Shown here piece by piece: positions 1 through 64,000 of a DNA stretch of 64,000 bases. A program made the position numbers and the translations under genes. How positions within the stretch are numbered: the stretch's first letter is position 1; each line of letters begins with the position of its first letter. This DNA comes from Haloplanus sp. HW8-1 (GTDB taxonomy: Archaea > Halobacteriota > Halobacteria > Halobacteriales > Haloferacaceae): positions 620,001 to 684,000 of the forward strand of contig NZ_CP098518.1 of assembly GCF_023703795.1 (NCBI RefSeq), given 5' to 3'. The notes below the pieces were generated by a model. It saw nothing but the letters and a program-made list of their open reading frames with translations, did no database searches and was not told the DNA's origin.

Positions 1-6
1 GAGGGA

Positions 7-300
7 TTGACCTACCGGGTCTGGGGCGCGGACTGGTGTGGCGACTGCCGGGAGCAGTTGCCCGCCTTCGCCGCCGCCCTCGACGCTGCGGGCGTCCCCG
101 CGGAGCGGATCGAACAGCATCCCGTCGACGAGGACAAGCAAGGCGACGGCGTCGACGAGTACGGGATCGAGTTCATCCCGACGGTCGTCGTCGAGCGGGC
201 GGACGAGGAGGTCGCCCGGTTCGTCGAGGAGGAGTCGGAACCGATCGCCGAGTACCTCGCGGCACGGATCGCCGAGCGCGACGAGCGGGCCCAGGCGTAG
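7..300 (+). CDS. Thioredoxin-like protein (possibly 5'-partial)
   Basis: A 97-residue thioredoxin-fold protein, expected to act as a cytosolic thiol-disulfide reductant or redox relay. It carries the active-site motif WCGDC near residue 10 (C11 and C14) and the cis-proline segment FIPTVVV around residue 56, followed by an acidic C-terminal helix. It is short for a classical thioredoxin and close to mini-thioredoxin or glutaredoxin size. The assigned start is a TTG with GAGG just upstream. The frame stays open to the window edge, so the true start may lie further left. It converges on a larger thioredoxin-domain gene. Confidence 0.75.
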   Translation: MTYRVWGADWCGDCREQLPAFAAALDAAGVPAERIEQHPVDEDKQGDGVDEYGIEFIPTVVVERADEEVARFVEEESEPIAEYLAARIAERDERAQA

Positions 301-327
301 GCCCCGGCACGCGGCTCTCCTTTCCGT

Positions 328-2490
328 TTACCGCCCGGACAGCCAGTCGAGCGCTGCGTCGAGGTCCGTCCGCGGCGGCGAACAGGCGAAGTCCCGGCAG
401 GCGTAGGCGGTCGGCTCGCCGTCCTCGGCGTCGCGGTTCGCCCAGATCGGCGGCACCGCATCGAGGCCGAGGGCGTCCAGCCACCCGTCGAGGTCGTCGT
501 CGCTCGCCGGTCGGGGTGCGATCACGCCCGTCGGCAGCGGCGTCTCGGCGAGCGTCTCCCGCCACGCGGTCGGCACCGTATCGGCCGCGAGTGTCAGTTC
601 GACCGGGCCGCGGGTGTGGGCGTCGGCCGCGAGGACGAGCGACGCGTGTTCGAGCGGACTGCCCCGAATTCGGTCGGCGTGGGTCGACAGCAGACGCTCC
701 GTGATCCCAGCGAAGTCCTCGTCGGACACGAAGTGGTCGAGTCGGTCGAACAGGGCGGCGGCGGCCCCCAGACTCGACGGCGTGGACTGGTCGTTCAGTT
801 CCTGTGGCCGGGTTACCAGCCCCTCGCCGCTTTTGGGCGTGTAGTAGCACGTGCCCGCGTCCGCGTCCCAGAACTCCTCGCGGATCACGCGCGCGAGATC
901 CAGAGCGAACGCGAGGTGGCGCACCTCGCCGGTGACCTGATAGCAGTCGAAGGCGCCCGTCGCGAGGAAGGCGTAGTCGTCGAGGTAGCCGTCGACGGCG
1001 ACGTCCCCGCCCTTGTAGCGCCGTGAGAGACGTCGCTCGTCGGCGTCCCAGAGATGTTCGCGGACGAACGCCAGCGCGTCCGTGGCGGTTCCCGCGAGCG
1101 CCGGGTCGAGGACGCGCGCGCCGGCCGCCACCGCGGAGATGGCGAGACCGTTCCACCCCGCGAGCACCTTCTCGTCGCGGGCCGGCCGGGGCCGGTCGGC
1201 GCGCACCTCGAACGCCCGGCTCCGCGCACTCATCAGTGCCCGTTCGACCGTCGCCTCGTCGAGCCCCGTGTCCTCGGCCAAGTCGACGTAGCTCCGTGCG
1301 GCCGTGAGGACCGTCGTTCCGTGCTCGAAGTTGCCGCCGGATTCGACGCCGTATCGGTCACAGAACAGGGTCGCGACCGTCTCGGCGTCGACGCCCTCCA
1401 CGTCGACGCCCGCCATCGCCTCGTGGACCTCATCGGGCGTCCACACGTAGAAGGCTCCCTCGGCGTCCTCGGGGTCGTCCGCGTCGGTTCGCGACGCGGG
1501 CGGGCGACTCTGGGCGTCGAGCGTGCTGAAGAATCCACCCTGTGGGTGTCGTAGTTCGCGTTCGAGGAATGCGATCGTCTCCTGGGCGACCCGGGCGTAT
1601 CGGTCCGCGCCGGTGACCTGGGCTGCCAGCAGGTACACCCGCGGGAGTTCCGCGTTGTCGTAGAGCATCTTCTCGAAGTGGGGCACCGTCCACTCCCGGT
1701 CGGTGGCGTAGCGATGGAAGCCGCCACCGACGTGATCGTAGAGCCCGCCGGTCGCCATGGCGTCAAGCGCCTCCGTCGCCACCTCGCGGGACGCCTCGTC
1801 GCCGTCGAGCGTCGCCGTCCGGAGCAGGAGGTCGATCCGGCGGGGCTGGGGGAACTTCGGCCCGCCGGACCCGAATCCGCCGTGTTCGCGGTCGGCGCTC
1901 CGGATGGCCGCCGCCGTCGCCGAGTCCAGAAGCTCGGAGTCGGGCGGCTGCCCCGGCTGCTCGGGCGTCGACTCCAGTTCGTCCGTGATGGCCGCAGTCC
2001 ACTGATCGGCACGGGATTCGATCTCCTCGCGATCCTCCTCCCACGACCGCGCGATGTCCTCGACGAGTTGGAGGAAGCCGGGGCGACCACGCTGTGGCTC
2101 CCGGGGGAAGTACGTCCCGACGTAGAAGGGCTTGCCCTCGGGGGTGAGAAAGACCGAGAGTGGCCACCCGCCGCCCCCCGAGACGAGCTGGCAGATGGTC
2201 ATGTAGACACTGTCGACGTCAGGGCGTTCCTCCCGGTCGACCTTGATCGGGACGAACGCCTCGTTGAGCGCCTCGGCGACCGCCTCGTCCTGGAAGCTCT
2301 CCGTTTCCATCACGTGACACCAGTGGCAGGCGGCGTAGCCCACCGACAGGAAGATGGGAACGTCGTGTTCCCGGGCCACGTCGAGGGCTGTCTCGTCCCA
2401 GGGCTGCCAGTTGACCGGATTGTCGGCGTGCTGTTCGAGATACGGACTGGCCTCCTCGTCGAGGCGGTTCCGACGCGTCGGCGTCGTCAT
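328..2490 (-). CDS. Thioredoxin domain-containing protein of the YyaL/DUF255 family
   Basis: A 720-residue protein of the DUF255 (YyaL, SSP411) family. The N-terminal third is a thioredoxin-like domain with the signature CHWCHVM (C55, C58). The rest resembles a six-hairpin (alpha/alpha)6 barrel like those of sugar epimerases; segments such as GGLYDHVGGGFHRY and FEKMLYDNAEL are typical of the family. The reaction is not known. Length matches the family, and the ATG at 2490 gives the conserved N terminus (YLEQHADNPVNW). It is transcribed alone, convergent with the small thioredoxin gene. No membrane segment or signal peptide is visible. Confidence 0.85.
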   Translation of the reverse strand: MTTPTRRNRLDEEASPYLEQHADNPVNWQPWDETALDVAREHDVPIFLSVGYAACHWCHVMETESFQDEAVAEALNEAFVPIKVDREERPDVDSVYMTICQLVSGGGGWPLSVFLTPEGKPFYVGTYFPREPQRGRPGFLQLVEDIARSWEEDREEIESRADQWTAAITDELESTPEQPGQPPDSELLDSATAAAIRSADREHGGFGSGGPKFPQPRRIDLLLRTATLDGDEASREVATEALDAMATGGLYDHVGGGFHRYATDREWTVPHFEKMLYDNAELPRVYLLAAQVTGADRYARVAQETIAFLERELRHPQGGFFSTLDAQSRPPASRTDADDPEDAEGAFYVWTPDEVHEAMAGVDVEGVDAETVATLFCDRYGVESGGNFEHGTTVLTAARSYVDLAEDTGLDEATVERALMSARSRAFEVRADRPRPARDEKVLAGWNGLAISAVAAGARVLDPALAGTATDALAFVREHLWDADERRLSRRYKGGDVAVDGYLDDYAFLATGAFDCYQVTGEVRHLAFALDLARVIREEFWDADAGTCYYTPKSGEGLVTRPQELNDQSTPSSLGAAAALFDRLDHFVSDEDFAGITERLLSTHADRIRGSPLEHASLVLAADAHTRGPVELTLAADTVPTAWRETLAETPLPTGVIAPRPASDDDLDGWLDALGLDAVPPIWANRDAEDGEPTAYACRDFACSPPRTDLDAALDWLSGR

Positions 2491-2599
2491 GGTCGTGGGT
2501 TCGGCGCCCAGACGGGTAAACCCAACAGAACTCTGAGCTGCGTCTGCGGCCTGCGGGGCCCCGCCGTCAGGTAACCGTTTTGTAGGTGGTTACTGATGC

Positions 2600-3688
2600 A
2601 TGACTATGGACGTACCGGCGTGGGAACGGATGCTCGCGACCCACGCGCCGACGCTGGTCGTGGGCCTCGGGGTTGCCGTCGCCGGCGTCTCGGTCGCCAA
2701 CTTCCTCGCCGACGTCGAAACCCTGGGGTTCGGACTCGTTCCCCTCCTCGCGCTCGGTCTCTGTCTCACGATGTCGGCGGGGCTGTTCGGTCTCGGACGC
2801 TGGCTGTCGACCTGTGGCCTCTCGACCGAGGAGACCTGGTCCGTGGTCCGGTGGTGTCTCGGCGGGATGGTCGGTTTCGTCGCCCTCTCCTCCCTGACGG
2901 TCGGCCTCCGCCTCCTGGAAGGTCGGGCCGTCGGCGAGGCTGCCCTGGGGGTCATCGTCGTGGGTGCGGGCGGGGGGATCGGGGGTGGCGTGGCCGGTAT
3001 CTACTACGCCCGGGCGAACCGTGCGGTCCGGGAGGCCGACCACCGACGTGACGCCTTAGTCTTCCTGAACAGCCACCTCCGACACAACGTATTGAACGCG
3101 ACCCAGGTCATTCAGGGATACACCACCCTTCTCGACGAACGGGACGACGTGGCCGACGAGTATCTCGTCCCGATCGAACGGCGGAGCGACGCCATCGCCT
3201 CGCTGATCGAGGACGTGAAACGCCTATCGGACGTGTTCTCGGGGGAGCACACGCCCTCGCCGACGGACGTCTCGACGGTCGTGTTGCGGGCCGTCGAGGA
3301 CGTCCGCGAGGACCACCCCGAGGCGACCTTCGAGGTCGACGTCCAGCCCGAACTGTACGTGATGGCCACCGACGCCGCCTCTGCCGTCTTCGCCAACCTC
3401 CTGCAGAACGCCGTCCAGCACCACGATCGATCCGACCCGACCGTGCGCGTGTCCGCCGAACGCGCCGGTCGAACCGTCTCCGTGAGCATCGCCGACGACG
3501 GTCCCGGCATCCGTGACGACGTGAAGGACCATCTGTTCGAGTCCGCCATCGAATCCGGCGAGGGACGGGGGATCGCCCTCGTGAAGACGCTGATGAACCA
3601 CTACGGCGGCGGCGTCGAGGTGCGCGACAACGACCCCCGCGGGACGGAAGTGGTCGTCGAGTTCCGGCGGCCGCCGCGCCGACTATAA
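2600..3688 (+). CDS. Membrane-bound sensor histidine kinase
   Basis: A 362-residue histidine kinase. Residues 1 to about 140 contain four hydrophobic segments and no recognisable extracellular sensor domain. The H-box follows (SHLRHNVLN, probable phospho-acceptor H159). The catalytic domain shows N-box NLLQNAVQHH, G1 DDGPGI and G2 GRGIALVKTLMNHYGG. It would autophosphorylate and pass phosphate to a response regulator, but no receiver gene is adjacent, as is common for haloarchaeal orphan kinases. The start ATG at 2600 is followed by a second possible ATG at 2606. The signal is unknown; the membrane bundle itself may sense it. Confidence 0.85.
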   Translation: MTMDVPAWERMLATHAPTLVVGLGVAVAGVSVANFLADVETLGFGLVPLLALGLCLTMSAGLFGLGRWLSTCGLSTEETWSVVRWCLGGMVGFVALSSLTVGLRLLEGRAVGEAALGVIVVGAGGGIGGGVAGIYYARANRAVREADHRRDALVFLNSHLRHNVLNATQVIQGYTTLLDERDDVADEYLVPIERRSDAIASLIEDVKRLSDVFSGEHTPSPTDVSTVVLRAVEDVREDHPEATFEVDVQPELYVMATDAASAVFANLLQNAVQHHDRSDPTVRVSAERAGRTVSVSIADDGPGIRDDVKDHLFESAIESGEGRGIALVKTLMNHYGGGVEVRDNDPRGTEVVVEFRRPPRRL

Positions 3689-3712
3689 CCCGCCGGGGAC
3701 CAATCCACCGCC

Positions 3713-4558
3713 ATGCGACCTCTCGGCGAGACCTGTGACACGTTCGACATCGGCGGCGACCTCACCGTCCATCGCCTCGGCTTCGGCGCCATGCGAATCA
3801 CCGGCTCCGGGGTCCTCGGACCGCCGGACGACTCCGCCGAGGCCCGCCGAGTCCTCGCCCGTGTGGCCGAACTGGGCGTCGACCTCGTGGATACCGCTGA
3901 CTCGTACGGCCCGGGGACCAGCGAACGGCTGCTCGGCGAGTCCACCACGCCGGACGAGGCGGTCGTCGCCACGAAAGGCGGTCTCCTCCGGACACCCGAC
4001 GGCGACTGGCTCCGCCACGGCGACCCCGACTACCTCCGGAACGCCGCGCTGTGTAGCCGAGACCGTCTCGGGGTCGACACCATCGACCTGTACCAGTACC
4101 ACGCGCCCGACCCCGACGTCCCCATCGAGGAGTCGATGCACGCCCTCGCCGAACTCAAGGACCGTGGCGTCGTCCGCCACGTCGGCGTGAGCAACGTCTC
4201 CGTGGATCAGCTGGAACGCGCTCGGGACGTGGTCGACGTCGCGACGGTACAGAACGAGTACAGCGTCGCCGACCGCACCCACGACGACGTCCTTGCGGCC
4301 TGCGAGGACGCCGACATCGGCTTCCTGCCGTACTTCCCGCTCGGCGGCGGCGACCTAAAGTCGAGGGGCGACACACTGGCGACGGTGGCCGACGCCCACG
4401 ACGCTACGATCCGACAGGTCGCGCTCGCGTGGCTCCTCGAACGCTCCCCGGTCGTCTTGCCAATCCCCGGCACGTCCAGTGTGGATCACCTCGAAGCGAA
4501 CGTCGCCGCCGCCGAACTGACTCTCACCGACGAGGAGATGGCGCGACTGTCGACGTGA
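3713..4558 (+). CDS. Aldo/keto reductase
   Basis: A 281-residue NADPH-dependent aldo/keto reductase with a TIM-barrel fold. The catalytic tetrad is visible as D60 and Y65 (DTADSYGPG), K88 (ATKGG) and H130 (QYHAPD). The C-terminal cofactor-loop region is present (LPIPGTSSVDHLEAN). It would reduce aldehydes or ketones in the cytosol; the physiological substrate cannot be deduced. It starts at ATG 3713, 24 bp after the histidine kinase, so co-transcription is possible. A broken kinase fragment follows downstream. Confidence 0.9.
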   Translation: MRPLGETCDTFDIGGDLTVHRLGFGAMRITGSGVLGPPDDSAEARRVLARVAELGVDLVDTADSYGPGTSERLLGESTTPDEAVVATKGGLLRTPDGDWLRHGDPDYLRNAALCSRDRLGVDTIDLYQYHAPDPDVPIEESMHALAELKDRGVVRHVGVSNVSVDQLERARDVVDVATVQNEYSVADRTHDDVLAACEDADIGFLPYFPLGGGDLKSRGDTLATVADAHDATIRQVALAWLLERSPVVLPIPGTSSVDHLEANVAAAELTLTDEEMARLST

Positions 4559-4600
4559 GTCGGTCGATAGCGCGGGCCACGGACCCCCCAGCCCCGTGGC

Positions 4601-5101
4601 GTGGGCGGCCGGGAGTCCCTCGAACGGCTCGATACCCTCGTGGAGGACGTCCTCGCACTCTCGAAGGAGGTGAAAGTCATCGGCGAGACGGAACCCCTCC
4701 GCGCGGAGCCCGGCGTCGGCGAGGCCTGGCGCAACGTCGAGACCGAATCCGCGTCCCTCCGCGTCGAGGGTGATCTCGGCACGGTCGAGACGGACGCGAG
4801 CAGGCTCCGAGAACTCCTCGCGAACCGCCTTCGGAACGCCGTCGAACACGCCGGTCCCGGCATCGCGATCCGCGTCGTGCGGCGCGCCGACACCGTCTAC
4901 GTGGCCGACGACGGTCCGGGGGTTCCGGCGTCCCTCCGTGAGACGATCTTCGATCACGGCTACTCCACGACCCCGGGCGGAACGGGGTACGGTCTCGCCA
5001 TCGTCGGACCGATCGCGGACGGACACGGCTGGACGCTCTCCGTGACCGACAGCGACGACGGCGGTGCGCAGTTCGAACTTCGCGGCCTTTCGGATCGGTA
5101 G
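4601..5101 (+). pseudogene. Truncated histidine kinase remnant (ATPase domain only)
   Basis: The frame encodes the tail of a histidine kinase. It begins in the second helix of the dimerisation domain (ESLERLDTLVEDVLALSKE) and runs through a complete HATPase domain (N-box ELLANRLRNAVEHA, G1 DDGPGVP, G2 GGTGYGLAIV). The H-box with the phospho-acceptor histidine and any sensor domain are missing, and nothing like them lies in the 42 bp to the upstream aldo/keto reductase stop. The only nearby in-frame start is GTG 4601. This looks like a 5'-deleted gene. A stand-alone ATP-binding protein acting on other kinases is less likely but not excluded. Confidence 0.6.
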
Positions 5102-5192
5102 TCCGCGCCCACGCTCGCCATCGGACGCCGACCGCCGAGAGTCGTCACCCGTCGCCATCCCCGTCCCCGGCCACGACGGGACCGGCCGACGT

Positions 5193-5435
5193 TCACCCGA
5201 GAAACGTCGCCAGAAAGAGCAGTGCGAACCCGAGCGAGAGACAGAACCCGCCGACTCGACCGATCCAGGTGTGTTCCCGAACCTCGGTTCGGCTCCCGTC
5301 GATCCGGTAGTCCTGGAACTCCTCGTTGTATTCGACGTAGCTCGGCATCTGGAAGAACTCGATGAACACCAGCGCCCCGCCGAGCGCACCGAGTGCCGAC
5401 CCGAGCAGCCTGAGTGCGTTCGCCACCGCGACCAT
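5193..5435 (-). CDS. Small two-helix membrane protein
   Basis: An unrecognised small protein with two predicted membrane helices, one near the N terminus (LRLLGSALGALGGALVFIEFF) and one at the C terminus, separated by a polar stretch containing PSYVEYNEEFQDYRIDG. The ATG at 5435 is preferred (80 residues) because it puts the hydrophobic helix at the N terminus; an upstream ATG at 5462 would add nine residues. It is divergent from the phospholipase-D-like gene and faces the kinase remnant. No function is assigned. Confidence 0.6.
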   Translation of the reverse strand: MVAVANALRLLGSALGALGGALVFIEFFQMPSYVEYNEEFQDYRIDGSRTEVREHTWIGRVGGFCLSLGFALLFLATFLG

Positions 5436-5507
5436 GCTCGGACGGCCGACGGACGGGGACAAAAATCCTCCGAAGATTCATGTCGGGAGGCGCGGCCAGG
5501 CCCGGCC

Positions 5508-7127
5508 GTGCCCGTCTCCCGTCACCGTCACGTCCGCGCGCTCGCCGTCGTCCTCGTCGTCGTCGTAGCCGGCCGAATCCAGTCGGTGGCCGTCGCCGCT
5601 CCGGCCGACGGGACGCCGGCCCTCGTCGCCGCCGTCCCCAACCCCGTCGCCGACGGCGACACCGGTGAGTTCGTCGTCGTCCGGATACCGGAGAGTTCCA
5701 CGGCCAACTGGACGCTCGGCGACGGCGAGACGACGATCGAACTTCCGGCCGACCGTCCCGGCGGCCGCATCGCCGTCACGGCCGATCCGAACGCGACGCG
5801 CCGGCTGACCGACACACCGATCCTCGCCGTCCCGCGGCTCTCCCTGTCGAACGAGGGCGAGCGGCTCCGACTCCGCCGCGCCGGCGTCGTCGTCGACCGT
5901 CTCGCCTACCGCGACGCGCCGTCCGGCGAACGGCTCGTCGACGGATCCGATGGACGGCGGTGGCAGCCGGTCGGCTTCCAGCCACGCGACGTCCGGTCGC
6001 ACGGTCGCGCACCGGTCACGGGATTTCTCCTCCCCGACTCGCCGGGCGTCCCCGTCGAGACGCTCCGCGACGCTCGACGTCGCATCCTTCTCGCGGGCTA
6101 CACATTCACTAGCGATCGGATCGCCGACGCGCTCGTCGCCGCCGAGCGCCGCGGGGTCGCAGTTCGCGTCCTCGTGGACGGCGATCCGGTCGGCGGCCGC
6201 TCCGCACGGGGCGCCGCGACGCTCGACCGCCTGGCCGAGGCCGGCATCGAGGTGGCCGTCCTCGGCGGTCCCCGGGCGCGCTTCGAGTATCACCACCCGA
6301 AGTACGCCGTCGTCGACGATCGGGCGCTCGTCACGTCGGAGAACTGGAAGCCGTCGGGTGTGGGCGGCCGGAGCAGTCGGGGATGGGGAGTCGTCGTCGA
6401 CTCCCGGGCGGTCGCCGACGACCTGGCCGGACTCTTTCGTGCCGACGCGGGGTGGCACGACGCGATCCCGTGGCGCCGCTACCGCCGGGGACGGTCCTTC
6501 GATCCCGGACGGCCGGCCAACGGCTCGTACCCCTCGCGGTTCGACCCAGCGACGGCGACCGGAACCGTCCGTGTTCTCACCGCGCCGGGCAACGCCGAGT
6601 CCGCGGTCGTGGAGGTGATCGACACGGCCGACGAGCGCGTGGACGTGATCCAGCCGAGCATCGGTCGACGTGACGGTCCCCTCCTCCGGGCGACGGTCCG
6701 GGCGGCAGCCCGCGGCGTCCGGGTGCGCGTGCTCCTCTCCGGTGCGTGGTACGTAGCGGAGGAGAACGCGGCGCTCGTCGAGTGGCTGAACGGCGTCGCC
6801 GAGCGCCGCGGCCTGCCGCTCTCGGCGCGGGTCGCCGAGCCGCGCGGTCGGTTCGAGAAAATCCACACCAAAGGTGTCGTCGCCGACGACGTGGTCGTCG
6901 TCGGGAGCCTCAACTGGAACGCCAACGCCGTCTCGGACAACCGCGAGGTGGCGGTGGCGGTGCGGAGCGACGAACTGGCGGCGTACTTTCGGGAGGCTTT
7001 CGCCGCCGACTGGGAGCGCGGCGTCGGTCGGGGGACCTGGGTCCTCGTCGCCGGCGCGGCCGCGGCGCTGGTGCTCGCGCTGTTGGTCGCGAAGAAGACG
7101 ATCCGGTTCGACGATAGTAGCGATTGA
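5508..7127 (+). CDS. Secreted/membrane-anchored phospholipase D-like protein
   Basis: A protein of about 539 residues with two phospholipase-D catalytic motifs, HHPKYAVVDD and IHTKGVVADD (HxK...D type), each followed by the expected SENW or SLNWN segment. The N terminus is a hydrophobic signal sequence, followed by a lamin-tail-like beta domain (VPNPVADGDTGEFVVVRIPE). The C terminus has one membrane helix ending KKTIRFDDSSD, so the enzyme probably faces outside, anchored to the membrane. PLD-family enzymes hydrolyse phosphodiesters; the substrate may be lipid or nucleic acid. GTG 5508 was chosen because it places the hydrophobic segment at the N terminus. The last codons and stop lie inside an 80-bp palindrome. 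Confidence 0.75.
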   Translation: MPVSRHRHVRALAVVLVVVVAGRIQSVAVAAPADGTPALVAAVPNPVADGDTGEFVVVRIPESSTANWTLGDGETTIELPADRPGGRIAVTADPNATRRLTDTPILAVPRLSLSNEGERLRLRRAGVVVDRLAYRDAPSGERLVDGSDGRRWQPVGFQPRDVRSHGRAPVTGFLLPDSPGVPVETLRDARRRILLAGYTFTSDRIADALVAAERRGVAVRVLVDGDPVGGRSARGAATLDRLAEAGIEVAVLGGPRARFEYHHPKYAVVDDRALVTSENWKPSGVGGRSSRGWGVVVDSRAVADDLAGLFRADAGWHDAIPWRRYRRGRSFDPGRPANGSYPSRFDPATATGTVRVLTAPGNAESAVVEVIDTADERVDVIQPSIGRRDGPLLRATVRAAARGVRVRVLLSGAWYVAEENAALVEWLNGVAERRGLPLSARVAEPRGRFEKIHTKGVVADDVVVVGSLNWNANAVSDNREVAVAVRSDELAAYFREAFAADWERGVGRGTWVLVAGAAAALVLALLVAKKTIRFDDSSD

Positions 7128-7194
7128 AACTGGTTGCTCAGCCGATCGGACTCAGTACTGCGATCGGCTGTGTAATGACTTTCAATCGCTACTA
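7115..7194. repeat. 80-bp nested palindrome between convergent genes (copy A)
   Basis: The outer arms TAGTAGCGATTGAAA (7115-7129) and its exact reverse complement (7180-7194) enclose 9-bp spacers. The inner arms CAGCCGATCG (7139-7148) and exact complement (7161-7170) flank a 12-bp loop. The left outer arm encodes the last codons (SSD) and TGA of the upstream gene, and the right arm does the same for the gene on the other strand. It could be a bidirectional terminator or a mobile palindromic repeat. A second copy with identical spacing is at 39411-39490. Confidence 0.85.
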
Positions 7195-9101
7195 CAGGTG
7201 TCGAGAGTCGCCGCGCTCGACAGCTCTTCGTCGAGTTCCGCCTCCGACATCTTCTCGACGAGCGCGTCGATCACCTCGCTTCGCATCCCCTTCACGAACT
7301 TGATCGAGCCGACGACGAGGTGGCCGCCGCCGGAGACGCCGCCGCCGCCCACTTCCTCGTCGAGTTCGGCCACCATCTCCGGAATGTCGAGGCGGACGCC
7401 GTCCGAGCGGAGGACGGCGAAGTCGGGACCGTAGCCGATGGTGATGACGGGGTCGCCCGTCTCCTCGACCTTGCGGTCGTGGAGGTTGCCCGTCGTCTTG
7501 CCCGGCGCGGGGTAGGTAAAGCGGTACGCGAAGTCGTCGAGGTCGACTCGGTAGAGGTGGGCGTCGTTTTCCAGTCGTTCGTGTTCGACGTGGGGCTCGA
7601 GCGCCGACAGTTGGCGGTCCACGTCACGCTCGGCGCGATCCGCGAGGAAGTCGACGAGTTCCCGATGTCGGCGCTCGTCGTCGCAGTCTACGTTCAGCAC
7701 GTCGCTGACGAGTGTCTTGCCCTCGCTGTAGCGCAGCCAGTGGGCAGCGTAGTCGAGCGCCTCGCCGATCCGGGAGAGGTCGTCCCGGCCGTACCCGGCC
7801 TCGCCAGCCAGATCGATGAAAGCCGCCATCGTCTCCGCCTTCGACCGGTCGGACAGTCCCGCCACCGCGGGCACGTGCCGGAGTTCGTCGGTCATCTCCG
7901 GATCGATCATCCGGGCCAGTTCGACACACATCATCCCGGTGGTGATGCGATAGTCCTCGCCGTGGAGGTAGGGATTGACGTGAGCGTCCAGCAGCCCGTT
8001 CACTGCGTCGGGATCGGGATGGTGGTGGTCGACGACGACGATGGGGACGTCGTAATGTGCGAGGTTCTCGTAGGCTGGGACGTCCTCCTCGGTGCTACCG
8101 TTGTCGAGCATGAGCAGGAGCGGAAGCTTCTGGCCGTGGCGTTCGCGGCCTTCGAGCGCGAAGTTGAGGTCGCGAGTCACGTCCTCCATCTCGTAGAAGG
8201 GTGCCTTGCTCGGGAGGCGCTTGATGAGGTGGCGTGGAGCGTCGTCGTCGTCGTGGACGGCGGTGATGAAGCGTTCGAGCGCCACCTGGACGGGCAGGGA
8301 GGCACACATCCCGTCGCCGTCGGCGTGGTGCCGAACCCTGATCGGCCGCCCCTCGAGGACGGTCCGACGGAGGCGGCGGGCGAGTTCGCGGAGGTTCGGA
8401 CGGAGCTTCTCGAAGGCCTCCCACTCCACCAGCGGGTCGACGTCGTGTGGCTCGGCCCGGTCGTCGAGCCCTGCGTCGACACGTTCCCGGATCCGTTCCG
8501 CCGCCGACCCGCTCAGCCGAGCGAGCGACTCCACCTCGATCTGGGGGCTTCCTTCGTGTTCCTCGACGCTCCCCGAGATCCGGACGATGTCGTCGAGATC
8601 CACGTCGGGATGGGCGCGGACGCCCGCCTCCTCGAAGGCCGTGCAGGCGACGATCCCGGTGCCGTCACAGCAACGAAACACGGTCGGGCCGGCAGTCTGT
8701 TTGATCTGGATGACCGCCCCCTCGACGGTCACCGTCTCGCCGACCGATAGCTCCTCGATCGGCGTGATCGTCGGCTGGTGATCGACCGCGACCGTTCGGT
8801 AGTCGTCGAGAGTCGCCTCGGTGAAGGCGATATCGCCGTTCTCCCGGATCTCGTCGAGACGGACGAGCAGTCGATCGCCGACGTCGTAGTCGCCGTCGAG
8901 ATTCGACTCGTGGACGAGGCCGGAGACCTCGTCGGAGACGTCGACGAAGACGCCGTATGCGACGACGCCGTTGACGACGGCGTGGTAGTACTCGCCGACG
9001 TCTACGTCCTCGGCCGTACAGTCGGGTGCGAGATCGTAGACGACGGAGCGGGAATCGTCCCGCGCGTTGGTGCCGGAATCCCCGGCATTCCCTGCGGTCA
9101 T
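7182..9101 (-). CDS. DHH family phosphoesterase (RecJ-like) with S1 and OB domains
   Basis: A 639-residue protein. An N-terminal S1 RNA-binding domain (about residues 25-80, GEYYHAVVNGVVAYGVFVDV) is followed by an OB-fold domain (GETVTVEGAVIQIKQTAGP). Next is a DHH phosphoesterase core with the metal-binding motif VVVDHHHPDPD. The C-terminal DHHA1-type region ends with the glycine-rich GGGGVSGGGHLVVGS. It belongs to the haloarchaeal RecJ-like group, expected to be an exonuclease or phosphodiesterase acting on single-stranded nucleic acid in repair or replication; the S1 domain also suggests RNA. The ATG at 9101 lies behind a TATA-like CTTAACT. The 3' end lies in the nested palindrome. Confidence 0.85.
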   Translation of the reverse strand: MTAGNAGDSGTNARDDSRSVVYDLAPDCTAEDVDVGEYYHAVVNGVVAYGVFVDVSDEVSGLVHESNLDGDYDVGDRLLVRLDEIRENGDIAFTEATLDDYRTVAVDHQPTITPIEELSVGETVTVEGAVIQIKQTAGPTVFRCCDGTGIVACTAFEEAGVRAHPDVDLDDIVRISGSVEEHEGSPQIEVESLARLSGSAAERIRERVDAGLDDRAEPHDVDPLVEWEAFEKLRPNLRELARRLRRTVLEGRPIRVRHHADGDGMCASLPVQVALERFITAVHDDDDAPRHLIKRLPSKAPFYEMEDVTRDLNFALEGRERHGQKLPLLLMLDNGSTEEDVPAYENLAHYDVPIVVVDHHHPDPDAVNGLLDAHVNPYLHGEDYRITTGMMCVELARMIDPEMTDELRHVPAVAGLSDRSKAETMAAFIDLAGEAGYGRDDLSRIGEALDYAAHWLRYSEGKTLVSDVLNVDCDDERRHRELVDFLADRAERDVDRQLSALEPHVEHERLENDAHLYRVDLDDFAYRFTYPAPGKTTGNLHDRKVEETGDPVITIGYGPDFAVLRSDGVRLDIPEMVAELDEEVGGGGVSGGGHLVVGSIKFVKGMRSEVIDALVEKMSEAELDEELSSAATLDTCSSD

Positions 9102-9213
9102 ACTATCGTGTGATCGGTGACCGAAGTTAAGCCTTGCAGAATACGTCCGCCGTTACGCCGCCAGTCGCAGGGTATCCGGAACCCTTAGAAGGCGACGCAC
9201 CCGAGCGGTATCC

Positions 9214-9315
9214 ATGTGGCGCCTCCGGATGGGAACCGCCGACTGGACTGCCGAGCGGCTCTCCGTCGACGCGGGTCGACGACCGCGACGGGAGGGCGTC
9301 GACGTCGAGTCATGA
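9214..9315 (+). CDS. Possible 33-codon upstream ORF coupled to ribL
   Basis: A 33-codon frame starting ATG 9214 ([16 protein letters not shown]) and ending with a TGA that overlaps the ribL start as ATGA, the classical translational-coupling arrangement. The ATG lies about 30 bp after a weak TATA-like CTTAGA, the right distance for a leaderless mRNA starting at this codon. No known family is recognised. It may be a real small protein or leader peptide that delivers ribosomes to ribL, or a chance frame in GC-rich DNA. Confidence 0.35.
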
Positions 9316-9737
9316 CCGACGTCGTCGCGCAGGGGACCTTCGACATCCTCCATCCCGGCCACGTTCATTATCTCTCCGACGCCGCCGCGATGGGTGACCG
9401 GCTTCACGTCATCGTGGCCCGGGATCGGAACGTCACCCACAAGCCGTCGCCGATCCTCTCGGACGGACAGCGCCGACGGATGGTCGACGCGCTGGATGTC
9501 GTCGACGAGGCCCGCCTCGGCCACCCCGAAGACATCTTCGTCCCCATCGAACGCATCGATCCGGACGTCATCGTCCTCGGCTACGACCAGCATCATGACG
9601 AGGCAGACCTTCGCTCGGCGCTCCGGTCGCGTGGCGTCGACTGTCGGGTCGAACGGGCGTCCGCTCGCGACCCGCCCGCCGACGAACTGACGTCGACGGG
9701 GCGGATCGTCGAGCGGATCGTCGAGCGTCGGTGTTAG
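9312..9737 (+). CDS. ribL: FAD synthase RibL (cytidylyltransferase family)
   Basis: A 141-residue archaeal FAD synthetase that transfers AMP from ATP to FMN, the last step of FAD synthesis. The nucleotidyltransferase signature is at the N terminus ([15 protein letters not shown], with the HxGH ATP-binding motif); the second substrate motif appears later ([13 protein letters not shown]). ATG 9312 gives the family-typical N terminus [11 protein letters not shown]. It overlaps the stop of a short upstream ORF by ATGA. The length fits stand-alone archaeal RibL. A glycerol-phosphate cytidylyltransferase role is possible, but RibL is the usual assignment in haloarchaea. Confidence 0.85.
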
Positions 9738-9753
9738 AACGGGGTTGCCGGCC

Positions 9754-10551
9754 TCAGGCGAGAATCGGCTCTTGGGCGAGCGACTCGTCGTGCGCGCGGA
9801 CGACCTCCTCGTCGGCTTCGAGGTCGCTCGACGATCCGCTCTTCTGCTCTTCGAGATACTGCTCGTACTCCGCCTGGGAGACGACTTTGATCTCGAAGTA
9901 CATCTGCGAGTGGGCGACGCCACAGAACTCGGCACAGTAGCCCTGGTAGGTTCCCTCCTCCAGGGGGACGGTCTTGATCACGTTCGACTGACCGGGCATC
10001 GCGTCCTGTTTCAGCCCCATCTGTGGCACGTGGAACGCGTGTAACACGTCGCTCGACGTGATGTTGAAGTAGACGTCCTGTCCGACCGGGACCACCACCG
10101 TCGGCGACGTACTGGCGAGCGAGACGTCTTCCTGTGGGTAACTCGCCTCCCACCCCCACTGGAAGGCGTCCATGTGGACGAGGACGTCGTTGCTATCCGG
10201 AGCGACCGCCTCATCGCCCTGCTCGAAGGTGACGTTCTCGTTCGCGAGGACGCCGTAGGAGGCGACGCCGACGAACAGGAGGATGACCGCCGTCGCGACG
10301 GTCCAGGTGATCTCTAGGCGACGGTTCTCCTGGGTCGGCTTCGCCTCGTCGGCGCTCCTGAACCGGTAGACGGTGTAGATGAGAATCCCCTCGACGAGCA
10401 GCGTGATGGGGACGGCGATCAGCAGCAGTTTGTTGTTCAGATCGTTGATGAGTTCCGCGGACACTGAACTCTGGGCCGCGACTGGATCGGCGGCAAGTGA
10501 GAGAGCCACCGCCGACAGCAGCGACGCAAGCACGAGGCGCGACCGTTTCAT
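9754..10551 (-). CDS. coxB: Cytochrome c oxidase subunit II
   Basis: A 265-residue subunit II of a heme-copper terminal oxidase. A signal peptide (about residues 1-26, ending VAAQS) and two membrane helices precede the external cupredoxin domain. The CuA ligands are visible: the histidine in LHAFHVPQMG and the cluster CAEFCGVAHSQM. This domain receives electrons from the haloarchaeal donor, probably halocyanin, at the outer membrane face. The acidic C-terminal tail is typical of halophiles. It is divergent from the heme synthase gene, which makes the heme the oxidase needs. A TATA-like CTATTTACGG lies about 50 bp upstream. Confidence 0.93.
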   Translation of the reverse strand: MKRSRLVLASLLSAVALSLAADPVAAQSSVSAELINDLNNKLLLIAVPITLLVEGILIYTVYRFRSADEAKPTQENRRLEITWTVATAVILLFVGVASYGVLANENVTFEQGDEAVAPDSNDVLVHMDAFQWGWEASYPQEDVSLASTSPTVVVPVGQDVYFNITSSDVLHAFHVPQMGLKQDAMPGQSNVIKTVPLEEGTYQGYCAEFCGVAHSQMYFEIKVVSQAEYEQYLEEQKSGSSSDLEADEEVVRAHDESLAQEPILA

Positions 10552-10690
10552 ACTCTATGGGGGGGTTAGAATCTCCTCCGTAAATAGCTACTGATAGGGC
10601 GGATCACCGGTCGGATCGTCGCCTCCGTCGAGTGGGAAAAAGCGGGGTGCCTAAATAGGCGGCTTTCCAACTTCCGGTAGTGATCGATAC

Positions 10691-12103
10691 GTGCTTCGAG
10701 ACGTGACCGACCGGTTCCCCGGGCTCCTCGCGGCGAGTGCGATGGGAGTGTATTTGCTCTTGCTCGTCGGAACCACGATCGCGGTCACCGACGCGGCCGA
10801 GACCTGTGCCGCGTGGCCGGCCTGCGGGGGTGGGTCGGCGCTCCCGACGACCGTCGCCGGTACGCTGGTGATCGGGCACCGCCTCGCCGCCGTGGTCGTC
10901 GGACTGCTCGTCCTCGCGGCCGGCATCGCCGCGTGGCGGAGCGGCCGGAGTCGACGGGTCCGTGCCGCACTCGGCATCTCGATGCTCTGTTATCCCGCCC
11001 AGGCCGCACTCGGGGCCGTCGTCGCGACCACCGGCGCGTCCGGCACCCTCTCGACGGCCCACCTGTTCGTGGGGATGGTCATCTTCGGCGGCCTGGTCGC
11101 CGCCCTCGCGTGGACGCTCGAAGTCGAGACCGGACACCCGTCGGACGCCCCCGTCACCGACCTCGACGCGCTCTCGTCCCCCGAGGCACCGCCGTCGTCC
11201 GACGCCGGTCGACCGACGCTGCCGGACGCTCCCGTCGCCCGCTTTCGGGCCGTTTCGGGGGCGTATCTCCGGCTCACGAAGCCGCGTCTGATGTGGCTGC
11301 TCTGTCTCGTCGCCTCGGCGGGGATGGCCCTCGCCGCGGGCCCAACGCTCGAACCCCGGACGGTGGCGCTGACGCTGCTCGGAGGCGTCCTCTCGATCGG
11401 CGCCAGTGGTACGTTCAACCACGTGTTGGAGCGTGACGTGGACCGGCGGATGAACCGTACCAGCGACCGGCCGCTCGCCACCGACGTGGTGTCGGTGCGC
11501 AACGCGGTGGCGTTCGGGTGCCTGCTGACCGTCGGGTCGCTGGTCGCTTTCGCCGCCGTCAACCCCCTCGTGGCCGTCCTCGGGTTCGTCGCCATCGTCT
11601 TCTACAGCGTGATCTACACGCTCGTCCTGAAGCCCAACACCGTCCAGAACACGGTGATCGGCGGTGCGGCCGGCGCGCTCCCGGCACTCATCGGCTGGGC
11701 CGCCGTGACGGGGTCTGTCGGCCTCGGTGGCCTCGTCCTCGCGACGGTGATCTTCCTGTGGACGCCCGCACACTTCTACAACCTCGCGCTGGCGTACAAG
11801 GACGACTACGCCCGCGGCGGCTTCCCGATGATGCCCGTGGTGCGGGGCGAGACGGAGACCCGAAAACACATCCTCTGGTGGCTCGGAGCGACGCTCGTCG
11901 GGGCCGGTGTGCTGGCGACCTGGGAGTCGCTCGGCTGGCTCTACGTTCTCACCACCGTCGTGCTGGGGGCGGCGTTCCTGTGGGCCGTCGTCCGTCTGCA
12001 CGTCGACCGCACCGAGTCCGCCGCGTTCCGGGCGTTTCACGCCTCGAACGCCTATCTCGGGGCGCTGTTGCTCGCCGTCGTCGTCGACACGCTGGCACTC
12101 TAA
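10691..12103 (+). CDS. ctaB: Fused heme A synthase (CtaA-like) and heme O synthase (CtaB)
   Basis: A 470-residue membrane protein in two parts. Residues 1 to about 150 contain four helices resembling half of a CtaA heme A synthase. A proline/aspartate-rich linker (about 155-185) follows. The C-terminal 285 residues are a UbiA-type protoheme IX farnesyltransferase with the prenyl-binding motif NHVLERDVDRRMNRTSDRPLA and a second one around YKDDYARGGFPMMPVV. It would farnesylate heme B to heme O for the oxidase encoded divergently. The start is GTG 10691, with a TATA-like CCTAAATAGG about 40 bp before; GTG 10703 is an alternative. Such fusions are known in haloarchaea. Confidence 0.9.
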   Translation: MLRDVTDRFPGLLAASAMGVYLLLLVGTTIAVTDAAETCAAWPACGGGSALPTTVAGTLVIGHRLAAVVVGLLVLAAGIAAWRSGRSRRVRAALGISMLCYPAQAALGAVVATTGASGTLSTAHLFVGMVIFGGLVAALAWTLEVETGHPSDAPVTDLDALSSPEAPPSSDAGRPTLPDAPVARFRAVSGAYLRLTKPRLMWLLCLVASAGMALAAGPTLEPRTVALTLLGGVLSIGASGTFNHVLERDVDRRMNRTSDRPLATDVVSVRNAVAFGCLLTVGSLVAFAAVNPLVAVLGFVAIVFYSVIYTLVLKPNTVQNTVIGGAAGALPALIGWAAVTGSVGLGGLVLATVIFLWTPAHFYNLALAYKDDYARGGFPMMPVVRGETETRKHILWWLGATLVGAGVLATWESLGWLYVLTTVVLGAAFLWAVVRLHVDRTESAAFRAFHASNAYLGALLLAVVVDTLAL

Positions 12104-12151
12104 TCCCTCGACAAGGGTAAACGGTAAGCCGGTGGCTGCCGGGGACGGTGT

Positions 12152-13306
12152 ATGGAGAACGTAGCGATCATCGGCGCCTCGATGACCCAGTTCGGGCAGC
12201 GCGAGGGGTGGGTCCTCGACCTGCTTTCCGAGGCGGGAACGGCGTGTCTCGACGATGCCGGCGTCCCGCCCGATGCGGTCGATCACCTCTATGTCTCGAA
12301 CATGGCGAGCGGCGAGTTCGAGGGGCAGACGGGAATCATGAACGCCCTCGCTCACGACCTCGCGGCGATGCCAGCCTACACCGCCCGCATCGACCAGACC
12401 AGTTCGAGCGGCGGGGCCGGGGTCAAACACGCTTGGCAGTCGGTGGCAAGCGGCGCCAGCGACATGACCCTGCTCGTCGGCGCGGAGAAGATGACCCACC
12501 GGACGACCCCCGAGGCGACGGACGTCATCGCCTCGATCACCCATCCGGTGGAGTACAAACACGGCGTGACGCTCCCGAGTTTCGCGGGGCTGACCGCACG
12601 GCTGTATCTCGACACGTACGACGCGCCCCGCGAGAGTCTGGGGAAGGTCGCGGTGAAGAACCACCGGCAGGGCGTCCACAACCCCCACGCCCAGTTCCAG
12701 AAGGAGGTCGATTTGGAGACGGTCCTGAACTCTCCCATCGTCGCCGACCCGCTACGGCTCTATGACTTCTGTCCAATCACCGACGGGAGCGCCGCGCTCA
12801 TGTTTTGTCCCGAGTCCGTCGCCCGGGAGTACGCGGACGACTACGTACTGGTGCCGGGCGTCGGCGGCGCGACCGACACACACGTGGTCCACGAGCGCAC
12901 GGACCCGACGACGATGCGCGGGGTCGTCGAGTCGAGTCGGATCGCCTACGACATGGCGGACCTCGGGCCCGAGGACGTCGACGTGGCCGAACTCCACGAT
13001 ATGTTCACGATCCTGGAGTTTCTCCAGAGCGAGGATCTCGGCTTCTTCGAGAAGGGCGAGGGCTGGAAGGCCGTCGAGGAGGGGCGCACCGAGATGGGCG
13101 GCGACCTGCCGATCAACCCTTCCGGCGGCCTGAAATCGAAGGGCCATCCGCTCGGCGCGAGCGGCGTGGCACAGGCCTACGAGATCTACGAACAGTTGAT
13201 GGGCGATGCGGGGAAGCGACAGGTCGACGACGCCGACACCGGATTGGCGTGTAACGTCGGCGGCTTCGGCAACTGCGTCATCACCACTCTCATGGAGGCA
13301 AACTGA
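12152..13306 (+). CDS. Thiolase-family protein with Ser at the usual nucleophile position
   Basis: A 384-residue protein of the archaeal thiolase/SCP2 superfamily. The second-half motifs are intact (AELHDMFTILEF; NPSGGLKSKGHPLGASG; CNVGGFGNC). The region that normally carries the nucleophilic cysteine reads DQTSSSGGAGVKHAW, with serine instead of cysteine, so ordinary Claisen chemistry is doubtful. In archaea such proteins pair with a DUF35 protein that can bridge thiolase and HMG-CoA synthase. Here the DUF35 gene overlaps the stop by one base. It precedes the PHA cluster and might feed or degrade acyl-CoA; this is inference. Confidence 0.82.
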   Translation: MENVAIIGASMTQFGQREGWVLDLLSEAGTACLDDAGVPPDAVDHLYVSNMASGEFEGQTGIMNALAHDLAAMPAYTARIDQTSSSGGAGVKHAWQSVASGASDMTLLVGAEKMTHRTTPEATDVIASITHPVEYKHGVTLPSFAGLTARLYLDTYDAPRESLGKVAVKNHRQGVHNPHAQFQKEVDLETVLNSPIVADPLRLYDFCPITDGSAALMFCPESVAREYADDYVLVPGVGGATDTHVVHERTDPTTMRGVVESSRIAYDMADLGPEDVDVAELHDMFTILEFLQSEDLGFFEKGEGWKAVEEGRTEMGGDLPINPSGGLKSKGHPLGASGVAQAYEIYEQLMGDAGKRQVDDADTGLACNVGGFGNCVITTLMEAN

Positions 13307-13662
13307 TGATGGAAGCGTACCGATATCCCGACGGCAGCATCACGTACCCGGGCCACCCGATCGGTCCCGGGGGAGAGAAACCGGTCGACACGGTCGATCT
13401 CAGCGAGTACACCGCCGAGATCGTGACCTGGACCACGAGCACCGCGGCGCCCCCGGGCGTCCGCGAACCGAACCCCCTCGCGATCGTCGAGTTCGACGTC
13501 GACGGCGAACCGGTCCGCGCCCTCGGCGGCCTCACGACCGACGACGTGGCGATCGGCGACGAGGTGCGACCGGTGTACGTCGAGGAACTCCGGGAGCCCG
13601 GCGCCGGTATCCGCGAACCCGACAGTCAGGCGTGGGACGGCTACCGGTTCGAACCGGTCTAA
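13306..13662 (+). CDS. DUF35 OB-fold protein, thiolase partner
   Basis: A 118-residue protein with the OB-fold part of DUF35 (AIVEFDVDGEPVRALGGLTTDDVAIGDEVRPVYV) and a short N-terminal segment (YRYPDGSITYPGHPIGP). The zinc-ribbon cysteines found in many DUF35 proteins are absent. In archaea DUF35 proteins assemble with acetoacetyl-CoA thiolase and HMG-CoA synthase to channel the CoA thioester. Overlap with the thiolase gene (stop/start at 13306) supports a stoichiometric complex. The start is ATG 13306 or ATG 13309. It converges on maoC with a 3-bp gap. Confidence 0.8.
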   Translation: MMEAYRYPDGSITYPGHPIGPGGEKPVDTVDLSEYTAEIVTWTTSTAAPPGVREPNPLAIVEFDVDGEPVRALGGLTTDDVAIGDEVRPVYVEELREPGAGIREPDSQAWDGYRFEPV

Positions 13663-13665
13663 CCG

Positions 13666-14298
13666 TCAGGCGTCTTCGCCCGGCAGGTCGTCGATCAGGA
13701 CGATCGCTTCGCCGTCGATCACCGTCTCACCGTCCTCGTCCTCTACGACGGTCGTCAGCCGGTAGCGGCCGTCGCCGAGGTCCTCGACGACTTCGCAGAT
13801 GGCGGTCACCGTTTCGCCGATGTCGACCGGGCCGAGGAACTGGAGATCCTGCGAGAGGTAGATCGTCAGCCCCGGCAGGCGGGCGAGCGCGGCGCTGATG
13901 AGACCGGAGACGAGCGTCCCGTGGGCGATCCGCCGGCCGAACCGGGTCCCCTCGGCGAACTCGTCGTCGAGGTGGAGTCGGTTCGTGTCGCCGCTGGCGT
14001 CGGCGAACACGCCGACCTCCGCCTCGGTGAGGGGCTTCGAGAACCTGATCCGGTCGCCGACGCTGACGGCGCCGTCGCCGTCGTCGGAGTGCTCGAACGA
14101 CCACTCGGCCTTGGAGTAGGTTACCTCCGGCGAGTCCGCTGGCTGCCGACCGTCGTCGGAATCGCCGTCCGGCAGCATCGCCCGGTTGGCTGCCATCACG
14201 CTGTTGCAGAGGTGCTCGACGCTGTTCGAGAAGCGCTTCCCCGATTGGAGCCACGCGTCCGTGAACCCACCCATCGGCGGTGATGATCGTCCTTGCAT
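13666..14298 (-). CDS. maoC: MaoC-family (R)-specific enoyl-CoA hydratase
   Basis: A 210-residue hot-dog-fold hydratase. The N-terminal 70 residues are a low-similarity region. The MaoC domain carries the catalytic Asp/His motif (FADASGDTNRLHLDDEFA) and GTLVSGLISAALARLPG. It probably makes (R)-3-hydroxyacyl-CoA from enoyl-CoA, linking beta-oxidation to polyhydroxyalkanoate synthesis. It is divergent from phaR-phaP-phaE-phaC, the same neighbourhood described for Haloferax mediterranei. The ATG at 14298 was chosen because the frame upstream runs into the promoter region; an ATG eight codons later (MGGFTDAW) is also possible. Confidence 0.82.
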   Translation of the reverse strand: MQGRSSPPMGGFTDAWLQSGKRFSNSVEHLCNSVMAANRAMLPDGDSDDGRQPADSPEVTYSKAEWSFEHSDDGDGAVSVGDRIRFSKPLTEAEVGVFADASGDTNRLHLDDEFAEGTRFGRRIAHGTLVSGLISAALARLPGLTIYLSQDLQFLGPVDIGETVTAICEVVEDLGDGRYRLTTVVEDEDGETVIDGEAIVLIDDLPGEDA

Positions 14299-14378
14299 GC
14301 TGTGTAGTCCTTTGTCGTGGGCAGTTAAAGGCTGGTCGCTTTCGACACCGGGTGCGCCCAGCCGAAACCATTCGTTGT

Positions 14379-14418
14379 CTCTGCATGGTATACAGAGGTA
14401 ATGAAAGTAACGCTTATG
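14379..14418 (+). promoter_or_regulatory. phaR promoter with small inverted repeat
   Basis: The inverted repeat CTCTG-N9-CAGAG (14379-14397) lies just before a TATA-like CGCTTATG (14411-14418), about 30 bp ahead of the phaR ATG at 14447. The right half contains TATACAGAG, which also occurs at 17263-17271 after phaC. It could be an operator for PhaR or another regulator; binding is inferred only. Confidence 0.35.
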
Positions 14419-14446
14419 CCGCTGGGACGTGTTGGTAGAGGTACGG

Positions 14447-14758
14447 ATGACGCAAGACGACGACGATGGATCGCCGCTGTGGCCGCCCATGCCGTTCGCC
14501 CAGGGGTTCCAGGACGCCGGCGAGGACGCGGTCGAACGCCAGATGCAACTGTTCGAACAGTTCATGTCCGGCGGCGGCGGCGGATTCGACGGATTCTCGC
14601 AACTCGGCGCGATGAGTATGGGAACTGCGATGTTCAAGACCCGCGTGCAGAGCGGGGGTCGCATCAGCATTCCCGACGCCGAGCGCGAGACGCTGGACAT
14701 CGAGGACGGCGACATCGTCCAGACCATCGTCATCCCCGTCAAACGAAACTCCGAGTGA
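14447..14758 (+). CDS. phaR: AbrB/SpoVT-type regulator of the PHA operon
   Basis: A 103-residue protein. The first half is polar and helical, with a glycine run (MSGGGGGFDG). The second half is a swapped-hairpin AbrB-type DNA-binding domain (QSGGRISIPDAERETLDIEDGDIVQTIVIPV). By position and domain it corresponds to haloarchaeal PhaR, which binds PHA granules and represses the PHA genes. ATG 14447 is preferred over an in-frame upstream start because it lies about 30 bp after the TATA box. It is the first gene of the rightward phaR-phaP-phaE-phaC operon, with 5 bp to phaP. Confidence 0.8.
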   Translation: MTQDDDDGSPLWPPMPFAQGFQDAGEDAVERQMQLFEQFMSGGGGGFDGFSQLGAMSMGTAMFKTRVQSGGRISIPDAERETLDIEDGDIVQTIVIPVKRNSE

Positions 14759-14763
14759 TTACA

Positions 14764-15234
14764 ATGAGTGCTACCAACCCGTTCAGTTCGGCCTTCGAGA
14801 TGCAGCGTACGATGATCGACCAGAGCCGCCGTGCCGCCGAGACCGGAATCGACGCCCAGCGCGCCGCCGTCGAGACGTGGTTCGACTCCTTCGAGTCGGC
14901 CAAGTCCCTCCAGGGGAGCGGCGTGACGCTCTCGAAGAGCACCGTCGACGCCTACCTCGACGGCCTCACGACGGTGCTCCCCGAGGAGTCCGTCGAGGAA
15001 CTGCAAGCCGCAGTCGACGAGCAGTTCGAAGCCGTCGACGAGATCCACGAGGACGCCTGGGAGTCGTTCTTGGAGAGCCTCGACGAGGCCGAGGCGACCT
15101 ACGACGAGCTGACCGAGACCCAGCTCGAACTCGTCGCCGAGGGCTTCGACGCCGCCGAAGAGGTCCAGGCCTCCGCGGAGGAGACGACCGAAGAGGTCGT
15201 CGAGTCCGCCGACGACCTCTCGCAGACGGCGTAA
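14764..15234 (+). CDS. phaP: Phasin, PHA granule-associated protein
   Basis: A 156-residue helical, acidic protein with no membrane segment, matching haloarchaeal phasin PhaP in size and context. The N-terminal part (NPFSSAFEMQRTMIDQSRRA) is amphipathic. The middle contains long heptad-like helices (EELQAAVDEQFEAVDEIHED), and the C terminus is very acidic. Phasins coat PHA granules and control their size. ATG 14764 follows phaR by 5 bp. The identification depends mainly on operon position and composition, as phasins diverge quickly. Confidence 0.75.
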   Translation: MSATNPFSSAFEMQRTMIDQSRRAAETGIDAQRAAVETWFDSFESAKSLQGSGVTLSKSTVDAYLDGLTTVLPEESVEELQAAVDEQFEAVDEIHEDAWESFLESLDEAEATYDELTETQLELVAEGFDAAEEVQASAEETTEEVVESADDLSQTA

Positions 15235-15275
15235 CCGGAGCGTTTTCACCCCGACCACCCATATTTCAGTACACG

Positions 15276-15818
15276 ATGACCGACAATACCAGCAGCACTT
15301 ACGACGGACAGATGGACGCGTTTCTGGAGCGCATGACAGAGACGTACATGAGCGCGCTCGACCGCAACCTCGACGCGCAGTCGGCGTTTCTCGAATCCTG
15401 GATGGACTCCATGGAGGACAATCTCTCCGAGGAACGGATCCAGGAAGGGTACGAGGGGTCGATGCAGGCCTACGAGGCCTGGATGGACGCCGCGGAGACG
15501 TCGTTCGAGCGGATGGGAGACTCCTTCCAGGGCGAGGACGTCGAACCCGAGGAGTTCCGCGACATCTGGCTCTCCTCGGCCAACGAGGCGTTCAAGGAGA
15601 TGATGACGACCACCGCCTTCGCGGCGGCCACCGGCCAGACCGTCGAGGAGGCGATGAACATGCGACAGAACATCGACGAGGCCTCCGAGGAGACGCTTCA
15701 CGCCCTCAACTTCGCGACGGTCGGCGACGTCCGCGAGGTGGGTGAACGGCTCGTCGAACTCGAACGCCGACAGCACTCGATCGAGCAGAAGCTCGATCAG
15801 TTGCTCGAACAGCAATGA
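15276..15818 (+). CDS. phaE: PHA synthase subunit PhaE
   Basis: A 180-residue acidic helical protein, the regulatory subunit of a class III PHA synthase. Features of the haloarchaeal type include [30 protein letters not shown] and the C-terminal coiled coil [23 protein letters not shown], which probably mediates the complex with PhaC. It is shorter than bacterial PhaE, as usual in haloarchaea. It ends in an ATGA overlap with phaC, indicating coupled, stoichiometric synthesis. Confidence 0.85.
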
Positions 15819-17194
15819 ACCCGTTCACCTTCCCCCTGGACGCCCAGCGCGACCTCTGGGAGCGTGCGGCCGACGACGCGGCCTCGGTCGGCGCCATCCC
15901 CGACGGGCTGGAGACGATGGCCGAGGTGGAGGTCGGCGGCACGCCGAGCGAGGTCGTCTACCGTGAGAACAAGCTCGAACTGCACCGCTACGAGCCGCTG
16001 GTGCCCGAGGAGGAGCGCCACGACGTGCCCCTGCTGTTCGTCTACGCGCTGATCAACCGTCCGTACATCCTCGACCTTCAGCCCGACCGGAGCGTCATCC
16101 GGCGGATGCTGGAAGCAGGCTTCGACGTGTACATGATCGACTGGGGCGAGCCCTCCGAACTCGACACGTCGCTGTCGCTGCACGACTACGTCGATCGGTA
16201 TATCGACAACTGTGTCGACGAGGTGCGCGAGCGCTCGGGACAGGAGTCGATCAACGTCATGGGCTACTGCATGGGCGGAACGATGAGCGTCATGTACGCC
16301 GCGCTCCACCCCGAGAAGGTCCGCAACCTGGGGCTGATGGCGGCCGGGCTCTGTTTCGACGGCACCGGCGGCATCCTCGAGATGTGGGGCGACGAGGAGT
16401 TTTTCAGTCCCGGCGCCATCGTCGACACCTTCGGCAACGTGCCCGCGGAGTTCCTCGACGTCGGGTTCGCGCTGATGGATCCGGTTCACAACTACGTCAC
16501 GAAGTACGGCAACCTCTACGACAACATCGACGACGAGGACTTCGTGGAGAACTTCGCCCGGATGGAGAAGTGGCTCAACGACCCCATCGACGTCCCGGGG
16601 ACCGCGTACCGTGAGTTCCTCGAAGACGTCTATCAGGGGAACAAACTCTACAGAAACGAGCTCGAACTGAACGGCCAGCGGGTCGACCTCGGCGACATCA
16701 CCATGCCCGTGTTGCAGGTGATCGGCGAGTACGACCACCTCATTCCGCCGGAAGCGAGCAAGCCCTTCAACGAGAAGGTCGGCAGCGACGACACCGAGAT
16801 CATGGAGTTCTCGACGGGCCACATCGGTCTGTCCGTGTCGAGTTCCACCCACGAGCACCTCTGGCCCGACGTGGCTGAGTGGTTCGCCGAGCGATCGGTC
16901 GAGGACACCGACGCCACGGATGCCGCCGTCGCCGAGGACGACACCCCGGAGGCCGACACGCCGGATGCCGCCGTCGCCGAGGACGTCGACACGACGGCGG
17001 CCGACGTGCCGGACACCGACCTGCAGGAACTCGACGGCATCGGCCCGGCGTACGCCGAGCGCCTGACGTCAGCGGGTGTCGCCTCCGTCGAAGCCCTCGC
17101 AGACGCCGAAGCCGCCGCGCTCTCGGCCGACGCCGACATCGACGAGGGACGTATCCGCCGGTGGATCGAGGCCGCGAGCGAGCGGACCTCGTAA
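15815..17194 (+). CDS. phaC: Class III PHA synthase PhaC with C-terminal helix-hairpin-helix tail
   Basis: A 459-residue alpha/beta-hydrolase enzyme that polymerises (R)-3-hydroxyacyl-CoA into polyhydroxyalkanoate on granules. The lipase-like box is GYCMGG with nucleophile C152; D307 (GEYDHLIPP) and H336 (STGHIGLS) complete the triad. After about residue 360 comes a linker with two copies of DAAVAED. A helix-hairpin-helix module follows (about 385-440, [20 protein letters not shown]), of the type that binds DNA backbones. This tail is known in haloarchaeal PhaC, but its role is unclear. It overlaps phaE by 4 bp. Confidence 0.93.
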
Positions 17195-17359
17195 CCACGT
17201 CCCCTGCCAGCCCCGCCGAACGATGTCCCGTGCTACTGCCCCACACATTATCTATTGTGAAATATACAGAGACATATCATGACATATTAGGAGTTTTCAG
17301 AGTATGATGCATATATTGGAAGGGTTTATTACTTAGAAGCCGGACATTTAGAGTAGATC
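17195..17359. promoter_or_regulatory. AT-rich spacer and promoter of the small HTH gene
   Basis: A 165-bp stretch between phaC and the next gene, markedly more AT-rich than its surroundings. It contains TATACAGAG (17263-17271), a motif also found in the phaR promoter, an ATGCAT-centred segment (17307-17312) and a good TATA box GTTTATTA (17324-17331) about 30 bp before ATG 17360. No ORF or terminator stem is obvious. Confidence 0.45.
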
Positions 17360-17611
17360 ATGAGCACGAACATGAGCGCGAACCAGACGACGATCCCGGC
17401 CGCCACACGCTTCGACGTTCCCGACGACCTCACCGCCGCCGACTCGAAACTCGTCTACCTCTTCGTCACCGTCTCGGACGGTGTCACGGTCGACGAACTC
17501 CAGGCGACGCTCGACATCAAGAAGATCAGTCTCTTCCCCGTCCTCGATACCCTCTCGGAGCGGGGGCTCATCGACCGCGTCGACGACGAGTACGTCACCG
17601 CCGCGTCGTAG
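17360..17611 (+). CDS. Small winged-helix protein (TrmB/MarR-like)
   Basis: An 83-residue protein. Residues 22-80 form a winged helix (LTAADSKLVYLFVTVSDGVTVDELQATLDIKKISLFPVLDTLSERGLI). Similar small HTH genes sit behind phaC in other haloarchaea, so it may tune PHA synthesis, but the ligand and targets are unknown. It has its own TATA box and lies behind an AT-rich spacer, so it is not simply part of the phaC transcript. The first methionine (ATG 17360) was taken; a second ATG five codons later is possible. Confidence 0.7.
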   Translation: MSTNMSANQTTIPAATRFDVPDDLTAADSKLVYLFVTVSDGVTVDELQATLDIKKISLFPVLDTLSERGLIDRVDDEYVTAAS

Positions 17612-17660
17612 ACGCCGCGTCGCTCCCGTCGCTTTCGGCCGCCCGCGAGGGCGGTCCTGC

Positions 17661-18284
17661 TCATCTCTCTTCGTTCTCGTCTTCGTCCCCTTCCAGTGAC
17701 TCCTTGAGCGACGCCAGTTCCGCGTCCACGTCGACTCCCTCGTCTTCCTCCCGAACGTCGATGGCGACGCCTCGCCGGTCGTCCGGCAGACGTCGCCCCG
17801 TGTCGTCGCGCGTCTCCGCCGTCTCTGCCAGTCGCTCGTCGATCTCCGACGTCAACGAGCGGGCGTCGGCGATGATCGACCCGGCCGCCGATCCCTCGGG
17901 AAGGTCGACGCCGGTCAGGGCCTCGCGCAGATCGGCGAGTGCGTCACGAAGTCGTGCCACGTCGGGGGCGTCGGACGCCTCCAACCGGTCCCGGAGTCGG
18001 CCATCGCGGGGTCGCGGTCCCGCGAGTCGCAGTACTGCACGCAGTAGTTCCAGCGACTGCACCGTGGCTTCGAGCAGGGCGATGAGCGTCGGAATCGTAT
18101 ACTCCTCGGTGAAGCGCAGTATCTCCCCGGGCGTCGGCGGGCGGCGACGGCGCGGGACTGCCCCGGGTTCTTCCCGACGTACGTCCTCGTCGACCGCCGA
18201 TCGGAGTTCCGTGAGCGTCCCTTCCAGATCCGCCAGGAGGGTCGCCAGATCCTCGTCCTCGTCGGCGTCCTCGTCACGGCTCAT
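17661..18284 (-). CDS. Conserved haloarchaeal acidic helical protein, unknown function
   Basis: A 207-residue protein not recognised at family level. It begins MSRDEDADEDEDLATLLADLEGT, has a conserved-looking helical core (PPTPGEILRFTEEYTIPTLIALLEATVQSLELLRAVLRLAG) and ends in an acidic tail. The core resembles the helical part of gas-vesicle-associated proteins only superficially. There is no membrane segment. ATG 18284 was chosen because the sequence upstream is not protein-like. The stop is 47 bp before that of the secreted Thr/Pro-rich gene on the same strand, so the two may be co-transcribed. Confidence 0.65.
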   Translation of the reverse strand: MSRDEDADEDEDLATLLADLEGTLTELRSAVDEDVRREEPGAVPRRRRPPTPGEILRFTEEYTIPTLIALLEATVQSLELLRAVLRLAGPRPRDGRLRDRLEASDAPDVARLRDALADLREALTGVDLPEGSAAGSIIADARSLTSEIDERLAETAETRDDTGRRLPDDRRGVAIDVREEDEGVDVDAELASLKESLEGDEDENEER

Positions 18285-18331
18285 GGACTGACTTGCGTCC
18301 GGAGGCGCATATACTGCGGGGACGGCCTGGG

Positions 18332-19279
18332 TCAGCGGCGACGCCGGCACGTCGCGACGGCCGTCAGCAGGGCGACGAGGGCGACGAGGACGCCGAACCC
18401 GTCACCCGACGACTCGGTGGCGGTCGGCGTGGGCGTCGCGGTCGGTGTCGGAGTCGGCGCGGGAGTCGGTTCGGGCGTCGCGGTCAGTGTCGCGGTCGGC
18501 GCGGGAGTCGGTTCGGGCGTCGCGGTCGGTGTCGCAGTCGGCGCGGGAGTCGCGGTCGGCGTGGGTGTCGCGGTGGGCGCGGGGGTGGCCGTGGGTGCTG
18601 GCGTCGGCGTCGCAGTCCGGCCGCCCGCGACGGTCACCGTCGTCGTCGCCGATCCTGCTTCGACGTTGCTCCCCTCGACTGCGATCCGGTAGGTGCCGGG
18701 ATCGGCGCCGCTCGTGTCGACGGTGACGCTGCCGCCGCTCTCCGTAATCCGCCGATTTCCGGCGAGATCCAACCCGTCCGGGTTCTCGACGGTCACGTCG
18801 AGTCGGTCGGCCTCGGCGAAGTTGTACTCCACGGTGATCGTCACCTCCTCGAAGTCGTCCGCCGGGAGGGTGTCGCCCGCGATATCCACGCCGCGCTCGT
18901 TGCGGACGTCGAACTCGGTGATCCGTGGTTCGACGACCGTCAGTTCGGCTTGCTCGTCGTTGTCGCGGTCCGCGTAGTACGACCCCGGTTCGACCCCGTC
19001 GAAGTCGGCGTTCTCGGGATCGACGCTGAAGACGCCCTGATCGCCGACCGGGACGAAGGTCGTGGTCTCGGTGCCGAGCGTTCCGCCGCCGGTGAGTTCG
19101 ACGTTCGAAATGTCGAGCGACTCGCTGACGTACACTCGGACCGGCGGCGTCGTGTCCGCGGGCTGCTCGCGGGGCTCCTCGACGGCCCCGCTCAGCCCGG
19201 CGACCGCCGCGAGGACCACCAGAACGACGGCGAGGAGGGCACACACTGGACGGAGGGACGAGCGGTCGGCGAACGGCAT
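18332..19279 (-). CDS. Secreted protein with Thr/Pro-rich stalk and PGF-CTERM-like anchor
   Basis: A surface protein of about 315 residues. A signal sequence ([20 protein letters not shown]) leads to a beta-rich external domain ([40 protein letters not shown]). A long low-complexity stalk of TPTPAPTAT-type repeats follows (about residues 225-285), a likely O-glycosylation region. The tail has a helix of the [12 protein letters not shown] type and a basic end (CRRRR). This matches the PGF-CTERM archaeosortase substrate layout, but the usual proline is aspartate (DGFG). ATG 19279 is preferred to 19303 for signal-peptide placement. Confidence 0.72.
18414..18612 (-). repeat. Low-complexity Thr/Pro codon repeat in surface-protein stalk
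   Basis: Degenerate short repeats of the TCGGCGCGGGAGTCGGTT type, about 60 bp per longer unit, coding for TPTPAPTAT runs in the secreted protein. The array lies wholly within the reading frame and is expected to vary in length between strains. Confidence 0.7.
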
Positions 19280-19388
19280 GGATCGCCGTACACTCCCGGG
19301 CATAATGGATCTTGTCTGCGGGGCCGGGGCGGCCGATCGCTGCCCGGAATGGAAACGCTCTTTTGAGAGTCACACGGAGTGTATCCGT

Positions 19389-20624
19389 ATGACCGACGGG
19401 GACGACGAGACCGACCTACCGGCCGAAACCCTCGACTCCCGCCTCGACGCGGCCGCCGAGGACCTCGACGCCGCCGAGACGGAAGCCGACCTCGACGCCG
19501 TCGAGGAGACGATCGACGGGATCGCCGAGGACCTCGACGCCGCCGACCTCCCCGATCCCGACGAGGATGGGGACGAGGAGGATCCCCGCGAGGAACTCGA
19601 CGGTCGCCTCGACGACCTCCGCGGCGACCTGGCGGCCGCTCGCGGACCGTACGCGAGCGACGCCGTCGACGCCGTCGAGGCCGCAAAGGAGACGTTCACC
19701 GGCACCGAGTGGACGGAGGACGGCGAGGGCGAGGCCGCCGCGGCCGTCGCTACCTTCGTCGAGGAGGTGGCGGAGATCCTGGACACCGACCTCGACGGTG
19801 CCGACGCCGACGCCCTCGACGCGGCCGCCGCGGCCATCGCGGACGCTGGCCTCGACGCCGACGCCGACGCCGAGACCATCGACGCCCTCCTCGACGCGAC
19901 CGACGACCTCTCGGCCGGCCTCGACGATGCCGAGGAGTGGGACGACCTCGAAACCCACGAACAGCTCCGCGCGCAGGGCTTCTACGACGTACTGGGTCAC
20001 TACAAGGACTTCCCGCCGGAGTGGGCGGCGCTCAAGGAGTGGGAACAGCAGGGGAACGTCGAGATGGTGCTGCTGGCTCTCGACAGTTTCCAGTCCGACT
20101 TCATGGAGCGTCACTGCCTCGAAGCGATCACCCGGATGAACGACGACGACGCCTTCGACGCCATGCACCAGCGCGCGGGCAAGCGCGACAACCCCGGCGT
20201 CACGGCCCTCGGCAAGATGGCCGCCGAAGACGCCGTCGACACCCTGCTCGAATACGTCGACGCCGACTCCGACCCCGGCCTCCAGAAGGTGACGTTCAAG
20301 GCACTCGGCGAGATCGGCAGCGAGGCGGCCACGGGCCCCATCGCGGCCAAACTGGACGCCGAGAACGAACAGGTTCGGCCCCACGCCGCCCGTGCCCTCG
20401 GACTCATCGGCGACACGCGCGCCATCGACCCGCTGGCCGACACTCTCGCCGACGGCGACGACGACGAGACCCGTGCCGCCGCCGCGTGGGCGCTCCGCCA
20501 GATCGGCACCGAGCGCGCGCTCTCGGCCGCCGCCGACTACGTCGACGACCGCGCCTACCTCGTTCAGCACGAGGCCACCCAGGCCGCGGACGCGCTCTCG
20601 GTCGAAGTCGACGGAGCGGCCTGA
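19389..20624 (+). CDS. HEAT-repeat protein
   Basis: A 411-residue acidic protein. The first 190 residues are low-complexity helical sequence rich in Asp, Ala and Glu. A conserved block follows (HEQLRAQGFYDVLGHYKDFPPEWAALKEWEQQGN). The C-terminal half is built of HEAT/PBS-lyase-type repeats (VTFKALGEIGSEAATGPIAAKL; ARALGLIGDTRAIDPLADTL; AAAWALRQIGTERALSAAADY). It is probably a cytosolic protein-protein interaction scaffold; the partner is unknown. ATG 19389 gives MTDGDDETDLP, typical of halophile N termini. The family is common in haloarchaea, distinct from the chemotaxis HEAT protein at the far end of the window. Confidence 0.8.
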   Translation: MTDGDDETDLPAETLDSRLDAAAEDLDAAETEADLDAVEETIDGIAEDLDAADLPDPDEDGDEEDPREELDGRLDDLRGDLAAARGPYASDAVDAVEAAKETFTGTEWTEDGEGEAAAAVATFVEEVAEILDTDLDGADADALDAAAAAIADAGLDADADAETIDALLDATDDLSAGLDDAEEWDDLETHEQLRAQGFYDVLGHYKDFPPEWAALKEWEQQGNVEMVLLALDSFQSDFMERHCLEAITRMNDDDAFDAMHQRAGKRDNPGVTALGKMAAEDAVDTLLEYVDADSDPGLQKVTFKALGEIGSEAATGPIAAKLDAENEQVRPHAARALGLIGDTRAIDPLADTLADGDDDETRAAAAWALRQIGTERALSAAADYVDDRAYLVQHEATQAADALSVEVDGAA

Positions 20625-20661
20625 TCCCAAGGCTCTCCCGTCCGGCAGCCGTATCCCGTCT

Positions 20662-21042
20662 ATGGCCACGGAGTCGAACGTCCTCGGGACCGACCTCGAA
20701 CCGTGCAGTGCCGACCCCGAAACCGGGTTCCTCCGGGACGGCTGCTGTCGTCACCTCGACGAGGATCCCGGCCGCCACGAGATCTGTGCGGTGATGACCG
20801 AGGCGTTTCTGGAGTACTCCCGATCGCAGGGCAACGATCTGATCACGCCCCGTCCGGCGCTCGACTTTCCCGGCCTCGATCCCGGCGATCGATGGTGTGT
20901 CTGTCTCGGCCGCTGGATCGAGGCCGAGGCGGCCGATGTCGCCCCGCCGGTCGTCCTCGAGGCGACCGCGGAGGCCGTACTGGCGGAGATTCCCTTCTCG
21001 ACGCTGCTGGAACACGAGTACGCGGCCGAAGACGCCACGTGA
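20662..21042 (+). CDS. DUF2237 family protein
   Basis: A 126-residue cysteine-rich protein of the DUF2237 family. Signature segments are NVLGTDLEPCSADPETGF, RDGCCRHLDEDPGRHEICAV and DPGDRWCVCLGRWIEA. Family members occur in bacteria and haloarchaea and have no established biochemical role; the conserved cysteines suggest metal binding or redox behaviour. ATG 20662 gives the family-typical N terminus. It is convergent with the methyltransferase gene, with 4 bp between stops, and lies 37 bp after the HEAT-repeat gene. Confidence 0.85.
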   Translation: MATESNVLGTDLEPCSADPETGFLRDGCCRHLDEDPGRHEICAVMTEAFLEYSRSQGNDLITPRPALDFPGLDPGDRWCVCLGRWIEAEAADVAPPVVLEATAEAVLAEIPFSTLLEHEYAAEDAT

Positions 21043-21046
21043 CCGA

Positions 21047-21664
21047 TCACCCAGTCGCTCGCGGGTACGACTGTCGTCCGCCCGCTGAGTGTCGCCCCAC
21101 CAGCGTCGCCACCGCCTGTGTCCCGCCGTCCCCGTCGCGCGTCCGTTCCCGGTACTCGAGGATCGTCAGGTCGAGACACGCGCGCAGTAGGTCGTTCGCC
21201 CGGAATCGGTAGCGGTCGTTCGACGGACCGATGTCGATCGGGTCGCTCGACCGCAGGTGGTGTTCGTAGATCAGGACGCCCCCCGGCGCCAGCGCCTCCT
21301 TGATGTCGGGGAGGAGTTCCAGCGCCGCGAAGAACCCCACCGTGATCACGTCGTACGCCGACCGCTCGAACTCGAAGTCGGCGACGTCGGCTCGGATCCA
21401 CGTCACGTCCCCGTCGACCCCCTCCGCTTCGGCGGCGCTGGCGGCCCGGGCGAGCGCCTCGTCGGCGACGTCCACGGCGTCGACGACGTAGCCGTTTCCC
21501 GCGAGAAAGCGGGCGTTCCGACCGGTCCCGGTCGCCACGTCGAGAGCGCGGCCGGTCGGAAGCGAGTCGATCCGCCGTTCCAGCGCCGGAATGGGATCGT
21601 CCGGGAGTTCGAACGCCTCGTCCGTGCTGTACTTCTCGTTCCAGCGCTCTCGGTCGTCGGTCAC
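21047..21664 (-). CDS. Class I SAM-dependent methyltransferase
   Basis: A methyltransferase of about 205 residues. The glycine-rich SAM-binding motif I is ALDVATGTGRNARFLA; the acidic end of motif II follows (VDAVDVADEAL), then motif IV (YDVITVGFF) and the KEALAPGGVLIYEHH segment. The overall pattern, starting RERWNEKYS, is like TehB/thiopurine-type small-molecule methyltransferases. GTG 21664 (VTDDRERWNEKY) is preferred to the upstream GTG 21721 because homologous proteins begin near here. The substrate cannot be deduced. It is divergent from the EamA transporter. Confidence 0.82.
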   Translation of the reverse strand: MTDDRERWNEKYSTDEAFELPDDPIPALERRIDSLPTGRALDVATGTGRNARFLAGNGYVVDAVDVADEALARAASAAEAEGVDGDVTWIRADVADFEFERSAYDVITVGFFAALELLPDIKEALAPGGVLIYEHHLRSSDPIDIGPSNDRYRFRANDLLRACLDLTILEYRERTRDGDGGTQAVATLVGRHSAGGRQSYPRATG

Positions 21665-21750
21665 GTCCCCACACAGTCGCCACAGCGGTAAGTCCCCGTC
21701 GTCGGCCGGCGATCGACACACCCATTTTCGTCCACCGGAAAGGGTCGAAC

Positions 21751-22686
21751 GTGCCCGTCGGTCACTACCGGAACGCCGGCCTGTTCGTCCTCCTCGGCGT
21801 CCTGTTCGGCAGTGCGTTCGTCGCGATCAAGGCCGGTCTGGCCGTGCTCCCGCCCATCCTCTTTGCCGCCATCCGGTTCGACGTCGCCGCGCCGATCCTC
21901 CTCGCGTACTCGGCGTGGCGCTACGCCGCGTGGCGCCCGCGGAGTCGCGCCGACCTGGCCGCCATCGCCGTCGGTGCGGTGGCCATCGTCGCCGCGAACA
22001 ACGGCCTGCTTTTCATCGGCCAGCGGACCATCACGCCCGCCGCCGCGTCCGTGATGTACGGACTCAACCCCATCCTCTCGCCGGCGATCGCGTTCCTGTT
22101 GCTCGGCCAGCGACTCGATGCCCGCGGCATCCTCGGCATCCTCCTCGGTCTCGTCGGCGTCGTCGTCATCGTTCAGCCGTCTCCCGAGACGCTCACGTCT
22201 GGATCGACGATCGGACAACTGTACGTCCTCGCCGCCGCGGCGCTCATCGCCCTCGGGAGCGTCCTCATGCGCCGCATCGACGCCACGATGGCGAGCACCC
22301 CCCTGACCGCGTGGGCCATGGCGCTCGGTGCCGCGCTCCTCCACCTGTGGAGCCTGGCGATCGGCGAGTCGGCCGCCGGGACCGAACCCACGGCGACGCT
22401 CGTCCTCGCGGTGCTCGTGGTCGCCGTTCCGTCGACCGCGGCCGCCTACCCCATCTACTTCGCCCTCATCAGACGGATCGGCCCCGTCCGCACGAACCTC
22501 GTCGCCTACGTCGTCCCCATCTTCGCCGCGCTCACGGGGTGGCTCCTCCTCGGGGAGGCCGTCACGCTCGCGACGGCCGTCGGATTCTGCGTCGTCGTCG
22601 CCGGCGTCTGCCTCCTCGAACGCCACGTCGTCGCCGCCGAACTCGAACGTGCTGTGCGATGGGTCGGCCCCCTCACCGACCGGTAG
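21751..22686 (+). CDS. EamA/DMT-superfamily transporter
   Basis: A 311-residue membrane protein with ten predicted helices in two homologous EamA halves (FVLLGVLFGSAFVAIKAGL; ALIALGSVLMRRIDATMAS). The last helices carry LLLGEAVTLATAVGFCVVVAGVCLLE, the usual C-terminal signature. It probably exports or imports a small metabolite such as an amino acid, sugar or nucleoside. The start is GTG 21751, close behind the divergent methyltransferase. No operon partner is clear, though two small membrane protein genes follow. Confidence 0.88.
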   Translation: MPVGHYRNAGLFVLLGVLFGSAFVAIKAGLAVLPPILFAAIRFDVAAPILLAYSAWRYAAWRPRSRADLAAIAVGAVAIVAANNGLLFIGQRTITPAAASVMYGLNPILSPAIAFLLLGQRLDARGILGILLGLVGVVVIVQPSPETLTSGSTIGQLYVLAAAALIALGSVLMRRIDATMASTPLTAWAMALGAALLHLWSLAIGESAAGTEPTATLVLAVLVVAVPSTAAAYPIYFALIRRIGPVRTNLVAYVVPIFAALTGWLLLGEAVTLATAVGFCVVVAGVCLLERHVVAAELERAVRWVGPLTDR

Positions 22687-22746
22687 CCGACTCGACCGGG
22701 ACCGCGGAGTCACAACCGCCTTGTGGGTCGCCGCGTTGTACCGGCT

Positions 22747-23199
22747 ATGCGCCGCCTCGTCATCGGTGTGGCTCTCTGTCTCGTCCTCCTGACGCTCGTC
22801 GTCGGATTCGGCGTGCGGTTCAACGGATCCGAGGCCTACCCCGACCCTGCGGCCATCGACGGGAACTACGCCACCCACGTCGGCGAGACGGTCCACCTCT
22901 GGACCGGCGTCGCGGGTGAACGGAACGGATCTCTGGTCGTCTCCGCGGGACCCCTCCGTCTCCAGGTGACCGAGCCGCCGCCGTCGGCCGTCGACTCCGG
23001 CGATCTGATTCAGGTGTACGGCGTGCTCCGCCCCGGCCACCGAATGGACACCACCGCCTATCACGTCCAGACCGCGGCGGACCAGCGGTACATGTACGCC
23101 GCGTCCGTCGCCGGCGTGGCCCTCGCCGCCCTCGCCTTCCTCCGTCGCTGGCGCGTCGACGTTCGCGGCCTGCGATTCGTTCCGCGGGAGGGGGAGTGA
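22747..23199 (+). CDS. Membrane protein with OB-fold-like domain
   Basis: A 150-residue protein, not recognised. It has an N-terminal membrane helix (VIGVALCLVLLTLVVGFGV) and a beta-rich extracellular domain reminiscent of an OB fold (GETVHLWTGVAGERNGSLVVS; GDLIQVYGVLRPGHRMDTTAYHV). A second helix (YAASVAGVALAALAFL) precedes a basic cytoplasmic tail. ATG 22747 puts the helix at the N terminus. Its stop TGA overlaps the next start (TGATG), so it is translated with the following membrane hydrolase-like gene. Confidence 0.68.
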   Translation: MRRLVIGVALCLVLLTLVVGFGVRFNGSEAYPDPAAIDGNYATHVGETVHLWTGVAGERNGSLVVSAGPLRLQVTEPPPSAVDSGDLIQVYGVLRPGHRMDTTAYHVQTAADQRYMYAASVAGVALAALAFLRRWRVDVRGLRFVPREGE

Positions 23200-23681
23200 T
23201 GCCCGACCTACTCACTCACGCCATCGTGGGCTACCTGCTCGGCGTGGCCGCCGTCCGAGCCGATCGCCTCCCCGACCGATACGTCCCCGTTCTGATGGTC
23301 GGAGCGGTGGTCCCGGACGGAATGAAGTCCTTCGTCGTGGCCGGTGTCGACGTCGGCGTCCTCTTCGGGGTGCCGTACTCGGCGTGGGGAATCCACACCC
23401 TCGGCGGCGTCGCCGTCCTCGCCGGTCTCGGGGCGCTGACGATCCACCGCCCGAACCGCCGCCTCGGATACGTCGCGCTCCTCGCCGGCAGCGTGAGCCA
23501 CCTCCTCCTCGATACGTTCGTGATCCGGGTCGACGGCGTTGCCCCTCCCTATCTCTTCCCGCTCACCGGCTGGCTACCGCCGTCCGGCAACCTCTATGCC
23601 AGTTCCGACGTCTGGCCCGCCGTCGTCGTCCTCGCGTTCGCAGTGCCGGTCTGGCTGGTACGACGACGCGACGTCGGCTGA
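23199..23681 (+). CDS. Membrane-bound metal-dependent hydrolase-like protein (DUF457/YdjM type)
   Basis: A 160-residue integral membrane protein resembling the YdjM/DUF457 family. It shows the N-terminal motif MPDLLTHAIVGYLLG (His near the start), a second polar motif in VVPDGMKSF, and a third, HLLLDTFVI. These His/Asp pairs are thought to bind metal within the membrane. The substrate is not established. It overlaps the upstream OB-like gene by one base and is followed by a 135-bp spacer before tRNA-Thr. ATG 23199 is chosen over GTG 23196. Confidence 0.72.
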   Translation: MPDLLTHAIVGYLLGVAAVRADRLPDRYVPVLMVGAVVPDGMKSFVVAGVDVGVLFGVPYSAWGIHTLGGVAVLAGLGALTIHRPNRRLGYVALLAGSVSHLLLDTFVIRVDGVAPPYLFPLTGWLPPSGNLYASSDVWPAVVVLAFAVPVWLVRRRDVG

Positions 23682-23816
23682 CGCGAATCGGGGCCCCCCC
23701 GACTCGTGTCGGTGGTTCGCCCCGCTCCCATCGTTACGGGCCACGACGATGATGGGGGCGACGGTGACGTGACGCCGATGCGTGGCTGTCGCTGCCTACG
23801 TCGTCCGCAGCAGAAA

Positions 23817-23888
23817 GCCGGTGGAGGGATTTGAACCCTCGGCCTATTCCTTACGAAGGAATCGCTCTGCCAGCTGAGCTACACCGGC
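23817..23888 (-). tRNA. tRNA-Thr (anticodon CGT)
   Basis: The 72 nt fold into a full cloverleaf. The acceptor is GCCGGTG/CACCGGC; the D-arm GCTC/GAGC encloses AGCTGGCA. The anticodon stem ATTCC/GGAAT has loop TTCGTAA (anticodon CGT, reading ACG Thr codons), and the T-arm GAGGG/CCCTC has loop TTCAAAT. CCA is not encoded, as usual for haloarchaea, and no intron is present. A TATA-like CTTATTTGA lies about 27 bp upstream on the same strand (23912-23920). Confidence 0.97.
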
Positions 23889-23942
23889 GCGCACTCCCTC
23901 GTACTGCCATGACTCAAATAAGGGTTCCGAAACGCCCCGCCC

Positions 23943-24947
23943 TCACTGGGATAGCCGCACGTCCAGACAGACGTTGAGTTCGTGCGGGGCGTAGGACCGA
24001 ACCACGTGGCGAGTCAGCACCTCGACGTCGTAGCCGGCGGACTCGGCGACCGCCCGGATCGCTCGCTCCCCGGGGCCGAAGGGGTCGTCCTCGTGCTGAA
24101 TGTCGTAGTAGTGGAGGATACAGTCGTCGCCGGCGAGGGTGACGGCCGCGTCGAGGAACTCGTCGGCGCTGTGGGGCAGGTTCATGACGATCCGGTCGGC
24201 CCAGTCCGCGTAGTCGGCGGCCACGTCGCGCACGTCGCCCTCGATGGCGGTCACCTGATCCGAGACGCCGTTTCGATGGGCGTTCTCCCGGAGGAATCCG
24301 ACCGCTGCGGGATTGAGGTCGACGCCGACGACCGTCGCGCCGCGGGCGGCCATCGGAATCGCGAACGGACCGACCCCGGCGAACATATCGACGGCCCGCT
24401 CGCCCGCCTCGACCTCCTCGGTGACGCGGTGGCGCTCGGTGGCGAGTCGCGGCGAGAAGTACACCTCGGCGAGGTCGAGGCGGTACTCGAAGCCGTACTC
24501 GCGGTGGATCGTCTCGGTCGGCGGGCGGCCGTTCCGATCCCCGTCGGTCGCGAGCACCGTCCAGTCCCGAACCCGGAGGTCGCCTTTCACCTTCGATGCC
24601 CGGTCGATGACGGCCCGGACGGGCAGGTCGGAGTCGAGGATGGCCCGGGCGATCTCGGCGGCCCGGTCGGGGTCGTCCTCGTCGAGGATCACCACATCGC
24701 CGAGGCGTTCGTAGGAGGGGTCGAAGCCCAGCAACTCGGCGGGCGTCCGCTGGGGGTCGTGGGCCGGTACGTCCCGGTAGACCACGTCGTACTCGTCGCC
24801 GACGGCGTCGGGGTCGGTCACGGGGAGGTACAGCACCTCCTCGTCGACGACGATCTCGTGGTCCTCGTCCACGAGGTCCGCCGCGGCGAGGGCCTGTCGG
24901 GTCTGCTCGCCCGCCTCCCGCGGGACGCGAACGCACGGCCGTTCCAT
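23943..24947 (-). CDS. trm5: tRNA (guanine(37)-N1)-methyltransferase Trm5-type
   Basis: A 334-residue SAM-dependent methyltransferase of the archaeal Trm5/TRM5-TYW2 family, which methylates G37 next to the anticodon to prevent frameshifting. Motifs are VDMFAGVGPFAIPMAARG (SAM binding), VVGVDLNPAAVGFLREN, and the NLPHSADEFLDAA motif equivalent to the N-PP-type catalytic loop. The N-terminal region (VVDEEVLYLPV; RTPAELLGFDPSYERLGDVVI) corresponds to the D1 tRNA-binding part. Length and layout match aTrm5b. It neighbours a tRNA gene but is separately promoted. ATG 24947 gives MERPCVRVPRE. Confidence 0.88.
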   Translation of the reverse strand: MERPCVRVPREAGEQTRQALAAADLVDEDHEIVVDEEVLYLPVTDPDAVGDEYDVVYRDVPAHDPQRTPAELLGFDPSYERLGDVVILDEDDPDRAAEIARAILDSDLPVRAVIDRASKVKGDLRVRDWTVLATDGDRNGRPPTETIHREYGFEYRLDLAEVYFSPRLATERHRVTEEVEAGERAVDMFAGVGPFAIPMAARGATVVGVDLNPAAVGFLRENAHRNGVSDQVTAIEGDVRDVAADYADWADRIVMNLPHSADEFLDAAVTLAGDDCILHYYDIQHEDDPFGPGERAIRAVAESAGYDVEVLTRHVVRSYAPHELNVCLDVRLSQ

Positions 24948-24995
24948 ACCGACCGGTCGCCGTCCGCGGGAGTAAGCGTGACGTTTCCCGACCGA

Positions 24996-26291
24996 TCAGG
25001 ATCGTGATCCGCCGAGTCCCGCATCACCTCGAACGACGCCCTCGTCGTCGCCGACGGCGTCGCGAACCGCCCCGACGACGGCGCCCGCGGCGACGACGAC
25101 GCCCCGGTCCCGGAGGCGGTCGTCGACCCGTCGACCCGCCGGACCGGCGTGGTTGCGCGCCGCGAACGGCCCGCCGTCGACGACGACGGGGTTCGAGGCG
25201 GTGGCCGCGGCCCGGAGGACCGGCAGGTTCCCCGCTGCGACGGCCACGGGCGGGACGACGACGGCGTCGGCGCGTCGGATCCGCTCCTCGACGGCCGCCT
25301 CCGCCTCGTCGTCGACGGGCGCGTACGGCGGGACGGTCACGAGGTCGGCGCCGAGCGACCGGGCGGTGTCGGCGTCGGGATCGGCGGCCCCGACGGCGCC
25401 GACCGAGAGGTCGAAGCCGGCGTCGTGGAGGCGATGGAGGAACGGCGTGGCCGCGTCGCCGCCGGCGACCACGTGGATGCGGCCGGATGCGTCGCCGACG
25501 CCGTCGCCCCCGTCCCCGAAGGCGGTTACCGTCGCCGTCCCGGTGACGGGGTGTGTGGTGACGGTCGCCCGCCCGCCGAAGGCCGTCTCGACGGCCTCTG
25601 CCGTGAGCACCGACTCCGGGGGGCCGGCCGCCCGAACCGCCCCGTCCGCGAGCAGTCGGAGTTCGTCGCAGTATCGCGCCGCGAGGTCCAGATCGTGGAT
25701 GGCGGCGACGACGGTCCGCCCCTCGTCGACGAGCGCCGACACGAGTTCCAGCGTCCGCACCTGATGGGTCACGTCGAGGTCGGAGGTCGGTTCGTCGAGG
25801 AGGAGGACCGGCGTGTCCTGGGCGAGCGCTCGGGCGAGGAACACCCGCTGGCGCTCGCCGCCACTCACGTCAGTCACCGGACGGTCCGCCAGGTCCGTGA
25901 TCGCGGTCCGCTCCATCGCCGCCTCGACCGCCCGACGATCCGCCGGCGTCCGGGACCCAAGGCGGGCGACGTGGGGGGTTCGACCCATCGCGACGATCCG
26001 CCGCACGTCGAAATCGAACGTCGAGGCGGTGGACTGCGGGACTGTCGCCACGTGCCGACTCGCAGCGCGCGAGGAGAGGTCGGCGAGGCGCTCCCCGGCC
26101 ACGGTGACGGTTCCCGAATCGGGCACCAGCGCCCCGTTGATCGTTCGGAGGAGCGTCGTCTTGCCCGCGCCGTTGGGGCCGACGAGGCCGACGAACGTTC
26201 CCCGCTCGACGCTCGTCGACACCCCGTCGAGGACGGGAACGCCGCCGAAGTCGACGGAGACGCCGTCGACGTCGATGGCGGCGTCGGTCAC
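24996..26291 (-). CDS. btuD: Cobalamin/iron-type ABC transporter ATPase with C-terminal extension
   Basis: A 431-residue protein. Residues 1 to about 255 are an ABC ATPase (Walker [12 protein letters not shown], signature VSGGERQRV, Walker [13 protein letters not shown], switch His in AAIHDLDLA) of the BtuD/FecE class. About 170 further residues form a second domain of Rossmann-like appearance ([42 protein letters not shown]), not part of normal ABC ATPases. It energises uptake of corrinoids or ferric siderophores. GTG 26291 overlaps the permease stop as GTGA, showing tight coupling. No binding-protein gene is adjacent. Confidence 0.85.
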
Positions 26292-27340
26292 GGCGTGTGT
26301 ACCTCCCGACTGCGGAGCAAATACAGAAAGAAGGGTGCGCCGACCGCGGCGGTGACGATGCCGACGGGGATCTCGGCCGGTCCCGACCGGGCGACGGTGT
26401 CGGTGGCGACGAGGAAGGTGGCGCCGGCGAGCGCGCTCGTCGGGAGGAGGATGCGGTGGTCCGGCCCGACGAGCAGGCGCATCATATGTGGAACGACGAG
26501 GCCGACGAAGCCGATGACGCCCGCGACGGCGACGGCGGCGGCGGTCAGGAGACTCGAAACGACCAGCAGCAGGCGTTTCGTCCGCTCCACCTCGATACCG
26601 AGCGAGTGGGCGTCCTCCTCGCCGAGGAGGAGGACGTTCAGATCGCGTGCGTACGCGAGCAAGGCGAGAAAGCCGGGGACGACGACGGCCGCGGCGACGG
26701 TCGCCTCGGTCCACGTGCTGTGTTGCAGGTGTCCCATCAGCCAGTAGATCGCCTGTCGAAGGTCGCGCCCCGACTGGACGAGCATGAAAGAGACGACGGC
26801 ACCGAGGAAGGTCTGGACGGCGATGCCGGCGAGCAGCAGCGTCTCCACGGGGGTCCGGCCGCCGTCGCTCGCGAGCAGGTAGACGCCGAACGCCGCGACG
26901 AGTGCGCCGACGAAGGCGGCCACAGGGAGCGCGAGCGGTACGGTGACCGGCGCGACGATGGCCGCGACGGCGCCGGTTGCCGCCCCGGCGGACACGCCGA
27001 CGATGGAGGGATCGGCCATCGGGTTGCGAAAGAACCCCTGCATGACCGTGCCCGCGGACGCGAGCGCGAACCCGACGACGGCGCCGAGGACGATCCGCGG
27101 CATGCGGATCGAGAGGACGATGGTCCGGTGGCTTTCGGGCACGTCGGTCGCCACGCCGAGCAGCGCCCAGAGCGCAGTGTCGGCGACGCTGCCGACCCCG
27201 ATCGGAACCGGGCCGATGGTGGCGCTGGCGAGTATCACGGCCACGAGCGCGCCGCACAACCCGCCGACCCACGCGCCCGTCCGGACGCCCACGTTCATAC
27301 CTACGAAGGCCTGCTTGCAGTAGGTAAATACTTGTTGCAT
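26288..27340 (-). CDS. btuC: Cobalamin/iron-type ABC transporter permease
   Basis: A permease of about 350 residues of the FecCD/BtuC family with about ten membrane helices. Typical segments are [42 protein letters not shown] and [23 protein letters not shown] (coupling loop). ATG 27340 lies directly behind an excellent Shine-Dalgarno GGAGGTGAT. A later ATG at 27298 ([10 protein letters not shown]) lies about 25 bp after a TATA-like TATTTAC and could be a leaderless start. The gene is followed by btuD with a 4-bp overlap. The substrate is inferred as corrinoid from the family. Confidence 0.88.
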
Positions 27341-27352
27341 ATCACCTCCATC
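27341..27352 (-). promoter_or_regulatory. Strong Shine-Dalgarno of btuC
   Basis: GGAGGTGAT immediately precedes ATG 27340 on the minus strand. This anti-SD match is far stronger than at most genes here, which are leaderless, and supports the longer BtuC N terminus. Confidence 0.5.
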
Positions 27353-27443
27353 CCGTTCGAACCAGTCGTCCCCGCTGGAGTCGACGGCGCCGTCCGGCGG
27401 CCCCATCCAAAACCGTATTAGGGTCGGCCCGCGGCGTGTGGGT

Positions 27444-27722
27444 ATGGTGGAGAACGTCATCTGGCCGGCCTACCTGGACGCGACCAAGAGTCGCGCCGAG
27501 GGGCGGCGAGTCCCCCTCGACGAGGCCGTCGACGACCCGTCCGTCGACGAGATCGCCGAGGCCGTCCAGCAGGTCGGCTACGACGCGGTCATCGAACGCG
27601 AGACGACATACTCCCGTGAGTTCGATCCCCGCGGGCGGGTGCTCGTCAAGGGGGCCGACGACGCCTCGAAGAACGACCTCGTCAAGGCCATCGCGGCCTA
27701 CGTGGCGATCCTGCGGGACTGA
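27444..27722 (+). CDS. srp19: Signal recognition particle subunit SRP19
   Basis: A 92-residue archaeal SRP19, which binds 7S RNA and prepares it for SRP54, so that signal peptides of nascent proteins are recognised. Family segments are [52 protein letters not shown] and a basic-acidic C terminus. ATG 27444 is used; an upstream GTG would add two residues not found in homologues. The TATA-like CGTATTAGG is about 30 bp before. The gene is followed after 2 bp by gar1, so two RNP proteins are made together. Confidence 0.93.
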
Positions 27723-27724
27723 CC

Positions 27725-27958
27725 GTGCGCCGTCTCGGCACCGTCACCCGGACCGCGCAGGGACTCGCCATCGTCCGCCCCGACGACGGCGACGCTCCCG
27801 ACATCGGGACGATGGCCGTCGACGAGTCCCTCTCTGGGGTGGGACGCGTCGTCGACGTCTTCGGTCCCGTCGACCGACCCTACTTCTCCGTCTCGCCCGA
27901 CGATCACGTCCGGTTGCCCGACCTCTTGGGCACGAAACTGTACACGCGTTCGGACTGA
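27725..27958 (+). CDS. gar1: H/ACA RNP protein Gar1
   Basis: A 77-residue archaeal Gar1, the small beta-barrel subunit of H/ACA ribonucleoproteins that guide pseudouridylation by Cbf5. The conserved core reads RLGTVTRTAQGLAIVRPDD, SLSGVGRVVDVFGPVDRPYFSV and a C-terminal LLGTKLYTR. The start is GTG 27725, two bases after the srp19 stop. The SRP19-GAR1 pairing recurs in haloarchaea. Confidence 0.9.
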   Translation: MRRLGTVTRTAQGLAIVRPDDGDAPDIGTMAVDESLSGVGRVVDVFGPVDRPYFSVSPDDHVRLPDLLGTKLYTRSD

Positions 27959-27973
27959 GTCACCCCGATCGGA

Positions 27974-29569
27974 TCAGGCCGCTCCGGTCGCGGTCGTCGC
28001 CGTCCCGTTCGTCGTCGCGTTGCCCTGAACGACCCTGACGGACTCGTTCCCGTACACCTCCAGCGTCCCGACGACGGTGCCGTTCGGCGCGACGCGCTGG
28101 ACGATCAGCGAGGGTTGGCGGCCTTCGGCCGACCCGCCACCCCCGCCGTCGTCGACGGTGTCGGCGTCGCCGTCGAGGAACGCGACGACCTCTCGGGTCG
28201 TCGCGACCTCCCGCACGTCGCTCGACCGAGCGTTGACGAACGCGATGTACGCGATTCCACTACTGTCGCTCGGAACGACTCGGACTTGCCAGTAGAGTTG
28301 ACCGTCGACGACCACGGGAATCGGTTCCGACGGAGTAAACCGGTTCCAGTCGGTCGTCCGCGCGGCCTGTCGGACGTAGTCGGTCGCCTTTCTGGCTCCG
28401 AACAGCGACCTGTTAGGAGTGTATATCTCGTAGTCGCCGGTCCGGCTGTCGACAGTCCAGACCTCCTTGAGCCCCTGGGCCTCGCCGTACGGTTCGACCG
28501 CGACGATGTACTCCGGGCCGTCCTCGGTGAACACGAGGAAGGGTTGATCGTTGCCGACACCGGGAACGGGTGCCACCTCGATTTCGTCCTCGTGGCTGGT
28601 GAACGTGTTGACGATCCCGCGCCGGTATTTCGTCGTCGCGACCTTCTTGCGAGCGAGGGCGGACGGGTAGAGTTTCTGCTCTTCGAGCGCCGGGTGACGA
28701 CGCGCCTCCTCGGGAGAAAGGTCCTCGACGTTACCACCGCTGTCGATCAGCGCGACACCGCCCCACTCAGGGGTCGTGTACGGGAGGGGTGTCCAGTGGA
28801 ACGTCGGCGTCGTGTACGGGACCGCGATGTACTGCTCGCCGTCGCTGACGACCATGAAGGGATCGCCGTAGTCGACGAGATACTGGCCGCCCTTGAGCAG
28901 TTTGAACTGGTAGTTGTTGTAGAACGCCGGTCCGATGCCACGCTCTAGGTCGTCGGTGATCGTCCGGACCTCGGCGTTCTGCTTTGTCATGTCGATGAGG
29001 ACCGTCCCGTGCTGTCGCTTGGTGAAGTGGTTGTACGTACCGTCCGGCGCGAGCGCGTACGACCAGTAGGGCGTCCCGTTGTCGACGGTCACGTCGCTAC
29101 CGGTGATTCGGTACTGGGGGAAGTTGAGCGTGTTCGAGGCGTACCGCGCGGCGACGCTTTTCGGGACGACACGCGGCATCTGTGAGTCGGTCTCGGCGAG
29201 CGAGTCGGCCGTCGTGGCCGAGTCGAGGGTCGATTTCCCGAGCCGTTCGCCGGCCAGTAGCCCCGTGGCCCCGCTCCCGACGACGAGGACAAGCAGGAAC
29301 ACGGCGAGTGCGGCCTGGGGGCCGACGGCGCTCGTTTTCCGGCGGAGAGCGTACACTACCAGGCCGGCGACGAGTAGCGCGAGGGGGAGGATCGGCGTCG
29401 TGTAGACCGCGTAGACGATTCCGTGTAGCCAGGGGCGGAAATACCAGCCGACGGCAGCGAGAACCACCAAGACGACGAGCACACCGCCGCCGAGCGACCG
29501 CGGCGACCGGCCGCGCAGCCGCGCTATCCGACGTGTGACGAATCGGAGGGCTTCCGAGAGTGAGGACAT
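27974..29569 (-). CDS. Large membrane protein, unknown function
   Basis: A 531-residue protein with three or four hydrophobic helices in the first 120 residues ([56 protein letters not shown]). A long, probably external region follows, rich in Tyr, Thr and beta structure (FPQYRITGSDVTVDNGTPYWSYALAPDG; YIVAVEPYGEAQGLKEVWTVDS). It ends with a Gly-rich linker and a Thr/Gly/Ala tail. No enzymatic motif is seen. ATG 29569 is the only methionine that keeps the N-terminal basic segment before the first helix. It is convergent with gar1. Confidence 0.72.
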   Translation of the reverse strand: MSSLSEALRFVTRRIARLRGRSPRSLGGGVLVVLVVLAAVGWYFRPWLHGIVYAVYTTPILPLALLVAGLVVYALRRKTSAVGPQAALAVFLLVLVVGSGATGLLAGERLGKSTLDSATTADSLAETDSQMPRVVPKSVAARYASNTLNFPQYRITGSDVTVDNGTPYWSYALAPDGTYNHFTKRQHGTVLIDMTKQNAEVRTITDDLERGIGPAFYNNYQFKLLKGGQYLVDYGDPFMVVSDGEQYIAVPYTTPTFHWTPLPYTTPEWGGVALIDSGGNVEDLSPEEARRHPALEEQKLYPSALARKKVATTKYRRGIVNTFTSHEDEIEVAPVPGVGNDQPFLVFTEDGPEYIVAVEPYGEAQGLKEVWTVDSRTGDYEIYTPNRSLFGARKATDYVRQAARTTDWNRFTPSEPIPVVVDGQLYWQVRVVPSDSSGIAYIAFVNARSSDVREVATTREVVAFLDGDADTVDDGGGGGSAEGRQPSLIVQRVAPNGTVVGTLEVYGNESVRVVQGNATTNGTATTATGAA

Positions 29570-29700
29570 CGGCGAGGGTAGGGACCGCACACGGTTGACC
29601 GTATCGACTGGGCGGATCGGCCGCTGGCCCCGACCCCATCGACACCGTCTCCGGACGGGGAGTCGCAACCCCCAAACCACCCCCCGACCAAGGGGCGGAC

Positions 29701-30732
29701 ATGAACGCACGCGAGGCCCGCGGAGTCGCCGTCGCCGCGACGCTGTTCTTGCTCGTTCAGGTCGGTGCGCTCGCGATGGTCGGCCCGTTCGAAACCGCCG
29801 GCTACCAGGCCGTCGAGGACCCCTCCGACCCGACAAACAGCCTCGTCTACTTCGTCGCCATCCTCGTCGCGACGGGGGCGATGCTCGCGGCCTTCAAGTA
29901 CGCCTTCGAGCGAGCGGTTCGGGCCGTGGTCGTCCTCTCCAGCGCGCTCGTCTCGTGGTACGTCTTCGGCGTCGTCGCCCCACCCCTGCTCGTTGTGGGC
30001 GCCGTCAACGTCCTCGCCGTCGCCCTCTCGATCGGCGTCGCCGTTGCCCTCCTCGTCTATCCCGAGTGGTACGTCATCGACGGCGCCGGCGTGGTCATGG
30101 GCATCGGCGCTGGCGCTCTCTTCGGCATCAGCTTCGGCCTCCTGCCCGCCATCGTCCTCCTCTCGGTCCTGGCGGTGTACGACGCTATCAGCGTCTACGG
30201 CACCCGCCACATGCTCAGCCTCGCCGAGGGCGTGATGGACCTCCGCGTGCCCGTCATCCTCGTCGTCCCGCTCTCCCTCTCCTATTCCCTGCTTGCGGAC
30301 GACTTCGAGGGCGCGAACGAGGTTCACGAGGACGCCGACGCGGCGGCCGACGGGGACGGCGAGGAGGGGACCGACACCGACGGGGACCGCGAGGGCGACG
30401 CGGAGACTGCCGTGGCCGACGCCGACCGCGACGCCTTCTTCATCGGCCTCGGCGACGCAGTGATGCCGACGGTGATGGTCGCCAGCGGCGCCTTCTTCTC
30501 CCCGGCACCCTCGCTCGGCGTCGCCGCGCTCCCCGCGCTCAACTTCCCGGCGCTTCTCGCGATGGTTGGGACCTTCCTCGGTCTCGGCGTCCTCCTGTGG
30601 GCCGTGATGAAGGGTCGCGCCCACGCCGGCCTCCCCCTGCTGAACGGGGGTGCCATCGGTGGCTACCTCCTCGGGTCGGTCCTCGCGGGCGTTCCGGTCG
30701 TCCGCGCCCTCGGTCTGGCGCCGTACCTCTAG
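29701..30732 (+). CDS. Presenilin-like intramembrane aspartyl protease (PSH, A22 family)
   Basis: A 343-residue membrane protein of the archaeal presenilin/signal-peptide-peptidase homologue family. The two catalytic aspartates lie in VYDAISVYGT (YD motif) and FFIGLGDAVMPT (GxGD motif), separated by a long acidic cytoplasmic loop (about residues 205-240). The normal C-terminal PAL signature reads GLPLLNGGAIGGY, so the alanine is changed. Nine helices are plausible. It would cleave membrane-spanning segments. The stop overlaps the 3' end of the convergent PUA-type gene by 4 bp. Confidence 0.85.
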   Translation: MNAREARGVAVAATLFLLVQVGALAMVGPFETAGYQAVEDPSDPTNSLVYFVAILVATGAMLAAFKYAFERAVRAVVVLSSALVSWYVFGVVAPPLLVVGAVNVLAVALSIGVAVALLVYPEWYVIDGAGVVMGIGAGALFGISFGLLPAIVLLSVLAVYDAISVYGTRHMLSLAEGVMDLRVPVILVVPLSLSYSLLADDFEGANEVHEDADAAADGDGEEGTDTDGDREGDAETAVADADRDAFFIGLGDAVMPTVMVASGAFFSPAPSLGVAALPALNFPALLAMVGTFLGLGVLLWAVMKGRAHAGLPLLNGGAIGGYLLGSVLAGVPVVRALGLAPYL

Positions 30733-31199
30733 TCGGCGCCCTCGCGAACCTTTACCGCCATACCCGTCTCGAAGTCGCGCATGGCCTCGGCGGCGAGTTC
30801 CGCCCGTCCGACCGCGAGCAGGTCCCCGTCCGCGCGGACCACGGCCACCTCGTCGCTCGGGCGTACGTCGTCGTCGACCGCCCGCACGAACTTCGCGAAG
30901 ACGTTCTTCCCGTCCCGGACGAACGGCTCGCTCTCGGAGCCGACGACGACGCGGGCCCGTGGCGCCGACAGCGCCGCGATCAGCCGCCGTCCGCCTTCGA
31001 GCCCGAGCGTGAATCGGCCGTCGGTGCCGTAGGAGACGAGGCGGCCGACGTCGGTCCGGACCTGCCGCGGTCGACCGCTCGTCGACCGGGTGACGGTCAG
31101 GTCCCCGTCCTCGTCCGGTGGAAAGAGGGCACGCCCCGCGCCGGCGCCGAACTGGTAGTCGGCGACCGTCCGGAGGCGCGGGAGTTCGTCGCGGGTCAT
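30729..31199 (-). CDS. PUA-domain protein
   Basis: A 156-residue protein. The C-terminal 80 residues form a PUA-type RNA-binding domain (FVRDGKNVFAKFVRAVDDDVRPSDEVAVVRADGDLLAVGRAEL). The N-terminal half (LRTVADYQFGAGAGRALFPPD) resembles the PUA-associated region seen in archaeal tRNA-guanine transglycosylase-like proteins. It probably binds structured RNA, perhaps in tRNA or rRNA modification. It lies downstream of the Ser/Thr kinase gene, 48 bp away on the same strand. Confidence 0.75.
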   Translation of the reverse strand: MTRDELPRLRTVADYQFGAGAGRALFPPDEDGDLTVTRSTSGRPRQVRTDVGRLVSYGTDGRFTLGLEGGRRLIAALSAPRARVVVGSESEPFVRDGKNVFAKFVRAVDDDVRPSDEVAVVRADGDLLAVGRAELAAEAMRDFETGMAVKVREGAD

Positions 31200-31247
31200 G
31201 GCAGCCGTCGGGCGGCCACGGGCAAAAGGCTTCCCGGCTTCGCTCGG

Positions 31248-33008
31248 TCAGGCGCTCCCGGACCGTCGGGCACGCCGCCCCAGGAAGCCACCGACCGCGA
31301 CCATCAGGTAGAAGTACGCGACGGCGATGCCGACGATGGTCATCGCGAGTCCCGCCGTCACGAGGTAGGCGATCATGCTGACGGCGACGAACCCGAGTAC
31401 CGTCCCGAGGTAGCCGAGCGTCGCGTACTGGCGCCAGTGGTCGAGCGAGGCGAGCGACGAGGGGCCGCCGGTGGCGTAGTCGGCGAGCAAGCCGGGGAGG
31501 ACGTACCAGGAGAGGACCGTCAGCATGGCGAGTACGCCCTCCGCGGTGGTGGTCGTCGTGCCGCTCGGGTCGGAGGCGCCCGAGACGGCGGCGAACAGCA
31601 GGAACGGGCCGAAGATGAACGCGCCCCCGACCAGTCCCCGCCGGTAGTGACGCAGCCAGGCACCGTCGCGGAGACGGAACGTCGGGGCGCTGGTCTCGGC
31701 CGACCGCTGGACGGTCTCCAGAAAGTATCCGACCATGATCGGTGCCGGCACGATCAACACGGACGCGAACGCGACCAGCCACCAGTTGTACAGCGTCCGC
31801 CGCGTGATCGACCGGGGGTAGTGGAGCGCGAACCCGATGCTCCGAGCGACGTCCCGCCCGCGGTTCAGCGACTCGACCGGCCGGTGGAGGCGACCGGCCA
31901 GACTCTCCGACTCGTCCGCGTCCGTCGCGGCCGGACCCGTATCCGTCTCCGGAGTCGCACTCGCGTTCGCGTTCGTCGTCCGAACAGTCGTCGATTCCGC
32001 CCCCGCGTTCGCGTCCGTCGACGTCGAACGCCGATTCGTCGTCGACGCCCTCCCGTTGCCCGCCTCGGCGCTCGACTGAGTCGCCTCGTCCGCCGTGTCG
32101 GTCGACGCCCCGACGTCCCGGTCGGTCACTGCTCCCCGTGAGGCCGTTCCGGACGACGCCTCATCCATCGCCGCCTCGACGGCGTCTCGCAGGTACAGCA
32201 CCGACTCGTACCGCTCCTCGCGTTCCTTCGCCAACCCCTGGAGGACGGCATCGTCGAGGGCGGCGGGCACGTCGGCGCGTGTCGATGGCGGCGGTGGCGT
32301 GTCGTTCAGGATCCGGTGGACGAGTTCCCCGGTGCCGCTGGCGTCGAACGGCGGCGCGCCGGTGAACAGTTCGTAGGCGACGGCGCTCAGTTGGTAGACG
32401 TCCGTGCGGTCGTCGACGGGCCCGTGTGCGTCCGGATCGAGCTGTTCCGGCGCGGAGTACGCCATCGTCAACCCCTCCGGCGAGCGGGAGTGTTCGAGCA
32501 ACACCTTCGCCAGTCCCCAGTCGCCGACCTTCGGGACCAGGGTTCCCGAGGAGCGGGTGAACAGGACGTTCTCGGGTTTCAGGTCGCCGTGGGTGATCCC
32601 GTGACGGTGGGCGTGAAACACCGCGTCACAGACGTCTCGAAAGGCGGCGACGCGTTCCTCCTGATTCAATGCCGCGGCCCGGTCGCCCAGATGTCCGGCG
32701 TCCATGTACTCCATCGCGATCCAGGGATACGGCTCGGTCCCCCAGTCGAGGACGCTGACGGTGTTGTCGTGGTCGTCGATCCGGTCCCAGATGCTCGCCT
32801 CCTCGACGAACGAGTCGAAAAACGAGGCGTCGACGGTCCCGTGGTCGGCGACGCGGGGCATCTTGAGGGCGACCCGACGCTCCTGCCCATCGTTGAGACT
32901 GGCCCGGTAGACGTCGGCAGTCCCACCCGCGCCGATCCGATCCAATTGTTCGAAGTCCTCGAAGGCGTACCCCTCCACTCCGTCGTTCGCGGGCCCCGAC
33001 GATCCCAT
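31248..33008 (-). CDS. Ser/Thr protein kinase with C-terminal DUF4013-type membrane domain
   Basis: A 586-residue eukaryotic-type kinase. The kinase domain spans about residues 15-270: glycine loop IGAGGTADVY, lysine VALKMP, catalytic loop HGDLKPENVL (HGD instead of HRD), metal motif GDWGLAK (DWG instead of DFG) and YSAPEQL. A Ser/Thr/Ala-rich linker follows. The C-terminal 190 residues hold about five helices with the DUF4013 pattern (RDVARSIGFALHYPRSITRRTLYNWWLV), so the kinase is membrane-tethered. Active-site residues K, D, N and D are kept, so activity is expected. ATG 33008 gives a conserved short N terminus. Confidence 0.86.
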   Translation of the reverse strand: MGSSGPANDGVEGYAFEDFEQLDRIGAGGTADVYRASLNDGQERRVALKMPRVADHGTVDASFFDSFVEEASIWDRIDDHDNTVSVLDWGTEPYPWIAMEYMDAGHLGDRAAALNQEERVAAFRDVCDAVFHAHRHGITHGDLKPENVLFTRSSGTLVPKVGDWGLAKVLLEHSRSPEGLTMAYSAPEQLDPDAHGPVDDRTDVYQLSAVAYELFTGAPPFDASGTGELVHRILNDTPPPPSTRADVPAALDDAVLQGLAKEREERYESVLYLRDAVEAAMDEASSGTASRGAVTDRDVGASTDTADEATQSSAEAGNGRASTTNRRSTSTDANAGAESTTVRTTNANASATPETDTGPAATDADESESLAGRLHRPVESLNRGRDVARSIGFALHYPRSITRRTLYNWWLVAFASVLIVPAPIMVGYFLETVQRSAETSAPTFRLRDGAWLRHYRRGLVGGAFIFGPFLLFAAVSGASDPSGTTTTTAEGVLAMLTVLSWYVLPGLLADYATGGPSSLASLDHWRQYATLGYLGTVLGFVAVSMIAYLVTAGLAMTIVGIAVAYFYLMVAVGGFLGRRARRSGSA

Positions 33009-33117
33009 CGTCCGACCGTCCCGGTGGCGACACATAATCGTTTCCCGGTCTCCGTGCTGGCGACCGCCACGGTCCGGCGACCACAACGCTTAGCCTCCGA
33101 CCGATCCCACGGCCGCC

Positions 33118-33960
33118 ATGGCACACGAACTCGGCGAGAGCGACTGGGGCGACTGGCTGCCGACCGCCGTGGCCGAGGCCGATCCGGACACCGTCGCGGT
33201 CTGGTATCTGGGCTGTAACGGCTTCGTGTTGAAAGGGCGCGAGGGAACGACGCTCTTCGTCGACCCGTACTGTGGACTGGGCGATCCACCACGGACCGTG
33301 CGGATGATCCCGGTTCCCTTCGACCCGACCGACGTGGACGAGGCCGACGCGGTGTTCGCCACGCACGAACACTCCGATCACGTCCACGGACCGACGCAGG
33401 CGCCCATCCTCGCGGCGACGGGCGCCGACTACTACGCGCCCGACGCGAGCATGGCCGTCGTCGATCGGGCGGGATGGACCGACGACTGGGGCGTCGTCGC
33501 CGAACAGTTCGACACCGTCGCCGAGGGCGACGAGTTCGACGTCGGCGAGTTCACGGTCCACGTCGTTCCGGTGAACGACCCCGACGCCGACCACCCCGTC
33601 GGCTACGTCTTCGACCACGACGCCGGCACCATCTTCCACGGCGGCGACACCCGCCCTGCCGAGTCGTTTCCGGATCTCGCCGACCGTTTCGACGTCGACC
33701 TCGGCGTCCTCGCGTTCGGGTCGGCGGGGCGCATCCTCGATACGGAGACCCGGGAGCCGACGCGCACGCAGTGGTACGCGAACGAGAACGACGTGATTCG
33801 GGCCGCGAACGCCCTCGAACTCGACCGGGTCGTCCCGAGTCACTGGGACGTCTGGAAGGGGCTGAACGCCGACCCGACGGTCCTCCACCATCACGCCCGG
33901 AGCTTCCCGTACCCGGAGCGACTGGAGGTCGTCGAGATCGGCGATCGACTCGATCTCTGA
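33118..33960 (+). CDS. MBL-fold metallo-hydrolase (UlaG-like)
   Basis: A 280-residue metallo-beta-lactamase-fold enzyme. The metal-binding motif is ATHEHSDHVHG, with further ligands in TIFHGGDTRPAESF (Asp) and PSHWDVWKG (His). The start of the fold, VAVWYLGCNGFVLKGREGTTLFVDPYCG, resembles UlaG/L-ascorbate-6-phosphate lactonase-like proteins. It probably hydrolyses a phosphorylated lactone or phosphodiester in the cytosol; the substrate is not known. ATG 33118 is preceded by a TATA-like CGCTTAGCC. It converges on the UspA gene, with 3 bp between stops. Confidence 0.86.
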   Translation: MAHELGESDWGDWLPTAVAEADPDTVAVWYLGCNGFVLKGREGTTLFVDPYCGLGDPPRTVRMIPVPFDPTDVDEADAVFATHEHSDHVHGPTQAPILAATGADYYAPDASMAVVDRAGWTDDWGVVAEQFDTVAEGDEFDVGEFTVHVVPVNDPDADHPVGYVFDHDAGTIFHGGDTRPAESFPDLADRFDVDLGVLAFGSAGRILDTETREPTRTQWYANENDVIRAANALELDRVVPSHWDVWKGLNADPTVLHHHARSFPYPERLEVVEIGDRLDL

Positions 33961-33963
33961 GCG

Positions 33964-34830
33964 TTACCGGGTCACGAGTACCGGCGCCGCACTCGCTCGG
34001 ACCACGCGATCGGTCACGCTCCCGAGGAGGTACCGATCCAGCCCCGTCCGACCGTGCGTCCCCATCGCCACGAGGTCGATCCCCTCCTCATCGACGTAGT
34101 CACGGATCGCCCGGTGGGGGACGCCCTGCTCCACCCGCGTCACCGCGTCGATCCCGCGACTGGCACTCCGATCCGCGATCGCCTCGACGGCGGCCTCGTG
34201 GTCCGATTCCAGATCGTCGACCACGTCGGGGACGCTCATGCCGATGCTCGATGCGCCGGCCAGCGCCTCGGCGTCGATCACCGAGAGCGTGTGGACGGTC
34301 GCGTCGTACCGATCGGCGACGGCGAGGCCGTGCTCGATCGCCGACGACGCCGCCTCGCTCCCGTCGGTGGGAAGCAACACCGCGTCGTACCCGTCCCTTT
34401 CGGCCGACCCGTCCCTGGCCGTGAGTACGGGTGCAGGACTCGTCCGGACGACGCGCTCGGCGACGCTCCCGAGCAACAGGCGGTCGAGCCCCGTCCGGCC
34501 GTGGGTTCCCATCGAGATCAGATCGACGCCCTCCCGCTCGGCGAACGCGCGGATCGCCTCGTGGGGCCGTCCCCGCTCGATCGCCGTCTCGATCAGCCGA
34601 TCGCTCCCCTCGGCGAGGCGCTCGACCGTCTCGATCGCCTCCCGTGCCGCCCGCTCCAGCGCCGCAATCTGCGGGTCGACGTCGGCGATCCCGCTGCTGA
34701 CCGCCCCGTCGTCGACGACGCTCAGGACGACCACCGTCGACTCGAACGCCGACGCGAGGTCGAGTGCGTGTCGCGCGGCCGCCTCGGCCCCCGCGCTCCC
34801 GTCCGTCGGGACGAGGATGGTGTCGTACAT
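33964..34830 (-). CDS. Tandem universal stress protein (UspA x2)
   Basis: A 288-residue protein made of two UspA domains (about 1-140 and 148-288). Each shows the start TILVPTDGS or AVLLPTDGS and the ATP-binding G-2X-G-9X-G motif (MGTHGRTGLDRLLLGSVAERV; MGTHGRTGLDRYLLGSVTDRV). Such proteins bind ATP or AMP and help survival under stress. The TATA-like GTTTATGTGAT (around 34940-34950) lies more than 100 bp upstream on this strand, so the transcript has a leader. The two domains are close enough in sequence to suggest internal duplication. Confidence 0.92.
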   Translation of the reverse strand: MYDTILVPTDGSAGAEAAARHALDLASAFESTVVVLSVVDDGAVSSGIADVDPQIAALERAAREAIETVERLAEGSDRLIETAIERGRPHEAIRAFAEREGVDLISMGTHGRTGLDRLLLGSVAERVVRTSPAPVLTARDGSAERDGYDAVLLPTDGSEAASSAIEHGLAVADRYDATVHTLSVIDAEALAGASSIGMSVPDVVDDLESDHEAAVEAIADRSASRGIDAVTRVEQGVPHRAIRDYVDEEGIDLVAMGTHGRTGLDRYLLGSVTDRVVRASAAPVLVTR

Positions 34831-35061
34831 GGGCGGTCACCGCCGGCCGTGGCGCCGTCGGGGACGCGTCGATCCTCCGTCTGTCGGTCCGTCCGCGGCC
34901 TCGGAGCGGTTCATGCGTACATGTTGGGTGGTTGATCACATAAACGGCGGTGGCCGGACCCGATCGTCGAGAACGACCTGCGGCCACGAACCGGCTGTGA
35001 CACGCCGTCACCTGGGCGGGCCGCCGGTTGTTTTATGCTACTACTGGGAAAGGTATGGCGC

Positions 35062-36399
35062 ATGGCGAACGACCCAGACCCCGAGACCCCGGTGTCCGTC
35101 TCGACGGGGGAGGTACGCGTCGGGAAATCCTTCGAGGCCGACCGGTTTCCGGTGCCGGCCATCGCCTTCGAGATCGAATCGCTCGACGACGACCCGATCC
35201 GCATCCGACTCGTCGACCGGATCCCCGAGTCGTTCGCGATGGAGGGTGTCGGCTTCCATCCGGACTACGACAGCGACAACTGGACTGCCTACCGGGATCA
35301 CCGGGTGGCGTACGAGCGCACGCTCGACCCCGGCGAGTCCGTGCTCACGGTGTACGGCATCCGGATCGACGATCCCGAGGAGGCCGAACCCTTCCTCGAC
35401 GAGCCGACGATCGAACTGATCGAACCGGACGATGTCGGCGGCGGCACCGAGGACGTCCTCGGCCGGGAGACGACACAGGCCGTCCGCGATGCCCTGTCGG
35501 GTGAGGAGTCGTCCGACCTCTCGGAACTGGCAGCGGAGACCGAGTCCGCGCCCGAACCCCTCCTCGACGACGGCGACGTCTCGGACGACCCCACGCCCCG
35601 TGACCGCGAGGCGGGACTCGACACGGCGATCCGCGACCGGGACGAGGGCGTGACACGCGTCGACGTGACCGAGGGAACCGACAGCCCGGAGGACGAGGAC
35701 GACGGCACGGACGAAGCCGTCCCCTCGGCCGACGCAGCGGAGGCGCTCGATCCCCGGCCGACGGACGACACCGGAGCGACGGAGACGGCCGACGGGAGCG
35801 ACGACGTCGCCGGGACGACGGCCGACGACGTGGACGCGGAACCGGAAACGCCCACCGCCGCTCCCGGGTCGGTCGCGGCCGCCCTGGCCGCCGAGATTCG
35901 CCAGGGAACGGTCGATGACGACGATCTGGCAGTGCTCCACGAGGCGTTCGAGGGGGAGGTCCCCACGAGCGTCGACGTGCGCGTCGGTCGGCTTCAGTCA
36001 CAGGTCGAGGATGTGCTGGCCTATCGTGACGCTCTCGCCGATTTCCTCGACGAGAACGGGACCGCAGAGGACGTCCTCGGCGACGTGAGCGAGGAGGTAA
36101 GCGACCTGAACGACCGGATCGACGACCTCGACGGGACGCTGGCGACGGCGGCCGAGGACCGTGCGGCCCTCCGCGACGAGGTCGGCGAGGTGTCCGACGC
36201 GGTCGACGACGTCGCCGACCGGGTCGACGGCATCGAGGACGATCTCGATCGCGTCGAGTCGCGGCTGGGGCGACTCGACGAGCGGTTGGCCGACGCCGAA
36301 TCGATGGCGGAGGATATCGAGGAGATCCACACGGAACTGGACGAACTGCGGTCGTTCCGGGACCGCCTCAGCAGCGCCTTCGGCACCGGCGAGGAGTGA
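35062..36399 (+). CDS. Acidic coiled-coil protein, unknown function
   Basis: A 445-residue protein. Residues 1 to about 120 form a beta-rich domain (VSVSTGEVRVGKSFEADRFPVPAIAFEIESL; IRLVDRIPESFAMEGVGFHPDY). A long disordered acidic region (about 130-280) follows. The last 150 residues are a predicted coiled coil (VSDLNDRIDDLDGTLATAAEDR; VADRVDGIEDDLDRVESRLGRLDERL). It could be a structural or polar scaffold protein; no enzyme motif is present. ATG 35062 is chosen over 35035 because homologue-like sequence starts at MANDPDPE. The gene ends directly at the nested palindrome at 36400. Confidence 0.7.
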   Translation: MANDPDPETPVSVSTGEVRVGKSFEADRFPVPAIAFEIESLDDDPIRIRLVDRIPESFAMEGVGFHPDYDSDNWTAYRDHRVAYERTLDPGESVLTVYGIRIDDPEEAEPFLDEPTIELIEPDDVGGGTEDVLGRETTQAVRDALSGEESSDLSELAAETESAPEPLLDDGDVSDDPTPRDREAGLDTAIRDRDEGVTRVDVTEGTDSPEDEDDGTDEAVPSADAAEALDPRPTDDTGATETADGSDDVAGTTADDVDAEPETPTAAPGSVAAALAAEIRQGTVDDDDLAVLHEAFEGEVPTSVDVRVGRLQSQVEDVLAYRDALADFLDENGTAEDVLGDVSEEVSDLNDRIDDLDGTLATAAEDRAALRDEVGEVSDAVDDVADRVDGIEDDLDRVESRLGRLDERLADAESMAEDIEEIHTELDELRSFRDRLSSAFGTGEE

Positions 36400-36477
36400 T
36401 ACGGTTTATTGTAAGTCAGTACCGGTGGTTCGCCGGAGTCTCGACGAGCCACCGGTGAACGGTTACAATAATCCGTA
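36400..36477. repeat. 78-bp nested palindrome (different sequence family)
   Basis: The outer arms TACGGTTTATTGTAA (36400-36414) and TTACAATAATCCGTA (36463-36477) match at 14 of 15 positions. The inner arms ACCGGTGGTTCG (36421-36432) and CGAGCCACCGGT (36445-36456) match at 11 of 12. The loop is 12 bp, as in the 7115 and 39411 elements. It begins one base after the stop of the coiled-coil gene and may serve as terminator, promoter for the next gene (TTTATT core) or both. Confidence 0.8.
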
Positions 36478-36525
36478 CGAGCGAAAAGCACAATCGGTAA
36501 AGCCCGCCACAGCGTCCGTCCCACA

Positions 36526-37422
36526 ATGACCGAGACGGTTCGGGTCGCCGTTCCACGCAAGGGGCGCCCACTGGAGGCGGTTCTCGAACGCTTCGCCGCC
36601 GTCGCCGGCGTCGATGACCTGGCCGACGACGTTTCTTCCACGCTCCGCTACGAGAAGGCCGTTACCAAGGGACGGGCCACGGCCGATCGCGACGTGTACG
36701 AACGGCTGGCGGCGTACAGCGACATCTCCGATCCGACGGGTCCGGAGTACACCCTGTTGCGCGACGACCGGGAGGGCAAGCCCCGACGGATCGTCTTCGA
36801 CAGCGTCACCGTCCCGACCGGAGACGTGACGGTAGAGTTGATCGGCCGCGAGGAGCCGTTCCGCGCGCTCCGCACCCACGAGTTCGGACTCGGCTTCGAC
36901 AGCGCCGACCTCGTGTTGGAGGAGGTCGTCACGCTGGGGGCCACCGGCGTCGAGTCCATCGGCGACGTGAACGCCCGGATCGACCCCCACGACACCGACG
37001 TGCGGATCGTGACCGGAATGGGCGATACCGTCTACCACACGTTGCTCGCGACTCCGGAGACCCTCCCGCCGGGTGCCGACCTCGATCGCTCGTTCGTCGC
37101 GGACTACGCCGGTCCGCTGTGTATCTCGCCCCGATACGAGCGCCTCGTCAGGGCGATCCTCGGTACGGACGCCCTCGACGACGTGGCGTTCACGTACCCC
37201 GACCCGTCGGCCGAGGAGGAGGCCGCGATCGCCGAGGTCGGTCTCGGCGTCTACCTCACGATGACGGGATCGACCGCCCGGGACCACGGACTCGTCGTGG
37301 GGGAGAACCTGTTTCCGAGCGAGACCGTGTTGATGGAGAACGCCGCCGAGACGAACCGGGCGATCGAACGACTCGAAGCGAACCTCACGGCCGCGGATCT
37401 GGAGACGGCGATCCGACCCTAG
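36526..37422 (+). CDS. HisG-like (ATP phosphoribosyltransferase-related) protein
   Basis: A 298-residue protein whose N terminus (VRVAVPRKGRPLEAVLERF) looks like the opening of ATP phosphoribosyltransferase HisG. A middle segment (EEPFRALRTHEFGLGFDSADLVLEE) fits the periplasmic-binding-protein type 2 fold of that family. The usual HisG PRPP-binding signature is not evident, so the histidine-pathway reaction is doubtful. No other his gene is near. It may be a haloarchaeal paralogue with a different ligand. It overlaps the stop of the convergent tfb gene by 4 bp. Confidence 0.55.
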   Translation: MTETVRVAVPRKGRPLEAVLERFAAVAGVDDLADDVSSTLRYEKAVTKGRATADRDVYERLAAYSDISDPTGPEYTLLRDDREGKPRRIVFDSVTVPTGDVTVELIGREEPFRALRTHEFGLGFDSADLVLEEVVTLGATGVESIGDVNARIDPHDTDVRIVTGMGDTVYHTLLATPETLPPGADLDRSFVADYAGPLCISPRYERLVRAILGTDALDDVAFTYPDPSAEEEAAIAEVGLGVYLTMTGSTARDHGLVVGENLFPSETVLMENAAETNRAIERLEANLTAADLETAIRP

Positions 37423-38411
37423 GCGGCGCGGGCGGCGTCCGGATCGGTGCCGGCCTCCAGCAACTCGGTGTATCGGTTGCGGACGGTCACCTCGGAGACG
37501 TCGCTCACCGAACACACCTCCTTCTGGGTCACTTTGTCGCCTTCGAGGATGGACGCGGCGTAGATGGCGGCGGCCGCGAGGCCGACGGGGCTCTTGCCGC
37601 TGTGGACGCCGCTCTCCATGCCCTCCTCGAGGAGCGCCCGGGCGCGCGTCTTCGTCTCGCCACCGAGGTCGAGGTCGGAGGCGAAGCGTGGCAGATATTC
37701 GAGCGGGTTGGCGGGTTCGATGGCGAGTTCGAGTTCGCGGACGATGTAGCGGTAGGCACGCGAGAACTCCTTGCGTTCCACCCGGCTGACGGGCTCGAAC
37801 TCGTCGAGGCTCCGCGGCACGGACGCCTGTCGGGCGGCGGCGTAGAGCGACGCCGTCGCCATCGCCTCGATCGAGCGGCCACGAAGCAGGTCGTCCTCCA
37901 GGGCGCGGCGGTAGACCACGCTCGCGGTCTCGCGGACGTTCTCGGGGAGACCGAGCGCCGAAGACATCCGATCTATCTCGCCGAGTGCCTGCTTCAGGTT
38001 GCGCTCTTGGGCGTTCTTCGAGCGGAACCGCTCGTCCCAGGTCCGGAGCCGCTGGAGTTTGCGACGCTTGCTCCCGTCGATGGTTCGCCCCTTGGCGTCC
38101 CGGTCCTGCCAGTCGATGACCGACGACAGGCCGTCGTCGTGGAGGAGTTTCGTCGTCGGGGCGCCGACACGGCTCTTCTCCGCGCGTTCGCTGGAGTCGA
38201 AGGCTCGCCACTCGGGCCCGTGGTCGATCTCGTCGGCCTCGACGACGAGACCGCACGACTCACACACGGTCTCGCCGTGCGCTTCGTCGGCGACGAGGGA
38301 CGCGTTACACTCCGGACACGTCCGTTCCGCCGACTGCTCGTCTTCGGTGGTCTCGGTCGTCGCGTGCTGTTCCCCGCCGACCTCTCGGAGGGAGTGGGGC
38401 TGCTGAGTCAT
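37419..38411 (-). CDS. tfb: Transcription initiation factor TFB
   Basis: A 330-residue archaeal TFIIB homologue that joins TBP at TATA boxes and recruits RNA polymerase. It has an N-terminal zinc ribbon (CPECNASLVADEAHGETVCESCG) and a B-reader/linker region (GPEWRAFDSSERAEKSRVGAPTT; DRDAKGRTIDGSKR). Two cyclin-like repeats follow (GLPENVRETASVVYRRAL; LLEEGMESGVHSGKSPVGLAAAAIYAAS), with a final recognition HTH, KEVCSVSDVSEVTVRNRYTELL. Haloarchaea have several TFBs with different promoter preferences; which one this is cannot be told. ATG 38411 was used. The promoter contains an inverted repeat. Confidence 0.95.
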   Translation of the reverse strand: MTQQPHSLREVGGEQHATTETTEDEQSAERTCPECNASLVADEAHGETVCESCGLVVEADEIDHGPEWRAFDSSERAEKSRVGAPTTKLLHDDGLSSVIDWQDRDAKGRTIDGSKRRKLQRLRTWDERFRSKNAQERNLKQALGEIDRMSSALGLPENVRETASVVYRRALEDDLLRGRSIEAMATASLYAAARQASVPRSLDEFEPVSRVERKEFSRAYRYIVRELELAIEPANPLEYLPRFASDLDLGGETKTRARALLEEGMESGVHSGKSPVGLAAAAIYAASILEGDKVTQKEVCSVSDVSEVTVRNRYTELLEAGTDPDAARAA

Positions 38412-38466
38412 GATTGGTGGGAGGCTGCCGTCGTCATCCCTCACTTCGTGATTCGTTTGGTAGGAT

Positions 38467-38504
38467 CTTAATAGTTTCTACTGTGTTTTGATTCCAATAG
38501 AAAC
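38467..38504 (-). promoter_or_regulatory. tfb promoter with inverted repeat
   Basis: The 7-bp inverted repeat GTTTCTA (38474-38480) / TAGAAAC (38498-38504), with a 17-bp spacer, sits at and just upstream of the TATA-like TATTAAG (minus strand, 38473-38467). The position suggests an operator that could control the TFB gene; the following rightward TrmB-type gene may share it. Confidence 0.4.
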
Positions 38505-38598
38505 AGAGTGTGCGTCAGATACACAAGGGGTCCGGGAACGGATCCGACTCTTTTTGGTGGTGTCATCCTAAGGCCGGGGCGATACGGGAGCGCTGGTC

Positions 38599-39423
38599 GT
38601 GACTCAATACACATCTTCGGACGCCGGCACCGACTCGCTCGTCGAGGAAGCAGTGAGTACGCTCCGGACGTTCGAACTCACCGAGTACGAGGCGAAATGT
38701 TTCGTGGCGCTCACGCGCTTGCGCGAAGGCACGGCGAAGGAGGTGAGCGACGTCGCCGACGTGCCACGTGCCCGCATCTACGACAGCATGGACACGCTAC
38801 AGGATCGGGGTCTCGTCAGCGTTCAGGAATCGAAGCCCCGCCGGTTCCGGGCCGTTTCCCCCCGCGAATCCGTCGAACTGCTGGAACAGCAGTGCCGGAG
38901 TCGGCTCGATCGGCTCGGCACCATCCTCCCTCGCCTCGGCTCGCCCGACCGCTCTTCCAGCGCCGGCGAAGTCTGGACGATGGAGGGAGAGACGGCCGTT
39001 TCGGAGCGTCTCGCGACGCTCGTCGGTGACGCCACGGACGAGGTGTTGCTGGCCGTGGCCGTCGACGCGCTTCTCGGCGAGGACCTGATCGACGCGCTCG
39101 CCGACGCCGCCGACCGTGGCGTCGAGGTGACGGTCGGCTCGCCCGACGAATCGGTTCGGGCGGACCTCGACGCTGCTCTCGACGGTGCCGACGTGGTCGA
39201 GACGTGGACTTGGTGGGACTCGGTTCCGATCGAACCCGGCGCGGTCACGAGCGTGTGCATGGTCGACGGCGACGCGCTTCTGGTCAGCGCGGACGCCGCG
39301 ACCGACCTCCCCGGCGTCCGCAAGCATCGCGCCGTGTGGACCGACAGCGCCGAGGCCCCCGTCGTCGGGCTGATGCGGCCACTGCTCGCGACGGCGATCC
39401 GCGGCGACTATCGTAGCGATTGA
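38599..39423 (+). CDS. TrmB-family transcriptional regulator
   Basis: A 274-residue protein. The N-terminal winged helix (LTEYEAKCFVALTRLREGTAKEVSDVADVPRARIYDSMDTLQDRGLVSVQ) is the TrmB DNA-binding domain. A short coiled coil follows, then a C-terminal domain of phospholipase-D-like fold (LLAVAVDALLGEDLIDALADAADRGVEVTVGS), typical of haloarchaeal TrmB proteins without a sugar-binding domain. It would regulate metabolic genes; the target is unknown. The start is GTG 38599. Its final codons (CGT AGC GAT TGA) lie in the second copy of the 80-bp palindrome. Confidence 0.85.
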   Translation: MTQYTSSDAGTDSLVEEAVSTLRTFELTEYEAKCFVALTRLREGTAKEVSDVADVPRARIYDSMDTLQDRGLVSVQESKPRRFRAVSPRESVELLEQQCRSRLDRLGTILPRLGSPDRSSSAGEVWTMEGETAVSERLATLVGDATDEVLLAVAVDALLGEDLIDALADAADRGVEVTVGSPDESVRADLDAALDGADVVETWTWWDSVPIEPGAVTSVCMVDGDALLVSADAATDLPGVRKHRAVWTDSAEAPVVGLMRPLLATAIRGDYRSD

Positions 39424-39490
39424 GAGCCATACCACAGCCGATCGCAGTACGGCCTCCGATCGACTGGGCACGCCGTTTCAATCGTTACTA
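39411..39490. repeat. 80-bp nested palindrome between convergent genes (copy B)
   Basis: The architecture is base-for-base the same as at 7115-7194: 15-bp outer arms (39411-39425 and 39476-39490, 12 of 15 pair), 9-bp spacers, 10-bp inner arms starting CAGCCGATCG (39435-39444 and 39457-39466, 9 of 10 pair) and a 12-bp loop. The left inner arm is identical to copy A. The outer arms again contain the stop codons of both convergent genes (RSD-stop and SND-stop). Confidence 0.82.
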
Positions 39491-40260
39491 TCGGGGAACG
39501 CCCCGTCCTCGACCGCCTCGCGATAGGCCGTCACTGCGTCCTCGATTTCGCCACGAACGTCGCCGAACTCCTCGGCAAAGGGCGGCGCCGACGCCGAGAG
39601 CCCGATCACGTCTGTTACCACGAGTACCTGTCCGTCCGTCTCCGGACCGGCACCGATGCCGATCACCGGGATGTCGAGGTCGGCGGTCACGTCGGCAGCG
39701 AGGTCGTCCGGCACGTGTTCGAGCACCAGCGAGAACGCCCCCGCTTCCTCGTGGCGCCGCGCGAGGTCGCGGATCTCACGGGCGTCGGACTCGGTCGTCC
39801 CCTGCCGGGTGTAGCCGCCGACCTGGTTGAGTCGCTGCGGCGTCAACCCGAGGTGAGCCATCACCGGGATGCCGAGTTGGACGAGTCGTTCGGTCAGTTC
39901 GACCGTGTGTGGCCCCGACTCGATCTTGACCGCGTTCGCGCCCGCCTCCTTGAGGAGGCGTCCAGCGTTCTCGATCCCGTCGCCCTCGCTCGTCCCGTAG
40001 CTCAGAAAGGGCATGTCGGCGACGACGAGTGCCTCCTCCGTCGCTCGTGTCACTGCCGCCGTGTGACTCGCTACGTCCTCCATCGTCACGGGGAGCGTCG
40101 AGTCGTAGCCGAGAACGGCGTTTCCCATGCTGTCGCCGACCAAGATCACGTCGATCCCGGCCGCGTCGACGATCCCAGCCGTCGGCGCGTCGTACGCCGT
40201 CAGCATCGTCAGCGGTTCCCCGTCCGCCGACGCCTGCCGGATCTCCTGTACCGTTGGCAT
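39478..40260 (-). CDS. panB: 3-methyl-2-oxobutanoate hydroxymethyltransferase
   Basis: A 260-residue PanB, which makes ketopantoate from 2-oxoisovalerate and methylene-tetrahydrofolate (or a pterin analogue), the first step to pantothenate and CoA. Signature segments are MLTAYDAPTAGIVDAAGIDVILVGDSMGNAVLGY (metal ligands), AVKIESGPHTVELTERLVQLGIPVMAHLGLTPQ and IPVIGIGAGPETDGQVLVVTD. The length is normal. It lies downstream of panE on the same strand (39-bp gap), so two consecutive steps are co-located. The 3' end lies within the nested palindrome. Confidence 0.95.
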   Translation of the reverse strand: MPTVQEIRQASADGEPLTMLTAYDAPTAGIVDAAGIDVILVGDSMGNAVLGYDSTLPVTMEDVASHTAAVTRATEEALVVADMPFLSYGTSEGDGIENAGRLLKEAGANAVKIESGPHTVELTERLVQLGIPVMAHLGLTPQRLNQVGGYTRQGTTESDAREIRDLARRHEEAGAFSLVLEHVPDDLAADVTADLDIPVIGIGAGPETDGQVLVVTDVIGLSASAPPFAEEFGDVRGEIEDAVTAYREAVEDGAFPDSND

Positions 40261-40299
40261 CGTCCCTCGAATCGACTTGGGGGGAATTAACGGTACCCC

Positions 40300-41205
40300 T
40301 TATCGGAGCCCTGTGCCGGCCTCCCAGCCCCGGATCAGCGTCGCGAGCGTCCGGTTGACCGGCACCGACTCCCCAGCCACCTCGGCCCGCTCCACGACGT
40401 AACCGTTGATTGCCTCCACTTCGGTCCGTCGGCCGGCGACCACGTCCTGATGCATCGACGAGCGGTTCCGTGCGGTCCCGCGGACGACCGCCTCGATGGC
40501 CTCGGTTACCGCCGCGTCGGACAGCGCCGTCCCTGTCGCCCGCGCGACGCGTGCCGTCTCGACGCCCGCCGTTGTCGCGAGGTCGGCGAGATCACCCGGT
40601 GGCGACAGCGCTCCGTTCTCGACGCGGGCCAGCGCCGTGACCGGGTTGATCGCCGCGTTGATCGCCAGTTTCTCCCAGAGTCGTGCCCGCACGTTGGTCG
40701 TCACGTCGGCGTCGAGATCGACCGCTCGAAGGGCCGCGACGACCCGCTCGGCGGTCTCGACGTCGTCGGCCGGCCGCCAGGGGCCGACCGTGAGGCGGCC
40801 GCGGCCGAGCCACTCGACGTGGCCGGGATCGGCGAGTCGGGCGCCGACGGTGGCCGTCCCGGCGACTATCGGGACGTCGAGGTGGTCGGCGAGCGTCGTC
40901 TCGTTGCCCATCCCGTTCTGGAGCGAGCAGACCGCCCCGACGTCGCCGGTCGCGAGGTCGCGGGCGGCCGCCTCGGTGTCGTAGGCCTTGACCGTCAGGA
41001 GGGCGAGATCCGCGCTCGCCCCCGTCCCGTCCGTCGTCGCCGACGGGGCGGTGTCGAGGTCCGCGACGCCCGTAATCCGGAGCCCCGCTTCCCGCACTGC
41101 GGCGACGTGTGGGTCCCGACCGACGAGCGTCACGTCGTGGGCCCGGGAGAGCAGGCCCCCGAGCAGGCTACCGAGGCTCCCCGCCCCGAAGATCAGTATC
41201 TCCAT
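40300..41205 (-). CDS. panE: 2-dehydropantoate 2-reductase
   Basis: A 301-residue ketopantoate reductase. The N-terminal Rossmann motif is FGAGSLGSLLGGLLSR; the substrate and catalytic helix region is KLAINAAINPVTALARVENG, with the conserved lysine and asparagines. It reduces ketopantoate to pantoate with NAD(P)H. In archaea pantoate then goes through pantoate kinase and phosphopantothenate synthetase, neither of which is here. It is followed by panB on the same strand. ATG 41205 gives MEILIFGAGSLG. Confidence 0.94.
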   Translation of the reverse strand: MEILIFGAGSLGSLLGGLLSRAHDVTLVGRDPHVAAVREAGLRITGVADLDTAPSATTDGTGASADLALLTVKAYDTEAAARDLATGDVGAVCSLQNGMGNETTLADHLDVPIVAGTATVGARLADPGHVEWLGRGRLTVGPWRPADDVETAERVVAALRAVDLDADVTTNVRARLWEKLAINAAINPVTALARVENGALSPPGDLADLATTAGVETARVARATGTALSDAAVTEAIEAVVRGTARNRSSMHQDVVAGRRTEVEAINGYVVERAEVAGESVPVNRTLATLIRGWEAGTGLR

Positions 41206-41245
41206 GGGTGCCGTCGCGGGCTGTGACTCCGGTCGGCGTCCACGC

Positions 41246-41902
41246 TCACCGCTCCTCGAACGGCTGGACGACGACGAACCCCTCCGCCCCCGAGAAGTCG
41301 AGTTGATAGGTCTCCTCCGAGGACTGGCCGACCAGGTCGCTCAGACTTCGGTTCACCCCGGCAGACGGCGAGAGCACCCCGCTCCAGGCCACCGTCGCGC
41401 TCGGGTCCGTGACGACCGGCGGCGACAGCACGACCGGGTCGCCGTGGGTCGTGATGGCCACGTCGCCCGGCCCCGTGAGGAAGACGTTGGTCAGCCCACC
41501 CGTCGACGACCCGGCGAGGCTGTCGATGGTGCTGATCTCGTAGTCCACGGACGACTCGAACGCGAGGACGTCCTCGCCGTTGACGGAGATGGACTCTCCA
41601 TCATCGAGGGCGACGATACCCACTTCCTTCCCCTGATCGGCGAGGTAGAGACGCCCCGACCCCTCGGCGTCCATCACCGGCGTTCCCTCGCTCGTCGCCT
41701 TGCTCTTCAGGAACCCCGTCACGCCGCCCTCGGCGGAGGCCTTCCCGGAGAAGGTCACGTCACCGTTGTAGGCGACCATCGACCCCACCCTGGCCGTCAC
41801 CGTCCCGTCGAGATCGACGGCGAGGAGTTTGTGGTTCTGTAGCTGGAAGGTGTCGCCACCCTCCGCCGGCGCGTTCGACGCGGCGAACTCGTCCAGTGTC
41901 AT
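41246..41902 (-). CDS. AIM24 family protein
   Basis: A 218-residue beta-rich protein of the AIM24 family (double-stranded beta-helix, tryptophan RNA-binding attenuator-like fold). Segments are FQLQNHKLLAVDLDGTVTARVGSMVAYNGDVTF, GRLYLADQGKEVGIVALDDGESISVNGEDVLAFESSV and TGPGDVAITTHGDPVVL. In mitochondria AIM24 affects membrane complexes; prokaryotic members have no defined role. The length matches the family. It is divergent from the HalOD1 gene, 133 bp away, and upstream of panE with a 40-bp gap. Confidence 0.88.
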   Translation of the reverse strand: MTLDEFAASNAPAEGGDTFQLQNHKLLAVDLDGTVTARVGSMVAYNGDVTFSGKASAEGGVTGFLKSKATSEGTPVMDAEGSGRLYLADQGKEVGIVALDDGESISVNGEDVLAFESSVDYEISTIDSLAGSSTGGLTNVFLTGPGDVAITTHGDPVVLSPPVVTDPSATVAWSGVLSPSAGVNRSLSDLVGQSSEETYQLDFSGAEGFVVVQPFEER

Positions 41903-41978
41903 GGTGAAACTCGTCCCGACGTTCTGTGTCCCGGCAAATGAGTGTTGGTGCCGTGATGACTCCTCCCGACCGTTCAGA

Positions 41979-41992
41979 TATCACACATGATA
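41979..41992 (+). promoter_or_regulatory. TWTCA-N4-TGAKA site, HalOD1 promoter
   Basis: TATCAcacaTGATA. The T of TGA is exactly 22 bp before the A of the TATA core (ATTATA, A42010). A further inverted repeat, TAATTCT-N6-AGAATTA (41991-42010), overlaps the gap and the TATA box. Confidence 0.7.
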
Positions 41993-42035
41993 ATTCTGCC
42001 AGTAGAATTATATGCGGCAGCGCGAAGATACGGGT

Positions 42036-42329
42036 ATGTCAGCGACGAGCGAAGAGAGTGCACGGATGCGGTCGGACCCGAGTCTTCACCGGGCGCAGAT
42101 CGACTGGGACCGCCGCGAACCGGTAAGTTTCACCGTGCAGGTTGCCCTCGGCGATGTCGAAGAGTGCGAGCCGATCGAACTCGACCCCCTCGCGGATTAC
42201 GTCGATCCCGACGCCCTGGAGGCGTTTTTCACGGGACCCCCGGACGTACTGGCAAAGCGGAGTATCACGTTCGAGTACGGGGACCATCTGGTCCACGTCG
42301 ACGGCCGCGGCGAGGTCATCGTCGACTGA
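42036..42329 (+). CDS. HalOD1 output domain protein
   Basis: A 97-residue protein consisting almost entirely of a HalOD1 output domain (CEPIELDPLADYVDPDALEAFF; ITFEYGDHLVHVDGRGEVIV). HalOD1 is a halophile-specific domain proposed to be a signalling output module, also found attached to receiver domains; the biochemical function is unknown. ATG 42036 lies about 25 bp after the TATA box, so the mRNA is probably leaderless. Its promoter carries the same palindromic site as the archaellum and chemotaxis genes, suggesting co-regulation with motility. Confidence 0.82.
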   Translation: MSATSEESARMRSDPSLHRAQIDWDRREPVSFTVQVALGDVEECEPIELDPLADYVDPDALEAFFTGPPDVLAKRSITFEYGDHLVHVDGRGEVIVD

Positions 42330-42630
42330 TCGCCCGCTGGGACCCCGTTTTCGATCCGCCGGTCGTCTCCTTCGGTTTTATTCACGCCCGGATTTCTGCA
42401 GGCCGTCGCGCTGCCGGTCGGTCGCCGGAGTGCCCCATTGGGTCCGCCACCGCGGCCGACCCCTCGTTCACAAGATATATGCCTCGCTCACCCCACCGTC
42501 CGGTAGATCCGGTCCCGCACGTCGCGTCGACGGCCCGTGGCTCCTTCCGGTCCCCGGTTCCACCCGTCCGTCGCCGACCGTCGAGGCTCCGGGACTGCGA
42601 CGACTTGCCACACGAATCCATACGCCATCC
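42330..42630 (+). promoter_or_regulatory. 301-bp intergenic region with TATA box for the CARDB-type gene
   Basis: No convincing ORF is seen. A TATA-like AGATATATG lies near 42473-42481. If it is used, the downstream gene has a leader of about 125 nt, unusually long here. No strong hairpin was noticed. Confidence 0.35.
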
Positions 42631-44271
42631 ATGCAAGCCACACACCGTAACGCCCTCTTCGCGGCTCTCGTCGTCGTCGCCACCGTTGCCGCCGCCGGCG
42701 CCGTCACCGGACAGTCCACCTCCGGCACCGTCATTGGTCGTCCGGACATCGAGGTGTACACCGCGACGACGGAGGTCGAACCCGGAACGCGGACCGAACT
42801 CGATCTGGTCCTCTCGAACGACGGCCGCCTGAGCAGGGGCGGGCCGCCACAGTACGAGAGCCGCGTCACCACTGCCCGCGGCGTGTCGGTCGAGGTCGAA
42901 GCCGGCGAGACACCCTTCGAAATCAACACCGGACGAGTCGCCGTCGGCGACGTCCCCCGTGGGACCACCGCTGCCAATCCGGTCTCGATCACCGTCCCCG
43001 AAGACGTCGATCCCGGTCGGTACCGGATTCCCGTCACCGTCTCCTACGCCTACACCGTGAGCGTCCAGTACGACTCCGTCGGCTCCCCGACGTACAACGA
43101 CCTCACGCGCGAGGAGACACAGTACGTCACGCTCCGGGTGCGCGACCAGGCCCAGTTCGACGTGGTCGACAGCGAGACGACGGCACAGATCGGTGACACC
43201 GGAACCATCTCCGTGGAACTCCACAACGGTGGAACCCTGCCGGCACGCGACGCGAGCGTCGTCCTCTCCTCCCCGACCGACGAACTCACGTTCGGGAGCG
43301 GCTCGGAATCCTCGACCGGCTACGTCGGCACCTGGGAACCGGGAACGAACGAGACGGTCGACTACACCGTCTCCTTCGACGACGAGGCGACGCTCCGGAA
43401 CTACAGTTTGACCGTAACCGTCGAGTACGAGGACACGGACGGCATCGCCCGCAGTTCGGACCCGATGGCGGTCGGGCTTCGCCCCGACCGCGAACAGACC
43501 TTCGCGCTCCGCGATGCGAACACGACGCTCCGGGTCGGCGAAGATGGGACGTTCTCCGGAACCGTCGTCAACCGCGGTCCCGATACGGCCCGACAGCCCG
43601 TGGTCGTGTTGCAGACGTCCAACCCGAACGTCAACCTCGAAACCGACGAGTACGCGCTCGAAGCGCTCGCCCCCGACGAGACCGGGACGTTCGCCTTCGA
43701 CGTGTCGATCAGCGATGGGGCGAGCGCCAGCACCCAACAGTTCAACGCCACCGTCCGCTACCGGAACGAGCGCGGCGACGTCCGCCGGAGCGACGCGCTG
43801 GAACAGCGGGTGGTCATCGAACCTCAGCGGGATCGGTTCCGTATCGAGGCGGTCGACCGCACCGCCGTGGCCGGCGGGACGACGACGCTTGACGTCCGTG
43901 TGACCAATCTGGGCGACGAACCGTTACGCGACATCGAGGCCAAGGCGTTCGTCCAGACCCCACTGTCGAGCGACGACGACGAGGGCATCGTCTCTCGACT
44001 CGAACCCGGGGAGACGGCGACGATCACTATCGGTCTGAGTGCCAGCGATGGGGCCCTCGAGAAGCAGTATCCCGTCTCGCTCGACTTCCAGTACGAACTC
44101 CCGGACGGCGACACTGAAGTGTCCAAAACCTACCGGATCCCGGTCACGGTCGAACGGCAACGAAGCGGGGGGCTGCCCCTCGTGCCGATCACCGTCGGCA
44201 TCGTCGTCGCCGTCGTCGGCCTGGGGCTGTTCGTCCGGTCGCGCCGAGGCGGTGAGGACGGGAGCGACTGA
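42631..44271 (+). CDS. Secreted membrane-anchored protein with CARDB/COG1361-type repeats
   Basis: A 546-residue protein. A signal peptide (about 1-27, ALFAALVVVATVAAAGAVTG) leads into at least four beta-sandwich repeats of CARDB/COG1361 type (VVDSETTAQIGDTGTISVELHNGG; ANTTLRVGEDGTFSGTVVNRGPD; VDRTAVAGGTTTLDVRVTNLGDEP). A C-terminal membrane helix (LVPITVGIVVAVVGLGLFV) precedes a basic stop-transfer. Several N-glycosylation sequons are present. Homologues often neighbour an RND-type exporter, but none is adjacent here. It is likely a cell-surface adhesion or binding protein. ATG 42631 was set by the signal peptide. Confidence 0.78.
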   Translation: MQATHRNALFAALVVVATVAAAGAVTGQSTSGTVIGRPDIEVYTATTEVEPGTRTELDLVLSNDGRLSRGGPPQYESRVTTARGVSVEVEAGETPFEINTGRVAVGDVPRGTTAANPVSITVPEDVDPGRYRIPVTVSYAYTVSVQYDSVGSPTYNDLTREETQYVTLRVRDQAQFDVVDSETTAQIGDTGTISVELHNGGTLPARDASVVLSSPTDELTFGSGSESSTGYVGTWEPGTNETVDYTVSFDDEATLRNYSLTVTVEYEDTDGIARSSDPMAVGLRPDREQTFALRDANTTLRVGEDGTFSGTVVNRGPDTARQPVVVLQTSNPNVNLETDEYALEALAPDETGTFAFDVSISDGASASTQQFNATVRYRNERGDVRRSDALEQRVVIEPQRDRFRIEAVDRTAVAGGTTTLDVRVTNLGDEPLRDIEAKAFVQTPLSSDDDEGIVSRLEPGETATITIGLSASDGALEKQYPVSLDFQYELPDGDTEVSKTYRIPVTVERQRSGGLPLVPITVGIVVAVVGLGLFVRSRRGGEDGSD

Positions 44272-44320
44272 CGAACTCCCCCGCGTAGGCCGAGTCCCGA
44301 TCCGGTAACCCACCGAGGAG

Positions 44321-44334
44321 TATCAACGCTGAGA
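44321..44334 (+). promoter_or_regulatory. TWTCA-N4-TGAKA site, cheW promoter
   Basis: TATCAacgcTGAGA. The TGA starts at 44330; the TATA core is TTTATTA with A at 44352, a distance of 22 bp. Confidence 0.72.
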
Positions 44335-44470
44335 ACCCGACGACCGAATTTATTATGGGGTGGCGTAAACGTCGGGTCAACGATCATATGACGCCAGACT
44401 CGACTACGGTCCGGACGGCGTGCCCGACGAGTCCGAGAAACACCCCGACCGCCGGAACGGAGAGACACAC

Positions 44471-45094
44471 ATGAGCGACGGCGAGACGGCAGACCACCCC
44501 GCCGAGTCGGAACTCGACGAGCAGATCGAGGCGGCGCTGAACGAGATAGACGTGGCCGATGCGGCTGGGTCGACCGACGAGGGCGACGTCGATCGATCGG
44601 TCCCCTCGTTCGGTGATGCACCGGCCGACGGTGCCGACGGTGCCGACGAGTCGTCGGGGACGGCCGACGAGGAGACCATCTCTGTCTTGGAGTTCGTCCT
44701 CGGCGACGAGCGGTACTGTCTGGACATCTCCTTCATCGAACAGATCGTCGAACGCGGCACGATCACCCGTATCCCGAACGCGCCGCCGTTCGTCGAGGGA
44801 GTGATCGATCTCCGGGGCGATATCACGACTGTCATCGACCCCAAGGAGACGCTGGCGGCCGAGGACGACGATGACGGCGATCTCATCGTCGTCTTCGATT
44901 CATCGCGGATGGACGACGAGTGGAGCGTCGGGTGGGCGGTCGATGGCGTCCGCCGGGTCTCGACGGTTTCTCTGGCGGAGATCAAAGACTCCCCCGTCGA
45001 CGAACCGTGGATCAACGGCGTGGTCAAGCGGGACGAGGACGGCGAATTCGTCATCTGGACGGAACCGGGCGAGCTCATGCGGACCGACGCCTGA
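44471..45094 (+). CDS. cheW: Chemotaxis coupling protein CheW
   Basis: A 207-residue CheW that links transducers (methyl-accepting proteins) to the histidine kinase CheA. About 70 acidic disordered residues precede the CheW domain (about 72-205): ISVLEFVLGDERYCLDISFIEQIVERGTITRIPNAPPFVEGVIDLRGDITTVIDPKETL. The SVGWAVDGVRRV and C-terminal WINGVVKRDEDGEFVIW segments complete both beta barrels. ATG 44471 is used; an upstream in-frame start would add 17 non-conserved residues. It is the left-hand gene of the motility island and has the shared palindromic promoter site. Confidence 0.92.
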   Translation: MSDGETADHPAESELDEQIEAALNEIDVADAAGSTDEGDVDRSVPSFGDAPADGADGADESSGTADEETISVLEFVLGDERYCLDISFIEQIVERGTITRIPNAPPFVEGVIDLRGDITTVIDPKETLAAEDDDDGDLIVVFDSSRMDDEWSVGWAVDGVRRVSTVSLAEIKDSPVDEPWINGVVKRDEDGEFVIWTEPGELMRTDA

Positions 45095-45102
45095 GCAGGC
45101 GG

Positions 45103-45504
45103 TCAGCGTCGCCGGAGGAACGCCGGGAGGCGGACCCGATCTAGCCCGTCCTCCGGGAGCGCCGTGGGGTTCGGTCGCGAGAACATCCCTGGCGGCCCGT
45201 CGGACGACCCGTTTCGATCCTCCCCCCGGGAGGTGTCGTCGATGTCGGTTGCGTCGACGACCAGTTCCTCCCACACGGCCTCCGACTCCGTGGCCGTCCT
45301 GTCGGACGCCTTGTGTCGCCCCTCCTCGTAGGAGAGTTCGATCAGGCTCCGCTCGTAGGTCGTCGCCGCCGACGCGAGCACTTGCTCGTACTCCTCGCGG
45401 TTCGGGTGACCCAGGCTCCGAGCCACGCCGAGGGCGAACGCACGTTCGAGTGCGTCCTCCTTGTCGAGGTCGTCCCACTCGGTGTCGAACTCGGATTCGT
45501 ACAT
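45103..45504 (-). CDS. Small acidic protein downstream of the KaiC-like gene
   Basis: A 133-residue protein not recognised outside haloarchaeal motility loci. The N-terminal 65 residues are helical (WDDLDKEDALERAFALGVARSLGHPNREEYEQVLASAATTYERSLIELSYEEGRHKA); the rest is acidic and probably disordered, ending RLPAFLRRR. ATG 45504 lies one base after the stop of the KaiC-like ATPase gene, so it is the second gene of that operon. It may be a partner of that ATPase or of the switch complex; this is inference from position. Confidence 0.7.
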   Translation of the reverse strand: MYESEFDTEWDDLDKEDALERAFALGVARSLGHPNREEYEQVLASAATTYERSLIELSYEEGRHKASDRTATESEAVWEELVVDATDIDDTSRGEDRNGSSDGPPGMFSRPNPTALPEDGLDRVRLPAFLRRR

Positions 45505-45505
45505 G

Positions 45506-46210
45506 TCAGGCCTTGAGCTTTTGCTCCGACCGGACGTGCAGTCCATCGTCGTCGAACTCGACGACGTGGATGTTGCTGTCGATGTTCGTTCCCCGCATCT
45601 TGACGATCTGGACGCCCCGGTGCATCCCGCTCCCCTCGAGGTAGTTGTGCATGAAGATCACGCCATGGGCGAGGTAGTGTTCGTCGGCGTAGGAGGAGGG
45701 ATCGGTCATCTCGGAGATGAGCAGCGTCGTGGCGTCGACCCGCTTCAGCGAGGTGAGAAACTGGACGAACGCCTCGTGATTGTCGGGATAGAAGTACTGT
45801 AGGATCATCGTCGAGTCGATAACCAGTCGATCGATCTCCCGGGAGTTGATGAATCCTACGAGCCGGTTGGTCATGTTCTTCACTCCCGATGAGAAGTCGT
45901 TGCCGCCCGGTCCCTTCAGCAGCCGCTTGGCGTTGGAGTCGAAGACGTTTCGAAACTGGAGTTTCCCCGATCGAACCGCCTTCTCGAAGCCGAAGTCGTA
46001 GGCGCTCATGTCGTGGATCAGTTCCTCCTCGGTCTCGTGCATACTCAAAAAGAGACACTTCTCTCCCGCACGAGCCCCCTCGGTGACGAACTGGGAAGAG
46101 AACGTCGTCTTCCCGCTTCCCGGCGGCCCGCTGAGAATGTACAGCCGATCACGGAGGAGTCCCCCGTCGACGAGTTCGTCGAAACCGTCAACGCCCGTGG
46201 AAAGCCTCAT
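45506..46210 (-). CDS. KaiC-like RecA-superfamily ATPase (ArlH-related)
   Basis: A 234-residue single-domain KaiC/ArlH-like ATPase. The Walker A is GPPGSGKTTF; the catalytic Glu region is SMHETEEELIHDMSAY; Walker B is IDRLVIDSTMIL. A C-terminal strand pair carries HRGVQIVKMRGTNIDSNIHVVEF. Members of this group include ArlH and the Haloferax motility regulator CirA; here a regulatory role is plausible because a true ArlH is encoded separately. The promoter has the shared palindromic site, 22 bp from its TATA core. It is the first gene of a leftward pair. Confidence 0.82.
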   Translation of the reverse strand: MRLSTGVDGFDELVDGGLLRDRLYILSGPPGSGKTTFSSQFVTEGARAGEKCLFLSMHETEEELIHDMSAYDFGFEKAVRSGKLQFRNVFDSNAKRLLKGPGGNDFSSGVKNMTNRLVGFINSREIDRLVIDSTMILQYFYPDNHEAFVQFLTSLKRVDATTLLISEMTDPSSYADEHYLAHGVIFMHNYLEGSGMHRGVQIVKMRGTNIDSNIHVVEFDDDGLHVRSEQKLKA

Positions 46211-46254
46211 CGCCGAGTGGTGGTCGGGGCGGATGATATAGATTGTGTCCGTGT

Positions 46255-46268
46255 TCTCATTCGTGAAA
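46255..46268 (-). promoter_or_regulatory. TWTCA-N4-TGAKA site, KaiC-like gene promoter
   Basis: Read on the minus strand this is TTTCAcgaaTGAGA. The TGA starts at 46259; the TATA core TATATC has its A at 46237, a distance of 22 bp. Confidence 0.68.
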
Positions 46269-46357
46269 ATTGCGGGAGCGAGTGTCGTCGGAGCGGGGAC
46301 CCTCGCCGTCCGCCACGTTGCGAATTTATTTCCGTCAGTCTACGTAACTGTCTTGCA

Positions 46358-47092
46358 ATGACGGACCAAACCCGAACGGGAATCGAAGGCTTGGACTCGA
46401 TACTGGGCGGCGGTATCGTCGACAACGCGACGGTGCTGATCAGTGGGAATCCGGGGACCGGCAAGAGTATTCTCGGTCTACAGTACATATACAACGGGGT
46501 GACCCAGTTCGACGAGAAAGGGATCTACCTGTCTTTCGAGGAGAACGCCGAGGACATCGCACAGGCTGCCGAGTCGATCGGCTTCGAGAACTGGCAGGAA
46601 CTCGTCGAGGACGATCAGATCCTGATCTACGACAAACAGGAGTTGCTGCGGCACAACGACTTCAACTCGACTCTGGATCAGTTGCTGGCGGCGTTCGAGG
46701 AGACGGAGTACGAACGGCTCGTCCTCGATTCACTGACCATGTTCGAACTGTTCTTCGAGGACGAACAGGAGAAGCGAACGTATCTGCTGAAGTTCTCCGA
46801 CATCCTGAAGGCCAACGGGTTGACGTCGCTGCTCATCGCCGAGCAGTCCGCCGTGTTCCCTGAGCAGGACATCGGCTTGGAGAACTTCTTGACCGACGGC
46901 AACATCTACCTGATCCAGACCCCGACGGAATCCGGCGTCAACCGGTACATCTGGGTCGCCAAGATGCGAAAGCAGAACATCGAGACGGATATCTTCCCCA
47001 TGGATATCGACGAGGGCGGCATCACCGTCCACGAGCGTGCCGCGGGGTTCTCGATGATGGGTGACCAGAGCGACCGCTTCCCAGGTGAGTGA
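46358..47092 (+). CDS. KaiC-like ATPase, second copy
   Basis: A 244-residue KaiC-domain ATPase, related to but distinct from its divergent neighbour. Walker A is GNPGTGKSIL; the catalytic Glu segment is LSFEENAEDIAQAAESIGF; Walker B is YERLVLDSLTMFEL. A C-terminal arginine/lysine strand pair is VNRYIWVAKMRKQNIETDIFPM. It could act as a signalling ATPase of the CirA/KaiC type in motility or diel control. ATG 46358 lies about 30 bp after TATA GAATTTATT. Its promoter lacks the palindromic site found at the divergent copy. It converges on the winged-helix gene (0-bp gap). Confidence 0.82.
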   Translation: MTDQTRTGIEGLDSILGGGIVDNATVLISGNPGTGKSILGLQYIYNGVTQFDEKGIYLSFEENAEDIAQAAESIGFENWQELVEDDQILIYDKQELLRHNDFNSTLDQLLAAFEETEYERLVLDSLTMFELFFEDEQEKRTYLLKFSDILKANGLTSLLIAEQSAVFPEQDIGLENFLTDGNIYLIQTPTESGVNRYIWVAKMRKQNIETDIFPMDIDEGGITVHERAAGFSMMGDQSDRFPGE

Positions 47093-47428
47093 TCACTCCG
47101 AGAGGGTTCGCCAGGCCTCGTCGAGCCGATTCTTGACCTTCCGCCGTTCCTCCACCTCGACGGTCACGTCACCGTCGGAGAACTCCACGATGACCTCTTC
47201 GATGTTTCGGCGGTAGACGTTGACACGCCGCCGTTCGTCCGAGAGGACCCGGTCGTGATGTTCGAGGAGATCGGCGTCGGTGAGTTCCTCGATTCGGCGA
47301 TAGCAGGTGGCGATCGGTACGTCGAGCTGGTCGCTGAGCTCTTGGGCCGAGCGTGGTTCGTGTGCGAAGCTCAGTATCTCGGGGTTGTACTCGTTACCCA
47401 GAACCCGGAGCATCTCGATTCCGTCCAT
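47093..47428 (-). CDS. Winged-helix transcriptional regulator of the motility island
   Basis: A 111-residue ArsR-like winged helix (MLRVLGNEYNPEILSFAHEPRSAQELSDQLDVPIATCYRRIEELTDADLLEHHDRVLSDERRRVNVYRRN). An acidic-basic C-terminal helix (VEERRKVKNRLDEAWRTL) suggests dimerisation. No metal-binding cysteines are present. It lies in the centre of the archaellum locus, and its start region overlaps a one-mismatch copy of the palindrome found in nine island-related promoters. It is the best candidate for the factor that binds that palindrome. It is analogous in position to archaellum activators such as EarA, though no homology is claimed. Confidence 0.8.
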   Translation of the reverse strand: MDGIEMLRVLGNEYNPEILSFAHEPRSAQELSDQLDVPIATCYRRIEELTDADLLEHHDRVLSDERRRVNVYRRNIEEVIVEFSDGDVTVEVEERRKVKNRLDEAWRTLSE

Positions 47429-47433
47429 TCGTT

Positions 47434-47447
47434 ATCAGTTCAGATAC
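47434..47447 (-). promoter_or_regulatory. Degenerate palindromic site at the regulator's own transcription start
   Basis: TATCAgttcAGATA on the plus strand has one mismatch from TWTCA-N4-TGAKA. It lies between the minus-strand TATA box TTTATTG (47464-47458) and ATG 47428, a position suited to autorepression rather than activation. Confidence 0.4.
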
Positions 47448-47506
47448 GGTGCTGGACAATAAATCGTACTGTCATTCGGACGCAAGACATCGCCGATTCG
47501 CATCGG

Positions 47507-47520
47507 TATCAGTCGTGAGA
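47507..47520 (+). promoter_or_regulatory. TWTCA-N4-TGAKA site, DUF7521-like gene promoter
   Basis: TATCAgtcgTGAGA. The TGA starts at 47516; TATA core TTTATG has its A at 47538, a distance of 22 bp. Confidence 0.72.
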
Positions 47521-47570
47521 ATGTCACGGCCAGATTTATGTTTTGATACATCGACCTGGCGAATAAGACA

Positions 47571-47852
47571 ATGTTAGTCGTCGAATACCTCTATTTCGCG
47601 GCCACTGGCGTGCTGGTTCTCTCCGGGATGACGATGGTCGGGATGGCGATCAAGGCGTACATCCAGACGACGCGCCGGGCGATGATTCACATCTCGCTGG
47701 GATTCAGTCTGATCGCTGCCGCCGCGATCGCGACGGCGATCAGTGCCTTCATCAATGATTTCACCGGCGTTCGCTCCCTCCTGTTGGTCAACAACGGCCT
47801 CGCGTCCCTGGGATTCATCTTCGTCGTGTACAGTCTCATCATCTACGACTGA
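47571..47852 (+). CDS. Three-helix membrane protein (DUF7521-like)
   Basis: A 93-residue membrane protein with three hydrophobic helices ([64 protein letters not shown]). It resembles small haloarchaeal DUF7521-type proteins that are often paired with an ArsR-like HTH gene, as here. The function is unknown; it might sense membrane state for the regulator. Its promoter has the shared motility palindrome, so it is probably expressed with the archaellum. ATG 47571 follows the TATA box by about 33 bp. Confidence 0.75.
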
Positions 47853-47901
47853 CGATCCCGACACACCCCCGAACCCCGAAGCCAGGCGGTTTGCCTTCGA
47901 T

Positions 47902-47915
47902 TTTCACGAATGATA
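47902..47915 (+). promoter_or_regulatory. TWTCA-N4-TGAKA site, arlA1 promoter
   Basis: TTTCAcgaaTGATA. The TGA starts at 47911; TATA core TTTATAG has its A at 47933, a distance of 22 bp. Confidence 0.75.
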
Positions 47916-47992
47916 TTTCAGAGCGCACCTTTATAGTCCTGCTTACGGACGGTGTACACAACCCGCGGATACGATCCGGGGCATACACGACA

Positions 47993-48670
47993 ATGTTCGA
48001 AGAACGAGAACGAGGGCAGGTCGGGATCGGGACGCTCATCGTGTTCATCGCGATGGTGCTGGTGGCGGCGATCGCCGCGGGCGTCCTGATCAACACGGCC
48101 GGCTTCCTCCAGACCCAGTCCGAACAGACCGGTCAACAGAGCAGCGCACAGGTCACCGATCGCCTCGAACCCGTCTCCAAAACCGGTAACGTCTCGCTCT
48201 ACGACTCCGGGAACACGACGGTTGTCGCCGACCGGACCGCGAACAACGACAGCAACAACATCGCCCTCTCGGTCGACAAGGTGACTATGGTGGTCCAGAA
48301 GTCGCCGGGGGCGAGCGACATCAACATCAGCGCGACGACGTTCGAGTTGGTCGGCCCCGACGGCACCGATCGCTTCCCGTTCACCAACAGCACCGCGATA
48401 AACGCTAGCGAGGGTGAAGTGGCGGTGTTACAGGACGACGACGACTCACTCGATACGTCCTCGTCGGGATTCATCCTGAACAGTCGGACTGACCGTCTGG
48501 TCGTCACGATCGATCTGAACGCGACGGTGAACAACGGTGCGTTCTCCAACGGGCCGCTGGAGCCGGGTGAGACGGCGACGCTCCGGATCAACACCGAGAG
48601 CGGTGCCACGAGCATCATCCGCATCCAAGTGCCCCAGTCGCTCTCCGGCGAGAAGTCCGTCGAACTGTAG
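47993..48670 (+). CDS. arlA1: Archaellin 1 (archaellum filament protein)
   Basis: A 225-residue archaellin, the structural subunit of the swimming filament. The class III signal peptide is [13 protein letters not shown]; prepilin peptidase PibD would cut after RG, leaving the hydrophobic assembly helix [28 protein letters not shown]. The variable region (about 72-105, [15 protein letters not shown]) and several NxS/T sequons indicate N-glycosylation. The C terminus ([21 protein letters not shown]) is shared with the next two genes. It has its own promoter with palindromic site and a leader of about 35 nt. It is the first of three tandem paralogues. Confidence 0.95.
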
Positions 48671-48765
48671 CGGCGTTCTCCACTTTTTCCGGTGGCGGCT
48701 GGGAGTCAGACCCAGTCGACCCTCAGATGTCGTTCTCTGCAGGTTTGAGGCCCTGGTACTTTCGT

Positions 48766-48779
48766 TTTCACCAGTGATA
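48766..48779 (+). promoter_or_regulatory. TWTCA-N4-TGAKA site, arlA2 promoter
   Basis: TTTCAccagTGATA. The TGA starts at 48775; TATA core TTTATTA has its A at 48797, a distance of 22 bp. Confidence 0.75.
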
Positions 48780-48857
48780 TTTTCTCGAATAGGTTTATTA
48801 GTGTGTTCGCGAACCTTATCCCAGAGCCCACGGATACGAACCGGGGCATCCACAACA

Positions 48858-49526
48858 ATGTTCGAAGAACGAGAACGAGGGCAGGTCGGGATCGGGACGC
48901 TCATCGTGTTCATCGCGATGGTGCTGGTGGCGGCGATCGCCGCGGGCGTCCTGATCAACACGGCCGGCTTCCTCCAGACCCAGTCCGAACAGACCGGTCA
49001 ACAGAGCAGCGCACAGGTTACCGACCGCCTCGAACCCGTCTCCAAAACCGGTAACGTCACCTACTACAACAGTTCGTCGCAGAGCGTTCTGAGCGAGAGC
49101 GAGGCCCAGCCGTCCTATTCCAACACCTCCCTCGTGGTCGACGAGATGTCGCTGGTGATCCAGAAATCACCGGGGGCGAGCGACATCAACATCAGCGCGA
49201 CGACGTTCGAGTTGATCGGCCCCGACGGCACCGATCGCTTCCCGTTCACCAACAGTACGGCGGTCAGCGATAAACGCGCGTTGCAGGACGACGACACGTC
49301 GATCAACGTCAGCCAGGGCAGCGGCCTGATCCTGAACAGTCGGACCGACCGTCTGGTCGTCACCCTCAACATGACCGCACTGGCACAGAACAACGAGTTC
49401 GTCAGCGGACCGCTGGAGACGGGTGAGACGGCGACGCTCCGGATCAACACCGAGAGCGGTGCCACGAGCATCATCCGCATCCAGGTGCCCCAGTCGCTCT
49501 CCGGCGAGAAGTCCGTCGAACTGTAG
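48858..49526 (+). CDS. arlA2: Archaellin 2
   Basis: A 222-residue archaellin. The first 70 residues are identical to archaellin 1 and nearly identical at DNA level; the 5' leader just before the ATG is also related. The variable segment ([20 protein letters not shown]) differs. From 49197 to 49378 the DNA is identical to 50023-50204 in archaellin 3, pointing to recent duplication or gene conversion. It has a separate promoter with the shared site. It would co-assemble in the filament or be used alternatively, as seen for multiple archaellins in other haloarchaea. Confidence 0.95.
49197..49378 (+). repeat. 182-bp direct repeat shared by arlA2 and arlA3 (first copy)
   Basis: Apparently perfect identity with 50023-50204, including synonymous positions, whereas arlA1 differs in this part. 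It fits recent gene conversion or duplication. Confidence 0.8.
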
Positions 49527-49580
49527 ATTCGACCGCTCGTTTTTTATTTTCGCCCGTCGATCCGGTCCTCCGCAGTTCGT

Positions 49581-49594
49581 TTTCAGATGTGATA
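49581..49594 (+). promoter_or_regulatory. TWTCA-N4-TGAKA site, arlA3 promoter
   Basis: TTTCAgatgTGATA. The TGA starts at 49590; the weaker TATA core CTTAAC has its A at 49612, a distance of 22 bp. Confidence 0.72.
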
Positions 49595-49677
49595 TTCGGA
49601 TGTACAGGCTTAACAGTGGCCTCTCGTGAACTGAAAACAGAGTCCGGGACCATCCTCGTCTCGGCAACCAACCAATC

Positions 49678-50352
49678 ATGTTCGACAACAACGACGAGAA
49701 TAGGGGGCAGGTCGGGATCGGGACGCTCATCGTGTTCATCGCGATGGTGCTGGTGGCGGCGATCGCCGCGGGCGTCCTGATCAACACGGCCGGCTTCCTC
49801 CAGACCCAGTCCGAACAGACCGGTCAACAGAGCAGCGCACAGGTCACTGATCGCCTCGAACCCATCTCCAAAACCGGTAACGTCTCCAACTACTACACGA
49901 CCAACGACACGGTGGTTCCCTCCTCGGAGGAGAACCTGTCGGACACCAACCAGTCGCTTCGGGTGAACGATATGTCACTGGTCGTCCAGAAATCACCGGG
50001 AGCGAGCGACATTAACGTGAGTGCGACGACGTTCGAGTTGATCGGCCCCGACGGCACCGATCGCTTCCCGTTCACCAACAGTACGGCGGTCAGCGATAAA
50101 CGCGCGTTGCAGGACGACGACACGTCGATCAACGTCAGCCAGGGCAGCGGCCTGATCCTGAACAGTCGGACCGACCGTCTGGTCGTCACCCTCAACATGA
50201 CCGCGCTGGCACAGAACGGCACGTTCGTGAACGGCGCGCTGGAGCCGGGTGAGACGGCGACGCTCCGGATCAACACCGAGAGCGGTGCCACGAGCATCAT
50301 CCGCATCCAGGTGCCCCAGTCGCTCTCCGGCGAGGAATCGGTCGAACTGTAA
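49678..50352 (+). CDS. arlA3: Archaellin 3
   Basis: A 224-residue archaellin with an altered extreme N terminus ([15 protein letters not shown]) but the same PibD site and assembly helix. The variable region ([20 protein letters not shown]) is unique. The remainder is almost the same as archaellin 2, and the C terminus ends GEESVEL instead of GEKSVEL. Its TATA box is weaker than those of the first two, so it may be a minor filament component. N-glycosylation sequons are present. Confidence 0.95.
50023..50204 (+). repeat. 182-bp direct repeat shared by arlA2 and arlA3 (second copy)
   Basis: Identical to 49197-49378; see that entry. Confidence 0.8.
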
Positions 50353-50424
50353 CGCCTCCCGACGCTGCGGCACCACCGAATCTTTATGTTTTCACGCCCC
50401 CGAAGTGGAAACACCCCCCAGGGT

Positions 50425-51012
50425 ATGCCATCAGATTCAGACGATTCCATCTCGGAGCGCGGGAAAGTCATCACCGAGGAAGAACTCGACCTCACTAGAC
50501 ACGACAACGTCTCCGAACTCGACGACGGCCGCTTTCTCGTCTCGACCGGTGAGTCGATGAGCGACGACGCCGCACAGCGCCGAGCCGACGCCATCGACGC
50601 CCGGGAGGAGAGGGGTGGCTCCGAGGCCGACGACTCCGACGACGAGCCGGAGCTTTCCGAGATGGACGTCAACCGCTGGCTCGAAAACCACTTCCGAGGG
50701 ATCGACGCCCAGTACGGCTTCCACGCGACGGCGAAGTTCGACTCCGGCGTCAGTCGTCATCAGGTCGTCTCCAACGACGTCGTCACCAGTTTCGAATCGC
50801 TGTTGATCTGGTACGCACAACACGTCGGCGGCGGGACACCGGTCGAGGACGTTCTCGGAATCCTGCTCGCGGAGTCGAACGTCTCCGTCCGCTACCCGGT
50901 CGGGACACTCACCGGCCTACTCAAGCGGTACGAACTCGACCGCTCCGACTCGATCGGCGACCTCATCGAGGCGGTCGCCGACGAGGAGGCCGTCGCGCTG
51001 TCCGAGGACTGA
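50425..51012 (+). CDS. Conserved haloarchaeal protein between archaellins and cheY
   Basis: A 195-residue protein. An N-terminal block (ISERGKVITEEELDLTRHDNVSELDDGRFLVST) looks conserved. An acidic linker follows, then a helical C-terminal domain (LSEMDVNRWLENHFRGIDAQYGFHATAKFD; SFESLLIWYAQHVGGGTPVEDVLGILLAESN). There is no catalytic motif or membrane helix. It may regulate archaellum assembly or transcription, judging only from position. ATG 50425 was chosen because it lies about 40 bp after TATA CTTTATG; an upstream in-frame ATG at 50386 falls within the TATA region. It lacks the shared palindrome. Confidence 0.7.
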   Translation: MPSDSDDSISERGKVITEEELDLTRHDNVSELDDGRFLVSTGESMSDDAAQRRADAIDAREERGGSEADDSDDEPELSEMDVNRWLENHFRGIDAQYGFHATAKFDSGVSRHQVVSNDVVTSFESLLIWYAQHVGGGTPVEDVLGILLAESNVSVRYPVGTLTGLLKRYELDRSDSIGDLIEAVADEEAVALSED

Positions 51013-51018
51013 ATCTCG

Positions 51019-51032
51019 TATCAGCGCTGAGA
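51019..51032 (+). promoter_or_regulatory. TWTCA-N4-TGAKA site, cheY promoter
   Basis: TATCAgcgcTGAGA. The TGA starts at 51028; TATA core TTTATTT has its A at 51050, a distance of 22 bp. Confidence 0.74.
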
Positions 51033-51078
51033 ATCGCGGGCGAGTATTTATTTGGTGACTCCCGAATTCACGGGACGG

Positions 51079-51438
51079 ATGCCACCTAAGGTACTCATCG
51101 TCGACGACTCGGATTTCATGCGCAACCTCCTGCGCGAAATCCTCGAGGAGAACTTCGAGATCGTCGACGAGGCGGAAAACGGGGTCGAGGCGGTCGAACT
51201 CTATCGCGAGCACGATCCGGATCTGGTGATGATGGACATCGTGATGCCGATCCGGGACGGTATCGAGGCGACAAGCGAGATCACGGGTAGCGATCCTGAC
51301 GCGAACGTGATCATGTGTACCAGCGTCGGCCAGGAGGAGAAGATGAAAAACGCTGTCAAGGCCGGCGCGGACGGCTACATCACGAAACCGTTCCAGAAGC
51401 CGAACGTGCTCGAAGCCATCGACGACGTCGTGGCCTGA
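51079..51438 (+). CDS. cheY: Chemotaxis response regulator CheY
   Basis: A 119-residue single receiver domain that carries the phosphoryl signal from CheA to the archaellum switch through CheF. Residues visible are the acidic pair in VLIVDDSDFMR, the phospho-acceptor Asp in VMMDIVMP, the switch Thr/Ser in MCTSVGQ and the lysine in ITKPFQKPN. ATG 51079 (MPPKVLIVDD) is the family-typical start and lies about 30 bp after the TATA box. It is followed after 2 bp by cheC and then cheD, forming a cheY-cheC-cheD operon. Confidence 0.95.
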   Translation: MPPKVLIVDDSDFMRNLLREILEENFEIVDEAENGVEAVELYREHDPDLVMMDIVMPIRDGIEATSEITGSDPDANVIMCTSVGQEEKMKNAVKAGADGYITKPFQKPNVLEAIDDVVA

Positions 51439-51440
51439 CC

Positions 51441-52667
51441 ATGCGGGTCGATATCCAGTCGCTCGGCACCTACAATCGCCTTGCACAGGAGGGGGCGGAA
51501 CACGCCGCAGCGTCGCTGACCCAGATGACGGGCATCGAGACTTACGTCGACGTGACCAACGTCACGCTGATGTCGAAGCGTGACGTCGAGGACGTGTTCG
51601 GCGGAACGGAGTTCGTGGGCGTCCAAATCGGCCTCGGTGGCGGTCTGTCGGGCGAGACGGCACTTGCCTTCGACCGGGAGAGCGCCGCCAGTATCGTCGA
51701 CGTGCTGGTCCCCGGAGCCTCCACCGACGAGGACGGCTCGTTCGACGAGATGGCTCGCAGCGGGATCAACGAGATCGGGAACATCATGATGGGTGGCTTC
51801 GTCGACGGCTGGGCCGACTACCTCGGGGCGAGCGTCGACATGACCCCGCCGAACTACGTCGAGCGTGTCGGTACCGACGTCCTTCCCGACGGCGCTCTCG
51901 ACCACGCCGAGGAGGAACACGTCTTCGTCTTCGAGAGTCAAATGACGGCCGTCGATCAGGAGATCGACGCCTACATCTACATGCTGCCGGAGTACGGCGC
52001 GTTCGCGGACATGCTCGCTGCCAGCGACGACCACGACGACGCCATTCCGATGGACAAGCTGACGGTCTTCGACGAGATGACTCGACAGGGCGCCCAGCGG
52101 GCCGCCGAGAACGTCTCGTCGATGACTGGCATCGAGACCGACGTGGACGTGAGTCGACTCAGCTTCGTCCCCATCGAGGACGTTCCGAACACCGCCAGGG
52201 ACGAGGTGTACGTCGGGACGGTGATGGAGTTCACGGGAACGCCCGGTGGCTACCTCGCTATCCTCTTCGACGAGCCGTCGGCCCGTACGATCGTCGACGC
52301 GACGGTCCCGATGGAACTCGACGACCCGCTTGGGGAGATGGGCGAGAGCGCCATCGAGGAACTCGGGAACATCATGACCAGCGGGTTCATCGACGGCTGG
52401 GCGAACGTGCTCCAGACGAGCATCGATCACACTCCGCCGGAGCTCGTCCACGATCTCGGGACTGCCATCCTCAGCCCGATCGCCGGCCGGCTCGGCCAGT
52501 CCCAGGAGTACGCCTTCCTCATGGACTCGACCGTCGTCACACCCGAAGGCGAGTTCAACTGCGAACTCTACGCCATCCCCGACGAACAAAAGCTCAAAGA
52601 GGCATTGGATTCGCTGTTGGTCGAACGACGCGACCAACTCGAAGCCGACCAAGAGTCGTTGTTCTGA
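51441..52667 (+). CDS. cheC: CheC-type chemotaxis protein with two fused CheC domains
   Basis: A 408-residue protein with two CheC-like domains (about 1-200 and 205-400). CheC dephosphorylates CheY-P and binds CheD. Each domain keeps the central ExxN active-site helix (INEIGNIMMGGFVDGWADYLG; IEELGNIMTSGFIDGWANVLQ). The first ExxN motif, expected at the start of each domain, is degraded (NRLAQEGAEHAAASL; DEMTRQGAQRAAENV). Thus each domain seems to have one active half-site. Most CheC proteins are single-domain, about 200 residues. It lies between cheY and cheD with 1-2 bp gaps. Confidence 0.9.
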   Translation: MRVDIQSLGTYNRLAQEGAEHAAASLTQMTGIETYVDVTNVTLMSKRDVEDVFGGTEFVGVQIGLGGGLSGETALAFDRESAASIVDVLVPGASTDEDGSFDEMARSGINEIGNIMMGGFVDGWADYLGASVDMTPPNYVERVGTDVLPDGALDHAEEEHVFVFESQMTAVDQEIDAYIYMLPEYGAFADMLAASDDHDDAIPMDKLTVFDEMTRQGAQRAAENVSSMTGIETDVDVSRLSFVPIEDVPNTARDEVYVGTVMEFTGTPGGYLAILFDEPSARTIVDATVPMELDDPLGEMGESAIEELGNIMTSGFIDGWANVLQTSIDHTPPELVHDLGTAILSPIAGRLGQSQEYAFLMDSTVVTPEGEFNCELYAIPDEQKLKEALDSLLVERRDQLEADQESLF

Positions 52668-52668
52668 T

Positions 52669-53169
52669 ATGAAGACGTACGGGCGGGAGGCGAACTCGGA
52701 GCGCTCCTGCCGCCGCGTCGGCATCGCCGACTTCGCGGTCACGACCGACGGTGCCGTGTTGACCACCAGTGGCCTGGGCTCTTGTCTCGGAGTCGGCCTC
52801 ATCGACGAATCGGCCGGCGTCGCCGGCCTCGCTCACACCATGCTGCCGACCGCTCCCGAGGACCCCGACAACGTCGCGAAGTTCACCGACACCGGCATCA
52901 CCGCCGTCGTCTCGGAGATGCGAGAGGAGGGTGCCACCCCCGACGGTATCACGGCGAAACTGGCCGGAGGCAGCGCGATGTTCGCGTTCGATAGTCAGGA
53001 CGAACCGATCGGCAGCCGCAACGTCGCGGTCGGACGAGCGACCCTCGGACGACTCGACGCCCCCATCGTGGCCGAGGACGTTGGCGGTGATTCCGGCCGG
53101 TCGCTGCGCTTTCACGGCGATACTGGCGTGCTCGTCGTCAAGAGTGCTGGTGACGAACGGCGCCTCTGA
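52669..53169 (+). CDS. cheD: Chemoreceptor glutamine deamidase CheD
   Basis: A 166-residue CheD, which deamidates glutamines in transducers and binds CheC. The catalytic Cys and His are visible as GLGSCLGVGL (C39) and AGLAHTMLP (H56), followed by the conserved LAGGSAMF and IGSRNVAVGRATL segments. The size is normal. The start ATG 52669 lies one base after the cheC stop, so CheC and CheD are made together, as in most archaea. Confidence 0.95.
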   Translation: MKTYGREANSERSCRRVGIADFAVTTDGAVLTTSGLGSCLGVGLIDESAGVAGLAHTMLPTAPEDPDNVAKFTDTGITAVVSEMREEGATPDGITAKLAGGSAMFAFDSQDEPIGSRNVAVGRATLGRLDAPIVAEDVGGDSGRSLRFHGDTGVLVVKSAGDERRL

Positions 53170-53188
53170 CTGACGTCCGTCATACACA

Positions 53189-53202
53189 TATCAAAACTGA
53201 TA
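53189..53202 (+). promoter_or_regulatory. TWTCA-N4-TGAKA site, arlCE promoter
   Basis: TATCAaaacTGATA. The TGA starts at 53198; the TATA core GTTAAAAT has its A at 53220, a distance of 22 bp. It controls the long arlCE-F-G-H-I-J transcript. Confidence 0.74.
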
Positions 53203-53286
53203 ACTGAAGGGCAATGGTTAAAATACGCGAGACCAATAGTTGGCACGATAGATGGGTTCGACGACCCGGGTAGCGGGGGGTGCGGG

Positions 53287-54786
53287 ATGGAAATCCTAGA
53301 ACGCCTCCTCGGACGCGACGACGACGGGTCCGCGAGCGACAGCGCCGCCGACGCCGACGACGACGACATGCTTTTCGACGACGACGCCGACGACCTCGAC
53401 GGGTTCGGCGGCGGCGACGAGTTCGACGACGAACTCGGCTTCGACGAAGGGGGGGACGACGGCGGTGCCGCGACCGCCGAACTCGAAGGGCGGATCGACG
53501 AGATGGAAAACGAGGTCGCTAGCCTCTCCTCGACCGTGAGTACCATCCGTAGCGAGAACGAGGAGATCAGCAACACTGTCGAGGACGTCGAGGAGAACGT
53601 CCGCAAACTACTCGACATCTACGAGATGGTCACCCGCGGTGTCAACCCGTTCGTCGACGACGCACAAGCCGGCGGCGGGTTCGACGACGGCGGTGGCTCG
53701 CTCGGACTGTTCGACGACTCCGACGACTCGGAGGAGGAAGAACTGGACGACGACATCGCCGGCGCCGACGCCGAGGACTTCTTCGACGACGACTTCTTGG
53801 ACGAGGGCGAGGCCGAGGGCTTCGACGACGGCTTCGACGACGAACCGACCACCGAGGATACCATGGCCGACGATTCCGACGATTCAGACGACTCCGGCAA
53901 ATCGTTCGAGGAACTGAAAGACGAGTACGAGAACGGCGACGCCGACTGGGCCGACGGCGACGACGTGGCCACGAACGGCGACGCCGACGACGAGTTCGGG
54001 GACTTCGCCGAGGATGCTTCCAACGGCGACGCCGACGACGAGTTCGGGGACTTCGCCGAGGACGCTTCCAACGGCGACGCCGACGACGAGTTCGGGGACT
54101 TCGCCGAGGACGCTTCCGACGGCGACGCCCTGGACGACGACGTCGACGGCGATTTCGGCGAGGAGACGGGAGCCGACGCGTTCGACGACGAGTTCGACGA
54201 GGGGCCGGATCCGGAGTCGGACTCGGCTGACGATCCGGGCCCGGACCCCGATCAGGTCCCCGCCGACGGGCCATCGGACGACCCGATCGGCGGGACGGCC
54301 GACGACTCGGCGGGCACCGATGCGGGCGGTTCGAGCCTCCAGTCGACCCAGCGGACGGCCGAGGCGGCGGCCGACGCGGACGGCAGCGGCGACCTCCAGT
54401 TTGCGGCCAACACGCTGATGGACGGCTCGGAGGCGGCGGTCACGAAACCGTACCTGCCGCGGTTGCCCTCGGGGTACGTGAGCGATCTGCTCGTGATGGA
54501 GTGGCTCGAGTACCTAGTCGAGGAGGGCGACGTAGCCGACGCCGCTCGGGCCGTCGAGTACTACCGACGCATCCAGTGGCTCGGCGAGGACGCCGCCGAC
54601 GAACTGCACGACTTCCTCGTCGGATTCGGGGAGGTCGACGACGACGTGACGGGTGCCCCGTCCGACCTCTCCATCGACCACCACGTCGCGAGCCTCCGAT
54701 ACATCAGCAGGCTCACCGGCTCGACGGCCGATTCGATCGTGTTCGAGTGCTGGAGTGGTGGCGGGGGTGTTCCGTTTGGGCTTTAG
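53287..54786 (+). CDS. arlCE: Archaellum switch-complex protein ArlCE (FlaC/E)
   Basis: A 499-residue protein. The N terminus is MEILERLLGRDD. The FlaC-type coiled coil lies at about 75-125 (LEGRIDEMENEVASLSSTVSTIRSENEEISNTVEDVEENVRKLLDIYEMVTRGVNPFV). A very acidic, disordered middle follows with three tandem 16-residue repeats (NGDADDEFGDFAEDAS). The C-terminal FlaD/E domain is KPYLPRLPSGYVSDLLVMEWLEYLVEEGDVADAARAVEYYRRIQWL. ArlCE and ArlD form the cytosolic ring that receives CheF/CheY-P. It is the first gene of the arl operon and overlaps arlF. Confidence 0.93.
   Translation: MEILERLLGRDDDGSASDSAADADDDDMLFDDDADDLDGFGGGDEFDDELGFDEGGDDGGAATAELEGRIDEMENEVASLSSTVSTIRSENEEISNTVEDVEENVRKLLDIYEMVTRGVNPFVDDAQAGGGFDDGGGSLGLFDDSDDSEEEELDDDIAGADAEDFFDDDFLDEGEAEGFDDGFDDEPTTEDTMADDSDDSDDSGKSFEELKDEYENGDADWADGDDVATNGDADDEFGDFAEDASNGDADDEFGDFAEDASNGDADDEFGDFAEDASDGDALDDDVDGDFGEETGADAFDDEFDEGPDPESDSADDPGPDPDQVPADGPSDDPIGGTADDSAGTDAGGSSLQSTQRTAEAAADADGSGDLQFAANTLMDGSEAAVTKPYLPRLPSGYVSDLLVMEWLEYLVEEGDVADAARAVEYYRRIQWLGEDAADELHDFLVGFGEVDDDVTGAPSDLSIDHHVASLRYISRLTGSTADSIVFECWSGGGGVPFGL
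53974..54117 (+). repeat. Three tandem 48-bp repeats inside arlCE
   Basis: Units at 53974-54021, 54022-54069 and 54070-54117 are nearly identical (one synonymous change in GAGGATGC/GAGGACGC). Each codes for NGDADDEFGDFAEDAS (third ends with the same residues). Copy number is likely to vary between strains. Confidence 0.9.
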
Positions 54787-55207
54787 CGTCAGCGGGTCGG
54801 CGGCGATCATCTTCGTCGGCATCTTCCTCGCCTTCTCGACGGCCTATACGGCGTCAGCCAACGGTTTCGAACGCGTCAACGACGCCAGATCGGCGGTCGA
54901 CGATGAGGCCCTGGAACGGCAGAACACGGCCATCACCATCATCAACGCCACCTACGACGCCGACGCCGGGACGCTCTCGGTGAACGTCACCAACGAAGGG
55001 GCGTCCGAACTCTCCGTCGGGGCGGTCGATCTCCTCGTGGACAACACGTACCGCGCCAACTTCACGGCACGGTCCGTCGCCGGCGATTCGACGACCGACC
55101 TTTGGCTCCCCGGCGAGCAGTTGCACCTCGAAGTGTCCGTGTCAAGTCAACCCACCCGTGTCAAGGTCGTCTCCGGCCCTGGCGTGGCCGACGTGGAGGT
55201 GCTCTGA
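54776..55207 (+). CDS. arlF: Archaellum stator protein ArlF
   Basis: A 143-residue ArlF. One N-terminal membrane helix (VSGSAAIIFVGIFLAFSTAYTAS) and a short helix (ERVNDARSAVDDEALERQNTAI) lead to an external beta-sandwich (LSVNVTNEGASELSVGAVDLLVDNTYRANF) that binds the S-layer. With ArlG it forms the stator. The TTG at 54776 is chosen because the SD-like GGGGGTG (54763-54769) lies 6 nt before it and homologues begin MGF-xSGS; GTG 54767 or 54755 would be longer alternatives. It overlaps the arlCE end by 11 bp. Confidence 0.88.
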   Translation: MGFSVSGSAAIIFVGIFLAFSTAYTASANGFERVNDARSAVDDEALERQNTAITIINATYDADAGTLSVNVTNEGASELSVGAVDLLVDNTYRANFTARSVAGDSTTDLWLPGEQLHLEVSVSSQPTRVKVVSGPGVADVEVL

Positions 55208-55653
55208 TGGCGAGCGTTTCGGCCTCCCATCTGATCCTGTTCATCGCGAGCTTGGTCATCGCCGCCGGCGTGGCCGGAACGTTCACTCAGGGTATCTCCC
55301 GACTGAGTCAGGGGATCGACGACCAGAGTCTCGAAGTCTCCGAGGAGGTGCGAACGGACATCGAGGTGATCAGCGACGCCGGGAGCCCCGTCTACAACAA
55401 CTCGACGAACACGGTGACACTCCTGGTGAAAAACACCGGCACGTCGGACCTCGACAACGACTCCCGGTTCATCGAGATACTGATCGACGGGCAGTACCGA
55501 ACGAACGTCACGGCGACCGTCGTCGACGGCACCGAGTGGCGACCGAACAACGTCGTCCGTCTGGAGATCGGTGGCGTCGACCTGTCGGCCGGTGACCACC
55601 GTGCGAAGATCATCGTCAACGGCGACGAGGAGGTGTTCGCGTTCCGCGTATGA
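55207..55653 (+). CDS. arlG: Archaellum stator protein ArlG
   Basis: A 148-residue protein paralogous in fold to ArlF: an N-terminal membrane helix ([19 protein letters not shown]), a linking helix ([23 protein letters not shown]) and a beta-sandwich ([35 protein letters not shown]). ArlG filaments are capped by ArlF at the S-layer and anchor the rotating motor. The start ATG 55207 overlaps the arlF stop (TGATG), and the stop overlaps arlH as ATGA, so all are translationally coupled. Confidence 0.93.
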
Positions 55654-56408
55654 GCCGAGCACAGACCAACCTGTTCTCGCTTGGACTGGAGGATCACGAC
55701 CGCCTCAACAAGGAACTCGGCGGGGGGATCCCGCACGGGAGTATCGTCCTCGCCGAGGGCGACTACGGGGCCGGCAAGAGTGCGTTGTCCCAGCGGTTCA
55801 CGTACGGCTTCTGCGAGGAGGGCCACTCCGTCACCGTCCTGTCGACGGAGCTGACCACCCGCGGGTTCATCGACCAGATGCACTCGCTGTCGTACGACAT
55901 GGTCGATCACCTCCTCGACGAGAACGTCCTCTTTCTCCACGCCGACTTCGACACCGGTGGGCGGCTCTCGGACGAGGGCGAGGGCGAGCGAAAGGAACTG
56001 CTCAAGCGACTGATGAACGCCGACACGATGTGGCAATCGGACGTGATCGTGATCGATACGTTCGACGCCATCCTCCGCAATGATCCCAAGTTCGAGGCGC
56101 TGGTCCGGCAAAACGAGGAGCGACAGGCCGCCCTCGAGATCATCGGCTTCTTCCGGGACGTGATCTCACAGGGGAAGGTGATCGTCCTGACGGTCGACCC
56201 GTCGACGGTCGACGAGGAGGCGATCGGCCCCTTCCGGTCGATCGCCGACGTGTTCCTCGAACTGGAGATGGTCGAAGTCGGCAACGACGTACGCCGGCAG
56301 ATCGCGGTCAAGCGATTCGCCGGGATGGGACAGCAGGTCGGAGACACCATCGGATACTCCGTCCGCTCCGGGACGGGGATCGTCATCGAGAGTCGGAGCG
56401 TCGCCTAA
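55650..56408 (+). CDS. arlH: Archaellum motor ATP-binding protein ArlH
   Basis: A 252-residue RecA/KaiC-like protein. The Walker A is [14 protein letters not shown]; the catalytic region is [16 protein letters not shown]; Walker B is [14 protein letters not shown]. The C-terminal strands hold [27 protein letters not shown]. It binds ATP and acts as a ring with ArlI and the switch proteins; phosphorylation and nucleotide state are thought to gate motor assembly. Two further KaiC-like ATPases in this island share the fold. It overlaps arlG by 4 bp. Confidence 0.95.
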
Positions 56409-56411
56409 CGC

Positions 56412-58085
56412 ATGACGGAACTCGGAACCGCCACCCCCTCGGACGAACTCAAACAGATCGCGGCCCAGCGGCCCCACCTCCGGAACCACCTGAAGAAGTT
56501 CAAGCAGATCACCGGCGAGTTCCCACTCCTCATCGACGAACCCACGAGCGAGTACGAGACGTCCCGACCGAACGTCCTCTACCCCATCGGTGGGCCGATC
56601 TACTGCCACATCTACGGCGACCTGGGTCAGGACATGAAATACTACGCGATCGAGCCGTCGCTCTCGGACGACGAACGGGGCCTGTTCGCGAAGATCCGCG
56701 ACGAACTGCTGGATCGCAGCGTCAGCAAGTCCGTCCCCGAGGAGGAGTCCGAGTACGACGACCGGATCGAGGAACTCCTCCAGGAGACGACGACCATCGA
56801 GCGCGACCGGAGCGGCCTTCGCTACTGGATCGACCGGCTCAAGCGGTTCCTGGGGCTCGGCGACTACCGCGTCAGCGAGCAGACCTACGAGAACATCCGG
56901 TATCGGCTCAACCGCGACATCGTTGGGCTCGGACCGCTGGAACCGGTGATGCGCGATCCGGCCAACGAGGACGTTCACGTCATCGGCCCACACCAGTGTT
57001 ACGTCGATCACGGCACCTACGGTCTGATCGAGACGACCGTCGATTTCGGCACGCCAGAACAGTTCGACTCCTGGATCCGGAGTATGGGCGAGCGAATCGG
57101 GGACCCCGTCTCCGACTCGAACCCGATCGTCGACTCGACGCTGCCCGACGGCTCCCGCCTGAACGTCATCTACTCCGACGACGTGAGCGTCCAGGGGCCG
57201 AGCCTCACGATCCGACAGGGCGACGAGACGCCCCTCTCGATCAACCAGATCACCAAGTGGGGGACGCTCTCGCCGAAGCTCGTCGCCTACCTCTGGCTCT
57301 GTCTGGAGAACGAACAGACGGTGTTCGTCGTCGGCGAGACGGCCTCGGGGAAGACGACGACGCTCAACAGCATCATGTCGTTCATCCCACGGGATTCGAA
57401 GATCTACACCGCCGAGGACACCGCCGAGGTGCTTCCACCACACGACACCTGGCAGCAGCTCCTGACCCGGGAGGGCGGTGGCGAAGACGACTCGGACGTC
57501 GACATGTTCGACCTCGTCGCGGCGGCGCTGCGCTCCCGCCCCGACTACATCATCGTCGGCGAGGTCCGTGGCGAGGAGGGACGGATGGCGTTCCAGGCCG
57601 CTCAGACCGGCCACCCCGTCATGCTCACGTTCCACGCCAGCGACATCGTCTCGATGATCCAGCGATTCACCGGCGATCCGATCAACGTCCCCGAGCCGTT
57701 CATGGACAACGCCGACGTGGCCCTGTTCCAGAATCGCGTCAAGCAGGGTGACGACGTGTTGCGCCGGGTGACGAGCGTCCAGGAGATCGAGGGGTACTCC
57801 AAGGAGATGGACGGGGTCGTCACCCGGCAGGTGTTCAGCTGGGATCCCGTCGAGGACGAAATCGTCTTCCAAGGAATGAACAACTCCTACGTGCTGGAAG
57901 AGCAGATCGCGACCCTACTCGGCTACGCCGACACCCGTGAGATCTACGACGACCTCGACTTCCGGGCACAGCTCGTCGAGCGCATGATCGAGGAGAACAT
58001 CCTCGGCTACCACGAGGTCAACGAGGCGATCAAGTCCTTCCAGCGCGACGGCGTAGAGGGACTTCCCTTCGACATCCACCGATAA
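56412..58085 (+). CDS. arlI: Archaellum assembly and rotation ATPase ArlI
   Basis: A 557-residue hexameric type II/IV secretion ATPase that powers filament assembly and rotation. It has an N-terminal domain with ArlI-specific segments (YPIGGPIYCHIYGDLGQDMKYYAIEPSL). The CTD has Walker A GETASGKTTTLNSIM, Asp box TAEDTAEVLPPHDTW, Walker B RPDYIIVGEVRGEE and a His box (GHPVMLTFHASD). The length is typical for haloarchaeal ArlI. It follows arlH by 3 bp and overlaps arlJ by one base (TAATG). Confidence 0.97.
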   Translation: MTELGTATPSDELKQIAAQRPHLRNHLKKFKQITGEFPLLIDEPTSEYETSRPNVLYPIGGPIYCHIYGDLGQDMKYYAIEPSLSDDERGLFAKIRDELLDRSVSKSVPEEESEYDDRIEELLQETTTIERDRSGLRYWIDRLKRFLGLGDYRVSEQTYENIRYRLNRDIVGLGPLEPVMRDPANEDVHVIGPHQCYVDHGTYGLIETTVDFGTPEQFDSWIRSMGERIGDPVSDSNPIVDSTLPDGSRLNVIYSDDVSVQGPSLTIRQGDETPLSINQITKWGTLSPKLVAYLWLCLENEQTVFVVGETASGKTTTLNSIMSFIPRDSKIYTAEDTAEVLPPHDTWQQLLTREGGGEDDSDVDMFDLVAAALRSRPDYIIVGEVRGEEGRMAFQAAQTGHPVMLTFHASDIVSMIQRFTGDPINVPEPFMDNADVALFQNRVKQGDDVLRRVTSVQEIEGYSKEMDGVVTRQVFSWDPVEDEIVFQGMNNSYVLEEQIATLLGYADTREIYDDLDFRAQLVERMIEENILGYHEVNEAIKSFQRDGVEGLPFDIHR

Positions 58086-59830
58086 TGGCGTCCGAACCAG
58101 CAACGTCGAACGAGACGGACATCACCGCCTCCGAGACGCTCGCGTCCATCGTCGAGGCGTACGGCCGGATGGATATGGAGCTGTCGCGGTATCTCCTCCT
58201 CATCGTACTCCCGTCCGCGGTGTTTTTCTTCGGTACCGTCGTCGTCGCCGTCTTCGTCCAGTTGCCGATCTCCGTGCGGCTCCCCGTTCCCCTACTCGGC
58301 GCACTCGTCCTCGCGGCAGCGATCGCCTATCCGAAACTTCTCGTCAGCCAGGAGCGCGTCGAGATGGAGAACCAGTATCACCTCCTGATGACCCACATGA
58401 CGGTGCTGTCGACGACGAACATCGACCGGATGGAGGTGTTCCGCAAGCTCGCCGAGGAAGAGGAGTACGGCGCGCTGGCGACGGAGGTCGGTCGTGTCGT
58501 CCAGCTCGTCGACACGTGGAACCAGAGCCTCGACGACGCCTGTCGGCGTCGCGCTCGTCGCATCCCCAGCGAACCGCTCTCGGACTTCTTCGACCGGCTT
58601 GCCTACACGGTCAACGCCGGTCAGGAACTCAGCGAATTCCTCCTCAGCGAACAGCAGGTGATGATCCAAAACTACGTGACGATGTACGAGAGCACCCTCG
58701 ACAACCTCGAAGTGATGAAGGACCTCTATCTCTCGATGGTGCTCTCGATGACGTTCGCGCTCGTGTTCGCCATCGTGCTGCCGATCCTCACCGGGACGAA
58801 TCCGAGCATGACCGTCGGCGCCGTCATCGTCCTCTATGCGTTCATCCAGATCGGCTTCTTTCTCGTCATCCGGACGATGTCGCCGTACGACCCGCTCTGG
58901 TACTACCCCGAGGAGATCCGTCCCGACGGCGAGTTGCGGCTGATCGCCAGCCTCGGCGTCGGTGGACTGCTCTCGCTCGTCCTCGTGGTCCTCGTCGTCG
59001 GCGACCTGTTCGGTGGCGTTCCCGGCGTGACCGACCTGCTTCCCGTCTCGTCGGTACCCCGCCCGCTCTACATGGCGATTCCGGTCACCCCGCTGGCGAT
59101 CCCGGGCGTCGTCTTCCGGATCGAAGAACAGCGTATCAAAGCCCGGGACGCCGAGTTCCCGAGCTTCATCCGGGCGCTTGGCGCGAGCGAGACGGCCAAG
59201 CAGTCGACGACCACGGCCGTGCTCAAGACCCTCCGAAAGAAAGATTTCGGGCCGCTCACCGGCGACGTCGACGACCTGTTCAAGCGCCTGAACATGCGAC
59301 TGGAGCCCGACCGGGCGTGGCAGTACTTCACTGGCAACACCCGTTCCTATCTCATCCAGAAGTTCAGCGATATGTACCTCGTCGGCAGACAGATGGGTGG
59401 CGAGCCCAAACAGTTGGGCGAACTCATCAGCGAAAACATGAACCACGTCAACCAGCTCAGACAGCAGCGCGAGCAGGCGACGGTCACCATGATCGGCCTG
59501 CTGTACGGCATCACCGCGGCCTCCTCGTTTGCCTTCTTCATCGGCTTCAAGATCGTCGACATCCTCGCCGGAATGTCGTTGGACCTCTCGACGAGTTCCC
59601 AGTTCAGCGCCAGCCAGCTCATCCACACCGGTGTGTACGACCTCCCGTTCATCCAGTTTCTCCTGCTGAGCGTCGTCATGATCAACGCCGTCCTGTCGTC
59701 GCTCATCATCCGCACCGTCGACGGCGGTCACAAGGGCAGCGCACTCCTGCATTTCGTGATGCTCACGTGGATCGGCTGCGTGGTCGCCGTCTTGACCATG
59801 TCCGTCGTGGGGGGACTGTTGAATGTGTGA
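58085..59830 (+). CDS. arlJ: Archaellum platform membrane protein ArlJ
   Basis: A 581-residue polytopic protein, the membrane platform on which ArlI acts. Two T2SF-like cytoplasmic domains are seen (ERVEMENQYHLLMTHMTVLSTTNIDRMEVFRKLAEEEEYG; RDAEFPSFIRALGASETAKQSTTTAVLKTLRKKDFGPL). About nine helices are grouped at residues 35-75, 225-275, 300-355 and 470-580. The basic cytoplasmic loops interact with the ATPase. It is the last gene of the arlCE-J series; the cheF gene follows 30 bp later. Confidence 0.96.
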   Translation: MASEPATSNETDITASETLASIVEAYGRMDMELSRYLLLIVLPSAVFFFGTVVVAVFVQLPISVRLPVPLLGALVLAAAIAYPKLLVSQERVEMENQYHLLMTHMTVLSTTNIDRMEVFRKLAEEEEYGALATEVGRVVQLVDTWNQSLDDACRRRARRIPSEPLSDFFDRLAYTVNAGQELSEFLLSEQQVMIQNYVTMYESTLDNLEVMKDLYLSMVLSMTFALVFAIVLPILTGTNPSMTVGAVIVLYAFIQIGFFLVIRTMSPYDPLWYYPEEIRPDGELRLIASLGVGGLLSLVLVVLVVGDLFGGVPGVTDLLPVSSVPRPLYMAIPVTPLAIPGVVFRIEEQRIKARDAEFPSFIRALGASETAKQSTTTAVLKTLRKKDFGPLTGDVDDLFKRLNMRLEPDRAWQYFTGNTRSYLIQKFSDMYLVGRQMGGEPKQLGELISENMNHVNQLRQQREQATVTMIGLLYGITAASSFAFFIGFKIVDILAGMSLDLSTSSQFSASQLIHTGVYDLPFIQFLLLSVVMINAVLSSLIIRTVDGGHKGSALLHFVMLTWIGCVVAVLTMSVVGGLLNV

Positions 59831-59860
59831 CCACGCGCCTCCAGCACGGAGGGGGGTTCC

Positions 59861-60730
59861 GTGAACGAACGCGTCATCGCCGATTTCGTCGGTCAGTTTT
59901 ACGTCAACGACATGGACCGCGCCGAACCCGTGCGCGGGCGGATCGTGCTGAGTCCGAAACGGCTCGTACTGGCCGGCGAAGACTGCAAGGTGACGATCCC
60001 GATGGCGGCGATGTTCGACGTGGCCGTCGGTCACGTGCCACCCGAGATGCGGGAGTTTTTCAGCGACACGGTCACCCTCGCGTACAACACCGACGAGGGC
60101 CGCCGGATGGCCGTCATCGAGGGCGACGCCGACACCATGGAGAAGTTCTCGACTGTCCTGTTCAAGGCCAACCTCAACGGGCGTGAAGTGACGGTCCAGC
60201 ACCCCGCACGGCGCGGCGGACGCGTCGTCGACTCGCCCGCCAAGCAGGCCCGTCTCTCCGTCGACGACGGCACGCTCGCATTCCGAAGCGGCGACAGTTC
60301 GTTCAGCATCGACCTCGCGACGGTCACCGACTTCGAGAAGGAGCGACGGACGCTCGACGGGACGTCGCGACCCGCCCTCTCGGTCCGGCACGTGCCGCGT
60401 ACGACCGCGCTCGTCTCGGTGTTCGCGCTCACCTCCGAACGGCTGATGAACCTGCTCGGGCGCTATCTCCGTCTGGAGTACACCGACATCGTCGAGTCGC
60501 TGTCGGACATGTCGCTGTCCGACGAGGAAGTCCAGGTGTTGCTCGCCATCTACTCCGCGGGCGAGGACGTCGACCCGCTGGACGTGGTCGCCGCCGACGC
60601 GAGCCAGACGACGATGGTCCTGAAGGGGCTCCGGAAGAAGGGTCTCGTCGTCGACGACGACCGGGGAACGGCACTGACTCCGAAGGGACGGGTCGTCGTC
60701 AACAGCCGTCTGGAGGAGGTCAACTCGTGA
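59861..60730 (+). CDS. cheF: CheF, archaeal chemotaxis-archaellum adaptor
   Basis: A 289-residue CheF-family protein (formerly DUF439). CheF links CheY-P to the archaellum switch complex and is specific to motile archaea. Family segments are VNDMDRAEPVRGRIVLSPKRLVLAGEDCKVTIPMAAMFDV, YNTDEGRRMAVIEGDADTMEKFSTVLFKANLNG and a C-terminal winged helix (LSDEEVQVLLAIYSAGEDVDPLDVVAADASQTTMVLKGLRKKGLV). The start is GTG 59861. It is read through from arlJ and converges with a second CheF gene. Confidence 0.93.
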   Translation: MNERVIADFVGQFYVNDMDRAEPVRGRIVLSPKRLVLAGEDCKVTIPMAAMFDVAVGHVPPEMREFFSDTVTLAYNTDEGRRMAVIEGDADTMEKFSTVLFKANLNGREVTVQHPARRGGRVVDSPAKQARLSVDDGTLAFRSGDSSFSIDLATVTDFEKERRTLDGTSRPALSVRHVPRTTALVSVFALTSERLMNLLGRYLRLEYTDIVESLSDMSLSDEEVQVLLAIYSAGEDVDPLDVVAADASQTTMVLKGLRKKGLVVDDDRGTALTPKGRVVVNSRLEEVNS

Positions 60731-61020
60731 CCTCGGCGCCGTCGACGTTGTGAAACGGACGGCCCGAACGTCGTCGATCCCGTCGCTCGCATCCTCCGAT
60801 ACCACGAGGGGACGGTCGGCTCTCGGCCTCGTTCGAAATTCTCCCCGAAATCGCCGCGACGGTCGGCCACCGTACGGTGTTCTCGCTCCGTCTTTCCCTC
60901 ACCTCGCGACCCGCGCAGTTCGACGCCCTCCTCACTACGACGTCGATCAGTGGCGGGAACGGGCCGCGAGCGCCGACGGTCCGAAGCAGGCGTTCGACCT
61001 GACGATCCGCGTCGGCGACC
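60731..61020. other. 290-bp spacer between convergent cheF genes
   Basis: No confident gene is seen. The right-hand 100 bp, read rightward (around 60930-61025), give a protein-like stretch (YDVDQWRERAASADGPKQAF) in a frame with no good start and a continuation into antisense of cheF2. It may be a decayed gene end or chance. Confidence 0.3.
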
Positions 61021-61887
61021 TCACTGCTCGTTCATCGCTTCGCTGGCGATGTTCCGTCCACGGGCGTTGAGTGCGACTTCCCGCCGGGTTCGGATCTCCT
61101 CGACCACGTCGAGTTCGATCAGGCGGTCGAACACCTCCTCGACATCGTCGACGTCCATCCCGAGGAAGTCGGGGATCTCGAAGGGAGATACCCCGGAGTA
61201 AAGCGCCATCAACACCTCGTTTTGCCGTTCGGTGAGATCGACACCGATCTCGCTTCGGCTCTCCCCCTTGCGAAGGAGGCTCTCGAGGATCGAACACCGG
61301 CGCGACGATCCGGAGATGTACGTCTGGACGCTCGTCCCTTCCTGACTGTGTTCGACCTCCAGTACTCGGCGTTTCTCGTCTTTGACCGACCGTTCGTTCG
61401 CCTCCATCGAGCCGATGTCATCGAGGTCGATCTCGACGAAGGATCCGTCGGCGATGGCGACGTCGATCGAGCCCTCTTCGATCTTCAGGCGGGCCTTCTT
61501 CCACTCGGCGTCCGTAACGACACCCCCTTCGACGGCCGGATGACGAGCCAGGACGACCGTCCGGTCGAGCAGCGCCCGGTAGAGCATCCGCTCGAAGGTT
61601 TCGGGATCCTCGGCGGAGACGAGCACCACGTCGCCGGTCGAGAGTTGGAGGCTGACGTATCCGGACACCTTCGCGACGAGTTGGTTCACGTCGGTGCGGC
61701 CTTCGAGACTTCGGATCTGCTTCAGGGGAATCGTCCGCTTTCCGTCCGACCGCACGAGGATCAGCCGTTTGTTCGACAGCAGGATGCGGCCGCCGGTCCA
61801 CTCCGCGTCGTTCAGTTCCCGGCCCTCCTTGACTACCATCGTGAACTTCCCGCGGGTGTCGGTGAGTTTGCGTTCCCCCTCGCTCAT
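61021..61887 (-). CDS. cheF2: Second CheF-family protein
   Basis: A 288-residue CheF paralogue with the same layout: an N-terminal beta domain (VVKEGRELNDAEWTGGRILLSNKRLILVRSDGKRTIPLKQIRSL), a central repeat-like part, and a C-terminal winged helix (LTERQNEVLMALYSGVSPFEIPDFLGMDVDDVEEVFDRLIELDVVEEI). In Halobacterium two CheF-type proteins with a HEAT protein interact with CheY, CheD and CheC2 and the archaellum; the same trio is found here. The start directly follows the stop of the HEAT gene (no gap), within the leftward cheA-cheR-HEAT-cheF2 operon. Confidence 0.9.
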   Translation of the reverse strand: MSEGERKLTDTRGKFTMVVKEGRELNDAEWTGGRILLSNKRLILVRSDGKRTIPLKQIRSLEGRTDVNQLVAKVSGYVSLQLSTGDVVLVSAEDPETFERMLYRALLDRTVVLARHPAVEGGVVTDAEWKKARLKIEEGSIDVAIADGSFVEIDLDDIGSMEANERSVKDEKRRVLEVEHSQEGTSVQTYISGSSRRCSILESLLRKGESRSEIGVDLTERQNEVLMALYSGVSPFEIPDFLGMDVDDVEEVFDRLIELDVVEEIRTRREVALNARGRNIASEAMNEQ

Positions 61888-63105
61888 CTAACGTCGCCCC
61901 CCGAGTTTGGACAGCGCAGAAAACGCCTGCTTTCGGACCTCCGCCTCGTCGGTTCGATCGAGCAACGCCTCCAGTTCGTCGCGGGCGCGATCGCCGCCGA
62001 CCTTCCCGAGGACGAAGACGGCCTTCGACCGGGCCGCGTCGGTGCGCTCGTGATCTTCGAGCAGATCGAGAAGCGCGTCCTCGACGGCCGCCCCGCCGAG
62101 TTCGACGAGACTCGTCGCGGCGAACTGCGCCGTCGTGCCGTCGTCGACGCCGAGGCAATCGACCAGCGCGTCGATGGCGTCTTTGCGTCCGTTATCACCC
62201 GTCACGCGTCCGAGAAGCCACGCTGCGTTCCGTCGCTCACGTGGTTGATCGCTCTCCCTGAGCAGTTCGACGAGCGGGTCGACGACGCTCCGATCGGCCG
62301 ACTCCAGTCGGTCCACGACCGTCTCACGGATGCGGTGGCTCTGTTCGGTCGGTGCCGCCGCGAGCAACTCGATGATCGAGAAGACGGCCGCCCGCCGAAC
62401 CACGTCGCTCTCGTCGTCGAGCGCCGCGATCAGGGGATCGATGGCCTCCGGCCCCTGATACCCACCCAACGCCATGACTGCGGCGTATCGCACGTCGTCG
62501 TTCTGATCGGTGACGGCGTCGAGAAGCGGCTTGAGCGCTCGATCGGTGCCGATGGCCGCCAGCGCATCGGCGGCATCGCGTCGTACGCGGCTCGTCGGAT
62601 CGTCCAGCCGCGCGGCCAGCGCGTCGGCGGCGCGCTCGTCGCCGACGGCTCCGCAGGCCCGTGCCGCCCGGGCACGCACCCGTAGATTCGGATCGTCGAG
62701 GGCGTCGATCAGCGCCGGGAGCGTACCGGGATCGGCCAGTCGACGGAGCGCGTTCGCGGCCGCCATCCGTAACTCCGGTCGGTCGGCCGACAGCGTCTCG
62801 ACGAACGCCTCGGCACGCACCCAGTCGGCGCCGTCGTCGGTGTCGGCGCCCGCCATCTCGCCGATCAGCCGTTCGATGGCGTCGGCGCCGATGGCGTCGA
62901 GCGCGTCGATGGCCGCGCCCCGAACCGCCTCGTCGTCGTCCGTCCGTGCCGCGGTTACCAGCGCGTCGACGGCCTGGGGCTCGTCGTCGACGACGTCGCC
63001 CAGGATCTCGGCGGCCCGCGTTCGAATCGTCGGCGAGTCGCTGAGTTTCAAGTGATCGAGCAGGGAATCTACGTCTCCGTCCTTTTCGAGCTGGTAGAGC
63101 GACAT
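61888..63105 (-). CDS. HEAT-repeat chemotaxis adaptor
   Basis: A 405-residue protein built almost entirely of HEAT/PBS-lyase repeats of about 31 residues (RMAAANALRRLADPGTLPALIDALDD; RVRARAARACGAVGDERAADALAARLDD; RYAAVMALGGYQGPEAIDPLIAALDD), giving about twelve units. It corresponds in place and structure to the HEAT-type protein of the Halobacterium che cluster, which joins CheF to the other Che proteins. It lies 3 bp after cheR and directly abuts cheF2. No enzymatic residues are evident. Confidence 0.88.
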   Translation of the reverse strand: MSLYQLEKDGDVDSLLDHLKLSDSPTIRTRAAEILGDVVDDEPQAVDALVTAARTDDDEAVRGAAIDALDAIGADAIERLIGEMAGADTDDGADWVRAEAFVETLSADRPELRMAAANALRRLADPGTLPALIDALDDPNLRVRARAARACGAVGDERAADALAARLDDPTSRVRRDAADALAAIGTDRALKPLLDAVTDQNDDVRYAAVMALGGYQGPEAIDPLIAALDDESDVVRRAAVFSIIELLAAAPTEQSHRIRETVVDRLESADRSVVDPLVELLRESDQPRERRNAAWLLGRVTGDNGRKDAIDALVDCLGVDDGTTAQFAATSLVELGGAAVEDALLDLLEDHERTDAARSKAVFVLGKVGGDRARDELEALLDRTDEAEVRKQAFSALSKLGGRR

Positions 63106-63108
63106 GGG

Positions 63109-63933
63109 TCAGGTTCGTCGGTACACCCGTCGTCGTTTGTCAACCGTCTCCACCATCGGTCGACTCTTCCGTGGCAGCGTCTCCGTCATCCCGATGACGA
63201 GGTAGCCGCCGTCGCGAAGCGACGAGAGTACGGTGTCCACGACTGCCCGTTTGGATTCCGTGTTGATATAGATGAGGAGGTTCCGACAGAGCACGAGGTC
63301 CACGTTCCGTTTCGGCTCGTCGGCGATCAGGTCGTGCTGCTCGAAGGTGACGAGGTCCTTCACCTCGTCCCGGACGCTGAACTGGTCCCCGTCGCGGTCG
63401 ACGTACGACGCGGCGTCGTCGAGCGGCTCCAGCTCCTCGGCCACGTCTCGCGTTTTGGTGGTGTGATAGACGCCCTCGCGGGCGCGCTCCAGCACGTCGG
63501 CGTTGATGTCGGTCGCGAGGATCTCGAGTCCACGGGTCCGCACCTCGTCGTCGTCGAGGGCGAGCATCGCGATCGAGTAGGGCTCGCGCCCGTCCGAACA
63601 GGGGGCGCTCCACACCGTCGTTCGTCCGTGGCCGCTCGTCACCTCGCGCAGGACCTCCCGGATCGGCTCCCAGGCCTCGGGGTTGCGATAGAAACTGGTC
63701 ACGTTGATGCTCAGGGAGTCGAGCAGTGCCGTCGGCTCCTCGGGGTCCGACCGCACGAGGTCGAGATACGCGTCGTAGGACTCGACATCACGACGACGCA
63801 TCCGTGCGGAGATGCGGCGGTCCAGATACGACTCGTTGTAGTACGACGACTCGAAATCGAGTTTTCGCTCCAGGTGAGCCAGGAGGCGCTCGAACGCTTC
63901 GTCCTCGTCGGCGTCGGTCGAGTTCGAACTCAT
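63109..63933 (-). CDS. cheR: Chemotaxis protein methyltransferase CheR
   Basis: A 274-residue CheR that methylates glutamates on transducers with SAM for adaptation. The N-terminal helical domain (FESSYYNESYLDRRISARMRRRDVESYDAYLDLVRSDPEE) and LLDSLSINVTSFYRNPEAWEPI are typical. The SAM-binding region is WSAPCSDGREPYSIAMLALDD, followed by ILATDINADVLERAREGVY and VDLVLCRNLLIYINTESKRAVV. It lies 3 bp downstream of cheA on the same strand, and the HEAT gene follows 3 bp later. Confidence 0.95.
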   Translation of the reverse strand: MSSNSTDADEDEAFERLLAHLERKLDFESSYYNESYLDRRISARMRRRDVESYDAYLDLVRSDPEEPTALLDSLSINVTSFYRNPEAWEPIREVLREVTSGHGRTTVWSAPCSDGREPYSIAMLALDDDEVRTRGLEILATDINADVLERAREGVYHTTKTRDVAEELEPLDDAASYVDRDGDQFSVRDEVKDLVTFEQHDLIADEPKRNVDLVLCRNLLIYINTESKRAVVDTVLSSLRDGGYLVIGMTETLPRKSRPMVETVDKRRRVYRRT

Positions 63934-63936
63934 CGG

Positions 63937-64000
63937 CTACAGCGTCACCACGTCGAGGATGGGGACGATGTTGCCATCACCGAGGACCGCGGTCCCGCTG
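63937..64000 (-). CDS. cheA: Chemotaxis histidine kinase CheA (3' end, partial)
   Basis: Only the last 20 codons and the stop are present. They read SGTAVLGDGNIVPILDVVTL, the characteristic end of the CheW-like regulatory domain of CheA. The rest lies to the right of the window. It is the upstream gene of the leftward cheR-HEAT-cheF2 run, so kinase, methyltransferase and switch adaptors are co-transcribed. Confidence 0.85.
   Translation of the reverse strand, partial: SGTAVLGDGNIVPILDVVTL

Follow-up and report, generated by a model that had tools for sequence, protein, structure and literature searches.

A CsmR ortholog in Haloplanus, the palindromes at its motility promoters and a candidate operator before its own gene

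CsmR and its counterpart in Haloplanus

Before the description of CsmR in 2026 the control of the archaellum in haloarchaea was unexplained, and the sign of CsmR action is still contradictory. CsmR of Haloferax volcanii (HVO_1209) is a 13 kDa winged-helix protein of about 112 aa, encoded upstream of arlA1 (PMC13286277, June 2026). Its deletion leads to the loss of motility and archaella and its overexpression to hypermotility, and of 65 ChIP-seq peaks, 50 carry the motif TATCA(N4)TGATA next to the TATA box of archaellum and chemotaxis promoters; both the in-cell promoter binding and the deletion phenotype come from H. volcanii only (PMC13286277).

The locus analysed here belongs to Haloplanus sp. 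HW8-1, in a stretch of 64,000 nucleotides (contig NZ_CP098518.1, positions 620,001 to 684,000), hereafter the window, to which all coordinates refer unless a genome handle precedes them. A 111-aa winged-helix regulator is encoded at 47093-47428 on the minus strand, with its ATG at 47428-47426; the assignment of this gene to csmR draws on the open reading frame, the HTH_20 profile, the protein tree, the synteny, an AlphaFold2 model and a fold match. Its product is 62% identical over 111 aa to that of csmR in a Haloferax-type locus (L090), which was recognized as Haloferax by gene order, without a named record, the published succession of csmR, two archaellins (arlA1-arlA2), the KaiC gene (cirA) and arlCE being found there. 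Tail-to-tail with csmR lies a KaiC-like gene (46349-47092, plus strand), a member of the KaiC family; since its product is 67% identical to that of the KaiC gene beside arlA2 in L090 and its stop abuts that of csmR, it is considered the CirA ortholog. Synteny and sequence thus agree in identifying the window gene as the CsmR ortholog: it is a small winged-helix gene at an archaellin locus, its clade and synteny are those of CsmR, and the motif is located upstream of BRE/TATA. Orthologs were found in most of 391 Halobacteria genomes, and the branching of a tree of 88 proteins is in broad agreement with taxonomy. The csmR matches of archaellum-less Natrialbaceae-type genomes (f4, f7) were rejected as orthologs, as they form a clade of their own in this tree.

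A profile search with the csmR product returned Pfam HTH_20 at 40.5 bits (cut-off 27); matches to Pfam AsnC, TrmB and IclR were all sub-threshold and none of the NCBIfam profiles exceeded its cut-off. The AlphaFold2 model (pLDDT 86.7) displays a winged helix whose recognition helix spans residues 39-51 and, besides it, two more strands and a helix at the C-terminus. The PDB fold that matches it best is that of Phr, an ArsR-like regulator from archaea (2P4W; E 7e-6, TM 0.71 by query), a match also given by the authors of the CsmR study (PMC13286277), and no solved structure related by sequence to the product was found. Membership of Lrp/AsnC was rejected on an AsnC-type HTH score of 13.6 bits (cut-off 27) and on a model holding only the winged helix-turn-helix, two strands and one helix, with no RAM domain. 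Membership of the ArsR/SmtB metal sensors, with their cysteine-rich metal-binding site, was likewise rejected: the protein lacks the ArsR metal-site cysteine pair because C42 is its sole cysteine. An earlier note on this DNA had described an ArsR-like protein without a metal site, which agrees with the HTH_20 match, the Phr-like fold and the single C42. This residue lies within the recognition helix; it is a cysteine in most orthologs and a serine in those of Halococcus-, Halobacterium- and Natrialbaceae-type, and a redox effect on DNA binding through C42 is possible. The recognition-helix residues PIAT[C/S]YRR are kept in the aligned representatives with the exception of the divergent proteins of Natrialbaceae-type; these read PVTTSYRR, and the archaellin promoters that go with them are devoid of the site. 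The same note had proposed that the winged-helix protein reads the motility palindrome, and the ChIP-seq motif of the ortholog, TATCA(N4)TGATA (PMC13286277), bears this out to the point that reading of the palindrome by the window protein can be regarded as essentially proven through the ortholog.

Palindromes at the motility promoters and the direction of control

Nine palindromes in the window deviate from the motif by no more than one base; dinucleotide shuffles lead one to expect 0.11, and none of 100 shuffles reached nine. Eight of them are separated from a TATA box by exactly 13 nt. All on the plus strand, these are located at 41979-41992 (a perfect site) before a HalOD1-domain gene (42012-42329), at 44321-44334 before a cheW-like gene (44420/44471-45094), at 47507-47520 before the divergent DUF7521 gene, 13 nt ahead of ATTTATG, at 47902-47915, 48766-48779 and 49581-49594 before three archaellin genes (CDS 47993-48670, 48858-49526 and 49678-50352), at 51019-51032 before cheY (start about 51079) and at 53189-53202 (a perfect site) before an arlCE-like gene (CDS 53287-54786). 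The ninth precedes csmR and is the single palindrome of the window downstream of a TATA box. The layout proposed earlier, with sites upstream of TATA in the target genes and over the start in the regulator gene, is thus retrieved at all nine promoters.

This geometry extends beyond the window, and the comparative data carry the operator and its spacing to several haloarchaeal families. The csmR-bearing loci (936 kb) contain 197 sites, with a sharp peak of spacing at 14-15 nt to TTTA/TTAT over background counts of mostly 0-5, versus 3 sites in 181 kb of csmR-less loci. Archaellin promoters of csmR-bearing Haloferax-, Halococcus- and Halobacterium-type genomes have sites in register that match the motif at 9-10/10 bases (8/10 in one f10 genome). 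Genome-wide, targets combining the palindrome with a spaced TATA include divergent cheB/cheW genes, a 456-aa transducer, two PilA-type pilins, a histidine kinase and a response regulator, all names being read from the translations. With up to 2 mismatches this search gave 40 matches and its reversed control 17, so that the weak matches are individually unreliable. Three tandem in-register sites (2214833, 2215460 and 2216075, in G000:C1:2214833-2216106) were also observed; the first two precede PilA-like pilin genes, which suggests a control of pili by CsmR in Haloplanus. The only perfect palindrome-plus-TATA match of the genome search (G000:C1:3442452-3442483) precedes a 142-aa gene of unknown function.

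The divergent neighbour of csmR (47571-47852, plus strand) encodes a small membrane protein of the DUF7521 family (PF24365, 29.7 bits, cut-off 27). This gene, whose product is hydrophobic and about 93 aa long, adjoins csmR, downstream or divergent, in most non-Haloferax loci (L048-L149), and is not beside csmR in the Haloferax clade. Its promoter has the palindrome in the activating register at 34 of 48 loci. No mention of DUF7521 was found in a literature search; from this arrangement it is predicted to be a CsmR target, previously unreported, and can be put forward as a possible partner of CsmR or route of signal input.

CsmR, probably as a dimer, would bind TATCA(N4)TGATA, and a site 13 nt before TATA would in the simplest placement bring it beside TFB, where it could recruit TFB/TBP and activate transcription. 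For Haloplanus we infer both the dimerisation and the activation, and direct activation of the targets is likely. The term activator, used in the earlier note, is favoured by the 13-nt geometry and by the motility phenotypes, whereas published RNA-seq speaks against it: target transcripts rise in the csmR deletion strain of H. volcanii, those of genes with motif-bearing, promoter-proximal peaks rising most, and the sign of the action was left open by the authors (PMC13286277). The rise of these genes would fit a CsmR acting chiefly through direct repression of both its targets and itself, the loss of motility in the deletion strain being due to unbalanced expression. We consider this unlikely, given that deletion removes archaella and overexpression leads to hypermotility (PMC13286277), that the strict 13-nt spacing upstream of TATA fits TFB recruitment better than blocking, and that in a Haloplanus genome without csmR (G290, L181/L211) the archaellin gene is decayed, with three in-frame stops.

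The palindrome before csmR

The sequence TATCAGTTCAGATA is present at 47433-47446, where TATCTGAACTGATA, on the minus strand, forms a candidate self-operator of csmR with a 9/10 match, located -18 to -5 from the ATG and over the predicted transcription start. The TATA box of csmR, TTTATTG, lies at 47457-47463 (minus strand), and its TTTAT core is conserved in Haloplanus. Both elements had been noticed earlier and are present, although the positions then given to the site (47434-47447) and to the box (47464-47458) were each 1 too high. Among nine Haloplanus genomes all ten bases of the half-sites (TATCT....TGATA) are invariant, including the mismatch, TATCT in place of TATCA, while the surroundings drift, the spacer keeping one of its four bases and the linker between TATA and site one of ten.

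On a broader scale, with one genome per genus, a match of at least 8/10 was found at -22 to -14 from the ATG in 13 of 41 genera; the reversed pattern gave 0 at this position, intervals at other distances gave 0 to 4, and in shuffled sequence the mean was 0.35 and the maximum 3. Among 75 csmR orthologs the site is over the start in 33 and over the BRE in 11, all of Haloarculaceae-type and ending 2 bp before TATA, and it is in the activating register in a single, doubtful case. Many of the remaining upstream sites at csmR loci are instead in register for the divergent DUF7521 gene.

A CsmR bound over its own start would block the polymerase, so that a rising level of CsmR would shut its own transcription and be held steady. 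Negative autoregulation of csmR, which the earlier note had suggested, is supported by a conserved site that lies over the predicted start and is never clearly in the activating register, and this comparative evidence makes it fairly likely; as for activation at the targets, repression at the self-site is deduced for Haloplanus. Taken as a whole, it is probable that the CsmR ortholog binds the palindrome, activates its targets and blocks its own transcription from the copy at the start site.

The sequence before the ATG might alternatively be a core-promoter or translation element (TGATAAC near the ATG) and no CsmR operator, as could be suggested by several Haloarculaceae in which only the right half-site TGATAAC is kept before the csmR ATG. 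In Haloplanus, however, both halves are equally invariant while spacer and linker drift, Halococcus-type and other genomes keep the left half with a varying right half, and the reversed pattern occurs at the position of the self-site in 0 of 41 genera, so that we give this explanation even less credit than general repression. It is quite improbable that the site acts for the divergent DUF7521 promoter, or works jointly with the one at 47507, leaving csmR unrepressed: the two sites do fall in the same intergenic region, with 74 bp between their centres, but this spacing varies from 74 to 97 bp among Haloplanus species whereas the distance of each site to its own gene is near-fixed, and the self-site is also kept in genomes whose DUF7521 gene lies apart from csmR or is not divergent from it. 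That another winged-helix protein reads the self-site is scarcely credible, for although two other proteins of the genome distantly match the csmR product and other families have a related clade of paralogs, the motif was recovered by ChIP-seq with the CsmR ortholog itself (PMC13286277) and shows no excess where csmR is missing despite the remaining distant relatives.

The self-operator proposed here for csmR is absent from all 15 Haloferax genomes in which it was sought, and published work could therefore not have seen it; autoregulation is not mentioned in the main text of the CsmR paper (PMC13286277), which fits this absence. As the self-site is missing from Haloferax and from about two thirds of the genera tested, autoregulation is not essential to the CsmR system, and about 11 changes of this trait on the protein tree indicate that such wiring evolves easily. 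A more general rule, to which we would give an even chance, would have a site 13 nt before TATA turning genes on, and a site over the start, or the Haloarculaceae BRE site 2 bp from TATA, turning csmR off, with autoregulation repeatedly gained and lost and with DUF7521 as core target and partner.

The csmR paralog clade (f4, f7) displays a conserved ATTCA(N4)TGATA, often after CCACAAG, in its own promoter region, located just upstream of the start in L131, L132, L135, L137, L138, L139 and L143; this pattern suggests a related self-operator in these paralogs.

Loss of csmR among haloarchaea and comparison with known regulators

The palindromes vanish where csmR is lost. Exact palindromes, as per-genome counts summed by hand, amount to 38 in the 60 genomes lacking a csmR ortholog, where the reversed control gives 59. 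The corresponding figures are 137 versus 11 in 15 Haloferax-type genomes, 28 versus 4 in eight csmR-bearing Haloplanus and 0 versus 3 in the csmR-less Haloplanus G290. No archaellin-promoter site was found at ten csmR-less loci. The csmR of another genome (G060, L145 5903-6218) is broken by an in-frame TAG and the archaellin promoter still has its site, consistent with a recent loss of the gene.

Archaellin-bearing loci with neither a csmR ortholog nor a palindrome at the archaellin promoter were observed in several genomes (L212 and L214, g5; L213, L218 and L219, g37; L215 and L220, g60; L216, L217). Another regulator must act there, and these haloarchaea qualify the published claim of a constant co-occurrence of csmR and archaellins. 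A stronger BRE at csmR-less archaellin promoters, resembling an EarA bypass, was considered and rejected, being inconsistent across genera by eye. Haloquadratum-type genomes have no archaellum but a fast-evolving csmR relative (L140-L142; G314, G317, G014) and 13 to 26 exact palindromes. The idea of a hidden regulon in these genomes was abandoned, as almost none of 15 loci inspected had a TATA in register; palindrome counts of this kind, without TATA in register, show the limits of the reversed-pattern control where genomes are AT-rich.

The CsmR regulator and the motif it reads were known beforehand. What the present analysis adds is the member from Haloplanus, together with a conserved candidate self-operator and a connection to DUF7521, the last two apparently new. 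The comparative data suggest a feedback loop missing from the model species. Whether CsmR activates or represses would be better settled in a strain that has the self-site, such as one of Haloarculaceae or Haloplanus.

Haloplanus shares with CsmR of H. volcanii the archaellin/cirA neighbourhood and the palindrome upstream of BRE/TATA, and differs from Haloferax by a csmR gene that is divergent from the DUF7521 gene, tail-to-tail with the cirA-like gene and overlapped by a self-site at its start. EarA, known from Methanococcus and Pyrococcus, is also described in the literature as a winged-helix archaellum regulator binding upstream of TATA/BRE, but has no sequence or structural similarity to CsmR according to the CsmR authors (PMC13286277). 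The metal sensors CzrA and SmtB of the ArsR/SmtB family have the ArsR-type winged-helix core in common with the csmR product, which is however without their metal-site cysteines. Phr of Pyrococcus furiosus (2P4W) is the nearest fold to the csmR model, yet it is only 21% identical, is about 200 aa long and controls heat-shock genes. Phr represses genes, its own included, by binding over the start.
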